From Cladocopium goreaui (lineage: Eukaryota; Sar; Dinophyceae; Suessiales; Symbiodiniaceae), in contig CAMXCT020001833.1 in assembly GCA_947184155.2 (NCBI GenBank), positions 62,001-126,000 of the forward strand: DNA of 64,000 nt. Direction: 5' to 3'. Of the stretch, positions 1-64,000 are shown in pieces. The stretch's first letter is position 1. Every line of letters begins with the position of its first letter. The position numbers were made by a program, and so were the translations under genes. The notes under the pieces are model-generated. The model had not been told where the DNA came from. It saw only the letters and a list, made by a program, of their open reading frames with translations, and ran no database searches.

Positions 1-3000
1 ACTGTTGCCACGGCAGAAAACGCTGCTGCTGGGGTGCCAGGTGGATTGAGCTGTTGGAGGTTTGCCAATAAACCACTTCCCTCGAAGAAACCCTAGAGCT
101 TGCCAATCATTGGGATGTTTGCGAGGTAAAGGCACAACAACTGGATCCAATGAATCAGACTGGTTTTGCCTCCAAATCATAGAATCTAAGCAGAAGACAT
201 GATAAGGATATCTCCAGAAATAGGGTATACACTTAGTACCCAAGTGTTGACACCAAAATTGCTTTCGAAAGTTCAAGTTGGTTCACCAAAATCCAAAAAA
301 AACCAAATTCCCCAAAATCCTCTTGGGATTTTTGGTGTCAACTCCCATGGTGTTCCCTTGGTATCCCACCTCCTTGGGTGCCGAGGCGAAGCCCGCCAGC
401 TGCGCGGCGCGCTCCCCGTGGCGCTCCGCCACGGCTTCGGTGACCGACTCACCGGTGGACCACATGGCGATGACCACCGACTCGCCCCTGAAGCTCCATG
501 CGATGTCAATTTTATGTCGCTCCAACAGTGGGTTGAGATCAGTACACTATAGTTCACTACTTGGTATAGTCTTAGTATAGTCTTGGTATAGTCTTAGTAT
601 TATGTAGATACAAGATACAAAGTAATTTTTGGACTCAGTGGGAAGAAAGGATTCATTGGCACTCCTCATATCACTCCGCCTGAGTTGTGCCGAGGTTGCC
701 AAGGATACGGCCGTGTCAACTTTGGTGCAGATCCTGAGCCGATGGAAATTTCCGCTGCAGCCCATCGGCCCACGACACTCGCCAAGCCCCGCCAAGCCCT
801 TTACTGCCGAGTTTCAGTAGTTGTCGGAAAAACTGCTGTTGCGCATTCCAGAAATATCTCATGTGTAAGGAATTCTCCTTGAGTTCAGTAGAATGCTTTA
901 AGCGCTTTTGCTTCACCTCTCGAGTTTTGGCTTTCAGTAGTCTCTGAATCAGCTGCAAACTCTTTTGCCAGAATTCGCAGGCCTGGGGCTATGGACACAA
1001 AGATTCACATCGATGGAGTTGCAACTTGATACAGTACCACCTGACAACTAATATGGAACTGTAACTCACATGCGTGGAAGGTGGCTCTGAACTAAACTGG
1101 AAATTGCTTTTACGAGGTATCATTGGTATCATGACAGAGTTTGGGAGTGTTTTCATCAAGGAAACCTTCTCAGTCTCCTGCCTTTGAGTAGACATTGGCA
1201 AGACCCTCGAGTGTGACAGGCACCAAACGAAAGGAAGCTCCTGTGGACCACACAAGACTTGGGGAAAACTCTGGCCTGTATACGTTTGACAAGCTTGCGT
1301 ACAGTTTAATGCATCACCAAAAAGAAACCTCGTTTCAAAAGCGCTGGTTTCAATATGTTTCAATATGTTTCAATGTGTTTCAATACGTTATAAGTTATAA
1401 TATGTTATAATCATCATCGCCCCATCCGGTCCTTTGAAAGACAAGGAGCGACATGAGAGCATCCCTTCAGCTCTCATCGTCATGGCCAGAAGCTCCATAG
1501 CAGCCAAGCCTCCTGATTTCGCTGTCCCATTCACTCGCCAAGAGTCCCTTTCTTGGGGTTGGAAAGTTGGAACCTCATTTGTTGGAACCCCATGTGCCCC
1601 ATGTGTTTATGGTAAATCTTCTGGTGACCTTGTGGCACCACAGCCCATACCCCCATCCCCACCTCCCTCCAGCGCGTTGCGCAGTTCTTCAAAGCTTTGA
1701 TGGGGTCGTCCAGGACCCCAAAGCCCCAGGCGCTCCAAGTAGCCCAAGTGTCGTAGCTCGGTGGCACCGGTGGCACTGGCATATAGCACCGCGGCCATGG
1801 GACAGGCACGTTGTAATTCCAGGGCACACAGCCCGGATTTGGAGCCCAACTGAGCGGAGCTTCCTGTGCAAATTTGGGACTTGGGAAAACATGTCCAAAA
1901 ATGATGGGTGTGACGGGGGTGCCACTTCACTACATTGTTGCTTGTCCATTTTCCCCATGGTGTTCCTTTCAAGCAACACAATTGAGCATCCTACTCGTGA
2001 TTCTGAATGCAACTTGCTGATGAAAGATCCCTGGCCTGATCCCTTGGCAGCCACATTCTTGGTTCGATGTGCTTCATCCAGAGCAATGAGGCCGCAGGCA
2101 CCACCTTTCCCTCGTCGCATCCAATCGATCAATTGACCCAAGCGGGACGTCTCAGGCGACACCGCATCCGCGGAGGTTTTACTGGACACCAATAAGTGGT
2201 AGCTGGCGAAGATGATGCCATTGCCTTCCGCATCTAAGCCGCCACCCCCAAGAATAGGGCCATAGCTGTGGAAAGACAAGTTGCAAAGGGGAAGATCAGC
2301 TCCGATGTCCTGAAAGTCACGGGTCGCATCTGCCAATAAATCGTTGCTGGCACTGAGCCAAACATGGCGCTTCGCCCCGCTGTTCCACAAATGCCAGACC
2401 AAGGCCGCAATCACACGACCCTTTCCACAGCCAGTGCCATCCCCCAGGTAGTAGCCAGCGCGAACCCCAGATGGCAAGTGTGTTTGGAATCGTCGCGCGG
2501 CATAGGCCACGCTTTCCAATTGCGGGCTGCTCAGCAAACGCCTGGAGGGTCTGATAGAAGTTGCACAATGCGGTGCCCCTTCTCGCAATTTTGAAACTGT
2601 CGAACTCAGATTGAAAGTCATAAAATTGGCCAAGACCGAGAACAGGGGGAAATCAACTTACAGAAGGAAACCAAATTTGAAACGCGACGAACGTTCAGAG
2701 TCAAGGCGCTGTTCAGCCACTTCTGGGGGCAAATAGACGACCTCTGCAGATGACAACGGTGGCAATGAAATCTCTGCCACTGCAGCCGGCTCAGTGAGCC
2801 AGTCTGGGTGCTTTCCACCTTGGACGACGGCAGATCTGTTGAAAGCTCGCTGCTTTCCAACTGCGTCCTTCGCGCTGCAAGGTCACCAAACACATCACGA
2901 GCACATTTTGGCTGGCAAAAAAGATCCACAGTAAAGGAAAATGAATGATATTTTTTGTAGAAGAAGGACCTTTGTGATGGTTTGTCTTGGTCACTTCTCC

Positions 3001-3690
3001 AATGGTTTTTTTTGCATCTTGAGAGAGAGAGAGAGAGAAAATCATGCGAAAAAAGGACTGTGGGCACTTCATGCTACATTGCTACATCACCTCTTCCCAC
3101 ACATCCCTTCAATTGGCCCGTGTCCTCTTCATCCGTCCCCTCATCATGCTCCTCATCCTCACTGGATTCACAGGTTACCACAGCTTGGCCAGGTCTAAAC
3201 CACCTGCCAGCTGCATCCCCATCAGCAACACCAGCACCACCAGCATCAGCAGCTGTATCCTTCACTCGGCTTGCCGCCACCCTCGGTTTCTTCGCCCTCC
3301 GCCCTGAAGCCTCCGGCGCCCGGCGCCGTGACGGCGTGGCCGCATCGTTTGGTGCCGCCGCCGCCGGCGCCGGCGGCTCGGCTGCGGGCACCGGGCCGTC
3401 GGGGTTGGACCAGCGGGCGCGGGTAGAGTCTTCCATGGATTCCCACTGCTGGAGGAGGATGGCTTGAGCATCCTGGAGGCAACAAGTGTGAGGTTCTGGG
3501 ATGAGATGGAACCAGGGCTAAATTAAACATACAAACTCTTTAAAAACATTGATTTGTTCAAACATTTGAGAGATAAGCATCAAAGAAGGCAGGCCTCTAG
3601 TTCCACATCTTCCGCCAGAAGCTCCGCCAGGCTTTGGCTTTCAAACTTTGTAAAAGCTGCTGATGCAGACTCTAAATCCATGGCAGGTAC
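1..3690 (-). CDS. SBNO: Strawberry-notch (SBNO)-like DEAH helicase gene, multi-exon, 3' end outside window
   Basis: Exons read on - at about 3681-3590 (ATG 3681), 3478-3110, 2880-2665, 2541-2044, 1859-1666, 1512-1432, 1240-1178, 988-905, 860-809, 736-677 and 490-371, perhaps 75-1. Exon 2541-2044 holds SPQLESVAYA, the Walker A-like GDGTGCGKGR and the DEAH box LDEAHRTKN. Exon 1859-1666 has LYASATGATELRHLGYLERL (SBNO motif III region). Later exons give AAMELLAMTMRAEGM, LVPVTLEGLANVYSKAG, FWNAQQQFFRQLL, KVDTAVSLATSAQL and GESVVIAMWSTGES, in the same order as animal and plant SBNO. The N-terminus is Ala/Pro-rich and basic, then acidic (SSEDEEHDEGTDEEDT). SBNO proteins are nuclear transcription co-regulators with a superfamily 2 helicase core; that role here is inferred. 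Several donors appear to be GC or GA. Only the N-terminal half to two thirds lies in the window. Confidence 0.87.
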
Positions 3691-5075
3691 TACTGGAGAG
3701 GTTGTCAAATTACGTGGATGTGTATCATTATCAGGTTGTCCAAGCACCCTCAGCACTCAAACCTGACCAACTCTGTGCACAACCTATGATCAGATGAAAC
3801 AAACTCGTACCTTCACACATCTGAGTCAACATGGTCGCACTTGCATGGACCATGCAAACAATAGGTACGTCCATGGCCAGTACAAGTAAATCAATGAGAT
3901 AACCCGTTATCCATATGCTTCAGCTCAAATGGCTGCGGCACCAACGGACACATGCTATCTGCTATCTACTGCAAATATGTCTTGACAGCGTGCGTGGCCT
4001 TCACAGCACAAGTTGGACATGTGGATTTGGAGCCTCAAACTCAAAGGACGCAAAAGCTACAACCAACATCAACCAACATCAACCAACATCAACCAACATC
4101 AACCAACCATTTTCTCAGGGTCAAAATTTGCCACGCCCCATCTTTTGGAATGAAGATGAATCTTCGCCCAGGTCCAGATTGGCTCATTGCATGCCAAACA
4201 TCCATAGGTGAAAGATGGTGAAAGGAAAATCGAGTCGTGTGGGAATTGCAAAACGGAAGCTGCATCGTTTCTCTGTAAAAATCGGTTGCAAAAATTGCAA
4301 GTGCACTACTGCAATAAAAACAGAGCCACTTGGCATTCAAAACTCAAGCTTGAAGCAGGGATGAAGAGCGCGGAGGCAGTTGAGAAATGTTGGGACGTCT
4401 TTTTCTGAAAACGGTGCCAAGCATTTGATCGAAAGCCCCAACAAGCCCACTATCAGGGACAACACTCAAAAAAACGATCCAGTAGATGGGATCTCAATTG
4501 AGCCCCTAACCCCCTAGCCACTTACTTCAAAACAGATACTGTGGAATCCCTGCACATAGAAAACTGATGTTGGCCTAGGATATATTCACGAAATAACTCA
4601 ATGACACGTGTGAAAAGAGACAAGACTGATCATCACATGACTCGATTTCCCGATTGAACTCATCAGCTGTTCATAAATCGTTCGGCCCACGAGCGAATTT
4701 TCAGCTGTTTTTATCACCCGTGACCGAGCGACTGTACTATCAGTGCACGGCATCTTGCAAAGCTGGAAACATTGTCCCAGAGATGGTTTTTCATCCCAAG
4801 TTGATAGCTGATAGATAGTTGAATACGCTGATCGGAACAACCACCAATCCTGCTATGGGAAACAGGACTGGTTGGCCAAAAAAAAATGCTCATTCAGGCT
4901 ATCATCGGCTGGTGTGAAGAACCCAATAGTGCCCAATAGGAGCTCTAGCTCATTTCCCTTTCTCTCCTAATGGTCCTAGAAGATCCCAATAGCTAAAAAA
5001 TCGAATGAGTGTTTTACAAGATGCTCCGGAAAAGCATTTTGCAAGGATTGGCTGCTTCAGGGTTTTCAGCCATCC
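3691..5075. other. Intergenic stretch, no gene recognised
   Basis: No frame on either strand reads like conserved protein. It lies between the start of the SBNO gene on - and an unidentified gene on +, so it may hold a divergent promoter region, but no promoter motif was recognised. It contains a short 10-bp tandem repeat near 4061. Confidence 0.5.
4061..4107. repeat. 10-bp tandem repeat (AACCAACATC) x 4.7
   Basis: Four perfect copies of AACCAACATC and a partial fifth, read directly. Confidence 0.95.
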
Positions 5076-6380
5076 ACAGATACTATTGAGCTGCCAGCAA
5101 AAAAGGCGGCTCCTGTGCTACCATTGTCAGGGACAACTGACATGGGAAGTGACCTCCAGCAACTGATGCGCACTTCCAAGAAGAAAGTTGCCGAATGAGG
5201 TACAGGTAAGATATCCGGAGGTCTGTTCTTCATTATGGTGAAAAGCTTTACTATTTTATTTCCGTCAACCTTATTGTTACCACTACATCAACATAGTGAG
5301 CCAAGACTAGCATCGATGTTCTGCAAACTTCGGCGACCGCAAATCAAACTGCACTTTGTGCCAAAGCCAAGGCCACTGCTGGTGGAGCACTATCAAGGCA
5401 AGTGCCTCAGGTGTTGTAACTTTCGAACGCTCAAAGACACCTGTCATCAAAATTCATCAAAGAGAAGGCGGGATCACCGCCCAATGTAGCAGGCAAGTCC
5501 TCATATCTCCAGCTCTTCAGTGGTCAACTGTTGTCTCACCGTGCTACGTCAAAGGACATCTTAGCTCGGCGCAGTTTTCTGCGACAACCAATTTTGAAGT
5601 TGGGCCCAGGTCGGTCACCCTCATCATCCTCAAATCCATCGGAGGACTTCCTATCTTCCACAGTCCTGCCGAGACGTGCAGCTCTTGGAAGCTCCGAAAA
5701 AGAGGACGGTTTTCCTATCAACAGAGACTGCCAAAAGTTACACCCACAAGTCACCAGCGGTAGCAAGTAACTCAAGAAGTTGATATACAAGAAGAATCAC
5801 CAAGCAGAGATAAGCAGAGAAGCCTCAAATTCAGAGCCTTACGCCCCTCTGTGCGCCCTACGGCTACCATGGCATATCTTCCAGATATCTTCCAGAATCC
5901 CCACTTTTCAGCTGAGCTGCACCATGTTCAGCATACTGGTGCTGCGCCTCCATAGCCAGGTGTCAAATCTCAAGTCCTACTGGTCCTACTGGTCCTACTG
6001 GTCCTACTGCCTTGCTGTGAACAGTGGCCTTGAATCATGGCACTGTTCCAGTACGGAAAACCTGCCTCTGTGCGCCAATCAAGTAAGCTCCTACATGCGC
6101 AGAGGTTTCCCTTTTCAAGAAGTACATACTGTACATATCTAAGCTGACTATACTATAGTTACTATATATAGCCCATAACTATACATGATGTCATATCTTG
6201 TTGATAAATACCATTCATGCTTTGAAAGTTTTGCTCAGTCAAGCTGGGGCTTCATACAAAAATCTTCCAACCCTCGCCCCGTCCATCGAGGCTCTCAGAT
6301 CGAGTCACATTGAGAACACTCGACTTCTCCTCAGGGAAGCTGTGGAACAGGCTATCACAAGGACTGGCAAATCCCCCTGA
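5076..6380 (+). CDS. Unidentified spliced gene, several coding-like exons
   Basis: I do not recognise the family. Open frames with protein-like composition lie in a row on +: about 5076-5198 (ending LQQLMRTSKKKVAE), 5318-5413 (Ala/Lys-rich, then CTCAG followed by GT), 5421-5770 (116 codons, Ser/Pro-rich, includes FLSSTVLPRRAALGSSEKED), 5825-5952 (contains TATMAYLPDIFQNPHFSAEL), 6028-6120 (MALFQYGKPASVRQSSKLL) and 6204-6380 (NLPTLAPSIEALRSSHIENT, stop TGA at the end). Frames differ between blocks, as expected for exons. It is one of few + strand genes here and is divergent from SBNO. Exon joins are not established; some blocks could belong to separate genes. Confidence 0.42.
5974..6009. repeat. 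9-bp tandem repeat (TCCTACTGG) x 4
   Basis: Four consecutive copies, lying between two exon-like blocks of the + strand gene. Confidence 0.9.
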
Positions 6381-7739
6381 CTCACCATGACTGGACAATT
6401 GTGGGCATCCTTGGATGGCTATTTTGAACCAAAACCTCACTGGGCAAGACGCGACAGAGCAAATCCAACTAAACTACTGCTTTGAAAACGTTATAATTAA
6501 GGAACCCACGAAATGAATCTGGATAACGATATGATATACGATATGTGATATGTGTCTTCATGGACAAGTGTTGGTTCCTCGATGATTTTTTTTTAGGGTG
6601 CAATGTGATGCGATTGTTTGGCCTCATGAGTTTTCCAGTCAAGTCAGAACTTTGTATCCTGTTTGCTCTGGCACACGTGAGCCAAAAGCTAGGCAGCTAG
6701 GCGAACGATCCCAGGAATACTCAGCCTAGGCACCACCGGGGCCCCACTTTGTACATAGCCAATCACAGTGTTTCCGCGCGCACCTGCACAGCTCATCAAA
6801 AGTGGCAAGGGGGAAACTGCTGATGGATCACCGATCATGGGCCTGTCACAAACATTCCGCAAGGATGGAAGCAGCTGCTTTCACAGACGCAATTCAGTCC
6901 TTGAGCAAATCAAATTCTGCAGAATTTGAGCATCAGTTCCTGGAATTGCTGGTTGTTGGAGCAGTGATCTTTCCTATCCAAACATCCGTGGTCTGATAGA
7001 CATGTGTATGGTGGCCAAAGACAAGACTAGAACTAGAACTGTCAAGGAAAACATCATGAGCTAGTGCGATTTGTGCTATTTCGCTGATGCAAGCCTGCAT
7101 CGTTGCTGCAAGGACTTTTTTCCTCTTATTGCTGATGCATTTGCATGATAGCCAGGCACAGGTTGCAGAGGTTAAGGCCTGTGATCAACACTATGGTTCT
7201 TAAGAAAATAATACCATTCGAACCTTTGCTATTTGTGCACTACTGTTTCGCACATCATTCTTTCTTTCCGATTGCTTTTGAGTCACATTTAATCTCTCCA
7301 AATGAATTGGTGGCTGACAGAATCCCGTGGTTTATCTTTATGTCTCCCTATGTTTCTTGAAAATTACCATGTTCTGATGATCCCCTTCCGGTTGCTTCCA
7401 GGCACAGCTGGCTGCAACAAATCGCACAGATCACACCGCAGGTATATGTTCAAGAGCGCTGCACACTTTTTGGACCTTTGACTGGGCGCGTCGCTGAAAT
7501 TTGGAAGAGATCTCAGTTGGACCTTTGACACCAGATTTGGTGCAATCTGGTGCAACATGAATACAGTATATATACAGTATATACACTATCAGAATGTGCA
7601 TTTCTCATCTATTCTCATCTACTAAGCTTCAGACATGGATGCCAAGGGATCCATCCGCTAATCACTTTGGAGCTTTGAGGAAGTACTCGAATGGCAGGAA
7701 TTGCCTCAGAATTTTTCATCGTTGTTTAATCTCTGCATC
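6381..7739. other. Mostly non-coding stretch with one weak + frame
   Basis: A + frame at 6802-6996 (contains MEAAAFTDAIQSLSKSNSAE) could be a last exon of the preceding gene but shows no conserved motif. The remainder has no convincing frame. A short GATATG-rich run lies near 6525-6555. Confidence 0.35.
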
Positions 7740-8420
7740 GACTACCCTGTGAGGTGCCTAGAGTCCGCCGAGTCCGCTGGGTCCGCAACTTGCATTTGGA
7801 GATCTTCTCCTCCACGCTATTCTTGCTTTCCACAAGAGTGGAGTAGCAGATATCATCCTGCACTTTCCGAAACCATGAACACATGGGGTCAACTACAACA
7901 AAAACGCACAGCTTCTTGCTGCACTGATTGAAACACACAATTCTGCTGCACTTAGGTGTTGAAAAACGTTCAGGTCCTTTGGAAGACCTTCTAAGGCTTC
8001 TTGAATTTCTGCCTTGCATTCTTCGTACCTTGGCGGATTGGGTACATGCACATGTTCCGCAACTGCTTCGCAAAACCACCAGAAGCCATGGTTTTGCTTC
8101 GATGTCACGATGTCATCTTCAGTCATCATTTTCATTATGCTATACATATATATAATATAACATGTATACTGTATACATTATATAATATATTATATGTGTG
8201 GGTGTGTGGGGCACCAAGTTTCAGAAACAGTTCCGTGTCTGTCAATCCCAACCCATCTGGCTGAAACAGAAAGAGGCAGTGGTTGTGGCAATTTCGATGT
8301 GGGATGATGTGGGTAATCTTCACAACAACGAGGAACCAAACCGCAACTTGTCACTTCGAAAAACTCATCCCAGGCATGGTGAGCCAAGTTGCGTCTGCAG
8401 AGCACTGCGCAGATCATTGC
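7740..8420 (-). CDS. Unidentified exon-like blocks
   Basis: On -, 8147-7960 reads WWFCEAVAEHVHVPNPPRYE and EECKAEIQEALEGLPKDL, which looks like real protein. The block 7915-7745 (ICYSTLVESKNSVEEKISKC) in another frame may be the next exon. An upstream block 8417-8300 (RRNLAHHAWDEFFEVTSC) is possible; a TA/TG microsatellite lies between them. No family was recognised. Confidence rests on composition only. Confidence 0.35.
8142..8204. repeat. TA/TG-rich microsatellite
   Basis: Alternating TATATA and TGTG runs, probably intronic; similar runs occur at 16650, 28180, 35360 and 37235. Confidence 0.8.
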
Positions 8421-8969
8421 TACGTACCAAGTCGCCGGCCCGCTTCTCCAGGCTCTTCACCTGTCACAACCAAGACCCCGGTCAAGACCCTAATGGCGAT
8501 AGTTAAAGATGAGGACCCCTTAAAACTATAGGTTTCCAGTTTCCTCTACTACAATAGCTCACTTTGCAATTTGAGAGCCAAGTGACAATATAGCAAGGAA
8601 AGATCCAAAATGTACGCGTTTTCCAGGTCAAAATTGGCTTTGACGTACTTTCCATGGCCATGATTGGATATCTTTCGCTCCTCGCTTCAACCATTCCCAC
8701 CTCGTCGACTTGTCGCTGCACTTGGGAAACCTTCGGCGCTGAACGGGCTTCACCAGGTGGTTTCAGCTGTCGTGAGCCCTTTGGCCTTGGTAGCAGAAGC
8801 TACATCCAAGATGATTAGAGCTAGCCACAAGCAGTAACTTTGGGGAACTAGTGACTAGGGTGACTAGGGGCTGATTCTGCTTGTCTAAATTAAAGGTTGA
8901 AGTCTTGCAGACAAATTTCTGGACAAGAAATGAATGCTGTCACCATATGGAAGCACTGACTGATGTTCC

Positions 8970-9270
8970 CATCTCATGCCAGGCGGACAAAATTGGTCCA
9001 ACACACTCCAGTCCCAGCTATGCTTTCCGCAGAAACCTACAATCTAGTGGACGTGTCCCAGAATGAGATTACATCAACAGTTGCTTTATATGATTAGGAA
9101 AGACGTATCTTCAAACGCTGGATGGGACTCGACCGATTCGTCTCAGATTCAGACGGTACACGTGGCCCAGTCAATTTGCTTGCCATGGGAGTGGAGCGCC
9201 GGGACCCAGCCGGCAAATCCACAAGATGCACAAGAATGGAACGAGACCTTTTCCCAAATGATTGCTGTAA
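8970..9270 (+). CDS. Unidentified exon-like blocks
   Basis: On +, about 8985-9080 reads KLVQHTPVPAMLSAETYNLV then DVSQNEITSTVAL, and 9100-9250 reads RIFKRWMGLDRFVSDSDGT then NLLAMGVERRDPAGK, with a high share of G/C in third positions. The two frames differ, so an intron is implied between them. No family was recognised. Competing frames on both strands exist over 9094-9480, so strand is not certain. Confidence 0.35.
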
Positions 9271-9736
9271 AGAACTGTGTGGTGGAAAGAAGTGGAAAAA
9301 TGACCCACAAATCAGGCTTGATTTCAATTTTAATGATGTCAGATGGTCTGTTGGCGGGTGGCATTGAACCAGCAAATCCAAAGAAACTGGTCTCCAATCT
9401 CTCCATTGTCAAAGCAAAAACATGCTGGCATAAAGTTTCATTCTTGACCCACAACACAACCCCTCCAAATGGCCGCAAAAATGACCAGATTCAATACATT
9501 TTACCAGGGTTTGAAGCAAAAAATACAAGAATTCCAACGCCCAGGGCCCAGCTCTTTTTGACGGTCTTTTGCCAGGCTTATCCGCGATTCTTCGTCGACT
9601 GCATTCAAGCTACCCAACCAAGGTCCCAAGGAGACCCAACATTTTTGTAAGATTTGGTAAGTTGAAAAGACCTTCTGACCAGGTAACCAACTGATTCACA
9701 ACGTATCAGATCTGATGCAAATGTCAGATTCAACAT

Positions 9737-10510
9737 TTAGAAATGGTCACCGGCTAATGCCGCCATTGTTGTGCAGCCTGTCCCAAACTGCCCCTTTCGA
9801 TCCACAACTCGGATGCCGTATCGGGGGGCCTCAAAGCCGATGTGCTGTAGCTGTGCAATCAAAAGAGATCGAGCCCGCGTAACCCACAAGTCCTCGAAGG
9901 ATTTGACTGCAAGCTCCCCGCTTCGAACTTGACTAAGATTGAGCCTGCTGTGCAGTCCTGGGCTACAAGCGGCAACCTGACTATGGCACCTTCGTGAAAT
10001 GGACTGCTCCAGTTCAACCGGAGCAGATCTAGTGCACGCCAGCAAGTCTGATTGATCCCACCAGCATTTCACAACAACCGCAGTTTTCAATCGAGGAACC
10101 ATCCATGAAACCGTGCAGGTCGAGGGTCATTCTCTATGGTCGGATCTCGACTTGCTGGGAAGCACAGGCACAGAGATCTGAAAATATCCCTCGTAGTCGA
10201 CGGTGGTACGGCCGCGGGCTGCAGCCGCGTGGGGGCATTCAAAAGTCCTGGCTCCCACCGCACCACGCCACGCCAATTGGAGAACCTGTGAACGAGCTGC
10301 AATGATTCGATGACTCAAAAGACTTGGCAAAAACCCTCTTTTCAATAATGGATTTCAAATATGTTCAAATCACATACCTCAGAAATCTATAGAAATCTTG
10401 TTTGGTGCCATTTGAGCGAAGAACCAATCTTGCAGCTCATACACTGCCGCTGACAGGAAGCGCTCAATAGAAACTTGGTCCTGCGCCTCATTTATGCGGC
10501 TGATGTTTCA
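9737..10510 (-). CDS. Unidentified spliced gene, 3' exons
   Basis: Three - strand blocks look coding: 10505-10390 (ERFLSAAVYELQDWFFAQM), 10330-10127 (IIAARSQVLQLAWRGAVGA, TVDYEGYFQISVPVLPSK) and 10087-9737 (SFEDLWVTRARSLLIAQLQH, GIRVVDRKGQFGTGCTTMAA), the last ending in a stop at 9737. They are well above background for this window but match no family I recognise. Upstream exons were not found. Confidence 0.5.
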
Positions 10511-11799
10511 TGGAGAATGTGGAGAATCTCGACTGCCAGAGGACTGGCTGGCCAGAAACATGGAAACAAACATGACCACGGTCTCTTTGCGGATGCAATT
10601 GGGGTTGTAAGTGGATAATATAACCATAATTATAGCTGCGGGGGTTATATCCCAACTTTTGTTATCATCAGGGTCCCTTGGTTATACCCATTTACAACCC
10701 CAACTGCACCCGCAAGTGGCGACATGCAGTTGTTGGTTGTTGCACACCACAGGGTCTTGGCCATCCTCTGTTTAAGAAAGTCGTGTCCGCTGAGGCTGTG
10801 TTGGGTTTTGCCCACAGCCAGCGTCGCACAAGCTCAAAGAAGCTTGTTGTGTCCACACTGACATCATCACCGGTATTTTCTGGGTTTCAAAATGGGTGGT
10901 AACCCCAAACCCATTCAATCATCATCATCCTTCCCATGTTTCATGGCCATAAATTGGGCAGTTGGGGGCCCACACCCAATGTTTGGAAGCATATCAAGAG
11001 ATTCAACAGATTCTCAAGCTGTGTGGACACAGCCGTAGCTGAACAAATCCAGGTTCATATCGATCCATCTCCGAAGGTCCGAAGGTGGGACTTCACCATC
11101 AAACATAGAGGGCTTCACCATCGATGGGGAGTTCACCAACAAAAAAAATCTAGGCAGGGCCAAAATAAAAGATATGCCCTGTAACTGATGGCAATATGAA
11201 TGGAAACATATGATATGATGATCCATGGAAGTTGGTGGTACCCGACTTTCAGACAAAGCCATGCAAAAAAATGTGCTCTTGTCCTGCAATTGAACTAGAG
11301 TCTGTTTGCCCCTTTGGAGTAGCTCGGCATGAACCTGCTGGCAGTCTGTGTCGCATTTAGGAATTTTAGATATCGTTCTTTGTCATCACACAAATCCCAC
11401 CTCATCACAAGCTCACGAGTAGCCACAACCAATTGTGGCAACGGCTCTCAACTTCAACTTCAATCACTGCAATGAATTCATGTATTGAAATTTCGCTCCT
11501 GGTCCTATCCGGTCTGAAGGACGTATCGTGATTTTTGGCTTTGCTATGGGATGCAAACCAGAGTGATCACTGACTTTAGCTCAGACTGCGACAGCAAGTT
11601 TTCAGTTTCCAGCAAGGTTGTTTCCCTCGCCTCCAGCAGTCCCAACCCAGTGTCGAATGAAAGTCGGACGAGGACGGGGGTTGTCTGAAAAGAGGATCCC
11701 AAAAAATGTCATGCAGAGGATCATCCCAAAAAAATAATGGAGAATCCCCACATCCTTCAATTTTGATCAAACCCAAATAGCAAATACAACGATTACAAT
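10511..11799. other. No gene recognised
   Basis: No frame reads as conserved protein. The interval contains scattered A-rich and CATC-type simple sequence only. Confidence 0.45.
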
Positions 11800-11985
11800 A
11801 TTCCCTGTCGACTCGGGGGGGCCATCCACCATCCCCTGGCACCTCTGAAACACCGCCATGCGATCGTGTTAACAGCAAGGCCTAGCCACGCCCAGAAAGG
11901 GACGCCGAACACTTTGGTCAGACCTTGTTGGGACCCCAAAAAGAGACTTGAAAACTGTGGCGTTGTCCCCAAAAAGAACAACTAA
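11800..11985 (-). CDS. Possible exon with one hydrophobic segment
   Basis: The - frame at 11981-11793 contains KVFGVPFWAWLGLAVNTIAW followed by basic residues, which would fit a membrane segment. It is isolated and unsupported by neighbouring exons, so it could be a chance open frame. Confidence 0.2.
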
Positions 11986-12153
11986 CTTATCAAAACATGT
12001 TACTTTTCGCGCTTGCACTTATGTGTTGCCAATATGTTTTGTCGACTTAGCCAATCCCCGAGATTCTGGACGAATTTGACAAAGCCATGGCAGCCATGTT
12101 GCCCAAAGGGGATGTCACTTGGGATGTCGCTTCGTGAAGCTCCATCTCAACCG

Positions 12154-12480
12154 TCATGCCTTCTTTGCTTCAGGCCAACCAAGCCTCAATGGAAACACCA
12201 CAAGTTCCAAGGACTGAAGTTCACTGAAGGATGAAATGTTCATGAAATGTTCATGAAATCTCACTTCCATGCAATCCATGATGTCCACGGGCGACTGAGT
12301 TCTCAAACGACATTCTCGTCTTTTCCACGAGCGTTCTCGGAGTCTCTCTGCTCGATATCCTACGTCGCCAAATGCAATCGTCGGATCTTTCAAATTTGGG
12401 TAAAAGATGGTAGAAGAGACTCGTGTGTGGCAAACAACATCTGGACAATAAAAACTGGCTACAGTATCAATCTTGGACAA
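12154..12480 (-). CDS. Possible exon, unidentified
   Basis: The - frame contains FGDVGYRAERLRERSWKRRE and TQSPVDIMDCMEVRFHEHF, with dinoflagellate-like codon choice. The opposite strand is also open for 103 codons (12247-12558), so the strand is uncertain. No family recognised. Confidence 0.3.
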   Translation of the reverse strand: MSKIDTVASFYCPDVVCHTRVSSTIFYPNLKDPTIAFGDVGYRAERLRERSWKRRECRLRTQSPVDIMDCMEVRFHEHFMNISSFSELQSLELVVFPLRLGWPEAKKA

Positions 12481-12799
12481 CTGGATGACTCATATCCTCA
12501 CTTCTCTGCAGCTTGTGATCACACCCGAAAGATACTCGCACAGTTGGAGAGTCCTTGAGTGCAGCAATCAACATTAAACCTCAGGCAATGGTCAAAACGC
12601 CCGTGAATGCCACTTTGGATTCAACTGATTCAACAGCAACTACCACAAAACCCTAATCTGTGACGTCCTTGTCAAAACACCATATATAGATTTCAAAATA
12701 GAGTGCCAAAAACAACTGGCGTTTCAATCAAAAAACAGCCAATCAAACAGTGTCTTAAGTTACTTAAGTGTCCAACGTCCACGCATCACATCAAGCTCC

Positions 12800-13480
12800 G
12801 TGTTCACCGAGTCGGTCATCTGGGGAGTCGTCTGCTGCTGGTTGCCATCATCCTAACAGCATTCAGGTACTTCAAAATTCTCGAACAATCACTTCTGTAC
12901 TTCCCAGAAAGGCATAGAAATGCTTCAAAGATCTCCAAAACTCTCAGGTTTCGGTGCTGCACCTCTCCCATAACTGGCATGAACGTTGGAGCATCCGCTC
13001 GCATATTCATCGGACCTTAGATTTTTGCCCTCTCCAGGTGCCCCACAGCACTGGCAGCGGCAGCACGACAGTGGCACTGAGCGCGAAGCAGGGGCAGCAG
13101 CCCCAAACAGGGCAACCAGCCATCGATGGCATCATGGCCCCATTCATGGGCGGTCCTGCACAAGGACCACCTTTTCCCATGGCAGTTGGACCACCTGCGC
13201 GGATTGAAACACCAGCTTACAGACGGCGTTGTCCAAAGATGCCGTGGCCCTTGGAAATATGTGTAAAATGTGGTTTTTCCTCAAGTTGAGATGGCCATTT
13301 TCGGGCAGCCAGTTTTCCGACAAACCCAAATCAACATCATCTGCTGAGAAAAGATGTCGTTCCCAACCTGCACCGAGACCACCTGTTCCGGCTTTCACCT
13401 CAAGTCTGGCTTGCCAGCCGACGTTCCAACTCCAAAATCAACTTCAAGAAGAAAATGTTCCAGGTCTGTATGCAAACTCC
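12800..13480 (+). CDS. Possible gene start: hydrophobic segment plus FPER motif, then Pro-rich exon
   Basis: On +, 12830-12950 reads LLLVAIILTAFRYFKILEQS then LLYFPERHRNASK. A membrane segment followed by LLYFPE resembles the start of ABHD13/Bem46-type alpha/beta hydrolases, but no hydrolase core (GxSxG) follows in the window. About 13038-13225 is a clear Pro/Gly-rich coding frame (PFMGGPAQGPPFPMAVGPPA) preceded by CTCTCCAG; 13335-13465 has two competing + frames. The two parts may be different genes. A - strand frame (13010-12816) competes for the first block. Confidence 0.33.
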
Positions 13481-13761
13481 TGAGAGGTGTTTCTTAAACT
13501 AGGTACCGGCGCTGATAGCGGACCCTTTTTTTATGATTTTGATTACAGCCATTCTTCATTGATTTGTTTAAAACTGTGGCGCCGTGACGATTTTGTTGCT
13601 TTTCCTTGAATTAGAAATGGTGTTTTCGTCCCACGTTACGCGCTAGGAATTTAATTCATTGGTCATTGAATCCTATTGGGCCAAATAATTTTCAAATGTG
13701 GATTTGGAAAACAGAATGAAAGACGGCGTTTCGCCCTTTTCTTTTTCTCTAATCATGGGTT

Positions 13762-13860
13762 CAGCGTAGCACCAAGAGCGTGCAGCAAATGACAAGAGAC
13801 ATGTTACAGCGTAGCATCAAGAGCGTGTGGCAAGTGACAAGAGACATGTTACAGCGTACC
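13762..13860. repeat. 45-bp direct repeat inside the MITE
   Basis: CAGCGTAGCA starts at 13762 and 13807 and a truncated third CAGCGTACC at 13852; the copies share AAGAGCGTG and GACAAGAGACATGTTA. Confidence 0.9.
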
Positions 13861-13920
13861 CCTTGCCCCCCCCACCCCCCCACCCCACCTGGTTCCCCAA
13901 GAAAATCACACTATCTTTCG

Positions 13921-14080
13921 TGCACAACTTCTAACTGACGTGTACAACTTCTAACTGACGTGCGCAACTTCTAACTGACGTGCACAACTTCTAACTGACG
14001 GGCACAACTTCTAACTGAAGTGCACAACTTCTAACTGAAGTGCACAACTTCTAACTGACGTGCACAACTTCTAACTGACG
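13921..14080. repeat. 20-bp tandem array x 8 inside the MITE
   Basis: Eight in-register copies of TGCACAACTTCTAACTGACG with single-base variants (TGT, TGC, GGC starts; GAAG ends). There are no unique spacers, so it is a minisatellite and not a CRISPR. Confidence 0.95.
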
Positions 14081-14369
14081 GGCAATGCGACAGCAAAAAT
14101 ACAGCAAAACCTGCGGGTCCGTTAACAACGCCGGTAGCTTAAACTAGGGAGAACTCAGGAACCCACCAAATTGATCTGTTTGAAGAAGGAAACAAAATGG
14201 AAACTGAAGTCTTTTTTGGGGTTTCCGAATCTTTAGAAAGACCCATAGATTGAAAATCCTTCCAAAAAAAATCCATGAAAACACGAAGGGAGTCCTAAGA
14301 CGTGCTTCGCCGATCTGAGGTCGCAACGGGATTCCCACAGCCCGAACAGAACCTCCATAAAGATAAAAT

Positions 14370-15830
14370 GGGACAACCATGCCATGGGATGCTGGAAGCC
14401 AAGGAGGTTGCACAGCTCAACAGTGCAGAGTTGGGGCAAGGCCTTGCCTGTGTTCTGCAGAGCATGCGTTGCCACAGTTTGTGCCTGAAACGAAGCATCC
14501 ATAGCATCCATAGCACCAGTCAAAAGCTCAAGCTGTTGCTTTTGTCCCAAAATCCCAACCAAATCCCAAGAAAATCCCAACAGAATCCCAACAAAATCAT
14601 ACAGAATCAGCAAAATTAAAATACACTTGCGGATTGGTTGAGGTCACCACAGGTCACAGTGTTGCCGCTTCGACCCCCGCATGGAGCTGCGCAGGGGGCT
14701 GCGCAGCCGCCGCAGCCCGGAAACTGAGCTGGCCTTGGGAATCCAGGAATCTTCTGAAAGGTGAGGATGCCACCCGGAAAAAAAAAAGGGTTGGTCTATC
14801 TCAATCAGGAGATGGAATTGTGGATGAAAAATTCGGACATGTTAGGCTTTTGCGTTGGTGCCTCAATACCTATGCCTGGCGGCCCCTTGATATCCTTCGA
14901 AGTTTGTAATACAATCCTTGAAGCCCTAAGAGATTGGGCACTTGAGGTTCAAAATTATAGTTTCCACTTGCTCAGACTGCGTTTTTTTGCATACTGAAAC
15001 AACAACACCTATGGCAGGAGTAGAAGTGAAGCTGCAGCAATGCAAATTCACTTGAGTGAGAAAGTCACTTGGCTTTTCTCTCTGGACTTCCATGCATAGT
15101 TTTCCGATAAATCCAATGGGTTTCGTCATGCTCAGCTGCATCAGCAAAGCTGGGTCTACAGCATCATTTGCGGCTGCCACGGCATCTGATCCGTCGCCAT
15201 AGACCACTCTCCCTGCATCCGATTCTCTCCACCATTGACGCTGCGACTCGGAAAACAAAAAATGGCATGGCGCAGACCTCCCGGGCCTGTGAATTAGGGT
15301 CTTCCAGGCCCATAAAGGCAAGGCGTCCAAAAGCCTGAAGCCCAATGGTCCAACATTCCGGATGAGTGTAAAACTATGGAAAAAAATTGAAAACAGAAAG
15401 AAACAGAAACAGAAACACAAAAGGATACAAAAGGTTTGTTTGAGATCTCCATCCCCTGCACAAACTTCTGCATTTGTGAGCAGTACAGCAGCTGGCCTCC
15501 ACTCCCTTCCCATCTTGAGGTCCTTTGGAGCCCTGCCAGGTCCAAATCATCCGGAAAAATTCGTGGGACGGAAGCTGATTTCAACAAGAAGAGATCACCT
15601 AATTTCGACAGCTTGAAACACCCAAGTTTCCAGCCATATGAGCCATTCCCATACACCAACTCTATCCGTCAAATCCATCCGACCATCCGATCTGTCAGAT
15701 TTCCTAACTTCTACCCACAAAATATGGCTCGCCTTGGAGCCCTTCTTGCCACGCCCTTTGTCTCCGCCTTTGCCCCCTGGGAAAACATCGATGCGAATTA
15801 TGGGATTATCTGGAAATCATGTTGATGGAA
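14370..15830 (-). CDS. Unidentified multi-exon gene
   Basis: Coding-like - strand blocks run from high to low coordinate: about 15785-15610 (GGDKGRGKKGSKASHILWVE), 15600-15430 (FPDDLDLAGLQRTSRWEGSG, LLYCSQMQKFVQGMEIS), 15365-14995 (DALPLWAWKTLIHRPGRSAP, YGDGSDAVAAANDAVDPALL, TKPIGFIGKLCMEVQREKPS), 14745-14660 (Ala-rich) and 14550-14370 (QQLELLTGAMDAMDASFQA, GKALPQLCTVELCNLLGFQH). I cannot assign a family. The order and shared strand make a single gene likely, upstream of nothing recognisable and downstream of the Mei2-like gene on the same strand. Exon joins are inferred. Confidence 0.5.
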
Positions 15831-16103
15831 ATTCCTGACAAGACTAGATCAATACTGAAGATATGCAAAAACATTATACTTCACTTTGTCCAACCAATGT
15901 TTAGGGTTGAGCTTGAAGGCTTCCAGCAAGATCTTCCACCAGATTCCAGGCCTCGACCAGCACCTTTTCTGTCCTTTCAACCGAGAGTGTGGAAAATGAA
16001 AAAAATCGTCAGCGTATTTCTTGCTGCTTTCTTACCCTGCTAAAAGTCCAATTTATATCATTTTTGAAAAAATGTTTGTAATGTTGGTAGTGTTTAAACG
16101 CGC

Positions 16104-19100
16104 CTAGGCAAAAAACCATCCAGTTTCATTGTCAGAGAATATCTCTTCCCAAAATGTTAAAATCTCAGAAAATGAGAAAACGCCATTTGTTGCAACTTGT
16201 TGCAGATTCAACACGTTTTCAACATCAATTTCATCCAGGTCCTGAGAGTCGTCAGGATGTCTGAGGAAGAGAGGCCGGTAAGCCGGATCCTGGCAAGGCG
16301 CGACCCGCGTGCGCAGGGCACGTCGAAAATCAACTCGCGCAAGTGGATCAACTCGCTTGTCACTGGAGAGAGAATCATTCCCACTATTCTTTGACATGCG
16401 AAACAACTATGGGATGTTTCGGTTCTCCTCAGCCTGTGCGACTCTAGTCGAGGAGTAGTACCTACAAGCAAGTCGATGTGAGTTTGCCTTTCTTAGGCTT
16501 TGAGCCCATCGACAAACCGTGAGTTGACCAAAACTTGGCGCACTTGTAATTCCTGTCATATCCCTGAATGGAGGCGGGCATCACCTCACAACAGATCCAA
16601 CGATTCCCTTGAGCAAAGTACTTCACAAGAAGTGGATAAATACGTGTATAATATATATATATATATATTATATATATACACTATCATGTGGATGGTGGGT
16701 TGGATGTTGATTCTTCAGCAAGTCATTACTATTCACTCCAAATATTTGCAGCTCTAAGGAGCACACCACCACCGTTTTGTGGGAGTTGAAGCGTCGCATC
16801 TTCTTGCCCTGGAAGGCTGCGGCGAAGGAGTTCGCCAAGGCCGGCTCCGTGAAGTTAATAAAACCTCAGCAGCAGCCAGCAGGCTGGGGGTTCAACCTAG
16901 TGATCCTTGTGGATAGGGGTTGAAAATTTAGGGGAAAACCATGGAAAACCCAAAATAACTATTGTTGAGAGTTATCTTTTGGCTTAGAAAATTTTTTTTA
17001 GGTTTATTTTTTTTGCGATTTCGATATGATTTTGTTATGATTTTGTTATGGTTTCGATATGGTGGAAAATATGGTTTTTTTATGGTCTGAAACCACCTCA
17101 TCAAAGCGATATGAATTTCAATATGTTTCTTTTATGGTGTGGACATGCCTCCAGCTTGCATATTTTGATTTTTTCTAGATTCTAGATATATGTATATATA
17201 TGTATATTTCTATTAAATATCATTATTATTAATATATTATATATGTACAAAAATTTACTATTACTAAATTTATTAAAGAAAAAATAAATATATAAATGTA
17301 AAAAGGAAAAAATGTCAAGAGAACATTACTATATATTTTTGTATATTATTGGAAAATGCATATTTGAATTAAAGTAAGAAGAAGTAAACTGAAATATAAG
17401 AAAAGTATGACGAGAATTTTACTAATATTATCTTATATTTGAGGCCACGAAAAATATAAATTGAAATATAAGAAACAAGTAAAAAGATATTTTTACTATT
17501 TATATGTCAGCTAAAGAGAAAAGAGTTATAAGTTGAAATGAAAGAAGAAGTGTAAGGAATGCCTAATGAATAACAATTAAAAGTCAAACATTTTTCAAAA
17601 ATATCATTTAACATTGAAAATCTGCAAGGGCAGGTGAAAACAGTCAAGGGTATCGGATAAGAAAACCAAATTTTTAAATCAACAAGTCTTAGTTGTAGTT
17701 CAAAGACGATAAGTGGAAACCAAATGAAAAAAGTTAATTAACTAACTAACTATCGAAACACTCATATGTATAATTAAAAATTTTAAAGAGCTTCCAGATT
17801 GGGTCACTAAGGCAAGAGAGCCGTGATGCTTTTCTTGACTAAACTGACTGACTAAAGGCGGCTAGCCGCCAAATAGACACGGAATCCTTAACATTGGACA
17901 CCATGGTTCAATCACGGACTACGCTGACACTGCTACACACACACACAGCACATGGGTTCAGTAGGGTTTACACTTAAACTGTCGTTTTTATGTCAGCCCT
18001 CCTTCCTTCTGAGATAGCAATGGTAACCACCCAGAACAGCGGCCGTCACAAAGGAAGCCATGGGTTTCTGAATGGTTGTGCCCCAAGCCTATGTGATTAA
18101 TGATTAATGATTGATTAATGCCATAGAGCATAGGCCTTCGGCCATGGGCATAGGCATAGGAGCTCAAAAACTTTGTTTAGCTGAGCTGGTTTAGCTTAGC
18201 TGAGCTGTTTAGCTTAGCTCAACAACTTTGTCTGGTTTTTAAATATGTTTAATTTAAAATAAAAACACGACATACGCCACATACGCAACAGGAAAGCTGT
18301 AAAGCAGGAAAACATGCTTTTGGTTTTCCAGGTGTAAAATTTTGTTTCAAGTACATGCGCATCGCTCGCATTTACGCCCGCCTACGCGACGCATAAACTC
18401 CAAACATGTGCCATGCAAGGTTTTGAGACAAACACAGGTTTGAAGGTTTTTGGCTTCTAAGACCCTAGGAAAGTTCACATTGAACTTTCAAAAGTGCAAC
18501 TCTCTTTGTCATAATACATTATATACGAGTTTTCACACAAAGCGCGGATGCGTCACCGATACCAGTTCAGATTCTAGCGGAGCCAAACATGTGCCAATCA
18601 TTGCTTCATCAGTTCGCTGTTGGCGCATTGTGGCCCCCACTTTTACTGTTTCATCCCACGCTGTCACTGTTCACGTTAGTCACTAGCCATTAGTCACGCA
18701 CTAGTCAGTTTTCAATACCACTCTGCCCCGTTCTGCTCTGAAAAAGGGCAAGTTAGGCCCAAGGTTAAAATCAAAGACATGCGAGTCAACTGCCCAGCAC
18801 CTTTTTTCCCTTCTCAGGCTTCTCAGAGCGATGTGCCAAGACTTCCCAGAAAGAGCCTACATGGCCTAACGGGGATGATGCGAGTCAAACGCAAACCACA
18901 GGTACAGAGATATATGATTTGATTTTTCTGTGCTTGTGACTTAAGATCACAGCCGTCCATATTCCAGGATAGAGAATGCAACTGCTGCAAGGGGAGCAAG
19001 GTTCCATATTTGTTCACTGTTATGGATTTCCAGTGCTGCCTCACACACTGTAGAAACGGAGGGCCCAGCAGAATTTTCATAGTGCAACTTGGGATCGGAG

Positions 19101-22100
19101 ATAGGGCCTTTTTGTTGTGGTGTGGGTGGCTGAAAACGTAAGGTTTCTGTGACAAAATCAGAGCATGAAAAATCAACCATATCAAAACCATATCAAAATC
19201 ATATCAAAACCATAAAATCAACCATAACAAAATCATATCAAAATCATTAAAAAAAAACGAAACATATGTTTTTTATGATTTTGATATGATTTCGATATGA
19301 TTTCGATATGATTTTGATATGATTTTGATATGCCAAAGGTTATGGTTTTCTTATGGTTTTGGAGTGCCTCCGTTTTTTGGATATGATTTCGTTATGGTCT
19401 TAGGACGGTGTATGCTGTCTGGTTTGGGGCACTTTGCTCCTAGTTGAGTGGTGTCTAGTTTGCAGGGGGACATGTGAACCAATCCCCGGCCACACCTCCC
19501 ATGCACCCCCGTCGCCGGACCCCGGCCACACCTCCCTCCGCCCACACCTTCCACCCCCGTCGCCGGACCCCGACCACACCTCCCACCCCCGTCGCCGGAC
19601 CCCGGCCACACCTCCCATCCCGTCGCCGGACAGTGGAACCACTGAGGAACTCTCCGATTTCAAACTTTGGTTTCTTTCTGATTTTTTTTGATCTCCAGGC
19701 ACGTTGCAGCATGCTACAGACCTACAGAGTCCAGTTTGAATTTAAGTTTTTCTATTTTGGGGGTGAAGCTGGCAAGAAGAAGAGGTTTCCAATGTTGCTG
19801 CAAACTGAGTTTAGGGTTTAGTCACTCTTTCCACATTCCATTTACCAGTTCATGTCGTCGTGTCTTTGCACTGTTGCAAGCTTCATCTCATCGCTATTCC
19901 CATGCACAAGCCATTCCTACCTACAGGCAATCCTTTTCCTATTCATATTATAGCGTCGTGTCCCTTTTTCAAAACTTCTGTCCCGGTGTTTGTGTGCCAT
20001 GCACTCACTACTATAACAACTGTTACTACTGATGATGACTTGACTTTATCCGAACTGTCTTGATGATGTCATGGACCGACATAAGCTATGACAGCTATGA
20101 CAGACTAACTGCCTTGACTAAGTGACTATCTGAACTTGAACTATGACTATGACTATGACGATGGCTATGGAGGCAATTCGACTGGACCTTGCGAATGGAT
20201 CCATACACAGTGTACAATGACTTACATTGCTTTTGGGCTTATTGGGCTATTGGGAAAACAGTTTCATGTGATCTTCCAAAGGATATATCGGTAAGGCAGG
20301 GCTAAGGAAACTGTGACATTTGACATGTCTTGAACTGCCAGCATGACTAGCAGACTAGATGAGATTGCAAGTGTGACAAGGGTACTCTCTGGAGATTTTG
20401 TGAAAATATCGCAGAGCTGATAAACAGGAAGGATAAGCCGATACGCTGACGACAGAAAAGAGATAAGAATCAGAATGATTGAGTAGAATGTGTAAACTTG
20501 AGTTGAGTAGAATAGATAGTAATAGATTCAGATCAAAATGTTTGTTTATGATGAAAAAGTAATGCCGGATGTCAGATATGACATCAGGCAAAATAGAATT
20601 GAATAGAATAGAATACATGACAACAAAAAAGAATCGAGTTGTGTGATCAAGCTGCTAGCTACTAGTTACTGCTAGCAGCTAGCTAGTTGCCTGTTACTAG
20701 CTGCTAAGCTGCTAGGTGCTAGCTGCTAGCTGCTTGATCAACAGAAGCTACACACCAGAACCCAAGAATATATGCCAAGTAAAAACGTCAGATAGGACAG
20801 GAAAGAAGAAAATACATCTCATAGAAAACTTTGAACAAATCTAATGAATCTAATGAATCTGTGAAGAGGCACCTTAGGACCGCCTTAGGACCTATGGACC
20901 TATGGCTTTGTGGACCAACCAAAAGTGAAAATCGATTTCAATATCATTCTCTTCGTTTCGCTCTACTAGTTACTAGTTCCTTTTTATAATTATACTTAGT
21001 TTAGCTTCTAAAAACCAAAAAATCTTAAAACATCAAGCAAAACTGAAAGACAAAACTAGTAGATTTTGAATGATGGTACTGATCAGGCAAGGATTTTTTT
21101 CAGCCTAAAATCTAAAAGCATTTTTTGCAGTTGATTTAGATTTAATTATATGTTTAAAGATAAATATTTTCTGGATTTTTTCAATTCTGAAATGTCCATT
21201 AAAATAACAAATTGATTTTTTTACAAAAAAATATACGACCAGCCATAACAAATTTCATAAGAAAAAAATGAAGCACTCCAGGACCATAACAAAACCATAT
21301 CGAAATCATAACTGTTTTCAGGACAGGCAAAAAAAACATAAAATCAACCATAAGGAAACCATAACAAAACCATAACAAAACCATATCGAAATCACAAAAA
21401 AAAAAATCTATAAAATAATTTCTCTAGGCAAATGATAACTCTCAAAACTATTGGTTACTCGTCATTTTCCCTCATAAAAGAGCCACGTTACGGGTATACC
21501 GTATATACTTATATGGATACCCTGAAATACCCTGTGCCCAAAAAAACAAATGGCCCGTCAGAATTTTGGATTCAAGCAGCAGTCGATTAGTGATTAGGGG
21601 ATTCCAAGTTTGGATGCGATGGAGCTTCCTTCAACGATTCTCGCGGTGATTTGTGGTCTGTGCAAGATGCAACCAGCTGCTTACTGTACCACTCTGTCAC
21701 AATCAGGGATCTTTAGCTATGGCTGTGTCCTTGTTCCCCTCTCTCTTTGCCACTCTGCCCCCTATATGATCACAAAACCCGTGGAAACACTTAGGCCAAC
21801 CTGAGGCTTGAGCAATAGCCAAGATTTGCAGCATTGCCTTTGTGTTGACTGACAGACCCACATCCAGACTTCGTGGACTTGCTGCTAGCTCGCCATCCAT
21901 GTCACCCCCAAAATTCCCGAAAAACTGCCTTTCATAGCAATCGTTTGAGTTGTGGCTGTTGGCTGTTCAATGCTGTCCATAAAGTTCTTCCGTTAAAAAA
22001 AGGCTGGTAAACGTCCCTGGTCCAGCTGTCCAGAAAAATGCTTTCGCCCAGCGGCTGTGGTCCATCGGAAGGTAGAAAAAGTCAAAGTCGGACTGGCAAA

Positions 22101-22850
22101 GCGACAAACTTTGGCCCACCCTTTTATGTGGCACGACATTTTGGGAGTCGAGTCATGTGGGAAACTCCGGATCCCCAAAGTCTAGACGTGCTCCCAATCA
22201 TTCCTGCAGCAAAGAGCTGCAAAGCACCTGCACTCGGAAACCAGCGTCCGCCAATTCGTCCAACAGCATCTGTTGTCTGTACCTCACACAGATCACCAAT
22301 GGACACCTGGGGACCTCTGGAGTAACTGGGGTCCTTACCATGTTGCAACCAACCGCTTGGAAGTGGCATCATTACTTGCCAAAACTGACATGCTATGACC
22401 ATAGTTTTGGAGGTGCCAGACAACTTGCAAGTGGGAGTGGCTCAGATTGGCAGATTGGTATATACCTATTCCAAACAATGATAAAGGAATAACGGATGAA
22501 GACTGCATGAGCTAGACGGAAAGCGTCATGTGGTTCACTCGTGTGATCTTATGGCTTTGTCTCAAGAGCTCATGCAGCACTTCATTTTCGAGACCCAGCA
22601 GGTCGCCCAGGTCCACAAGATCCACAAGGCCGTGCTAAGACGCTGACTTGTTGGGCAGGTTTCTCATCATCACCGTTGTTACATCATTCCAAGGTGGTTC
22701 CTGGGCGGTGCCATTCCAAGAGAGCCGTCGATGTCGCACATTGTGCTGCGCGCATCTGCGCGCCTTGCTGGTGATGTCATTGTTCTTCAACGCGTTGATG
22801 CCCTCAGTGGAAAAAAACATGTGGACATAGTTCCCCACAATTTCTGGAAC
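16104..22850 (-). CDS. Mei2-like RRM RNA-binding protein gene, multi-exon, with a transposon-laden intron
   Basis: The Mei2-type C-terminal RRM is assembled from separate - exons in correct order: 22800-22648 (VTTVMMRNLPNK, RNP2), 22281-22229 (YRQQMLLDELADAGFRVQ), 22094-22041 (DFDFFYLPMDHSRWAK), a 24-base micro-exon 21837-21814 (GNAANLGY), 16868-16757 (CFINFTEPALANSFAAAFQG, then KKMRRFNSHKTVVVC, RNP1 and the FNS-K signature), and 16406-16104 (QDPAYRPLFLR and an acidic tail to the stop). Mei2-like proteins bind RNA and control meiosis or development in fungi and plants; in dinoflagellates the family is expanded and its role unknown. Joins imply a GC donor (GGCTATT|GCTCAAG) and AG|G acceptors. 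The ~4.9-kb intron between LGY and CFINF contains the foldback element. N-terminal exons may lie at 22980-23860. Confidence 0.8.
16650..16682. repeat. TA microsatellite in Mei2-like intron
   Basis: Run of alternating TA, read directly. Confidence 0.85.
16755..16868 (-). CDS. Mei2-like RRM exon carrying RNP1
   Basis: Minus-strand exon preceded by CTGCTGAG (acceptor). It encodes FINFTEPALANSFAAAFQGK followed by KMRRFNSHKTVVVC. The F-I-N-F core of RNP1 and the FNS..K motif are diagnostic of the Mei2 RRM. The preceding codon is completed by the micro-exon at 21814-21837. Confidence 0.8.
17160..17780. other. Markedly AT-rich block inside the foldback element
   Basis: Almost all A and T with stretches such as TATTAAATATCATTATTATT; far richer in A/T than the surrounding window. 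No coding frame. Confidence 0.7.
19160..19410. repeat. Internal inverted repeat of CATATCAAAATC / GATTTTGATATG units
   Basis: Units in CATATCAAAACC orientation (19175-19240) face units in GATTTTGATATG orientation (19277-19335) around a centre near 19250. The outward sequence TTATGGTTTTGGAGTGCCTCC matches the inverse of that at 21275-21300. Confidence 0.75.
19480..19632. repeat. GC-rich minisatellite (CACACCTCCC...GTCGCCGGACCCC)
   Basis: GTCGCCGGAC recurs at about 19509, 19559, 19592 and 19622 with CCACACCTCCC between. The frames it opens encode repeated RRTPATPP- or GRGPATGV-like peptides and are not taken as genes. Confidence 0.85.
20644..20750. repeat. CTAGCTGCTAG-rich imperfect palindrome
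   Basis: Begins GTGTGATCAAGCTGCTAG and ends CTAGCTGCTTGATCA, with many GCTAGC/CTAGCAG units between; the ends are inverted copies. Confidence 0.7.
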
Positions 22851-22899
22851 CCCAAAGTGAAGGTTTCCAGGAGACAGTCAATAGTACAGTATTACAGGA

Positions 22900-23860
22900 A
22901 AGGGATTGGATACCATTCGGGATCTTTTCCAGCTGTTTCAAGGTCCTCTGTGACCTTGTGGCATCACACTAAGCGTTGAACTGGTCCCTGGCGCGACACC
23001 TTATTTGCACTCTGCTCCTTGACCTGCAAATGACTAGAATATGACTAGATGATGGCCCGGGGTTGGCTTTGTAAAAACGAATTCTCAATCTGAGTAAATT
23101 CACTAGACTTGCTAGACTGGCTGACTGGCTCCAATCGGTTCATTTTGGGTCCAAATGTCTGCCTGGACCTACCCGTTATCGTTCTACTCCGGCCTGGCTG
23201 CTTTGCCGTGGCACATATGGTGGTGGCGAAGCCTGCCGGGGCAGGGCACAGTAATTCCGTGGAAAAAATATGGAAAAATAGCTGCTAAAAGAATCCTTTT
23301 CACCATTTTTCACCCCAAAACATGTAGCATACTTTCACCGACCGGCATAGTCCGTGCCTCAAAGCCAGGGGATTGTGGCAAAGCACCAGGATCCAACACA
23401 CCCATAGTCGGTTGAAGGTGCCCTGACCTCAAATTAATGGACAGTGCATCGATGTGCATCACATCAAGCACTCCAAAGAAAAATATAAATTTCACATTGA
23501 AAGTTTCAGCTCGGGTGGCATCATTAGTTCACTGAAGAGCTGTCTGCTGTTCAACAAAACAGTTTGTCGTATCACTTCTTATTGGGGGGTCTCGACCAAA
23601 GCACACAGTCCAAGACAAAACGAAATATCGAGCCAGGAATGAAAACCGAAGGCTTGTTATCCCTTGACCCTGGGCAACAACGGATCCTTAAAATGACACC
23701 ATGACGGGAGACCCCTGCCCTGGATGTGTCGAGGAGGTCGAAGGTGGAGCCATAGCAAAGGGCAGCGGAGGCATCTCTTCGGGAACCTGCCACTTTCGAC
23801 AAACGAATCAGCTGGAGTCGATGTCAAAAATCTCTCTCGCATGACTTTTCAACGGCTTTT
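22900..23860 (-). CDS. Candidate N-terminal exons of the Mei2-like gene
   Basis: On -, 23430-23310 reads HLQPTMGVLDPGALPQSPGF then EARTMPVGESML; 23800-23690 has a Pro-rich frame (PPLPFAMAPPSTSSTHPGQG). Both are coding-like and lie directly upstream of the RRM exons on the same strand. Mei2-like proteins have long, poorly conserved N-termini, so these can be assigned only by position. Confidence 0.35.
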
Positions 23861-23905
23861 TCAAGGCAGGCGTGGAAGATTGGAAGATTGAGAACAGTTC
23901 ACAGT

Positions 23906-26900
23906 TCACTGCGCCAGCTTGCCCCCTGCCAGCTGGTGACGTACCTCTGCCTCACCCTCTTCGGCTTCATCGTAGTCCTGTGGCAAGTGCAAGCATATCT
24001 CCATACCATCAAACTGATTGGAGAACTGGTGTTTTTGCAGTCGCTCAAAACCAGGTCGTCCAACCCACTATGCTACCCAATCGAAGTGACCGTCATTCAT
24101 CAACTATATATCAGACTACATCCCCATGTTTTCTTGGTTCCAAACATGACAACAAAACTCTGATAAAACCCACTTTTGACGCTTAAATCATAAGAAAATC
24201 TCCCCATGATCAACCAATGATGGTTTTTCATGGTTCAACTGCCATCTCCGGTGGCTCACCTCATCGGGATCTACACTGGTGTAAATTTTCACCTCGGCAA
24301 TACGCGCCGAGGTGACGGCACAAGCATCAGAAGCATCACAAACACTATTGAAAATGGCCATAGAAGTACTTGATTTACCCATTAAACATGATGATTTTCC
24401 ATAGCTATGTTAGTTTACCAGAGGGTACTACCCAGCCCTGGGAATTGCCAATGGGTCAATGGGTAAATCAGTCAGATCAGCGTCGCGCGGGCTCTGACAT
24501 CTGCCTTCGCCTGGGCGGCCATGTGAATCCATGCGAGCATGTCACATCTTCCGAAAATGGGCCAAGGAATCTCCAAGTTCCGCACCAGTCATGAAAATTT
24601 GAGATTTGATCTCCCACCTGGATGCAGGATGCAGATGCTATCATCCATCATCCATCATCCATCATCCATCAGCATTCAATGCTTCTCAATGTCACAGTGT
24701 TGACAGTGGGCCAGCTCGTCACCTCGAGAAAGGTGTTCTTGATCACCACTCCAGCCTTGTTGTGTGCCTCAAACAGTCACCGGCCCCATGGTCTTCTATG
24801 GTCTCCCCGATCGCTTGGTCTCAGACCATCGGGCGCAGCGGGCGGCAAACCGCAGAAGGCTTGGTACCTCCCGCTTCAAGGCTGGAGAGAGCCTTCCCTG
24901 TTAACTTCAACTCATCAAATCTCATCAACTCATCCATGGATACTTGTTTCAAAGGCACACTGGAACTACTTACCATTGGACATGCAATAACGGGCGATTG
25001 ATGAGTTTCTCATAGTTTCTCAAGATATCAAGTCGAGCTGCGAACCAGCCCTAGGCCCTAGGGCACGTGAACAGGTGAGGTGGCGCCGCGGCGCCGGCAC
25101 CTGGGCAGCACTTGCAGCACTTGGACGGTATGATGTGCCCCTTTTTTGGGACAGAAAAAGGGTCAGCAAAGAAATTGCAATACAATGCCCCAGCTTCGCA
25201 CACAAATGGCATGAATTAGACAGCAAATCGGGCTCTGAGAGCACAAGAATACATTCTTTGGCATGGGACTAAGGTGACTAAGGCAAGAGAGATTCTCACT
25301 CCACCCAAAAGCCAGCAAAAACGCTCGTGGAGCCCGGCAAAATCATGCTTCATCATTGATAGCAAGCAAAACACATGGCTGAAGGTGTAAGGCGATGGCT
25401 TACTGAGGCTTACTGGCTGCTTCTAGCTGTTCAAGGGCCCTGTATGACTCGGTCTTGATTTGTAGCTGCGGTAAACACCGATCCATTGCCATGCTCTGAA
25501 GATGCCAAGCACTGCAACAAAGCCGGTAGACCTGCACCAACATCAAAGTCAAGCTTTGTTGCGAACTGGAAGCAGGTGCCGTTTTTGGTTCATCGCATTG
25601 ACTGCTCTACCCAAGAGCATGCTCTGCATGCTCCCAAGCAAAGGGACTATCGGACCAAATTAGTATTTTGCAGGCGTTGGCGAGTCGACAACCTGCATCA
25701 AATCATCTCAAAGTGGAATTCTACCCATCTGTAAATTCATGCGGCCTACCCTGGGCTGCAAAGAAACCCCCCTCTCGGGACTTGGCTTAGAGTGAAACCA
25801 AATATGGACGAGGTCTGTATGCCCGAAACGTCACTGCAGCAGTATAGACCCCTTCTCATTGCAGTTTTGACCAGCTGGACATAGCATTTTGCGGTTAAAG
25901 TGAAGCATCCGAAACAGGCGTAGCCTGACAGACTTTGCAAAGACCAGCTTTGGAGAACGATGCACTCAAACTTCATTCTCAACAGCAGCAACTTGAAGGC
26001 CTGTTTTGATTTCAGAACAACTACAAAAGAATGCACTTGACTGTCGTTCAAACAACACATCTTCCAATCTACTCAACATATTCTGCATCTCCAAATAGCT
26101 CTGGGATCTCAACAGATCTCAACAGCTCCAATCAGGATCCGTTGAAATTGCATGCCCTCCACATCCAAGCGATGACTGAAGCCATGTCTGCAGCCATGGC
26201 TCGGGCCTCTTTTTCACCACTGACCGGCGATGCAGCCACCGGAATCAGGAGCTCTCCTGGGAACAGTTTTTTTCTGCAGACCATGGGAGCAGCAAATTTG
26301 GTCGTCGAACAATAACAATCGGATCAATAACTTTGTGCATCAGTGCAGAAGCCTCAACCACCGGGCTGCATTTGGGCATTTCTCGAAATTTGGTACCCTC
26401 ATCTCCCTCAAAAGGTTGGTGTATGTTGATGAAAATCATGGATTGATGGGTCCCAAACGTTCAGAACTGCGGCAAAGCCTTTAAGCTTTACATTGAGGCG
26501 TTCCCAGAAGTGAATGACCCGTCCTGAATGGTTGCTTCTCGGTGTTTGCAACATATCCGCTGGACACCTGCTGAGAACCCCACAAGACTCACACGGCTGG
26601 AAGTTGGGCAACAAAATCCATGAGCTTGTCTCCTATCCTCGTTGTCTTCAGCAAGTGCATCTAGTTTTGTTGATGGGAATTCACACAACAACCTCATGTT
26701 CTGTATGCAGTGTCCATCCTTCTCACTCATGATTCATCCGGCCTATGTGTCAGCTGGATTTCTCCGTTAAAACTTGATGCTTTGTTTCACTTACAGCTAG
26801 AAGATACATGGAAAATCCATGGGAAAATGCCGGCTTTGTAGCTGAGCAAATGGCTTGGGCGTCGGAGACGGTTCTCTCCGGACGATGAGCACCTGGTGCA

Positions 26901-27860
26901 CCCGTCGCGTCAAAGGATCAGTTGGATGTTTTCTAAAATAGGTACCCCAAATCCAAAAATCGACCAGTTGAGTATTGAAACCCATGGCGACTTGGGGATC
27001 ATTTTAAGAAACGCCCAAATGTAAAGCTGTAAACCTTCCATTCTCATCCATTTTCCACGAGCTGTTGACACCCAACAAACCCTCCACCTCGTAGCCGTGC
27101 TCGATGACATCGACCTGCAGTAGATTGCAGTGCAAGAGTAAATCACCAAGTCTGAAGCCGGGATTGCTAAAGAATGTACACATCATTATCCATGCAACAA
27201 TGGAACATGAAAACGGCTATCTGGGATAACCCCTGAGGTGGTCAACCAATCTCGCTGATCGATCATCAGCCGGCTGCCTTAGGCACCGAGAACGGGAAAG
27301 CCGACCTAGCAGCCTTTAGATTGAAGGGAAAGGAAACCAATTGAATGATGGGCAGCCACCCCATACATCCCCATGTCCATTTAACCTCTGGTGTTTATCG
27401 GAAATGCCACGAAGAAAAACACATCATGCATCGGTCGAGCTAGCATGATCAGAAGTGTATCAACTGCACTTAAAACACTGCCGCAACATCAACGAAATTA
27501 GCGACGAGTAAATATCATTAGTAAAGTACAAAAGCGTTTGAAATGCAAGGTTTACTTGCAACAACCTTCAGCCCTCAGTGTATTCAATATATTTCAATAT
27601 GTTCAATGCTTCAAAGCCGAGCCACGGGTAGAATTTCAGGGTCCGATGATTTGCTGGAGATGGTTGTCGGCCTTCCTGGGCAGCAACAAGCGATGCATCG
27701 CACCAGTTGGGTTCCGTTGGAAATTGGGCCCAAAAAATCACACGTTTTCGGCCTAAAAAGTGACCAACATCTGTTGCTCCCAGGGAATTCGAAATCCGCA
27801 TTCGTTGCTAATGCCACGGTTGCAACCAGCTTTGCACGCCTGGGCCTTGGCGAGAGCTGA
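23906..27860 (-). CDS. Unidentified multi-exon gene ending at 23906
   Basis: A run of - coding-like blocks: 27860-27760 (AKLVATVALATNADFEFPG), 27175-27020 (FRLGDLLLHCNLLQVDVIEH, YEVEGLLGVNSSWKMDENG), 26935-26815 (RRVHQVLIVRREPSPTPKPF), 26700-26600 (KTTRIGDKLMDFVAQLPAV), 26440-26300 (EMPKCSPVVEASALMHKVID), 26270-26130 (VAASPVSGEKEARAMAADMA), 25560-25420 (DFDVGAGLPALLQCLASSEH), 24545-24485 (MLAWIHMAAQAKADVRARAT), 24365-24260 (CAVTSARIAEVKIYTSVDPD) and 24060-23906 (DGMEICLHLPQDYDEAEEGE, ending LAGGKLAQ and TGA). No family recognised. It sits head-to-tail upstream of the Mei2-like gene. It may be two genes; joins are not proven. Confidence 0.45.
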
Positions 27861-28019
27861 CGCCACCTGGAGCTTCAGACATTAGAGTATGGAAAAAAAA
27901 TTGGAACCCCCGAATCCACTGGAGAATCGTGCGATTCCCCATGAAACATCATGAAAGATGGCCATAAACTGAGAATGCTGATGTGAGTTGGGGGTATGCC
28001 TCATTTCCAAACCCAAACT

Positions 28020-28160
28020 TTAAGGCTGGTTTGCTCCATCACTTGCAGGTGATAAAATTCGCTCACGTGTGAAGTCATGGGCCTCTCGGTCCAAGGCCCC
28101 CTTCTGTTCTTTAACTTTGTCGAACAGCTGCTCAGCCTCCCAAGCTGCACGTAGCCCCGG
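28020..28160 (-). CDS. Possible C-terminal exon, unidentified
   Basis: The - frame ends GLRAAWEAEQLFDKVKEQK then REAHDFTRERILSPAS and a stop at 28020. Charged, helix-like composition. It lies directly after the microsatellite that follows the duplicated exon-like segment, so it may be the next exon of that gene. Confidence 0.35.
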   Translation of the reverse strand, partial: PGLRAAWEAEQLFDKVKEQKGALDREAHDFTRERILSPASDGANQP

Positions 28161-28163
28161 AAG

Positions 28164-28210
28164 TGCAAAAATTATCATGTATATATATGTATATGTGTAT
28201 ATATATATAT
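28164..28210. repeat. TATATG/TATA microsatellite
   Basis: Alternating TA/TG run directly abutting the first copy of the 204-bp duplicated segment. A similar run at 35357 abuts the second copy of a 46-bp shared sequence. Confidence 0.85.
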
Positions 28211-28413
28211 GTTGATTCTGCCATTTCAGTGCCATGCAAAAGGAAGGCAGGTGCTGCTGCAACGCAAGTTTTTCCATCACCCAAACATGCTCAGAGGTGG
28301 CTTCGCCCAAAGCAGCAGCAGAGCAGAATGCAACAAAGGGCTGGTAGGCGAAGTAGACGCCACGTAGACCAACCAATGCAATGCCGTCGGCTGCCAAGTA
28401 GTTGGGCAACACC
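28210..28413 (-). repeat. 204-bp direct duplication, copy 1 (exon-like on -)
   Basis: Identical, base for base as read, to 28507-28710. On - it is open and protein-like (YLAADGIALVGLRGVYFAYQ, PFVAFCSAAALGEATSEHVW), so an exon of an unidentified gene appears to have been duplicated. Confidence 0.9.
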
Positions 28414-28463
28414 AAGCAAGGCCACAGGCAGAAGGCTTTGCCCAAGGGAGGGCGGTATGAGGG

Positions 28464-28509
28464 GCCCAAAGTTCTGCACCATGGACATCATAAACATCAC
28501 AAGCCATGT
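28464..28509. repeat. 46-bp sequence shared with 35312-35357, copy 1
   Basis: Starts GCCCAAAGTTCTGCACCATG and ends CATCACAAGCCATGT; both copies are preceded by TATGAG and lie in the same orientation on either side of the retroelement. Confidence 0.9.
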
Positions 28510-28710
28510 TGATTCTGCCATTTCAGTGCCATGCAAAAGGAAGGCAGGTGCTGCTGCAACGCAAGTTTTTCCATCACCCAAACATGCTCAGAGGTGGCTT
28601 CGCCCAAAGCAGCAGCAGAGCAGAATGCAACAAAGGGCTGGTAGGCGAAGTAGACGCCACGTAGACCAACCAATGCAATGCCGTCGGCTGCCAAGTAGTT
28701 GGGCAACACC
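28507..28710 (-). repeat. 204-bp direct duplication, copy 2
   Basis: Perfect copy of 28210-28413 at an offset of 297 bases. The copies are separated by about 93 bases that include the 46-bp sequence also found at 35312. Confidence 0.9.
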
Positions 28711-29418
28711 GCAATTGGGGAGGACCGTCAAGCAGGTGCGTGTGGACGAGTTTCACGAACGAAGTTTGTCATTTCCCTGCAGCGTTGCAGTCACCAGCGG
28801 ACAAAAATGCAAAGCAGGAGGCCGTGAGCAAAATGCTCTTTCGGACAGCATTCGGCAGCTGAGCAAAAGTGTTCAGCGCCGCCACTTCTTACAAGTAAGA
28901 CTCAAGGGTTGTCTGACTTCCCAACAGCATGGGCCAAAGTAGGTCGTGAAGATCTTGATCAGCAGTCGGCAAGCTGCTGAATTCCCAATCTTCATATGTT
29001 GTACCTTTGCCGGCTGGCGCATGCGACTCTTGAAGTTCAAGTGAGGAATGAAGGAACCTTGGAGAAGAGGTCAGCCAAGTCCACATCTTTCAAACCGTTC
29101 TCGCACCACAAGCAGAAAAGGCGCAGCTGTCGGGCTTCAAGTTCAAGGGTCTGCGTAGTGACAGCTGTGTCGCCGACAGTGGTGCAAGACGTATAGGCAG
29201 CCTGCCCCTCCTGGGCCCAGGGTTCATGGACTCACCTGGCCGCAAACTAGCGCACCTTGAGCAAGCTGGAACGTTGAGCCGTTCATAGCACTTCCATCCA
29301 GCTCTCAGAGCAAAAGCCAAAGCAAGCAGCCTTGAAAGCCCTCGTGGAAAAGGTTGAGCAACCAACGTCCAGGGAGTAGCCTCACAGGGTGCATTCCACG
29401 CAGCCTAACATGCGCCCG

Positions 29419-30301
29419 CTAGCAGCAGCACGGCATCGTTCGGCCAACCAATCGCGTATTCGCGATCCGTGTGGCCTTCTGCCAAGGGGTGCCAAACCGG
29501 CAGAAGCAAAGCCGAAAACCATGCTCTGAGGTAGTAGACCTCCATTTCTTCCATCTCATTTGCCTCCACCACAAACAGAGGTCAGGATTCTCAATCGCGT
29601 AGCCCACGCCTTCGGTCTCCAACTCGCACACGAGGTCAGCAAGGAAATCGTTGTGAAAGTTGGCATCCTTCACCTTCTGCCTCATAGTAAGGCGTAGCCC
29701 TGGCATGCCACGTGGAAGCTTGGCGCTTCGCACCGGTGGCGTGACAGCCACAGAGAAGCTGGAGCACACAGGCGCGGCCGCGCAAGCAAGTACTGCATGT
29801 AGCCGCACAAGGTCAAACGCCAGGTGGCAAACTTCCGGCTTCAAAAGACCTTCAGCATCACTGTGGTAGATCTCAAAGCATAGAACCCAGGGAGCTCCTT
29901 GAGCGATAAGTCAACGAGCCACGCCATAGGTGCCAGAAAACAAATCCAGTGCGCCAGGGGTCACGAAGCCAGTGAACCGGGCATAAAACAAACAATGGGA
30001 ACTGAGTTTTTGGCAGGTTCACCAACAAAGCTACAGCCCTTGGATGTAGTGTTCGAGCATCAGGACTAACCCTGCAGGCCACTAGTAAAGAGGTTGTGGG
30101 TTCGAGAGCTCCAATGCCGCAATCACTCGCAGGCGTGGGCTCCCTTCTCAAGCTGCCTGCCAAGGCAGCATCGGATACCTTTTCCGCACGCCAGAAGTGA
30201 GTGCGCACCCTTTTCGCAGTCTTGAGCTTCAGTTCAGCGGCGCCACAAAGGCAGCAAAGAGGCAAGTCACTGGCACCACCAAGAGCTCCAACTGTCGCCA
30301 T
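29419..30301 (-). pseudogene. Retroelement zinc-motif and cytosine-C5-methyltransferase-like domain, broken
   Basis: After MATVGALGGASDLPLCCLCG (30301) the frame changes to ALDLFSGTYGVAR (29946-29914), a SAM-binding motif I, and a stop TGA directly follows (29913-29911). Then come VLCFEIYHSD, APVCSSFSVAVTPPVRS (29772, in place of the catalytic PC motif), GYAIENPDLCLWWRQM (29592, ENP motif) and FRLCFCRFGTPWQKATRIA. The motif order is that of C5-cytosine methyltransferase-like domains carried by some dinoflagellate retroelements. Activity is unlikely given the stop and frameshift. Confidence 0.78.
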
Positions 30302-30479
30302 CCAGCGGTCAAAAGCCTCAAAGCGTCCCTAGCGCAGCTCATTCCACCACTCAGGAAGGGGCATATCAGGTGAAGGTGGAGGTGCATCCCTAGTAGGACC
30401 ATCGGCCCTGTTCGAAGCAGTGTTGTAGTACATTGGAAGCGAGTACAAGTCTGCTCAAATGGGATAGCACATCCCTTTA

Positions 30480-32409
30480 CGCATGAGCTGGTTCAACTTT
30501 GGTGAAGCAGCAGCCCTTTCACAATGCAACCAAGCGCAACTTGAGAGTCAGGGCCATAATGGGATGCGCAGGCTGCGCTCCCGATATGACAACCACCTCT
30601 ATTCAGTCAGAAAGCTATCAGGCTCACTCACATTTTTGTGGCGCTTCCTCCTAATTCTTCGCCACCAGCACTCACGGTAGGGCCAAGCTCTGGCGATCAG
30701 GTCCCAAAGTGGGTGTGACCTGAAGCCATCCTTGGGCACCTCATCATGTTCGGCCAAAATGCCGTGTTCTCTCAGCAGAGCATTTCCACGAGGGAACAGT
30801 TTCGCCCAGATCCCTTTTCGCAAGCTATGCCTTGCAAGCTCATGGGTTATTTCAGGCGCCATCGAAGGCGTGAAAGCAGCCATCCATTGAGTGTTCGCAT
30901 CAGTAGCGATCACAAAGTCAGCAAATCCAGCTCGCAGGTCATCGTCCCCTAGTGTGCCCAAAACATCCAAGGAGGTCAGCTCCGCCAACATGTTTGGCGA
31001 CAGGCATGTGACTGCTCTCATGGTGAGCTCAGTGGCAAGGGGTTCAGAAAACAGCTCCATGGCACTGTAGAGCCGTCTCCGCACTCCTAACAACGAAACC
31101 CAAAATCCAGCTAAGCTATCAAGCAGTCCAACCGTACATAGCCCAAGAGCCTCCACACGTACGGTGATGACAATGCAAGGCCATAACCTGCGTTGGCTGG
31201 CGCAAAGGAGCCCCTTGCTGCCGTCTATGCAAAAGCCCCAAAATTTGGAGCAGGCTTCACCTCGACAGGGCTTCATGGGGTTATTGACAAGCTTTGCAGC
31301 CGCGTACCCATCAGAGGCCGCTTTCAGCCTCAAACCGCTCACATAGCGCTCATCCTCCCCAAGCCCGTTGTCATAGTCGGTGCGAAGGACATGCTCCAGC
31401 ATAACCAGGTAATCAACCACAGCACCAATCTGCAGCAGGCCAAGAGGAATAGCGCCATGGGGTGTGATGAGCTCATCAGTTGCAACAGCCCCGCGCTGGA
31501 GCAAAAAGGCCATGGCGGGAAGCTTGTGCATACTCACCCGCACAGGTGTCACCCATTGCAAGCGACGACAAACCAACAGCTATCTTGCCAGAAACTGAGA
31601 TGAGGGTCTGACCAAATACCAGCTCGGCTTCAGCAAGGGTGAGCTCAGCTGACAAAACGTTACCTGCAGTTCTTTCCTCATTGACAACAAGCCGGAAGAA
31701 ATAGTCCTTAAGGCCTTCACCATCACAAACCAAGACATGCTGTGGGCCAGCGCAAAGGGAGCTGAGGGCAGATGCGCTCGCCATTGCAGCGCACCATTTG
31801 CTCTGCCCACGGTCGACCATGTTCGCAGGCCAGCGACTGTAGCAGGCCGCAGTTCGCCATCTTCTGAAACAGCTCGATCCTTCCCTACCAGAGGCTCTGA
31901 CATGAACTCGAGGAGGCACACCGACATCATCCAAGCTCCTTCCCTTGAGCGGGAAGTTGTTCAAACCAGCAGTGCACACATCAAAACGGCAGTGAGTAAA
32001 AAGACGGCCGCTCAGGCAAGGAGAGTCGTGACGCAATCAGTGACTTCACATTGGAGTCAACCTCAGCATCAACGCAGCCAACATCCACACTGCACTTCAA
32101 TTCAGAGTCGTCCTGCGCAGGTGGAAGAAGGTTTGATCCACCTGCCCAGTAGCTGTGCGAAGAAACATGCAAAGAAGACACAGCACGGGATGCAGCAGCC
32201 AGACTTCCTTTGAAGCCCTCAATCTTTGAAGCAGCGCGCCCCATGGAATCTGCGTCCACAAATTCTGGTGTATTGCCATCAGTTGTAAAGTGCACAAACA
32301 TTTTGACCACTGACCACTGCCTTGAAGTCAGGGGTGTCTCCAAACATAGTGAAACAGAGGCTGCAGCCGCCTTATCCAAACAAACCCATTCCAGCACAAC
32401 ACTCAGCAA
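30480..32409 (-). pseudogene. Retroelement reverse transcriptase and RNase H-like region, broken
   Basis: Conserved blocks in two or more frames: LTSRQWSVVKMFVHFTTDG-type start (SRQWSVVKMFVHFTTDGN, 32320), then HVLVCDGEGLKDYFFRLVVN, VGLSSLAMGDTCAGEYAQ (31560) and, after a frameshift near 31520, PLGLLQIGAVVDYLVMLEHV (31414). The family motif is VDDL; here it is VDYL, so the second catalytic Asp is Tyr (codon 31409-31411). DFVIATDANTQWMAAFTPS (30900) is RNase H-like, followed by HPLWDLIARAW. Further stops interrupt NTASNRADGPTRDAPPPSPD near 30400. It is judged catalytically dead. Confidence 0.82.
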
Positions 32410-32701
32410 AGAAACAAGTCACCTCAAAGGAGCCGCATCACCAATGCCATCACCAGCAGAAAACACCTCCGGGTTCGGAATGGCATAGGCCAGGTTGCAC
32501 CACCAACTGATGTAGGATCACTTCGATCCTTGGGGATCGTCAAGATGTAATGCAAAAAGCTCTGCAGGCTATTTTTTGTTTTCAATATCCACCCGGGCAG
32601 AGAATACAAAACGGCAGGAACCCTAATTGTAGTTGCATCGGAGCCAGGCGCCCTTCTCACACGCACGCTAGGCTCTTCAGCAACAAAGGCAGGACAACAA
32701 T

Positions 32702-33700
32702 TCAGTCGCCCGACCCAGTGCTTGCAAGGCTCTTTGCCTTCGGCTTTGCCTTCGGTCTTCGCTGAGGCTCCATCATGGCGCCTTCCTCGGTGCTGCTTTC
32801 TTTCTGGCCCTGCTGCTGTGGCGTCCTTCCCAAAGCTTTCCGTTTGGTGAGGTACTTCTCGGTGTCCTCCAAGTGAATCATTGCCAGCTCTGCCCACCTC
32901 GGATCCAACAGGCGAGAAAAAGGGCTCTCGCCATCTCGCACAGCAGGCTGCGTATGCTTTGCGAAGGAGGAGAAGGGGGGAGCCCCTTCCAGGGAGAGCT
33001 CGCCCGCCAAAGTCCAAGATCCAGAGTCGATGGAGGCCTGGTCGAGCATCAAGAGAAGCAAACAGGCCCTCGCTCTTGCCTTCGCAGTGTCGCCAGCTGT
33101 CAGCGAGTCGAGGATCCCAGCTGCACTCCAAGAGCAGTAAACGTTGGTCCTGTAGTTTCCAATCCTCGACCGAAACTCGGTCCAGGCCCTCGCATTGAGG
33201 CCTACTGGATGCTGTCCGGGCCCCAACGTCTGCGAGCTAAGGTCCTCTTGCATGAGCCGCTCGATCAAAGCGTAGATCTCTTGAGGGCTGCGTTCGAATG
33301 CAACTCGTAGGCTCCTCCTGGCTGCAGCCGCCTTCTTGCCAGAAGCTTGCACTGCAGAGGCATCTCCGGACAATCCGTAGGAACCATCGAGGGCATTGTC
33401 AAGGCTGCTTGATGCTGCCTTCTTCTTCTTCTCCTCCGACAAGATTTCGACAATAGCTGTGAGCTTCTCAAGCGACGTCGAAAGCGGGTCGCACTCTTCT
33501 CCCAAGCCAGATCCTTGCAGGCCTTCTTCGGCCGGGACAACGTCATCCTCTGAAAGAGCGTCGTCCACCGCCAGGTTCGGATTCATGTCCTTCACCTTCA
33601 TAGCAGGCTTCCCACGAGCCATGAGCTGCTGCATCTGCTGGAGGTTTTCCTCTGGAACTCCGGCTTGAATGGCTGCATGCACTACTCCAGCATCGAGCAT
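32702..33700 (-). CDS. Retroelement gag-like ORF
   Basis: 332 codons from ATG 33700: AAIQAGVPEENLQQMQQLMA, a basic patch (KKAAAARRSLRVAFERSPQE), then EIYALIERLMQEDL, TEFRSRIGNYRTNVYCSWSA, AGDTAKARARACLLLLMLDQ and DPRWAELAMIHLEDTEKYLT. This arrangement is characteristic of the segment before the reverse transcriptase in the same dinoflagellate element family. Intact over its length, unlike the RT part. Confidence 0.75.
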   Translation of the reverse strand: MLDAGVVHAAIQAGVPEENLQQMQQLMARGKPAMKVKDMNPNLAVDDALSEDDVVPAEEGLQGSGLGEECDPLSTSLEKLTAIVEILSEEKKKKAASSSLDNALDGSYGLSGDASAVQASGKKAAAARRSLRVAFERSPQEIYALIERLMQEDLSSQTLGPGQHPVGLNARAWTEFRSRIGNYRTNVYCSWSAAGILDSLTAGDTAKARARACLLLLMLDQASIDSGSWTLAGELSLEGAPPFSSFAKHTQPAVRDGESPFSRLLDPRWAELAMIHLEDTEKYLTKRKALGRTPQQQGQKESSTEEGAMMEPQRRPKAKPKAKSLASTGSGD

Positions 33701-34443
33701 ATAGGGAACTTGGCCTTGATGTCCAGGGACTCGGAAGTCGGCCCAGCACGCCGTTTTGCTGACACTCCAGCCGGCGACTTCGACTTTGCCTTCCGCTTCG
33801 GCACAGTCTGCGGCTTCACAGATGACAACTTCTTCATCTCCTTGGTGATGTCGTGAAGGGCTTCCTCCAAGCGACCAGTGCGGGCATTAAGAGGGGAACC
33901 AGCATCGCCCTCCTCGAGCAGCTCGCTGTCGTTGTGGTGGCCGCCGCTGAGAGGGGCTCCGTCGACACCGTCCGCCGAGAAGAATGCGAAGTGCTCCTGA
34001 GCCAAACCCACCAGCCCTGGAGCATAGGGCCGAGCTTGAACTTCGCCCACAGTGAAGCAGAAGTCGCAGTCCGCCTCCTCCACAATCTCCAGCAAGTCTG
34101 CATACTCTGGTCGTAGAAATCCGACCCATAGCTTAAGGAACTGGTCGTCCAGCGGAACTGAAGGGTTCTCCAAATCTGCGGCCTGCACTTCAATCAACGT
34201 AGGCTTCGACAAGGCACCCGCAGGGATGATGCGCTTCGACACAGCGCGATTCCAAGCAGCAAAGGGGATGGCAACCAAAAGCTTTCCTTCAAAAACGCAA
34301 ATCTGAATTACTTGCACACTGGGACAGCCAGCCTCGGGATCAACTATCCAGAGGCCAATGGGATAACACTCTTCCACCGCACCCTCAGCAAAGACGTGAG
34401 GGTCTCGCTCCACCGGCCAAGGCGGCTGGCGGAACAAGGTCAT
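33682..34443 (-). CDS. Retroelement ORF2 (N-terminal polyprotein segment)
   Basis: ATG at 34443 overlaps the ORF1 stop. 253 codons: an N-terminal region (GAVEECYPIGLWIVDPEAGC), a globular middle (LRPEYADLLEIVEEADCDFC, GLVGLAQEHFAFFSADG), an acidic stretch (NDSELLEEGDAGS) and a basic C-terminus (PKRKAKSKSPAGVSAKRRAG). Its stop TAG (33684-33682) falls inside the start of the next ORF, a one-base frame change that in related elements is continuous, so an indel is likely. Confidence 0.7.
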   Translation of the reverse strand: MTLFRQPPWPVERDPHVFAEGAVEECYPIGLWIVDPEAGCPSVQVIQICVFEGKLLVAIPFAAWNRAVSKRIIPAGALSKPTLIEVQAADLENPSVPLDDQFLKLWVGFLRPEYADLLEIVEEADCDFCFTVGEVQARPYAPGLVGLAQEHFAFFSADGVDGAPLSGGHHNDSELLEEGDAGSPLNARTGRLEEALHDITKEMKKLSSVKPQTVPKRKAKSKSPAGVSAKRRAGPTSESLDIKAKFPICSMLE

Positions 34444-35066
34444 TGCTCAACGATGGTGGGCCAATGGAGCCGCGCACTGTGCACGACCCGCTTAGCCTCT
34501 CGCTCCGAGGGGAGCCCAACAAACACGCTGTCACCCGGGTCCAGGTTGTTGGGTTTCACCAGGCGCTTTGCTGAAGTCCAAGTGCGAAAAACTCGCACAG
34601 GTGTGTAGATCTGTCCCTCAAAATCCCTTGCCACAAGCCAGATTCGGCTCGAAAAAGGAAGCTTGTCACGGCCACTGGAGCCTCGATGGGTACCTTCCAA
34701 GCTGCGGGCAATAAACCGCCCAATCTCGTCACAGATCTCCTCACGCTCAATCCAGGTCAAAGGAGTGCCCGGATTTGAAGGTGTAGTGGGTCCGTTGGTT
34801 TCAGCCACAGATGGTGCCCTATCTGGCACAGGGGATTGCTGAGGCGAGAAATGCGGGGACCTCTGAGAAGGAGCTCTGCTGTCGGAGTAGCTCACCTCTC
34901 TTGAATCACTACGATCTCCGCCGCCCAGTTCAGAAGATGCGGCAACTGCCCGCCTGAGCTCCCTTATCTCACGCTTCAAGCGAATCACCTCACCTCTCAA
35001 ATCGTCCAGTTCAGCCCTCAAGTCCTCAATCTCGACTTCAAAGGCAGTTGAAGGTCGGTAGCTCAT
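34440..35066 (-). CDS. Retroelement ORF1: coiled-coil plus conserved SGRDKL domain
   Basis: ATG at 35066 (MSYRPSTAFEVE). Residues about 12-45 form a heptad-rich coiled coil (EIEDLRAELDDLRGEVIRLK). A Ser-rich linker follows, then a globular part with EREEICDEIGRFIARSLEGT, SSGRDKLPFSSRIWLVARDF and DPGDSVFVGLPSEREAKRVV. About 208 codons, no internal stop. The same domain starts the related polyproteins I recall from Symbiodinium-like algae; nucleic-acid binding or assembly is inferred. The stop TGA overlaps the ATG of the next ORF as ATGA. Confidence 0.8.
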   Translation of the reverse strand: MSYRPSTAFEVEIEDLRAELDDLRGEVIRLKREIRELRRAVAASSELGGGDRSDSREVSYSDSRAPSQRSPHFSPQQSPVPDRAPSVAETNGPTTPSNPGTPLTWIEREEICDEIGRFIARSLEGTHRGSSGRDKLPFSSRIWLVARDFEGQIYTPVRVFRTWTSAKRLVKPNNLDPGDSVFVGLPSEREAKRVVHSARLHWPTIVEQ

Positions 35067-35311
35067 CAACAGAGCCTGTAGAGGGGTTTTCTGTCCAGAT
35101 ATGGCCTCTCCGGCTCTCGCCTCTTTCCGCCCCAGCAAATTACCAGCCACTTGACTGTGACCCAAACCTCAACGGAAAAGAAAATGAGGAACCTGCAGCT
35201 TGGCCAGGCGAAAGGCTTGGAGTATGGCTCCCGGTCGGGCCACGACAAAGCCTAAGGGCCTAAGCACACGATCCACCAGTGGAAGGGCCGCTAGTGACCG
35301 CACGCCTATGA

Positions 35312-35357
35312 GCCCAAAGTTCTGCACCATGGACATCATAAACATCACAAGCCATGT
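35312..35357. repeat. 46-bp sequence shared with 28464-28509, copy 2
   Basis: Same orientation and sequence as copy 1 and followed at once by a TG/TA microsatellite. Confidence 0.9.
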
Positions 35358-35425
35358 GTGTGTATATGTGTATATATATAGTTATTATTATATATATACA
35401 CATATGTATATAATATATAGGTACA
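35357..35425. repeat. TG/TA microsatellite
   Basis: TGTGTGTATATG followed by ATATATAT and TATATACACATATG runs, read directly. Confidence 0.85.
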
Positions 35426-35439
35426 TGATGGTACATGTA

Positions 35440-35545
35440 CATGGTTGCGCTGAAGTTCCCACCATCTCCCACCACTTGCCAGTCCCTCAATATGCCCTTC
35501 TTCCGTGGCCCAATTTTCCAGATGGCGTCTTGGAAGGTGGGGCCG
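35440..35545 (-). CDS. Possible isolated exon
   Basis: On - the frame RRHLENWATEEGHIEGLASG then RWWELQRN is protein-like; a second frame (PTFQDAIWKIGPRKKG) competes. It lies between the DUF4336 gene and the retroelement and may belong to the gene carrying the duplicated exon at 28.2-28.7 kb, which would place the retroelement inside that gene's intron. Confidence 0.3.
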
Positions 35546-35769
35546 GAGCCCAGAAAATTTAGAAAACGAGACGGATCTGATTTTCCACTCCACTACACTC
35601 CACTAAAAGCATGGTCTGTGCCCTGTGTAGTCTATTGGATCTATAATAAAACTCATCACAAATCATGGCTTTGCCCCTGAGTCGTGTGCTTGGGATCGGA
35701 GTTCACGCAGTTCATTGATAAAATTCTGTTGCCAGTCCCGATTCAAGGACTCACTGGACTCACTCCGGG

Positions 35770-38436
35770 TCACACAATGCTTTGGCGCTTCTGCAACAGC
35801 GGGTTAATAACACCACTGTTTTCGAGCTGCTGTCCAAAGTCTCGTAAGAACTCCAAGTCCTTAGTGTTGCTTCCCCAAATGGACTATCCTTCATTCAGTA
35901 GTATTCAGCTAATAAATCTAATAAGAATCCCTTCAACAAACTCACCAAACTGCCCTGGTGGCCATGCATCCTTCCCCCTTGGCGCAGGTCCCAGGGTGCC
36001 AAAGGGCAGAACGGGTTCGTCCAGGAAGCGTCGAAAGGCGCTGGTCCACTCCCCAGGTCCGCAGGGCGTCAAGCCATCGAAGTGCAAGGACTGCATCCGT
36101 TCGAAGGGCCAGCGGCTAACCTGGATCCAAGGTTCTCTCATCCACGGTAGAACTTGAGAGCAGAATGATGTTAAAATATGCTGAAATGTTGAACAAATTG
36201 GACAAATTCAAGTGATCCCTAGCTAAATTCCTGGATCGTACCAGTGGACTGGCGATCTAGGCGCCCTCCCTCAAAACGGACTACCGAAAAAGATTGATGT
36301 CATTGTGCCATCCCAGTTTTCAATGGGAAAAAAAACAAACGACACTTTGCAAGAACCAGAAAGAGCCAGGAACGTCTTCCACAAACTTCCGCAAGACCTG
36401 CGCATCACGCTCCCCTCGATTCAGCACCAGCGCTTGTAAAATGGGCGGCACCAGCACACCGCCACTGACAGCTTCAAAGGCCTGTTGCCAGTCCTCTCGA
36501 TAGGTCCAGGGCAGGAGACCTGCCCATCCCAACTCGGGCGCCAAGGACTTGGACGCATCCTGAAACGCTTCGCCAACGCCTTGGACGTTGATGGCGCCCG
36601 ACTGGAAGAAAAGGGAGAAGATCACAATCCTGGCAGTTGCCATTTGAACACCCAAATCAAGCCAGCTGATTCAGCCGATGTTAAATGAAACCCCTGCATC
36701 CTGGACTACAGGGCAACCCATTTTAGCGAATGAAATCGCCTGAATTCCAGGGTACCCAGCCTCTGCCATCCTCGTTGCAAGGCTTGGGAATCAGATTCGA
36801 TCGGCTCAAGCGGACCATCTCTGGCATGGAAGAGTAAAGGTCGAGGATCCTCCAGGGAGACTTTGTAGCCATTGTAGCCATGATATAGGTGGAGATAGGA
36901 TTTTTGTACTGAATTTAAAGTGGAGCCTGAAATGCTACAATTTAGCTTAACCTCAGTCAACCAGCTTTTCAAAATTATAGAACCCCATTCTGCCCCATTC
37001 TTTGGTTTGAACGAGAATTCTGCTGGCCTCCAGTAGAATATCAGGAGGCGACCTTGGAATTGAGATCAGCAAATCTGTCAGTAGCAGCAACCGAAGTCGT
37101 GGCACAAACATGGCCACTTCGCAGAAAGCCCCAGTGGAGGGGTCCTTGCCCACGGGGCCCAGCACCTCACGTGACATGCTGAAATGCCATTGGGAGTGGT
37201 CGATGCTGACCTCTTCATGAAGAAAATCGAACATATATATATACAATACATATATATATATATATACACAATACATATATATATATATTATGTATATATA
37301 TATTATGTATATATATATATATCACATGTGTATTACATATAATAAAGGTGCTTGGAAAGAAATCGGCTTGAGCTGCCAGGAAAATCCATTGCTTGCAAGG
37401 TCATGAAAAGGATATGGGCAAATTACAGCGCACCCGTGACCCTCAAGTCAATTAATGTACACTTCCTTGTGGAAATTTTGCTACAACATCCATTGACTGC
37501 AGTATTGCTTCTATGACTTCAGCAAAGATAGCAATCGACCTTTCCTACTAGCTCATCTCACAGAGCTTGGATAAGTCACACATAAATCGTTTAAAGACCA
37601 AATACGCAGACTAAGTCCACCGAGGGCACTTCGTGCTCTAATTCAGAGCCCCATGGCAAGTCCGCACCCTTGCTACTTCGTGGCAGTTCATGGAGGCGAG
37701 ACAAAGGAAAGCCCAGAAATTCCAAAGGCAGCTGAAATGGTACCGAATATTGACCTGGATACACATCAACAGCATCCCAGCCCCTGCTTGTTTCACTCCA
37801 AAATTGAACCATTTTCAGGCAATCTCTTTAAAAACAAATGTTTGGGCACCCACCTGGAGCATACCAAACCTCAGCCTCTGGAAGTTGACGAGCCAGAGGC
37901 CCAGCAAAGGTTTTGTGCTCAACAGCGACAGTTGGTAAAATCAAGAACCGCACTTTGCCATGCGTAGCTTCCAGCTGCCGCAACATGGAGATACACTCGG
38001 GAGTTGGTGCCACGGCACCGTGAACCAATAAGCCTCCGTCGTTCAGGCGAAGAACTGTCATGCGGATGGGCACGTGCACATAGAGAAGACCCAGCTTCTG
38101 TTCGAGACCCCAAAGCTCCCCTGGAAGGTACTCCTGCAGAATGGTGCGTCGACGTTCATATGGAGCTATGGGCAAGGCAGGCCACAAGTCCCAGCGTGCA
38201 TCTGCTGGGACATCCGGAGGTAGCAGAGATTCTCGGGCGATGGCGTGGCGCCTTAAGGCGTCCAAATCAGAGCTTCGAAACGTGGAGAGTTGACTTCGAG
38301 GAAGCACAAAATCCAGGCAGCAGTAGCTTAGAAACGCACAAAATACAAGCGAGGTCGAAAGAGCATGGCTGGCCATGCTACGGATTGCCATCACACCGAA
38401 GATACGCTGGATGTCTTTGGCATTGTGTGGATCCAT
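35770..38436 (-). CDS. DUF4336-family protein, complete, seven exons, probable plastid-targeted
   Basis: Exons on -: 38436 or 38391 to ~37850 ([69 protein letters not shown]), 37753-37612 ([16 protein letters not shown]), ~37235-37010 ([35 protein letters not shown]), ~36880-36710 ([24 protein letters not shown]), ~36620-36350 ([35 protein letters not shown]), 36140-35930 and 35859-35770 ([18 protein letters not shown], stop TGA 35770). The order matches DUF4336 proteins of cyanobacteria and plastid-bearing eukaryotes, whose metallo-beta-lactamase-like fold has no settled function. The N-terminus has a hydrophobic stretch ([20 protein letters not shown]) before an Arg/Ser region, as in dinoflagellate plastid presequences. 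Confidence 0.87.
37231..37340. repeat. TATA microsatellite in DUF4336 intron
   Basis: Several ATATATAT blocks separated by CAATAC and TATGTA, upstream of the third exon. Confidence 0.85.
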
Positions 38437-38899
38437 CGATGAGATATGGTTCAAGCTGAGTTTGGATACATCATGTTTCACAATTGTGTCAGCTTTACAG
38501 GCACACATTCCTTACAACAGCTGAATTCTGAATTTGTAAGATTCTGCAAAGCCATGTGTTGCTTGAGCATGCTTGAGCCATCAAGCTCAAAAGTGCCATA
38601 TGTCCAGAACTTCATCAGTCCGTGCACAAGTTCGAATACCATTGAAAATGAAGGGGACAATGCTCAACAGTGAAACCATTGTTGTCTGCAAGTCATTCAT
38701 TTGCGTGTTCTGCTGCTTTGCTGTGCACTGGTACTCAAAGCACTTTCCAAGCAGAACTCTGGCTAGCAACAAAATAGTGCCATTTCTCAGGCCAACAAAT
38801 ACCAAAAGAACATTGACACACTATGACACACTGCTAAAAGAATTGTCTCCTAAGCAAAAATTGAAGTCCCGTTCAAGATGAAGAAGTAAAGAGAACATA

Positions 38900-39800
38900 C
38901 TTTGCCCAAACGGTAAATGCCTATGGGAAAATTCCAATCCCATGTCGTTCTATGTCGTTCTGTACCCAACTTCACGCCTTGGACATCTCCTTCGGCACGG
39001 AATTGGACCCTGTGGTTGATTCCGTTGATTCCCCCGAAGGCCTTCCATGAGAGCCGGCAAAACTTCAAAATCCCAGATATCTCCAGTACAATTGGGGACC
39101 CCCCAAGAAAATCCCTCATGTTTGACGGATTTTCAATATTTTTCAATGACCTTCAGTGATTTCCACTATTGAACTCTACTGATTCTACTGTAAGCAGTGG
39201 AACTGGGAGTCCAGGTTGGGAATTCTTCACCTCTTCCTTTGCAGCGGTAGTATCGCCTCACAGGTTCCAGCGATCGAAAACTCGGAGCCAAAAACGGGCG
39301 TCCGAGGCTCCGACAACAGCTTGAGACTTTGGCAAGTCTGCTGGTCCTGCAAGGCAAAAGAATCACAGATGGCACGGTGAATTAGCGAAAGTTAGACCAA
39401 GTTAGAAATTCACCAATTTCACAGCTTTCAAGTTAGATTCAGTTAGACTTTCGAAACACTCTGGGAGTGGAATTGTGGGCGTCCCAATGCACTAGTGGCT
39501 GCCATCCGATTTGGATCCTTCTAAGGCGACCGATGGAAGAGGTGCCTGGGCAGATCACCAGACTATCCACTCACGAGACTCACGAGTCGGGATGTCTCTC
39601 TTCTGAAAGGAAGCTGAAAGCTGTGATGTCGTGCAAATAGTGCAAGTAAGTGCAAGTAAGAGCAAGTAAGCGCAACTGAACTTGTCTTTTTCAGCTTCGA
39701 AGATCTTCGAAGTGTTGCAACCAATGCCCGTAATCCCAGACCTGAAAGATCCAAGGACTTAGGGCAACCCTGATCCCACTGCTCCAAGTCCCATCGCCAA
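38900..39800 (-). CDS. Unidentified exon-like blocks
   Basis: On -, 39787-39670 (SLDLSGLGLRALVATLRRSS), 39355-39225 (LQDQQTCQSLKLLSEPRTPV, FGSEFSIAGTCEAILPLQR) and 39065-38950 (FCRLSWKAFGGINGINHRVQ, RAEGDVQGVKLGTER) look coding. They share strand with DUF4336, just upstream of it. No family recognised. Confidence 0.35.
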
Positions 39801-41300
39801 GATGCAGCATTTGAACCTCAAGTTTGGCGCTGCGATGATCCGCTTGGGGACTACGGTACAAATGCTACAATTCATTGTATAAAGTGGTACTAATCAGTAC
39901 ATCTCATTGTTGTGGGACCATATCTCGGTACATCGGCTTTTACCAGTTTTACTTATCATCGGTAGGTGATTCTCCTGGTTGCATCTGAGGCCGAAACTTT
40001 TGCGCCACAGGTCCTCTGTGTGCGTGGCCTCAATGACCACATGATGACCATCATGGCTACGGGTCAAAATGGTCAAAGTTTAAGGCCTGGGAACAAATGA
40101 GTTTTGCGAAAGTTTTGGGTATCGCAACATGCCATTTTCGGGGTATATAACTAACCAATTTCATCTAGTATCCAGGAGGTCGCTCTCCTAATGCAAAGAG
40201 ATGCCAAGAGTGCGACACAGAAGGTACCCTTCGCGGAGACGCAGTTGGCCTTCCACTGCTCAATGGCTCATGCTCAAACTAGGGTTTACGGCTCCTTCAA
40301 CTGCCATTTTTTCAGTGTTTTAACATGGCTTTTTTCATGGTTTAACTTCAAACAGAGTCAAACCATGGCATACCATGGCCTTGAAAAACAGTGCTTCCGC
40401 CCAGCTCCTGGCCATTGGGCCAAGTCATCAGTCTTCCACGGCTCTGCGGCTTGGCTCGTTTCGAACAGACCCTTTCTGAGCTCCCCACCATCCACTGGAC
40501 GCCTGGAGCACTGGAGCGATGCTGTCGGGAAAAACCACGTTTCGGTGGTGTCCGTTGGTCCCCCAAAAATCTGGCCATTTCAAATCACTTTTATGGGGAA
40601 ATATGGGGAAAAGGATTTTTATGATCTTTTATCAACCATGAGATGTTGGGGCTCTCCTGTCTTCACACATCTGTGAAGCCCACAGCTCCAATTGCTCGCA
40701 CACTGAGTCACGGACGGTCTCGCAGTTGGACTGTACACGGCTATTGGGCTGAGACCTCAGAATTCGTCATGGCAAATGACAGCTGGCCGGTAGTTTAAAC
40801 CCCAGAGAGATGGGTATTGATAATGTGCAGTAATACAGCGGTAGTACAGTAATAGTACTAGTCATTGTGATGTATAGTCCATAAATATTGATCAAATCCA
40901 ATCATCATCCCAAACATGGTTGAAAATAAAGAATGCTTAAAAACTTAAAACCACCAACCTGACAAGTGGAAGTTAGGGCCGTTGATCACTGACCCCTTCA
41001 CAACTCCTCCTTAATGAAGAGGAAGGAGCAGAATGGAGGACAAGTATGCAGCTGTTGCAGCGGCACTGTGCAATAGTGGAACTATTTTGCAGCTCGGTGA
41101 CACCCGCGGCACTTCCACATGTTCATGTTCATCGTCTGGTGGATCCTTGGAGTCTCAAACCATCTCAAACCACTCAGAAGCCTGAAAGTATCTCAATGTA
41201 TCTCATCACCGACACTCAGCAAAGCTCAGCAAATTTGAAAAATTTGGAAGGATAATGAGACCTTGAGCCCAAGATAATCCACGCCCGGAGACCTCTTCTG
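39801..41300. other. No firm gene; conflicting open frames at 40190-40680
   Basis: A 161-codon + frame (40191-40676) and a - frame at about 40510-40370 (VDGGELRKGLFETSQAAEPW) overlap. Neither shows a family motif, so no call is made. The rest is intergenic in appearance. Confidence 0.3.
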
Positions 41301-42131
41301 CTTTGTCGATGGCTTCAAACGCCTAAAGCTCTGCGAGGTTCAAGACACTGCCATGATGCAAACGCACAAGGCACTGCCACAAGCAAACCAGGCCTGAATA
41401 TCAACTGCTGCCATTTGTCTGGCCTCAGAGCACTCGACTCGGAAACCCGATTGAAATCATGGATTCCAGGGACAACGAGACAACTCCGAGACAACACAAA
41501 AATGATATTCCATGTCATTTGAGCTTACACAACAAAAATGCCATGATAAACGAAGTAAGCCAGCTCTGCAACCCAACAGCAGGTTCCAGCGTTACAGTTC
41601 CGTTCCGGTCTTTGAGCTCGACAAAAAACGATGCAGCGATGCACCACTCCCAGACCCAGAGATTGAAACTCAAGTCACTGCTGCTAGGAATTTTCCAGCA
41701 AGAATGTGGAAGAAAACTTGCATGTACTGGGAAATACTGGGAAACCATACCTTTGATGGCCAAATTGCCACGAGAGCAACCAGAAGGTTGTCATCGTGGA
41801 TATCAAAAGCTGCATGCTGAAGGCTGCCAAAGTTCAAATGCAGGACTTCATCAGAGTTGTTCATGTCAGGAAAGCGGTTATATCAAACTGAGATGATCAG
41901 GGGTTCCCATGTTTTTGTATCTGCAACTATTGTGCGAACAGAATCCTCATAACAACTCAACTGTAAGACATCTTGGATGCCAGGCATGTTGATTCGGCTT
42001 GAGCCACAAAGAAAGGGAGTTTGTTCTTGTGTAGCAGCTTCGCGCTTCCCAACACACACTCTAGAAACATGCTCAATGCATTTGAGAGTAATAAATTCCA
42101 TACCATTGCATTTTTGAAGTAAGGATACCAT
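41300..42131 (-). CDS. Unidentified exon-like blocks downstream of the methyltransferase
   Basis: On -, 42060-41890 reads FLCGSSRINMPGIQDVLQLS then YEDSVRTIVADTKTWEPLI with a stop; 41864-41750 reads DEVLHLNFGSLQHAAFDIHD then DNLLVALVAIWPS. These are protein-like with no recognised family. They begin within a few dozen bases after the methyltransferase stop on the same strand, so they could be part of a tightly spaced next gene. Confidence 0.35.
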
Positions 42132-42155
42132 TTGTTGTGCAGTTTTTTTATCTTG

Positions 42156-43333
42156 TCAGGACGATAAAACATCTAAATTGTGAGGATTTTTTTGGCCTGG
42201 GCGCCACGCAACGTGTCTGTACTTTCTCGCCATCTTCTGCAAAAAACGTTGTTTGTCAGATTGTCGTCTCTCAATATCTTCAGTTGTTTCACGAAGACCA
42301 ATCAAGATGCGATTTTGGGGTGTGATATTTTCATCAATACGTTTCATGGTTGCTTTGTATCCCGGGCTTGCTTCAATAACGCCAAGTCGGGCAATATCGA
42401 TCAGTGTCCCATGCGGTATGTTCAGGTTCTTCGCAGTATTCAGCATCATCATGCCCTTGCGACTTTCCTCTCCCTGACAACATGGCATGATGGCAAATTC
42501 CACCTTGCACTCCACGCATTCACGTATCAACTCATCTGAAAGCAGACTGCAAGCATGGCAAGCCACCACCATCACTTGGCTCGCATCCACTTCTTCCTTC
42601 TCCAAAAAAGAGGCCAACCAACCAGTTTCGCTGATGTCACCAGCACGAAATTGCACCACTTCTGGAGATTCATCTGGCAGCCATGCAGCCCGGAGATTCT
42701 CAAAACTCTGGGGCTCGTAGAGGTCCACAACCACCGCCCTCTCCACTTTGCGAAAAGCTCGAAAAACCAACGCGATTCCACCATGGCCTCCTGCAACATC
42801 AGCTCAAAATGGTACAAAATGGCACCAAGAAACATCAGGGGTATTGCAGTTTGCTTTGTGTTCCAATTATTCACTTGTTTTTTTCTCTGAAAACAAACCA
42901 TGCCTGCTGCATCGACCAGAATCTGTCGCCGCCCAAGTTGTTTGGAACAAGCATTAAAGAAGGCAAAGCATTCCTTGACCTCTTTCGCTGGTGGTTTAGG
43001 ATTTCCCATTCTTCTCCATGCCAGCCAAAGTGCATATTCAATCCTTTGCCGTCCACCGAATTCTTCAGGAAAATCAACATCTTTGAAAATTTCTCGGAGC
43101 TGGAACCCATCAGATTTGTTTGACTGTCGCTGGACAGATTTGGGGACAGCGATGGATGCAATGGACGCGATGAATGCCGCAGAGGGAAGGGAAAGGGCTG
43201 AACTGACCACGGAACCCGGCCCATTCCCATTCAACAACCCATTCACTTGCCACTTCCGCAAGACCTGTTGCGATCGCCAAGTTCGTGAAATCGGTGCCAA
43301 CGGCATGGTTGGCATGCGTTGTATCGGCTGCAT
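42156..43333 (-). CDS. Class I SAM-dependent methyltransferase, two exons
   Basis: First exon from ATG 43333 to about 42904, second 42790-42156, with an intron of ~113 bases. The join creates ILVDAAGGHGGIALVF, a SAM-binding glycine motif split by the intron. Downstream are AVVVDLYEPQSFENLRAAWL, QVMVVACHACSLLSDELIRE and EFAIMPCCQGEESRKG; the ACHAC...MPCC pattern is typical of methyltransferase domains annotated in eukaryotes and bacteria near tRNA/RNA-modifying enzymes. The substrate cannot be told. The N-terminus (MQPIQRMPTMPLAPISRTWR) lacks acidic residues and could be an organelle-targeting peptide. Total about 350 residues. Confidence 0.78.
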
Positions 43334-43980
43334 GATGCACGTCAAAACACGCAAACAGGCAGTTTTGTGAATATGTCATATGACAAAAAATGGTTTGTCT
43401 CCATTGAATTTGCAACAAATGCGTCCTTCAAGTCCAAATTGAAAATTGAATTTGTCATCTGGAAACGAAAGGGTCAAATGTTGTTCAGGAAAATTACCAT
43501 GTTTTCCCGCTTCACATCATGGGCATGTTGATGCTACATGTATCACAACAAAAAACAATGTTGTCCTTTTGTTTCGCACAACTTCAGATTTTACACAACA
43601 AGATCACATCCATCAACGCATGGAATTTCAATCACATATCGTATGGCATTTGATCCAGGTCCACTCGTTCCATCTACTTCAAAATGGTCGAATTGATTCT
43701 TTGCATTTTTGGAAATTCACATTCCGCTCATGTCCCTGTCCCAATTTTGAAGGCAGTTTGGGTCTTTTGAATGTCATCGTGAACTAAATTTACATTGGGT
43801 TTTAAGTCAAACTCACACCATAACATTTTGTAGTTCATACTTTCTCAACAGGCCGAACCAATCTTTACCGAACCTAACGTCAAACACCATGATGTTTTAT
43901 GTTCACTGAAATGTTCAAGGCGGACTTCTTCTTTACCCAAGTTTATACAACGCGTTAATATAAACCATTTTATTAATTCT

Positions 43981-44304
43981 TTATGGGTCCTTACAAAAAT
44001 CCAAGGAAATTTTTGCATTCAAAACGTCTTTCAACTGTGGCGACATCCGAGGTCCGGAAACCGTCCCTCTTTCTCTCCCTTTTTTGGAACTTGCTGAATT
44101 GTCCGAGCCAGGTGATTTTTTTTGGATACTTTCATCCCGTATTGACAAAGTCCCATACCTGATGGCATGCGACCCCCTCGTACATGAGGCGGCACAAGGG
44201 ATATCCATAATTTCATCAAGTTCAATGGCCAAATCCTGGCCGACTTGAAGAATAAACCCACAGAGTATCCCAAACAGCCAGAAACAAAAACAGTTACGAA
44301 ACAC
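43981..44304 (-). CDS. Small ORF, hydrophobic start then hydrophilic tail
   Basis: Begins FRNCFCFWLFGILCGFILQV, a candidate signal or membrane segment, then LAIELDEIMDIPCAASCTRG and a Ser/Lys-rich tail (KKSPGSDNSASSKKGRERG), ending LDFCKDP. About 107 codons. No family known; it could be the last exon of a longer gene. Confidence 0.38.
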   Translation of the reverse strand: MFRNCFCFWLFGILCGFILQVGQDLAIELDEIMDIPCAASCTRGSHAIRYGTLSIRDESIQKKSPGSDNSASSKKGRERGTVSGPRMSPQLKDVLNAKISLDFCKDP

Positions 44305-44524
44305 GCAATGAGTGAAGTATGTTTATTGCCCAGCCCTTCTTACTCTAGAGGTCGGGCGTGCAAGGCGCAATCAAAGCACAAACACTTTATGAAAAAACAT
44401 TTTTCCAAAAGCGTTTGCAGTACTGTGGCAGCTGAAGGGCCAATATTCCCGAAGCTCGTGCGAACGGTTTTTCCAAAAGAACTGTTGTCCGCCTCACTTT
44501 TCATTTCGTTTACCTAACATACAT

Positions 44525-45065
44525 CATCCACATCCCTGGTGTCCTTTACATCACCTACATCTTCTTTACCATTTTCTACACCATCTTCTCTACATCTACA
44601 TCTACATCTACACCATCATCACCATCATCATCATCATCACCATCATCATCACCTACGTCTGTCTCACCTACATTATCTACACCACCTACACATTTTTTCC
44701 TTCAACCACATCTATATCACATGCCTTATCTACAACACATACATGACCTACATCATCATCAACATCACTACATCCTCTACATCACCCACATCACCTACAT
44801 TTTCTCCACCATCTTCTCTACATCATCATAATCATCATTTTCACCATCATCACCATCATCATCATCATCAATCTCACCTACACCATCTACATCACCTACA
44901 CAATTTTTCCATCAACCTCATCTACATGACATACATCATCTACAACGCATACATAACCTACATCATCATCATCTATATCAATACATCCTCTACATCACGT
45001 ACATTTTCTAATCTATCTAACCTTACATCACTTACAAAATCATCCTCATCATCTACAACATAGAC
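44525..45065. repeat. CATCAT / ACATCTACAT low-complexity tract
   Basis: Long runs of CATCAT and CTACATCACCTACA. It opens a His/Thr-rich + frame of 174 codons that is not credible as a gene. Confidence 0.9.
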
Positions 45066-45083
45066 AACATCACCTACATCAAC

Positions 45084-45285
45084 TACAGGTGATCAACTTC
45101 TCAGTAACTCCTACAAAACTTGAGAAATGTCATCTACACAGGAGTTGACTTGCAGGTGATCCACTTCTACTTGAACTCCTACAAGACTCCTGCGCAGAAA
45201 TTGTTACACAGGAATTGCTACACAGGAGTTCAGCTAACTTCCAGGTGATCAAATTGTATATGAATTCCTGCAAAATCAGACTTCT
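45084..45285. repeat. Three degenerate copies of CAGGTGATC...AACTCCTACAA
   Basis: Copies start near 45085, 45154 and 45242; ACACAGGAGTT lies between them. Confidence 0.75.
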
Positions 45286-45339
45286 CCGGTTCTTCTATTT
45301 CTCTCTGGCAGCAGGGACAGCCAGGTGGTGGCTTACGAA

Positions 45340-45605
45340 ACATTACCCTCTGCGGCGTGTTGGACACCCAAACGTGTGTCGAAATGCGGGTCTTGTTTGT
45401 CCTTGGGCAACCCTCTGCGGAGATCGCGCGTGCCGGATGGGCAAACATGTGGTATGGTGAAATGCGAAACTTCTTTGCCCGTCTGCGGAGATCGTGCGTT
45501 TCGGACGCCCAAACATGTGGTGGAATGTGAATTTCTTTTGGGCACTGGCAACCCTCTGCAGACATCGCGCAGGTCGGACATCCAAACATGTGGCAAAATG
45601 CAAAT
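45340..45605. repeat. ~68-bp minisatellite x 4
   Basis: Units share CTCTGCGGAGATCGCGCGT...GGA(C/T)G(C/G)CCAAACATGTGG; the copies are degenerate. Confidence 0.8.
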
Positions 45606-45624
45606 TTACTGAGGCCCGGCGCAC

Positions 45625-46015
45625 CCTCTTCGCACGAAATGAGAGCCAACCGTCAAAAACTGGGGTAAAAATTGTGATTTTGAAAGTTCTGATGCAAGCG
45701 TGGCATGGAAGTCAAACGGTAATAACTGTGGGAAAACTGCGGTTTTTTAACGTCAGACGTCAGATGCAAACGTTCAAGAATTGGTGTAAAATTGCGATTT
45801 TATCCATTTTGACACGTCGGCACAACTGTTTCGCGGGAAAAAAATTGTGTAAAATTGCGATTTTCCAAGGTCACGCACAACCCTTTCATGCAAGATGATT
45901 GTCCAGCGTCAAAAGTTGCGATTTTCCAACGCCGGCTGCAACCCTTTCGCACGATATGATGGCTGAACGTCAAAAACTGAAGTAAAATTGCGATTTTTTG
46001 CAGCGTGTAAAAGCT
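45625..46015 (-). repeat. Degenerate ~72-bp array, inverted arm
   Basis: Units with CCCTTTCGCACGA, CGTCAAAAACTG and TAAAATTGCGATTTT. They are the inverse of the units at 47041-47612, so the two arrays face each other. Confidence 0.75.
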
Positions 46016-46627
46016 GCTCTGGAATCGTTTTTTTCTTGTCTTTTTCTATGTGCTGATTAAGCCCATCTGAGAGGAATCTGAGCGGCTTGATCGGTTTCAT
46101 GTTAGTTTGGATGTTCACATTCTGACAAGAGGGGCCTCTCAATGCAGAGTACTCACTCTTAGGGTTTTTGCGGTGACACTAATTCGTTTCATTCTTTGTG
46201 ACACCTGTCAGCAGTTAGACCGCTATGTGGGTGGTAGTCAATGTGGTGGCGGCTTTGGGCCTGCTACTACAGCAGCGTCCGACCCCACAAAGACCTGTCT
46301 GGCCTCCCTCTTCCGTGTCACAGGTGGAGGGGGCCCGGGCCCCATGGCCCCACCCTTTGCCACTGCTCGGCTTTTCGGCTGTTTTCGGGGCTGTAACATC
46401 CCATCCGTGCCCACATAATCTCCTGTTGTGGAGTCTCAGGGTCTCGGCTGTGAGGCCGACTTGAGACACGCTGTCATGCGGCGAGATCCCGTCGGCAGCT
46501 ACCTCGCTGTCTGGGTTGTGTTGGCCTCGCGGCGCAAGTGTCAATCTGTTTTGAGTGAGTGACACTCTCCTCTCAATCCCTGGCCAGGACGATATGAGAT
46601 GTCCACGTTGGCCGCAATGGCCGCATT

Positions 46628-46942
46628 TTAACCCCTTAGGCCCTTAGGGTTCTTGTTGCTAAATCCTGTGAAGGATTTCACAAAGGGTCCCGACCCATCG
46701 GTGAGGCTTTTGGGGTTCACCGGAATTTCTTCATTCCGGTTAAGTGTAGGATTGTACATCCTTTTGACGATCTTCCTCTGACCTGAGAGTCGGGCGCCAC
46801 GGTGTATCTCGTACATTGCAGCCGGCGCCTGTTCTTCTGCTCTCCTCTTGGCGCTGAAGAACTCCAGCGCCTCACGCTGGCGTTGACGCCAACTCTTGCG
46901 AGCGTTCCTCCTCTTCTCTGCCTGTCTTCTCCTTTTCAACAA
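46628..46942 (-). CDS. Basic 104-codon ORF in the core between opposed arrays
   Basis: The frame reads RRRQAEKRRNARKSWRQRQR, EALEFFSAKRRAEEQAPAAM, GQRKIVKRMYNPTLNRNEEI and ends GFSNKNPKGLRG. Composition is protein-like and strongly basic. No family was recognised. It may be the start of a longer gene or a remnant of a mobile element bounded by the inverted arrays. Confidence 0.4.
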   Translation of the reverse strand: MLKRRRQAEKRRNARKSWRQRQREALEFFSAKRRAEEQAPAAMYEIHRGARLSGQRKIVKRMYNPTLNRNEEIPVNPKSLTDGSGPFVKSFTGFSNKNPKGLRG

Positions 46943-47040
46943 CCCCGTTGGACTAAGCAGACGCTTTTACACAAACGCTTTTACACAGTTGCTTTTTACA
47001 CACAGAAGCTTTCACACACAGCACACAGAAGCTTTGTACA

Positions 47041-47612
47041 CAAAGAAAAAAATGCAATTTTACCTCAGTTTTTGGCGATCGACCACCATTTCGTGCGAAA
47101 GGGTTGCAACGGCCTTGGGATCGCAATTTTACCGATTTTTTTGACGATCGAACCTCATTGCGAAAGGGTTGCGCCGGACGACTTGCAAATCGCACTTTTA
47201 CCTCAGTTTTTGGCGATCGAACCTCATTTCGTGCGAAAGGGTTGCGCGGGACACCTTGAAATCGCAATTTTACCGCAGCTTTTGACGATCGAACCTCATT
47301 TCGTGCGAAAGGGTTGCGCGGGACACCTTGAAAATCGCACTTTTACCTCAGTTTTTGACGATCGAACCTCATTTCGTGCGAAAGGGTTGCGCCGGACGAC
47401 TTGCAAATCGCACTTTTACCTCAGTTTTTGGCGATCGAACCTCATTTCGTGCGATGGGGTTGCGGGGTACACCTTGAAATCGCAATTTTACCGCTGTTTT
47501 TGACGATCGAACCTCATTTCGTGCGAAAGAGTTGCGCGGGATCGGTGGAAATCGCAATTTTACCGCAGTTTTTGGCGATCGAACCTCATTTCGTGCGAAA
47601 GGGTTGTGTTTC
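47041..47612 (+). repeat. ~72-bp tandem array x 8
   Basis: Each unit has TTTTACC(T/G)CAGTTTTTGG, CGATCGAACC and TCATTTCGTGCGAAAGGGTT. CGATCG recurs near 47077, 47144, 47212, 47284, 47358, 47430, 47503 and 47575. It opens a 233-codon repetitive + frame that is not taken as a gene. Confidence 0.92.
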
Positions 47613-47689
47613 GTGCCGTCTCGTTGGCACTGCCCCTGCTCCCGCCTCCAAAAGAAAAATAGAAAAGAAGGAGAGGGCAAGAGGGCAAG

Positions 47690-48122
47690 AGGGCAAGAGG
47701 AGAAGATGTGAGATGAGAAGATGTGAAGATGAGAAGATGTGAGAAGATGTGAGAAGATGTGAGAAGATGTGAGAAGATGTGAGAAGATCTGAGAAGATCT
47801 GAGAAGATCTGAGAAGATGTGAGAAGATCTGAGAAGATGTGAGAAGATGTGAGAAGATGTGAGAAGATGTGAGAAGATGTGAGAAGATGTGAGAAGATGT
47901 GAGAAGATGTGAAGATGAGAAGATGTGAGAAGATGTGAGAAGATGTGAAGATGAGAAGATGAGGAGAAGATGAGAAGATGAGGAGAAGATGAGAAGATGA
48001 GAAGATGAGGAGAAGATGTGAGGATCAGGAGATGTGAAGATGAGAAGATGTGAAGATGAGAAGATGAGGAGAAGATATGAGGATGAGAAGATGTGAAGAG
48101 GAGAAGATGTGAAGATGAGAAG
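47690..48122. repeat. GAGAAGATGT satellite
   Basis: About 40 copies of a 10-bp unit with variants GAGAAGATCT, GAAGATGAGAA and GAGGAGAAGAT. Confidence 0.95.
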
Positions 48123-48149
48123 GTGTTTTACAGACCCCCACTATTAGAA

Positions 48150-49333
48150 GAACCCTGCGCTCAGACGCTCTCGGGAAAAAAACTGCAGACCTTTTTTTTT
48201 TTCCTCGAGTGTGGCCGATATCGCGCTAAAGGCTCGGTCCTTACATGAGCATAAGCTGAAAGAAAGATGTTTGTACAAGGACATAACATGTCCAAATGAG
48301 CAGGCAAATCAATCAAAAACAACACACAAACCACAAAAAACAAACACACACAAGACGACCCGCAAATCCCCCAGCCAGACTTGCGTTTCGCCAGCGGAAA
48401 CAGCGAAGCAAACAGCGAAACACCAAAAACACACCAAAAAACGGGGCTGGAGCCCAAACAAAACACCCACAAAATCGATTTGCCAGGGGATGCAGTGGCT
48501 TGTCCACTGCATCTCTCTCAAAAACGTGCCAATGAATTAGGAATCACGGCATTCAGGCTAACATGAAGGCATTAGCTAGTGTGTTGACTCAGGCAGGTGT
48601 CAAGCTGTACAAGATAACAGGGCTACTACTTATGCCTCTCTCAGCGTCCTCTCAGATCAGCTTGTCAGAGGGCCTCCATGGACAGAGTCGTCACCATATC
48701 TGTCAGTCGTAGCCCCAAAGCCGTGATGGTGAAAGGGCCAGGTCCCCCCCAGAGGGGGGGCGGCCAATGATGGCGTACGGGAAGCATCGCAGGCCAGGGA
48801 AAAACTTCCAAAATACCATCGCAAATATCCAGCATGCCCCTAGTTTCATAGGGGAAATTGCATCCAGTAGATTGATTGGTCTCAGCCAGCGAAGCTCCTA
48901 GGCAATACTCGCAAAGCGGAGAGACATGCAGAAAATGTAACCATTGCCGTTGTGCAGTCATGATGAAGCCAAATAGCGATGACGCCACACTCGGACAATA
49001 ACTAGGCTCCGAAAGGTAGTAAGGTTGTATTCGCAAGTTCAACCATACCAGTGCAACCTTCAGCCTCGTAGCTCTCTTTGGTGAAGGTTCGCGAAATATA
49101 CAAACTACAGAACTGTTCAGAAAATTTCAGGATGTCATCGTCCCTGAAAGACCTGCAGTGCATTGCAGTATGCACAGTAGAAGAATGTAGGGAAACCAAG
49201 TCTGTAATGCCACTCACCCACAGAATAGGCAGGCTGCAGAGTCACCACACTCCATCCACCAAATGACGAACCATGTAGGCAGTCTTATGCTGCTCGCGGG
49301 CGCTCCAGGCAGTCCTACAGGGAGCACCACTGG
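48150..49333. repeat. ~1.15-kb tandem unit, copy 1
   Basis: Shares ordered blocks with copy 2 (49334-50430): CCTCGAG..GGCCGAT.TCGCGCTAA, CGGTCCTTACATGAG, GACCCGCAAATCCCCCAGCC, TTGCGTTTCGCCAGCGGAAA, CTAGTTTCATAGGGGA, GACCTGCAGTGCATTGCAG and CCAGGC.GTCCTACAGGGAG. No convincing coding frame; the + strand is rich in A and C. Confidence 0.82.
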
Positions 49334-50430
49334 AGTTTGTTTTTTTTCCTCGAGATCGGCCGATGTCGCGCTAAGGCTCGGTCCTTACATGAGAGTAAGC
49401 AGCTAAAACATTGTACAAGGACATAAGTCCTTGAAATCAGCAGATCGATTAAAACAAACAACGAAAAACACAACCACACAAAAAGCGACGACCCGCAAAT
49501 CCCCCAGCCAGATTTGCGTTTCGCCAGCGGAAACAAGGCAAAAGCAAAACAGCACCAAAACAAACCAAAAACGGGGCCAGAGCCCAAACAAAACACCCAT
49601 CGAATCGATCAGCTGTCGGACGCAGCGGCATCCACTGCGTCACAACCAAAAACATGCAAAACTAAGAAAACGAATTAAGTATCGCAGCTGTACAGGCATA
49701 ATGAAGACTCTAACTAGAGGGTTACTCTAGCATCAGACAAGCTGTACATGGACGCAGATCCACTACAAAAATCTCTCAGAGTCCGCTCAGGTCAGCTCGT
49801 CATAGGCTTTCATGGACGAAGTAGTCTTCCTCTTGACTGTCAGCTGCGATCAGAAACCTATTGTCACAAGAAGTCAACCCCCCACAAGAGGGGGGGACAG
49901 GGATGACAATGAGGAAGCAAAAAGGCCAGGGAGCGGCTTCCAATCATGCCATCACCAAAACCATGAGAAATGAAACGGGGGAGCACACCTCTAGTTTCAT
50001 AGGGGAGAGACATCCATCCGTTGTATGGTCTCAGTCAGCGACGTACTAGTAGTATCCGCAAAGCTGAGCAACATGCAGACAAAAGTTTGCGTCCAAAAAA
50101 TGTGATTGCATCTGCCACAGTACCAGTGCTGTCGTAGTATGGCATTCAAAGAGCTGGTTCGCACGAGATACAGACTGCAGAACTGTTCGGGACATTAGGA
50201 TGTCATCGTTCCTGAAGGACCCGCAGTGCATTGCAGCACGTACCAAAAACATTGTGAAATCGTAGCAAACCTCCGACTGACGTGCCACTCACCCAGAGAG
50301 TAGACAGGCAGCAGAATTACCACATCGTTCTGTCCAGTGACGAGCCATGCTGGCAGGCTTGTGCTGCTTCGCGGGCGCCCCAGGCTGTCCTACAGGGAGG
50401 ACCACCGGAATGCACCGGTGGAGCTCACTG
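49334..50430. repeat. ~1.15-kb tandem unit, copy 2
   Basis: Degenerate direct copy of 48150-49333, with the same blocks in the same order and small indels. No gene recognised. Confidence 0.82.
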
Positions 50431-52023
50431 CAGCACAGGCTGGTCCATGGCATCGGCCGGCTAACTACCGCCCCCTCCAGTTGCATGCAGCACCCGAAAG
50501 AGAGGACCTAGCCAGAGGACAAACCAGGGGGCCCAAAGAGGACAAACAAATTAGGGTGGGTGAGCAAAGCAGCCCCTCAAATTAAAACAATTAAGCCAGC
50601 ACAAAAGACCGAAAGAAAGCGGCCAGCACTGGCAGAGACGAAACGAGTGTCCTAAGTCACCTTAGTGTGTCATAAGGGTGCAGTGTTGGTGTCCCTCCCT
50701 TCCAAAGAAAAAACAACCAATCAAGCAGCAAACAACAAGGAAAAACACAAAAACAAACAACAACAAGCAGTCACACGATGTTCCATTAATGTACCTGAGT
50801 GCGACCCCAATGCACCTGCCACGTCTATGGACAGATGCACCAGTGGCCAAGAGCAGGAGCAGGGGAGAGCAAAACAGCAAGGGGAGCAGAGGGAGCACCC
50901 AAGGCCCACAGCAAACACAACCAAAGAAAGAGCGAAAAGGAGAAACCAACAAAAAACCACGAGAAAGAGGGGGCCAGGTGTGGCAACCACAGGAGGGGGC
51001 GCCGGGTCGGCAGAGGAGGACAGGGCGGAGAAGGCTGCAAACATCACATTAGAATAGCAAAGGTGCAGCTTAGCGGCGCCTAAGATGTGTCTGGATCATC
51101 ATAACGGTGAATACCTCGGTATGGCCGAACTAAGCTCCCCGACGTCACCAGTAGCATGGTGTAGAGGGTAAAAAAACCCACACAGGGCAAAAAGCCTTTG
51201 TTGCCATGAACCGAATGACGGAGGGAAAACAAAGCAAGACCATACACCCAGCATGAAAGCAAGGCAACGGAGCCGTCACAGCTGCAACCAGATACTCCGA
51301 GGGAGGCACCAGCACACAGGAGTGTAAGCTGGACCAGAGCACACAAGAGACTATCCGCGGGGCAGGGGCGGCAAGAAGAACAGAGACAGGAAACACAACA
51401 AGGGAGAGCAGGCAATACGGAAACACCGAAAACCGCACCAGAAACGAGAAGAGCACAAAGAACAGAAAAGGGCGGCGAGCCCGCGAAGCCAGAGAAAGCA
51501 AGAAAGCGCAGATCCCACCGGGCACCACTCGCAAAGACACACAAACAACAAAGACAAAAGGGAGGAGGACAGCACCGACACGGCAGAAGGAGACAACTAA
51601 CGCCAGACCAAAGTAAGGCGAGGTGACAGAAAGGATAGATAGGGAGAGGGGCGTGCAGCACATGCAAATACTCGACGCAAAACGAATTAGGGAGTGCGAG
51701 TGCACCTGTCACGTCTACGGACAGACACACAAGCACCAAACCTAGGCTCGTATCATTCGCGAGGGGGAGTGAGACCCCAATGCACCTGCCGCGTCTATGG
51801 ACAGATGCACCAGTGGCCACACAAACAAAAGAACCCAAGTGAACAACAAAACAATCAGATTTGGACAGACCGAAAAAGAGGAGCCTCAAAAGGTCCAAAC
51901 CGGAGCAAAAAGGGCCCAACCGAGTGGACACGGGGGCCAAACGCAAAACAAGCAAGCCAGAAGGCAGAGAGGTGAATCTAAGAGTGCGACCCAGGGGGTA
52001 GGTAGGGGGAAAGAAGAAGTGGG
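50431..52023. other. A/C/G-rich, T-poor stretch with short repeats, no credible gene
   Basis: The + strand is strongly purine/C biased (CAAACAACAACAAG, AGAGCAAAACAGCAAGG). GACCCCAATGCACCTGCC plus GTCTATGGACAGATGCACCA occurs at about 50801 and 51772 and, degenerate, at 51694. The long - frame at 51080-51955 is Cys/Leu/Phe-rich only because of this base bias. Confidence 0.6.
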
Positions 52024-53841
52024 TTATATCTGACTCCGTTGAGTGTATTCAAGATAGTGGCGTTTGTCCGCTCGGAGAGTGTCATTCCAGCTATTCCCGA
52101 TGGCAAAGGAGACCGGTTTCTCTGCTTCACTTATTGCTGCCAAGCGACGTACGTCGTTGCATGCAGCCTCGAACGCAGCGATGTCAAGATCCGATGCTCT
52201 TTTGCGTAATTTCCGATCTGGGAAGACTCGCTCTCGCACATGCTGTTGCAAAGTCTGTTCCGGCACATAGTAAGCTGGTCGTTGGAACAATCCTCGGCTG
52301 GCAAGCTTAGCGCGATTGACTTCCCACTGAGTGAACATATGTTGATGTTGAACTTGTTGCTTGAGTTGCGCAGCATATTGGTGGAAACTTTTGGGCGTGT
52401 GCCACAATCTCAAGAGGCTGTAATTGGATGGCCAGTCAAGCGGGCACAAAGTGGCTGTCTGCTTCCACCTTTCAGGCGTCAGTCCTGTAGCAGATGGTAC
52501 AATTACTTCCAGGTTGACTCGGATGGGTCCAGTTGGTTGCAGGCCCACCATCGTATAGGGGTCAACTACTCCTTGTGCGTATCCTCGAGCGAGTTCTGAA
52601 AAGCAGTCAGCGGCCTGAAATTCCTCATCCAAAGCCAAGCTCAAACCTGGAGCATTCTTGTCAGTAAACTTAACCGCCTGCAAGACTTGATCAGCTACAT
52701 CTCTTTGCAGTCCCTCAAATGCTCGGTGGGGGCAGGAGAAGGAAACCTCCTGTGGGGCTTGAGTGTTGCCGCCAGCTTCTTCGAGAAAACAAGGCGCGAT
52801 CTTGCTGGCCCAGCTCGCCGGAAACCACGCCAATAGGGCCGTAGTACCACTCACCAAGTCGACCCCGGTGTGACGCCGCGAGTGGGGCTGGTTCGTGACG
52901 ACAACTTTGACAGGGCCACTAGGAGCACGTTTCCGATTGACCTCTGCACTCTCTCTGGCTGCAACAATGAGCTCAGAGAGGATTGGACGGAACCAGAAAG
53001 TAGCATATAACAGGCACTCCGTCTCTGGGGTGGCCAGGGACTCCGCTCTTCGAGTGAGAGAGCAGATGTACTTCGAGAGCGTTTCGGCCAGCCGGAGCGT
53101 AAAACTCCGGGCAGCCTGAGCAAAGACCTCCTCAACCTTCTCAATCACGCCCCGCAACCATAGTTCTGACGCAATCGTCATGAAAAGGCGAGCAAACTTT
53201 TCCTGCACTGAAGTCAGGGAGATGGTAAGCTTAGCTTGCAGCCATAGGTGTGGAAGGGCTCCAAGGTTTTCAGGATGGTAGAAAACACTGGCACTAGGCT
53301 GAGAACTGCTGATCATAGTGGCTAACTTGTCCGCAGCACCTTTGATTTCTTGTTCCGGAGGATCGTCCATGGCCGGTGGGGTTGGTGGGCACCATGGTTC
53401 CTCAGGGGGTGTATTCTCGTCATCTTCTTCACTTTCAGCCTCAGTTTCACTTGCAGTGGTGGCTTGTTCTTCGTCCGACGAGGGATCATCCACCTGCTCA
53501 CCAGCCCCTTCCGTGCCTACCAGGGAGCTCTCTCTCATGTGTACTTGCAGTGCAGGAGCTTGTAACAGTAGTGGTTGCAGTCGATGTGCGTCAAAATAGT
53601 GTATGCCTGGGATGAGCAAAATTCGCCGATCCTTGGTGGCTTGATGAAAATACATTTTACTTCCTCGGAGCCTATGCACCAGCACAGGGCTGCCATTGTG
53701 GGAAGCACACAACCAAAGCGGTGAACGATATCCATCGCCGGCATAGCCGTAGAGGTATTCCCTATCTATGGAGCACGGAAAGAAGCTGCTTGCCGTGAGA
53801 CGATGCTCACGACTGTGCGAAGCTACAGAGGAGGCCCGCAC
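52024..53841 (-). CDS. Orphan intronless ORF of about 605 codons
   Basis: Uninterrupted from about 53841 to a stop at 52024; the first in-frame ATG is codon 63 (53655), so the true start may be there or in an upstream exon. N-terminal part has IDREYLYGYAGDGYRSPLWL, then an acidic low-complexity stretch at about residues 117-150 (SSDEEQATTASETEAESEED) and Pro-rich PPEEPWCPPTPPAMDDPP. The rest is globular and charged (VQEKFARLFMTIASELWLRG, GVIEKVEEVFAQAARSF, LYATFWFRPILSELIVAARE, KLASRGLFQRPAYYVPEQTL). No family recognised. It is the longest credible frame here and, unlike host genes, has no introns. It directly abuts the 3.23-kb tandem array. Confidence 0.6.
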   Translation of the reverse strand: MRASSVASHSREHRLTASSFFPCSIDREYLYGYAGDGYRSPLWLCASHNGSPVLVHRLRGSKMYFHQATKDRRILLIPGIHYFDAHRLQPLLLQAPALQVHMRESSLVGTEGAGEQVDDPSSDEEQATTASETEAESEEDDENTPPEEPWCPPTPPAMDDPPEQEIKGAADKLATMISSSQPSASVFYHPENLGALPHLWLQAKLTISLTSVQEKFARLFMTIASELWLRGVIEKVEEVFAQAARSFTLRLAETLSKYICSLTRRAESLATPETECLLYATFWFRPILSELIVAARESAEVNRKRAPSGPVKVVVTNQPHSRRHTGVDLVSGTTALLAWFPASWASKIAPCFLEEAGGNTQAPQEVSFSCPHRAFEGLQRDVADQVLQAVKFTDKNAPGLSLALDEEFQAADCFSELARGYAQGVVDPYTMVGLQPTGPIRVNLEVIVPSATGLTPERWKQTATLCPLDWPSNYSLLRLWHTPKSFHQYAAQLKQQVQHQHMFTQWEVNRAKLASRGLFQRPAYYVPEQTLQQHVRERVFPDRKLRKRASDLDIAAFEAACNDVRRLAAISEAEKPVSFAIGNSWNDTLRADKRHYLEYTQRSQI

Positions 53842-54512
53842 ATGCGAAGCCTGATTTCAATTGACTTTCCGGCCCCAGAAATGGAACCTGAAAGCGCACA
53901 TGTGGTATCAGCTGTCTCCGTTCCCTTGCTCCAATGCGGCGATTGCAATGCAGCACCACCCAGGCAACATTCACCAATCCGTCGCTACTCCGCCTACTCC
54001 GCTACTCCGTGGTATGTTTTAATTCAATTACCCAATGTAATTGACACGATATCGAAACGATGGCGGAGTAAGAGAGCCTTCAATACTTCACCTTCCCACA
54101 TCTTTCCCTAAGCAGATTCTTACTCCATCCCGTTTAAAATTAATACTATTAATTAATAACGGGATTGACTGAAAAGATCATAATTCATGTTCTTTCTGGG
54201 CTGCAAACTTCGGTAGGAGTCTAGAGGGGCAAGGGGGGCCAACAAGGGGCAGTAAAGTATTCAATACAATCATTCAAATGGAAGCCGGCCACCTTCGCGA
54301 AAACCCACAAACTCCGCAACAGCAAGAAACACTTCAAGCAATCACCTAAGGCTGCAAAAGGCTGATGCGCCTTCTTTTAGCAGCAAACAATCAAGCCACC
54401 AGACGAAACGAAATAATAAAAAGCTACCTTCAACTGGGTTCAAGCAGCAACCGATATGCACCCCGCTTGCCCCAACACGAAACCAAATCATCTACAAAAC
54501 AGCTTCCTCTGA

Positions 54513-54532
54513 CGGACCCAATTCTGGGTCCG
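54513..54532. repeat. 8-bp-stem hairpin with 4-nt loop (copies at 57740 and 60971)
   Basis: CGGACCCA ATTC TGGGTCCG: perfect stem and tetraloop; repeated in every unit of the array. Confidence 0.92.
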
Positions 54533-54681
54533 GAAAACCTTCTCAAAACCGGCTTCGCTCAAAAGGACCTCCCTAGTTGCCCTTCCGGCCGCCATACGCC
54601 ACAAAGCTTCATTGAAACCAAATCGTTGCGCTTCTGCAACCTTGATACTGTACAACAAACTTCAAAAAATGAACCTAAACA

Positions 54682-54726
54682 CGGTCCCAAAAATGGGACC
54701 GCCTGGCGGTCCCATTTTTGGGACCG
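54682..54726. repeat. Nested double hairpin 1 (copy at 57909-57953)
   Basis: CGGTCCCA AAAA TGGGACCG is followed by GCGGTCCCA TTTT TGGGACCGC. Each is a hairpin, and the two are inverse copies of one another, so the whole is also a 22-bp inverted repeat with a single-base centre. Confidence 0.93.
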
Positions 54727-54766
54727 CATGCACCGCTTAGTAAAAAAACAAAAGAAAGCACTTTCA

Positions 54767-54811
54767 CGGTCTCATTTTTGGGACCGTCTGGCGGTACCAA
54801 AAATGAGACCG
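54767..54811. repeat. Nested double hairpin 2 (copy at 57995-58039)
   Basis: Left arm CGGTCTCATTTTTGGGACCG, spacer TCTGG, right arm CGGTACCAAAAATGAGACCG; the arms are inverse with one mismatch. Confidence 0.92.
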
Positions 54812-55899
54812 CAAAATCGCAAAATTAACAGCAAAGGCCGACCCCTGCAACGAACAAAAAAATGACAACTGCGTTTAGTTAAGCAACAAGCATATAGAGT
54901 TGGAACAGAGGAGGCCCGCACATGCGAAGCCTGATTTCAATTGACTTTCCGGCCCCAGAAATGGAACCTGAAAGCGCACATGTGGTATCAGCTGTCTCCG
55001 TTCCCTTGCTCCAATGCGGCGATTGCAATGCAGCACCACCCAGGCAACATTCACCAATCCGTCGCTACTCCGCCTACTCCGCTACTCCGTGGTATGTTTT
55101 TTTTCCGTCCAACGCCTCCGAGGCTTTCGCCAGGTCGTTACACAAGCTTTTACTTGCCGGAAATTGAATTGACATGCATGAAAAGCCACAAAAGAGAGCT
55201 GGTGTGGACCTTTACATAGTCCATAAAGCTATCCGATTGCCGAGAGCGGGCACAAACCAACAAAAAAGCAAACGAAACAAAAACCACAAAAAGCAAAACA
55301 CACAAAAAACAACCAAACAAACAAACCAGAACAAAACCAAACAAAAAACAGGGCAAAAGGACAGCAATGTGCTCTTGAGATGAATTCCGATAGCAACTTG
55401 TGTGCCATCCTTCGCGCAGGCCATCATACATCTCGACGCATGCAAATGACAACTTCTGTGCCATATCAACGCAGGCCCTTAAACAAGAAAACAACCAAAA
55501 CACCAACCACAAAATCACCCAGGGCCACATCACAGGGTGCTGAAGCAACACAGCTCAATGCGGAAACCAGGGATCCCCCCAGCCAGGATCCCCGAGATCT
55601 CAAAGAGCAGCCATCATGGCATAATATAGCACCAAAACACTTTGAAGCAAACACCGTCAACGCCGGGTCACAACAAAGTGGTGAGAAGCTACCGCAGTGA
55701 AACAGGAAAGTGAAACGTGGTCTAAGGTGAAAAAGACGGCGCGGTAACAGCACTCAGGTACCCTCAGAGTCCGCTCAGTACTGCTTTTCCAATCATCATA
55801 TTGCACCGAAATTGTTAGTGGCACTACCATGCTAGTGCTCTTGCATTGCATCTTCGTGATATGGGAGAAAATACCCATATATGGGAGTTGCAGTGCATT

Positions 55900-56036
55900 T
55901 GGCGGAATATACCACTTTCAAAACTGAATCCAATGCGATCGAGTTCGCGAAGGGCGAGCTTGACCGCATGGATGCAGGCTTGCAAGCGTTGCGCAGCTTG
56001 AGCGGTCAACTTGGCAGGTGTTGAGATCAACTGCAT
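55900..56036 (-). CDS. Array unit small ORF c, copy 1 (copy 2 at 59125-59265)
   Basis: ATG 56036, MQLISTPAKLTAQAAQRLQA then CIHAVKLALRELDRIGF. Helix-like. Copy 2 has KLAL changed to ELAL and an extra base after the coding-like part. It may be the exon after the 151-codon ORF. No family recognised. Confidence 0.4.
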
Positions 56037-56070
56037 TAGATGCGGTCAATGATCATGGTAGCTTGCTTGG

Positions 56071-56526
56071 TTACATTGGTGTAGGAATACGAGCGTTTTT
56101 CTCTGCCCAGGGACCAGGTCTATCCTCAAAGTGCTCAAAAGAGGTTCTGGACAGGCAACTTGTGTCAGCTGTGTGAAGGTCTTCAGTCCGGTACTGTTGT
56201 ACGCTTGCATGCATGAGCTGTAGCTGTCGACGAATCACTTCTCGTTCTGTAACGTTGGCACGGGCTTCTAGTCGAATGCGCAGACTTCTTAAGCAACAGC
56301 AGGCTGTGCGAATGTCTCTGCAGTCTTGCTCGTTGATAACACCTGCAAGGAGTTCCGTTTGCTGCAATACGGCGTGGGTGTCTTCCAAAGTTCTGAGAGT
56401 GTTCGTCAGTCTGTGCACATAGTCCTGCAGTAAGAGGAGATCCTGTGCCTCATTGTGAATCTGGGGTTCCTGAGGCAGGCATACTACTTCGTTTGATTGC
56501 ACGGAGCTCATATGGTCGGGTGACAT
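56071..56526 (-). CDS. Array unit 151-codon ORF, copy 1
   Basis: ATG at 56526 to a stop at 56071. Largely helical and charged: QIHNEAQDLLLLQDYVHRLT, NTLRTLEDTHAVLQQTELLA, NEQDCRDIRTACCCLRSLRI and ERE-VIRRQLQLMHASVQQ, suggesting a coiled-coil protein. No family recognised. The same protein is encoded at 59755-59300 with three residue changes seen (R to S, Y to H, H to N). It shares strand with the orphan 605-codon ORF and may be one of its upstream exons. Confidence 0.5.
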   Translation of the reverse strand: MSPDHMSSVQSNEVVCLPQEPQIHNEAQDLLLLQDYVHRLTNTLRTLEDTHAVLQQTELLAGVINEQDCRDIRTACCCLRSLRIRLEARANVTEREVIRRQLQLMHASVQQYRTEDLHTADTSCLSRTSFEHFEDRPGPWAEKNARIPTPM

Positions 56527-56734
56527 TCAAGCAATGCAGGTACTGGATTGCCTGAGCAAGACAGCAACGGGCGCCATGGCTTGATGTGCTTTGACATCTC
56601 ACTACACTACCATGCAACGTTTAAAGACACAAAATGACAAACAACCCATAACAGGATAATTAGTATAACCGCCCCCCCCGCCTCCCGTCCCATGCTCGAT
56701 TCTGCATGCTGAGAACATGGTAGCCGCAGCGGGC

Positions 56735-56900
56735 AGTAATCAACCATGAGTACCCCATGGTGACAACGCCGCTCAACTTTACTGTCACCAATATATCTTG
56801 TGCTGGCAATCCTATGCTGGCTCCAGCATGTCGACTGGAAAAGGGAGTGGCAGGCAGTTATCAACCATGAGTACCCCATGGTGACAACGCCGTTCAAGTT
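56735..56900. repeat. Direct repeat ATCAACCATGAGTACCCCATGG within the unit
   Basis: TCAACCATGAGTACCCCATG and GTGACAACGCCG occur at about 56738 and 56858 (and at 59969 and 60090 in the second unit). Confidence 0.88.
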
Positions 56901-56963
56901 AGTTGAAGTTGGATGCTGATTGCTCTTCGTGGAACTTGGGTACTTTGTGTCATTTGGTGCGTT

Positions 56964-57200
56964 TTATTGGAACTGTTCGTGTGGTGTAGTGCGAAGGTCT
57001 CGACTGCTACTGGCACCACTCGCGCTCGCAGTGGCAGAGGGTGGCTCACTACTCTCCGCAGGTTTCATCATTTGGGCTATGAGCGGGTGAGTATGCTTAT
57101 CGCGCAGGATGCGTGTCATTTCGCGGGTGAATGCCGCAGGGTCATCAACTAATTGCTTTGCTTCCTCCAGTGGCTTGTCCAGAACAATGGCAATAAGCAT
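56964..57200 (-). CDS. Array unit 78-codon ORF, copy 1
   Basis: ATG 57200: MLIAIVLDKPLEEAKQLVDD, PAAFTREMTRILRDKHTHPL, IAQMMKPAESSEPPSATASA, ending TTPHEQFQ. The frame is open upstream for about ten residues (HGVPTIIHKDGGE), so it may be an internal exon. An identical protein is encoded at 60430-60194. No family recognised. Confidence 0.45.
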   Translation of the reverse strand: MLIAIVLDKPLEEAKQLVDDPAAFTREMTRILRDKHTHPLIAQMMKPAESSEPPSATASASGASSSRDLRTTPHEQFQ

Positions 57201-59299
57201 TTCCCCGCCATCTTTGTGGATGATGGTCGGTACTCCGTGGTATGTTTTAATTCAATTACCCAATGTAATTGACACGATATCGAAACGATGGCGGACTAAG
57301 AGAGCCTTCAATACTTCACCTTCCCACATCTTTCCCTAAGCAGATTCTTACTCCATCCCGTTTTAAATTAATACTATTAATTAATAACGGGATTGACTGA
57401 AAAGATCATAATTCATGTTCTTTCTGGGCTGAAAACTTCGGTAGGAGTCTAGAGGGGCAAGGGGGGCCAACAAGGGGCAGTAAAGTATCAATACAATCAT
57501 TCAAATGGAAGCCGGCCACCTTCGCGAAAACCCACAAACTCCGCAACAGCAAGAAACACTTCAAGCAATCACCTAAGGCTGCAAAAGGCTGCTGCGCCTT
57601 CTTTTAGCAGCAAACAATCAAGCCACCAGACGAAACGAAATAATAAAAAGCTACCTTCAACTGGGTTCAAGCAGCAACCGATATGCACCCCGCTTGCCCC
57701 AACAAGAAACCAAATCATCTACAAAACAGCTTCCTCCGACGGACCCAATTCTGGGTCCGGAAAACCTTCTCAAAACCGGCTTCGCTCAAAAGGACCTCCC
57801 TAGTTGCCCTTCCGGCCGCCATACGCCACAAAGCTTCATTGAAACCAAATCGTTGCGCTTCTGCAACCTTGATACTGTACAACAAACTTCAAAAAATGAA
57901 CCTAAACACGGTCCCAAAAATGGGACCGCCTGGCGGTCCCATTTTTGGGACCGCATGCACCGCTTAGTAAAAAAACAAAAGAAAAGCACTTTCACGGTCT
58001 CATTTTTGGGACCGTCTGGCGGTACCAAAAATGAGACCGCAAAATCGCAAAATTAACAGCAAAGGCCGACCCCTGCAACGAACAAAAAATGACAACTGCG
58101 TTTAGTTAAGCAACAAGCATATAGAGTTGGAACAGAGGAGGCCCGCACATGCGAAGCCTGATTTCAATTGACTTTCCGGCCCCAGAAATGGAACCTGAAA
58201 GCGCACATGTGGTATCAGCTGTCTCCGTTCCCTTGCTCCAATGCGGCGATTGCAATGCAGCACCACCCAGGCAACATTCACCAATCCGTCGCTACTCCGC
58301 CTACTCCGCTACTCCGTGGTATGTTTTTTTTCCGTCCAACGCCTCCGAGGCTTTCGCCAGGTCGTTACACAAGCTTTTACTTGCCGGAAATTGAATTGAC
58401 ATGCATGAAAAGCCACAAAAGAGAGCTGGTGTGGACCTTTACATAGTCCATAAAGCTATCCGATTGCCGAGAGCGGGCACAAACCAACAAAAAAGCAAAC
58501 GAAACAAAAACCACAAAAAGCAAAACACACAAAAAACAACCAAACAAACAAACCAGAACAAAACCAAACAAAAAACAGGGCAAAAGGACAGCAATGTGCT
58601 CTTGAGATGAATTCCGATAGCAACTTGTGTGCCATCCTTCGCGCAGGCCATCATACATCTCGACGCATGCAAATGACAACTTCTGTGCCATGTCAACGCA
58701 GGCCCTTAAACAAGAAAACAACCAAAAAACCAACCAAAAAATCACTCAGGGCCACATCACAGGGTGCTGAAGCAACACAGCTCAATGCGGAAACCAGGGA
58801 TCCCCCCAGCCAGGATCCCCGAGATCTCAAAGAGCAGCCATCATGGCATAATATAGCACCAAAACACTTTGAAGCAAACACCGTCAACGCCAGGGTCACA
58901 ACAAAGTGGTGAGAAGCTACCGCAGTGAAACAGGAAAGTGAAACGTGGTCTAAGGTGAAAAAGACGGCGCGGTAACAGCACTCAGGTACCCTCAGAGTCC
59001 GCTCAGTACTGCTTTTCCAATCATCATATTGCACCGAAATTGTTAGTGGCACTACCATGCTATTGCTCTTGCATTGCATCTTCGTGATATGGGAGAAAAT
59101 ACCCATATATGGGAGTTGCAGTGCACTTTGGCGGAGTATACCACTTTCAAAACTGAATCCAATGCGATCGAGTTCGCGAAGGGCGAGCTCGACCGCATGG
59201 ATGCAGGCTTGCAAGCGTTGCGCAGCTTGAGCGGTCAACTTGGCAGGTGTTGAGATCAACTGCATTAGATGCGGTCAATGATCTTGGTAGCTTGCTTGG

Positions 59300-59755
59300 T
59301 TACATTGGTGTAGGAATACGAGCGTTTTTCTCTGCCCAGGGACCAGGTCTATCCTCAAAGTGCTCAAAAGAGGTTCTGGACAGGCAACTTGTGTCAGCTG
59401 TGTTAAGGTCTTCAGTCCGGTGCTGTTGTACGCTCGCATGCATGAGCTGTAGCTGTCGACTAATCACTTCTCGTTCTGTAACGTTGGCACGGGCTTCTAG
59501 TCGAATGCGCAGACTTCTTAAGCAACAGCAGGCTGTGCGAATGTCTCTGCAGTCTTGCTCGTTGATAACACCTGCAAGGAGTTCCGTTTGCTGCAATACG
59601 GCGTGGGTGTCTTCCAAAGTTCTGAGAGTGTTCGTCAGTCTGTGCACATAGTCCTGCAGTAAGAGGAGATCCTGTGCCTCATTGTGAATCTGGGGTTCCT
59701 GAGGCAGGCATACTACTTCGTTTGATTGCACGGAGCTCATATGGTCGGGTGACAT
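59300..59755 (-). CDS. Array unit 151-codon ORF, copy 2
   Basis: Near-identical duplicate of the ORF at 56071-56526, same length, ATG and stop, with three amino-acid differences visible. Retention of an open frame in both copies suggests either recent duplication or selection. Confidence 0.5.
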   Translation of the reverse strand: MSPDHMSSVQSNEVVCLPQEPQIHNEAQDLLLLQDYVHRLTNTLRTLEDTHAVLQQTELLAGVINEQDCRDIRTACCCLRSLRIRLEARANVTEREVISRQLQLMHASVQQHRTEDLNTADTSCLSRTSFEHFEDRPGPWAEKNARIPTPM

Positions 59756-60193
59756 TCAAGCAATGCAGGTACTGGATTGCCTGAGCAAGACAGCAACGGG
59801 CGCCATGGCTTGATGTGCTTTGACATCTCACTACACTACCATGCAACGTTTAAAGACACAAAATGACAAACAACCCATAACAGGATAATTAGTATAACCG
59901 CCCTCCCCGCCTCCCGTCCCATGCTCGATTCTGCATGCTGAGAACATGGTAGCCGCAGCGGGCAGTAATCAACCATGAGTACCCCATGGTGACAACGCCG
60001 CTCAACTTTACTGTCACCAATATATCTTGTGCTGGCAATCCTATGCTGGCTCCAGCATGTCGACTGGAAAAGGGGAGTGGCAGGCAGTTATCAACCATGA
60101 GTACCCCATGGTGACAACGCCGTTCAAGTTAGTTGAAGTTGGATGCTGATTGCTCTTCGTGGAACTTGGGTACTTTGTGTCATTTGGTGCGTT

Positions 60194-60430
60194 TTATTGG
60201 AACTGTTCGTGTGGTGTAGTGCGAAGGTCTCGACTGCTACTGGCACCACTCGCGCTCGCAGTGGCAGAGGGTGGCTCACTACTCTCCGCAGGTTTCATCA
60301 TTTGGGCTATGAGCGGGTGAGTATGCTTATCACGCAGGATGCGTGTCATTTCGCGGGTGAATGCCGCAGGGTCATCAACTAATTGCTTTGCTTCCTCCAG
60401 TGGCTTGTCCAGAACAATGGCAATAAGCAT
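60194..60430 (-). CDS. Array unit 78-codon ORF, copy 2
   Basis: Encodes the same protein as 56964-57200. It is the last complete coding-like block before the array truncates at 61035. Confidence 0.45.
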   Translation of the reverse strand: MLIAIVLDKPLEEAKQLVDDPAAFTREMTRILRDKHTHPLIAQMMKPAESSEPPSATASASGASSSRDLRTTPHEQFQ

Positions 60431-61035
60431 TTCCCCGCCATCTTTGTGGATGATGGTCGGTACTCCGTGGTATGTTTTAATTCAATTACCCAATGTAATT
60501 GACACGATATCGAAACGATGGCGGACTAAGAGAGCCTTCAATACTTCACCTTCCCACATCTTTCCCTAAGCAGATTCTTACTCCATCCCGTTTTAAATTA
60601 ATACTATTAATTAATAACGGGATTGACTGAAAAGATCATAATTCATGTTCTTTCTGGGCTGCAAACTTCGGTAGGAGTCTAGAGGGGCAAGGGGGGCCAA
60701 CAAGGGGCAGTAAAGTATTCAATACAATCATTCAAATGGAAGCCGGCCACCTTCGCGAAAACCCACAAACTCCGCAACAGCAAGAAACACTTCAAGCAAT
60801 CACCTAAGGCTGCAAAAGGCTGATGCGCCTTCTTTTAGCAGCAAACAATCAAGCCACCAGACGAAACGAAATAATAAAAAGCTACCTTCAACTGGGTTCA
60901 AGCAGCAACCGATATGCACCCCGCTTGCCCCAACAAGAAACCAAATCATCTACAAAACAGCTTCCTCCGACGGACCCAATTCTGGGTCCGGAAAACCTTC
61001 TCAAAACCGGCTTCGCTCAAAAGGACCTCCCTAGT

Positions 61036-61890
61036 AATACTGCAGTGACTTCCTATGTGAGCCTGCGAAAATCCAACAGGACCTAATTACAACCACTAGT
61101 CGCGCTCCTAACGTCGCAAGGGGTCGGCTTAACTCTGCGTCGAGCGTTTAACAAATTAAACACGAATTCCCCCAAAACACGACAGCTTCACTGCGAACTC
61201 TCAAATCCTTTTCCACACAGGAAAACACGAAGGCAAGTAAAGTAGCCTGTCATGCACATGCAGCATGTTATAGTTGGACTTCTTCTGTTTCAGCTGCTTT
61301 GCCTTTGCAACATACAACGGCGGCGGTAAACAAACATCATCATCATGTTGGTGAATTCAGTAAAGCTGAATTCACCATCTTTCCAAAAATAAATCATCTC
61401 CATGTCCAAGTTCTCTTCAAACGCACTGTTTGCACAAAGTCCAAAAACATCCAAACTGTTGACAAAAATAGTTGGCAGCTTCCGAAAATAAAACGCATCA
61501 TGCAGAAAACAAATCCAGTCAAGGTTGTGGTTGAAAACGCATGCACATGTGTTTGAAAAACAACGTTGAGCTTGTTCAAAAAGTCGTCGATACCAAAATC
61601 ATCTCCAAATTCATTTGCAGTCCAGTAGAACTCATTGCAAATGAATTTCCATCACAAAAAAAAAACATCCTTCTTCTCCACCAAGTTGACGAAAACATTC
61701 ACATGCACATAAAACGCATCTTCACGGTATTGTAACCAATTCCAGTTGTTCTCAAACCATTCTGCATCAATTTCAGAGTTCTGCCCAAATAAACCATTGA
61801 CAACATCATGTTGTAGCCACCATGCAAGTTACATCCAGAAACGCGGCACATGCAGTCCATATGCACGGGAGTGTATATTTCCATAGGGGG
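61036..61890. other. Unique sequence after the array, no gene recognised
   Basis: Homology to the array stops at GACCTCCCTAG|TAATACTGCAG. Short open frames on both strands (61299-61579) look like chance. It contains one perfect hairpin at 61350. Confidence 0.5.
61350..61376. repeat. Perfect 11-bp-stem hairpin
   Basis: GGTGAATTCAG, loop TAAAG, CTGAATTCACC. Confidence 0.95.
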
Positions 61891-61894
61891 CAGC

Positions 61895-62385
61895 CGTGGA
61901 GCACCCTTCGGCGAAGGTACCTTAAGCCCCCTTCGAAGGTACCTTAAGCCTTTGCCGAAGGGGAGACGGGGGGGGAGGGGGGGGGTGAACGAGGAACCGA
62001 AGCCCCCTTAAGGTACCTTAAGGGGGCTTCGAAGGCTTCGAAGGTATCTTAAGGGGGCTTCGAAGCCTTCGAAGGTACCTTAAGGAGGCTTCGACGAAGG
62101 TACCTTAAGGGGTCTTCGCCGAAGACTTCGAAGGTATCTTAAGCGGGCTTGGACGAATTCTTCGAAGCCCCCTTAAGGTGCCTTCGAAGCCTTCGAAGCT
62201 CCCTTAAGGTACCTTAAGGTAGCTTCGAGTGTTGAAGCCTTGGCTGAAGCCTTTGAAGGTACCTTAAGGGAGCTTCGAAGGCTTCGAAGGCACCTTAAGG
62301 GGGCTTCGAAGCCTTCCTCAACGGACCTTCAAATTCTATTTCTCAAGCTCCCCCCTTAAGGTACCTTCCTGAAGGGCCTCTCACC
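61895..62385. repeat. Palindromic satellite block of GGTACCTTAAGG / CTTCGAAG units, copy 1
   Basis: Made of AAGGTACCTTAAGG, GGGGGCTTCGAAG and CCTTCGAAG units in both orientations. Contains a G-run and AACGAGGAACCGAAGCC near 61973, which recurs at 63733. Confidence 0.93.
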
Positions 62386-62394
62386 GACTGCCTG

Positions 62395-63625
62395 GGGGCA
62401 GTCGTGTGGAAGGCAAGAGAATTAGATTTCAGATCATGGTATTGTGGAAGGCAAGGGGGGAAGTTTAAATAAAAGTTAGAATTTAGATCATGGCATTGTC
62501 GATGGCAAGGAGGGGGAAGTTTAAATAAAGAGTTAGATTTTAGATCATGGCATTGTGGAAGGCAGGGGGATGAAATTGAAACAAAGAGTTGGAATTTAGA
62601 TCATGGCATTGTGGAAGGCAAGCGGGGGGAAGTTTAAGTTAGATTTTAGACCATGGCATGGTGGAAGGCAAGGGGGAAATTTGAATAAAGAGTTGGAATT
62701 TAGATCAGGCATTGTGGAAGGCAAGGGGGGAACTGAAGAGTTCGATTTTAGATCATGCCATTGTGGAAGGCAAGAGTGGAACTATAAACAAAGAGTTAGA
62801 TTTTAGATCATGGCATTGTGGAAGGCAAGGGAGGGGAAAGTTCATAAAAAATCAGATTTTAGATCAAAGTTTTAAAAACAAGAGTTGGATTTTAGACCAT
62901 GGCATTGTGGAAGGCAAGAGGGCGAAGTGTAAATAAAGAGTTGGAATTTAGATCATGGCATTGTGGAAGGCAGGGGAGGAAGTGCAAATAAAGACTTAGA
63001 TTTCACTTCATGCCATTGTGGAAGGCAGGGGGGGAAGTTCAAATAAAGAGTTGGAATTTAGATCATGGCATTGTGGAAGGCAAGCGGAGGGAAGTTTAAG
63101 TTAGATTTTAGACCATGGCATGGTGGAAGGCAGGGGGGAAATTTTGAAGAGTTCGATTTAGATCATACCATTGTGGAAGGCAAGAGTGGAACTATAAATA
63201 AGCAGTAGATTTTAGATCATGGTATTGTGGAAGGCAAGGGAGGCGGAAGTTCATTAAAAGTCAGATTTTAGATTCAAGTTTTAAAACAAGAGTTCGATTT
63301 TAGATCATGGCATTGGAAGGCAAGCGGAGGGAAGTTTAAATAAAGTGTTTGACTTTGGATCATGGCATTGTGGAAGGCAGGGGAGGAAGTGCAAATAAAG
63401 AGTTGGAATTTAGATCATGGCATTTGTGGAAGGCAAGGGGAGAAGTTTAAACAAAGAGTTCGATTTTAGATCATGGCATTGTGGAAGGCAAGGCGGGGAA
63501 AAATTTAATAAAGAGTTAGAATTTAGATCATGGCACTGTGGAAGGCAAGAAGGGGGTGGAAGTTTAAATAAAGAGTTAGATTTTAGATCATGGCATTGTG
63601 GAAGGCAAGCGAATTAGATTTTAGA
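62395..63625. repeat. ~58-bp satellite, about 20 copies
   Basis: Units follow TTTAGATCATGGCATTGTGG, AAGGCAAGGGGGGAAGTT and TAAATAAAGAGTTAGA. The frame it opens encodes repeated FRSWHCGRQ peptides, which is a by-product of the repeat. Confidence 0.93.
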
Positions 63626-64000
63626 TCATGCCTTCGACGAATGTACCTTAAGGCGGCTTCGAAGCCTTCGAAGGTACCTTAAGGGTGCTTCGACGAAGGG
63701 AACGCCTTTGCCGAAGGGGGGACGGGGGGGAGGGGGTAAACGAGGAACCGAAGCCCCCTTAAGGTACCTTAAGGGGGCTTCGAAGGCTTCGAAAGATACG
63801 GCTTCGAAGACTTCGAAGGTATCTTAAGGGGGCTTCGAAGCCTTCGAAGGTACCTTAAGGGGCTTCGACGAAGGTACCTTAAGGAGTCTTCGCCGAAGAC
63901 TTCGAAGGTACCTTAAGGAGCTTCGACGAATTCTTCGAAGCCCCCTTTAGGTGCCTTCGAAGCCTTCGAAAGCTCCCTTAAGGTACCTTAAGGTGGCTTC
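63626..64000. repeat. Palindromic satellite block, copy 2, runs off the right edge
   Basis: Same AAGGTACCTTAAGG and TTCGAAG units in the same order as 61895-62385, so the two blocks and the 58-bp array between them form a higher-order repeat of about 1.75 kb. Confidence 0.92.

Follow-up and report, generated by a model that had tools for sequence, protein, structure and literature searches.

The closest described relatives of the gene analyzed here are the Mei2 and MEI2-like RRM3 proteins, represented by S. pombe Mei2 (7eio and 6yyl), with which it shares the RRM_2 domain, the order of the sequence blocks and an extension behind the RRM that includes AYRP. The entry 7eio is the RRM3 of S. pombe Mei2 (PMC12787238). 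In that paper, myzozoan MEI2-like proteins are described as carrying RRM3 only, with Kryptoperidinium and Perkinsus as the stated exceptions; Amoebophrya is credited with 4 copies of MEI2-like genes, Oxyrrhis marina with about 24 and Prorocentrum cordatum with 89. As in most of these myzozoan homologues (PMC12787238, available part), a single RRM was seen in the present gene. It differs from Mei2 in that neither RRM1 nor RRM2 was seen in the eight joined exons, the presumed N-terminal exons lying outside that set, and from the Mei2 proteins in its division over at least eight exons.

The DNA element located in one intron of this gene resembles non-autonomous TIR DNA transposons with an 8-bp target-site duplication (TSD) in its TIRs, its perfect TSD and the failure to find a transposase, but it is distinguished from them by arms composed of 11-bp repeats and by a central pair of arm blocks in inside-out order. 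Mutator-like elements with multiple TIRs are characterized, in the available text of PMC3310237, by long TIRs and extra internal TIR-like copies and are mostly non-autonomous. Long TIRs and internal arm-like copies are shared by the element described here, whereas its TSD comprises 8 bp instead of the 9-11 bp given there (PMC3310237) and its internal pair is central, inside-out and devoid of the terminal 12 bp. Dinoflagellate introners, as far as they are covered by the accessible parts of PMC9860276 and PMC7789003, likewise are TIR/TSD elements without a transposase in spliceosomal introns; in contrast to them, the present element is about 4.5 kb in size, resides in an older intron and neither carries nor creates splice sites. 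All parts of the locus are of known kinds, and it is a case of ordinary biology that is cleanly resolved. A literature search on dinoflagellate microexons and foldback transposons, with most subscription papers outside its scope, returned no description of this arrangement.

With respect to the window, i.e. the whole stretch of 64,000 nucleotides that was analyzed, the data very probably reflect a Mei2-like dinoflagellate gene of at least eight short exons, in which a cut-and-paste element without a transposase stretched an intron of 460 nt that is likely still spliced out.

Exon organization of the Mei2-like gene

Joining of eight minus-strand exons between positions 22802 and 16104 yielded 618 nt or 206 codons (205 residues followed by TAG) with no internal stop codon. 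The exons and the intron that contains the element are as follows:

22648..22802, minus strand: exon a, 155 nt; start of the RRM, ...TTVMMRNLPNK; acceptor TGAG/G, donor GT
22234..22282, minus strand: exon b, 49 nt; YRQQMLLDELADAGFR; donor GT
22056..22092, minus strand: exon c, 37 nt; SDFDFFYLPMDH, the strand preceding RNP1; acceptor CAG/T, donor GC
21814..21837, minus strand: exon d, micro-exon of 24 nt; (S)NAANLGY(C), first part of RNP1; phase 1-1; donor GC (GCTCAAG)
16865..21813, minus strand: intron with the element, 4949 nt; GC-AG
16767..16864, minus strand: exon e, 98 nt; (C)FINFTEPALANSFAAAFQGKKMRRFNSHKTVV; donor GT
16544..16584, minus strand: exon f, 41 nt; VMPASIQGYDRNY; donor GT
16434..16461, minus strand: exon g, second tiny exon of 28 nt; (K)YYSSTRVAQ; donor GC
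16104..16289, minus strand: last exon, 186 nt; DPAYRPLFLRHP... through the stop codon TAG at 16104

The exon phases agree along the whole 205-residue Mei2-like frame, and no frameshift occurs across the eight exons. A previous sequence-only reading of this DNA had proposed that the RRM is recoverable by joining minus-strand exons, and the pieces were indeed recovered in this way, including the exon that begins with GTTTTATTAAC; the GC donor GCTCAAG of the 24-nt exon was likewise present, and the intron estimated at about 4.9 kb measured 4949 nt. The junction had been placed from 21814 to 16868, which is wrong since exon e starts at 16864, giving a junction from 21814 to 16864. The peptide GNAANLGY assigned to positions 21837-21814 pointed to a well-supported exon, although its first residue is S rather than G, spans the splice and reads ...MDHSNAANLGYCFINF... 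in the joined product. The 28-nt exon g, absent from that reading, encodes part of the Mei2-type extension and completes it. Exon a opens at 22802 with an acceptor-like sequence and lacks a start codon, and exons upstream of this position therefore presumably exist. The G+C content amounts to 49% in the coding exons, 47% in the rest of the 4949-nt intron and 38% in the AT-rich element.

Similarity of the deduced product to Mei2 proteins

The Mei2-like identity of the gene, which the sequence-only reading had assumed along with the Mei2 block order, is well supported by profile and sequence comparisons. The 205-residue product matched the Pfam family RRM_2 (PF04059) with 86.1 bits, above the gathering cut-off of 25, and RRM_1 with 22.8 bits (cut-off 20.7), while the match to Smg4_UPF3 remained at 18.2 bits, under the cut-off of 24. 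The best match among sequences of solved structures was 7eio (E 5.8e-22, 81.7 bits, query residues 41-156). Six distinct solved sequences were matched at E values up to 1, four of them belonging to Mei2 and two to HuC (E 0.14). The alignment with 7eio passes beyond the RRM into the Mei2 extension, including AYRP in the last exon, by way of the 28-nt exon. From membership in this family, the product presumably binds RNA through its RRM.

A tblastn search of the window for a second Mei2-like copy found none; apart from the gene itself, the strongest match had an E value of 0.31. No relative of the RRM turned up in viral contigs or in contigs of prokaryote genomes (0 relatives among 9 and 40 stretches fitting the pattern, respectively), as expected for a eukaryotic gene.

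Sequence support for the 24-nt micro-exon

To evaluate the micro-exon, candidate exons of 6-117 nt were taken from the region separating exons c and e; they had to be in phase, to follow an AG acceptor and to be followed by a GT, GC or GA donor. This definition yielded 1828 candidates with any AG acceptor, of which 730 were free of stop codons. With the Mei2 RRM3 sequence as reference, the 24-nt exon at 21837-21814 ranked first among the 730, with a score of 189 as compared with 171 for the next candidate with a different acceptor and 152 when the exon was omitted; none of 100 shuffles equalled it (best 185). In a larger run restricted to AG/G acceptors, it again ranked first, among 147 stop-free in-phase candidates, and was equalled by none of 1000 shuffles (best 185); with any AG acceptor allowed, two of 1000 shuffles did so (192 and 190).

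Omission of the micro-exon lowered the RRM_2 score of the product from 86.1 to 61.5 bits. The corresponding gain of 24.6 bits overstates the evidence and is in part mere gap filling, since six other candidates, hand-picked from the remaining 729, also raised the score, to 73.4-81.5 bits as compared with 87.8 for the micro-exon and 63.6 for none. The 1000-shuffle runs, not the Pfam gain, are the better test, and the sequence data give the micro-exon good, though not overwhelming, support. Because both of its phases are equal (1-1), skipping of the micro-exon would keep the frame and delete NAANLGYC.

Splice sites in comparison with published dinoflagellate data

Among the donors of the seven introns, four are GT and three are GC. 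The acceptors conform to AG/G in seven of eight cases, the site before 22802 being counted, and the sole exception is the CAG/T of exon c. The published tables that were accessible provide a basis for comparison. In Breviolum minutum, 51.77% of the introns are of the GC/GA-AG type; the corresponding share is 73.95% for Symbiodinium microadriaticum, 25.30% for Fugacium kawagutii, in which GT-AG introns reach 65.38%, and 0.02-2.95% for three Amoebophrya strains (PMC7789003). The same source lists median exon lengths of 53, 51 and 81 bp and mean intron lengths of 517, 505 and 893 bp for B. minutum, S. microadriaticum and F. kawagutii, respectively (PMC7789003). In a second source, GC donors amount to 51.4% and the mean intron length to 4709 bp in Prorocentrum cordatum, and GT donors to 74.9% in Amphidinium gibbosum; its table has seven species columns, in the first six of which AGG acceptors account for 79.7-97.1%, the seventh having 56.5% (PMC10666404).

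The GC donors, AG/G acceptors and short exons of the present gene match these tables, so that, judged by splice-site style and with published values that differ between species, it looks like an ordinary core-dinoflagellate gene. Accordingly, the oddity that the earlier description had implied for the tiny exon, the GC donor and the long intron is weakened: all three features are present, but short exons and GC donors are common in dinoflagellate tables, and the mean intron listed for P. cordatum is 4709 bp long (PMC10666404). No spliced-leader motif was detected in the window with up to three mismatches, and Rfam searches of the whole window at gathering scores gave no matches. The RRM of such a gene could escape gene finders, as its core is cut into exons of 24 and 28 nt that a transposon keeps 5 kb apart.

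A TIR element in an existing intron

The intron between the micro-exon and exon e contains the following features, to which no strand was assigned:

16965..21445: DNA element, 4481 bp; perfect 12-bp TIR TTGAGAGTTATC within imperfect TIRs of about 120 nt; 11-bp subterminal repeats
21446..21453: target-site duplication, copy 1, AACTATTG; adjoins the element end
16957..16964: target-site duplication, copy 2, AACTATTG; adjoins the element end

The foldback element previously suspected in this intron was thus recovered and can be specified as a TIR element with an 8-bp TSD. The repeat-rich region had been delimited as 16955-21455; its location wholly within the intron held, and its limits were corrected to 16965-21445 with flanking copies of AACTATTG. 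The arms are inverted over 122 nt, and their outer ends form the perfect 12-bp repeat TTGAGAGTTATC ... GATAACTCTCAA, exact matches to which occur in the window at the two ends only. Alignment of the terminal 126 nt from each end revealed 105 identical columns out of 131. The two TSD copies are identical at 8 of 8 bp, and one further copy of AACTATTG is present on this strand of the window, at 41925.

A scan for TIRs and TSDs covered 999 inverted 10-mer pairs with a spacing of 200-8000 nt in window positions 41-61900. Perfect 8-bp direct repeats adjacent to the pair were observed in two of the 999 cases, this element and one pair in TA-rich microsatellite DNA, and 20 displaced controls together produced six matches, all in places with 11-bp repeats, tandem duplication or TA-rich sequence. 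A looser scan of nearly the whole window including its end (spacing 60-8000 nt, repeats of 8-10 bp) gave 22 matches, which besides this element fell into the satellite at 62-64 kb (18), a TA-rich pair (2) and the tandem duplication at 54-58 kb (1). Its four displaced controls gave 47 matches together; the first 20 of these were located in the satellite (17), in the 11-bp repeats of this element (2) and in the tandem duplication (1).

These scans bear on the question of whether the inverted repeats might be chance products or unrelated AT-rich satellite blocks instead of the ends of one mobile element. The arms do consist largely of 11-bp repeats, which are also present in the middle of the block, but the perfect 12-bp TIR and the perfect 8-bp TSD lie exactly at the outer edge, and only the one other pair among 999, in TA-rich DNA, shares an adjacent 8-bp repeat. 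An origin of this kind is regarded as very improbable.

The central blocks at 19165-19255 and 19264-19361 (no strand assigned) contain arm-like 11-bp repeats in inside-out order and lack the 12-bp ends. This central pair may mark the point where two related elements meet; alternatively, arm sequence may have been duplicated internally, as described for the Mutator-like elements with several TIRs (PMC3310237), whose TSDs, however, comprise 9-11 bp. A GC-rich minisatellite with a unit of about 32 bp occupies positions 19504-19631 within the otherwise AT-rich element.

No Pfam match to a transposase, or to any other family above cut-off, was obtained for the 34 stop-to-stop open reading frames of at least 50 amino acids overlapping 16900-21500, a scan that could miss an intron-split or badly decayed transposase; the element is called non-autonomous on this basis. 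Three matches far under the cut-offs (14.4 and 11.6 bits with cut-offs of 25, and 12.7 bits with a cut-off of 27) were discarded as noise, none of them being transposase-like. An arm-derived DNA pattern matched nothing in viral contigs. The superfamilies to be considered for a TIR element with an 8-bp TSD are presumably the hAT-, MULE- and P-like groups.

The splice sites are separated from the element and its TSDs by other intron sequence, which measures 360 nt on one side and 92 nt on the other. Without the element and one TSD copy the intron would measure 460 nt, a length close to the mean introns of two of the three tabulated Symbiodiniaceae, and the insertion stretched it about tenfold. 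The 460-nt remainder argues for insertion into an intron that was already there, and against an intron created by the element. The contrary view, that the element is an introner whose insertion gave rise to the intron, can refer to dinoflagellate introners with TIRs and TSDs, among them those of Symbiodinium microadriaticum with 4-bp TSDs (PMC9860276). In the introner families described in the accessible part of that paper, the splice sites are supplied by the element itself, by its TSD or by the adjoining exon (PMC9860276), whereas the present element is flanked on both sides by other intron sequence and its ends neither coincide with nor supply splice sites. An introner origin was rejected for this reason and has a very low probability.

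Probable splicing across the element and predicted arm pairing

The insertion may alternatively have broken the gene. Transcripts would then terminate or be spliced wrongly within the AT-rich element, and the locus would represent a young pseudogene among many Mei2-like paralogues. The length of the element (4481 bp) and its low G+C content are compatible with this assumption, and the large MEI2-like families, with 89 members in P. cordatum (PMC12787238, available part), suggest that the loss of one copy might be tolerated. On the other hand, the eight exons are free of internal stop codons and frameshifts, the splice sites are in place on both sides, and introns average 4709 bp in P. cordatum according to the accessible tables (PMC10666404). 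A broken gene consequently appears unlikely. The intact 205-residue frame and the location of the splice sites outside the element fit the proposal of the sequence-only reading that the gene is functional and spliced across the insertion, which is likely.

For the preferred interpretation, the following course of events can be proposed. The minus strand would be transcribed as the Mei2-like gene, and at least eight short exons would be joined by splicing. A cut-and-paste DNA transposon that lacks a transposase of its own would have inserted into an ordinary intron of 460 nt, whereby 8 bp of the target were duplicated, as the observed footprint shows, and the intron would have grown to 4949 nt. 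Since neither splice site falls within the element and both are in place, the intron is most likely still excised by the spliceosome in one piece, together with the element. Judging from pairing energies, the arms may pair in the transcript and loop the element out, bringing the splice sites within roughly 460 nt of each other.

The computed RNA duplex of the two end arms has an energy of -113.1 kcal/mol, as compared with a best value of -79.8 and a median of -33.1 kcal/mol for 200 random pairs of equal size from the same intron. The central blocks paired together yielded -78.1 kcal/mol; in combination with the opposite-sense end arm they yielded -77.5 and -63.8 kcal/mol, and the same-sense pairs gave -26.4 and -8.5 kcal/mol. 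It is conceivable, though quite improbable, that the element is more than cargo, in that its arms loop out 4.5 kb with little harm and competing pairing of the central blocks tunes inclusion of the 24-nt exon, resulting in two isoforms. If so, skipping of the micro-exon would remove half of RNP1 with the frame kept, and one gene would provide RNA-binding and non-binding isoforms. The locus represents a well-bounded test case for the question of whether foldback elements are tolerated in introns by looping themselves out.

Other features of the window

A tandem duplication with a unit of 3.2 kb extends over positions 54000-61035, its copies at 54000-57300 and 57228-60530 being 99.2% identical and the start of a third copy occupying 60458-61035. 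At 61905-64000, a satellite is composed of palindromic AAGGTACCTTAAGG and CTTCGAAG units, between which a repeat of about 55 bp with TTAGATCATGGCATTGTGGAAGGC is interspersed as an interruption. At 47050-48122, about eight copies of a 72-bp unit form a tandem array, behind which a GAGAAGATGT-like unit of about 10 bp makes up a long array. Finally, a minus-strand open frame at 1692-2657 matched AAA_34 with 157.9 bits, which we take to be a strawberry-notch-type helicase domain.
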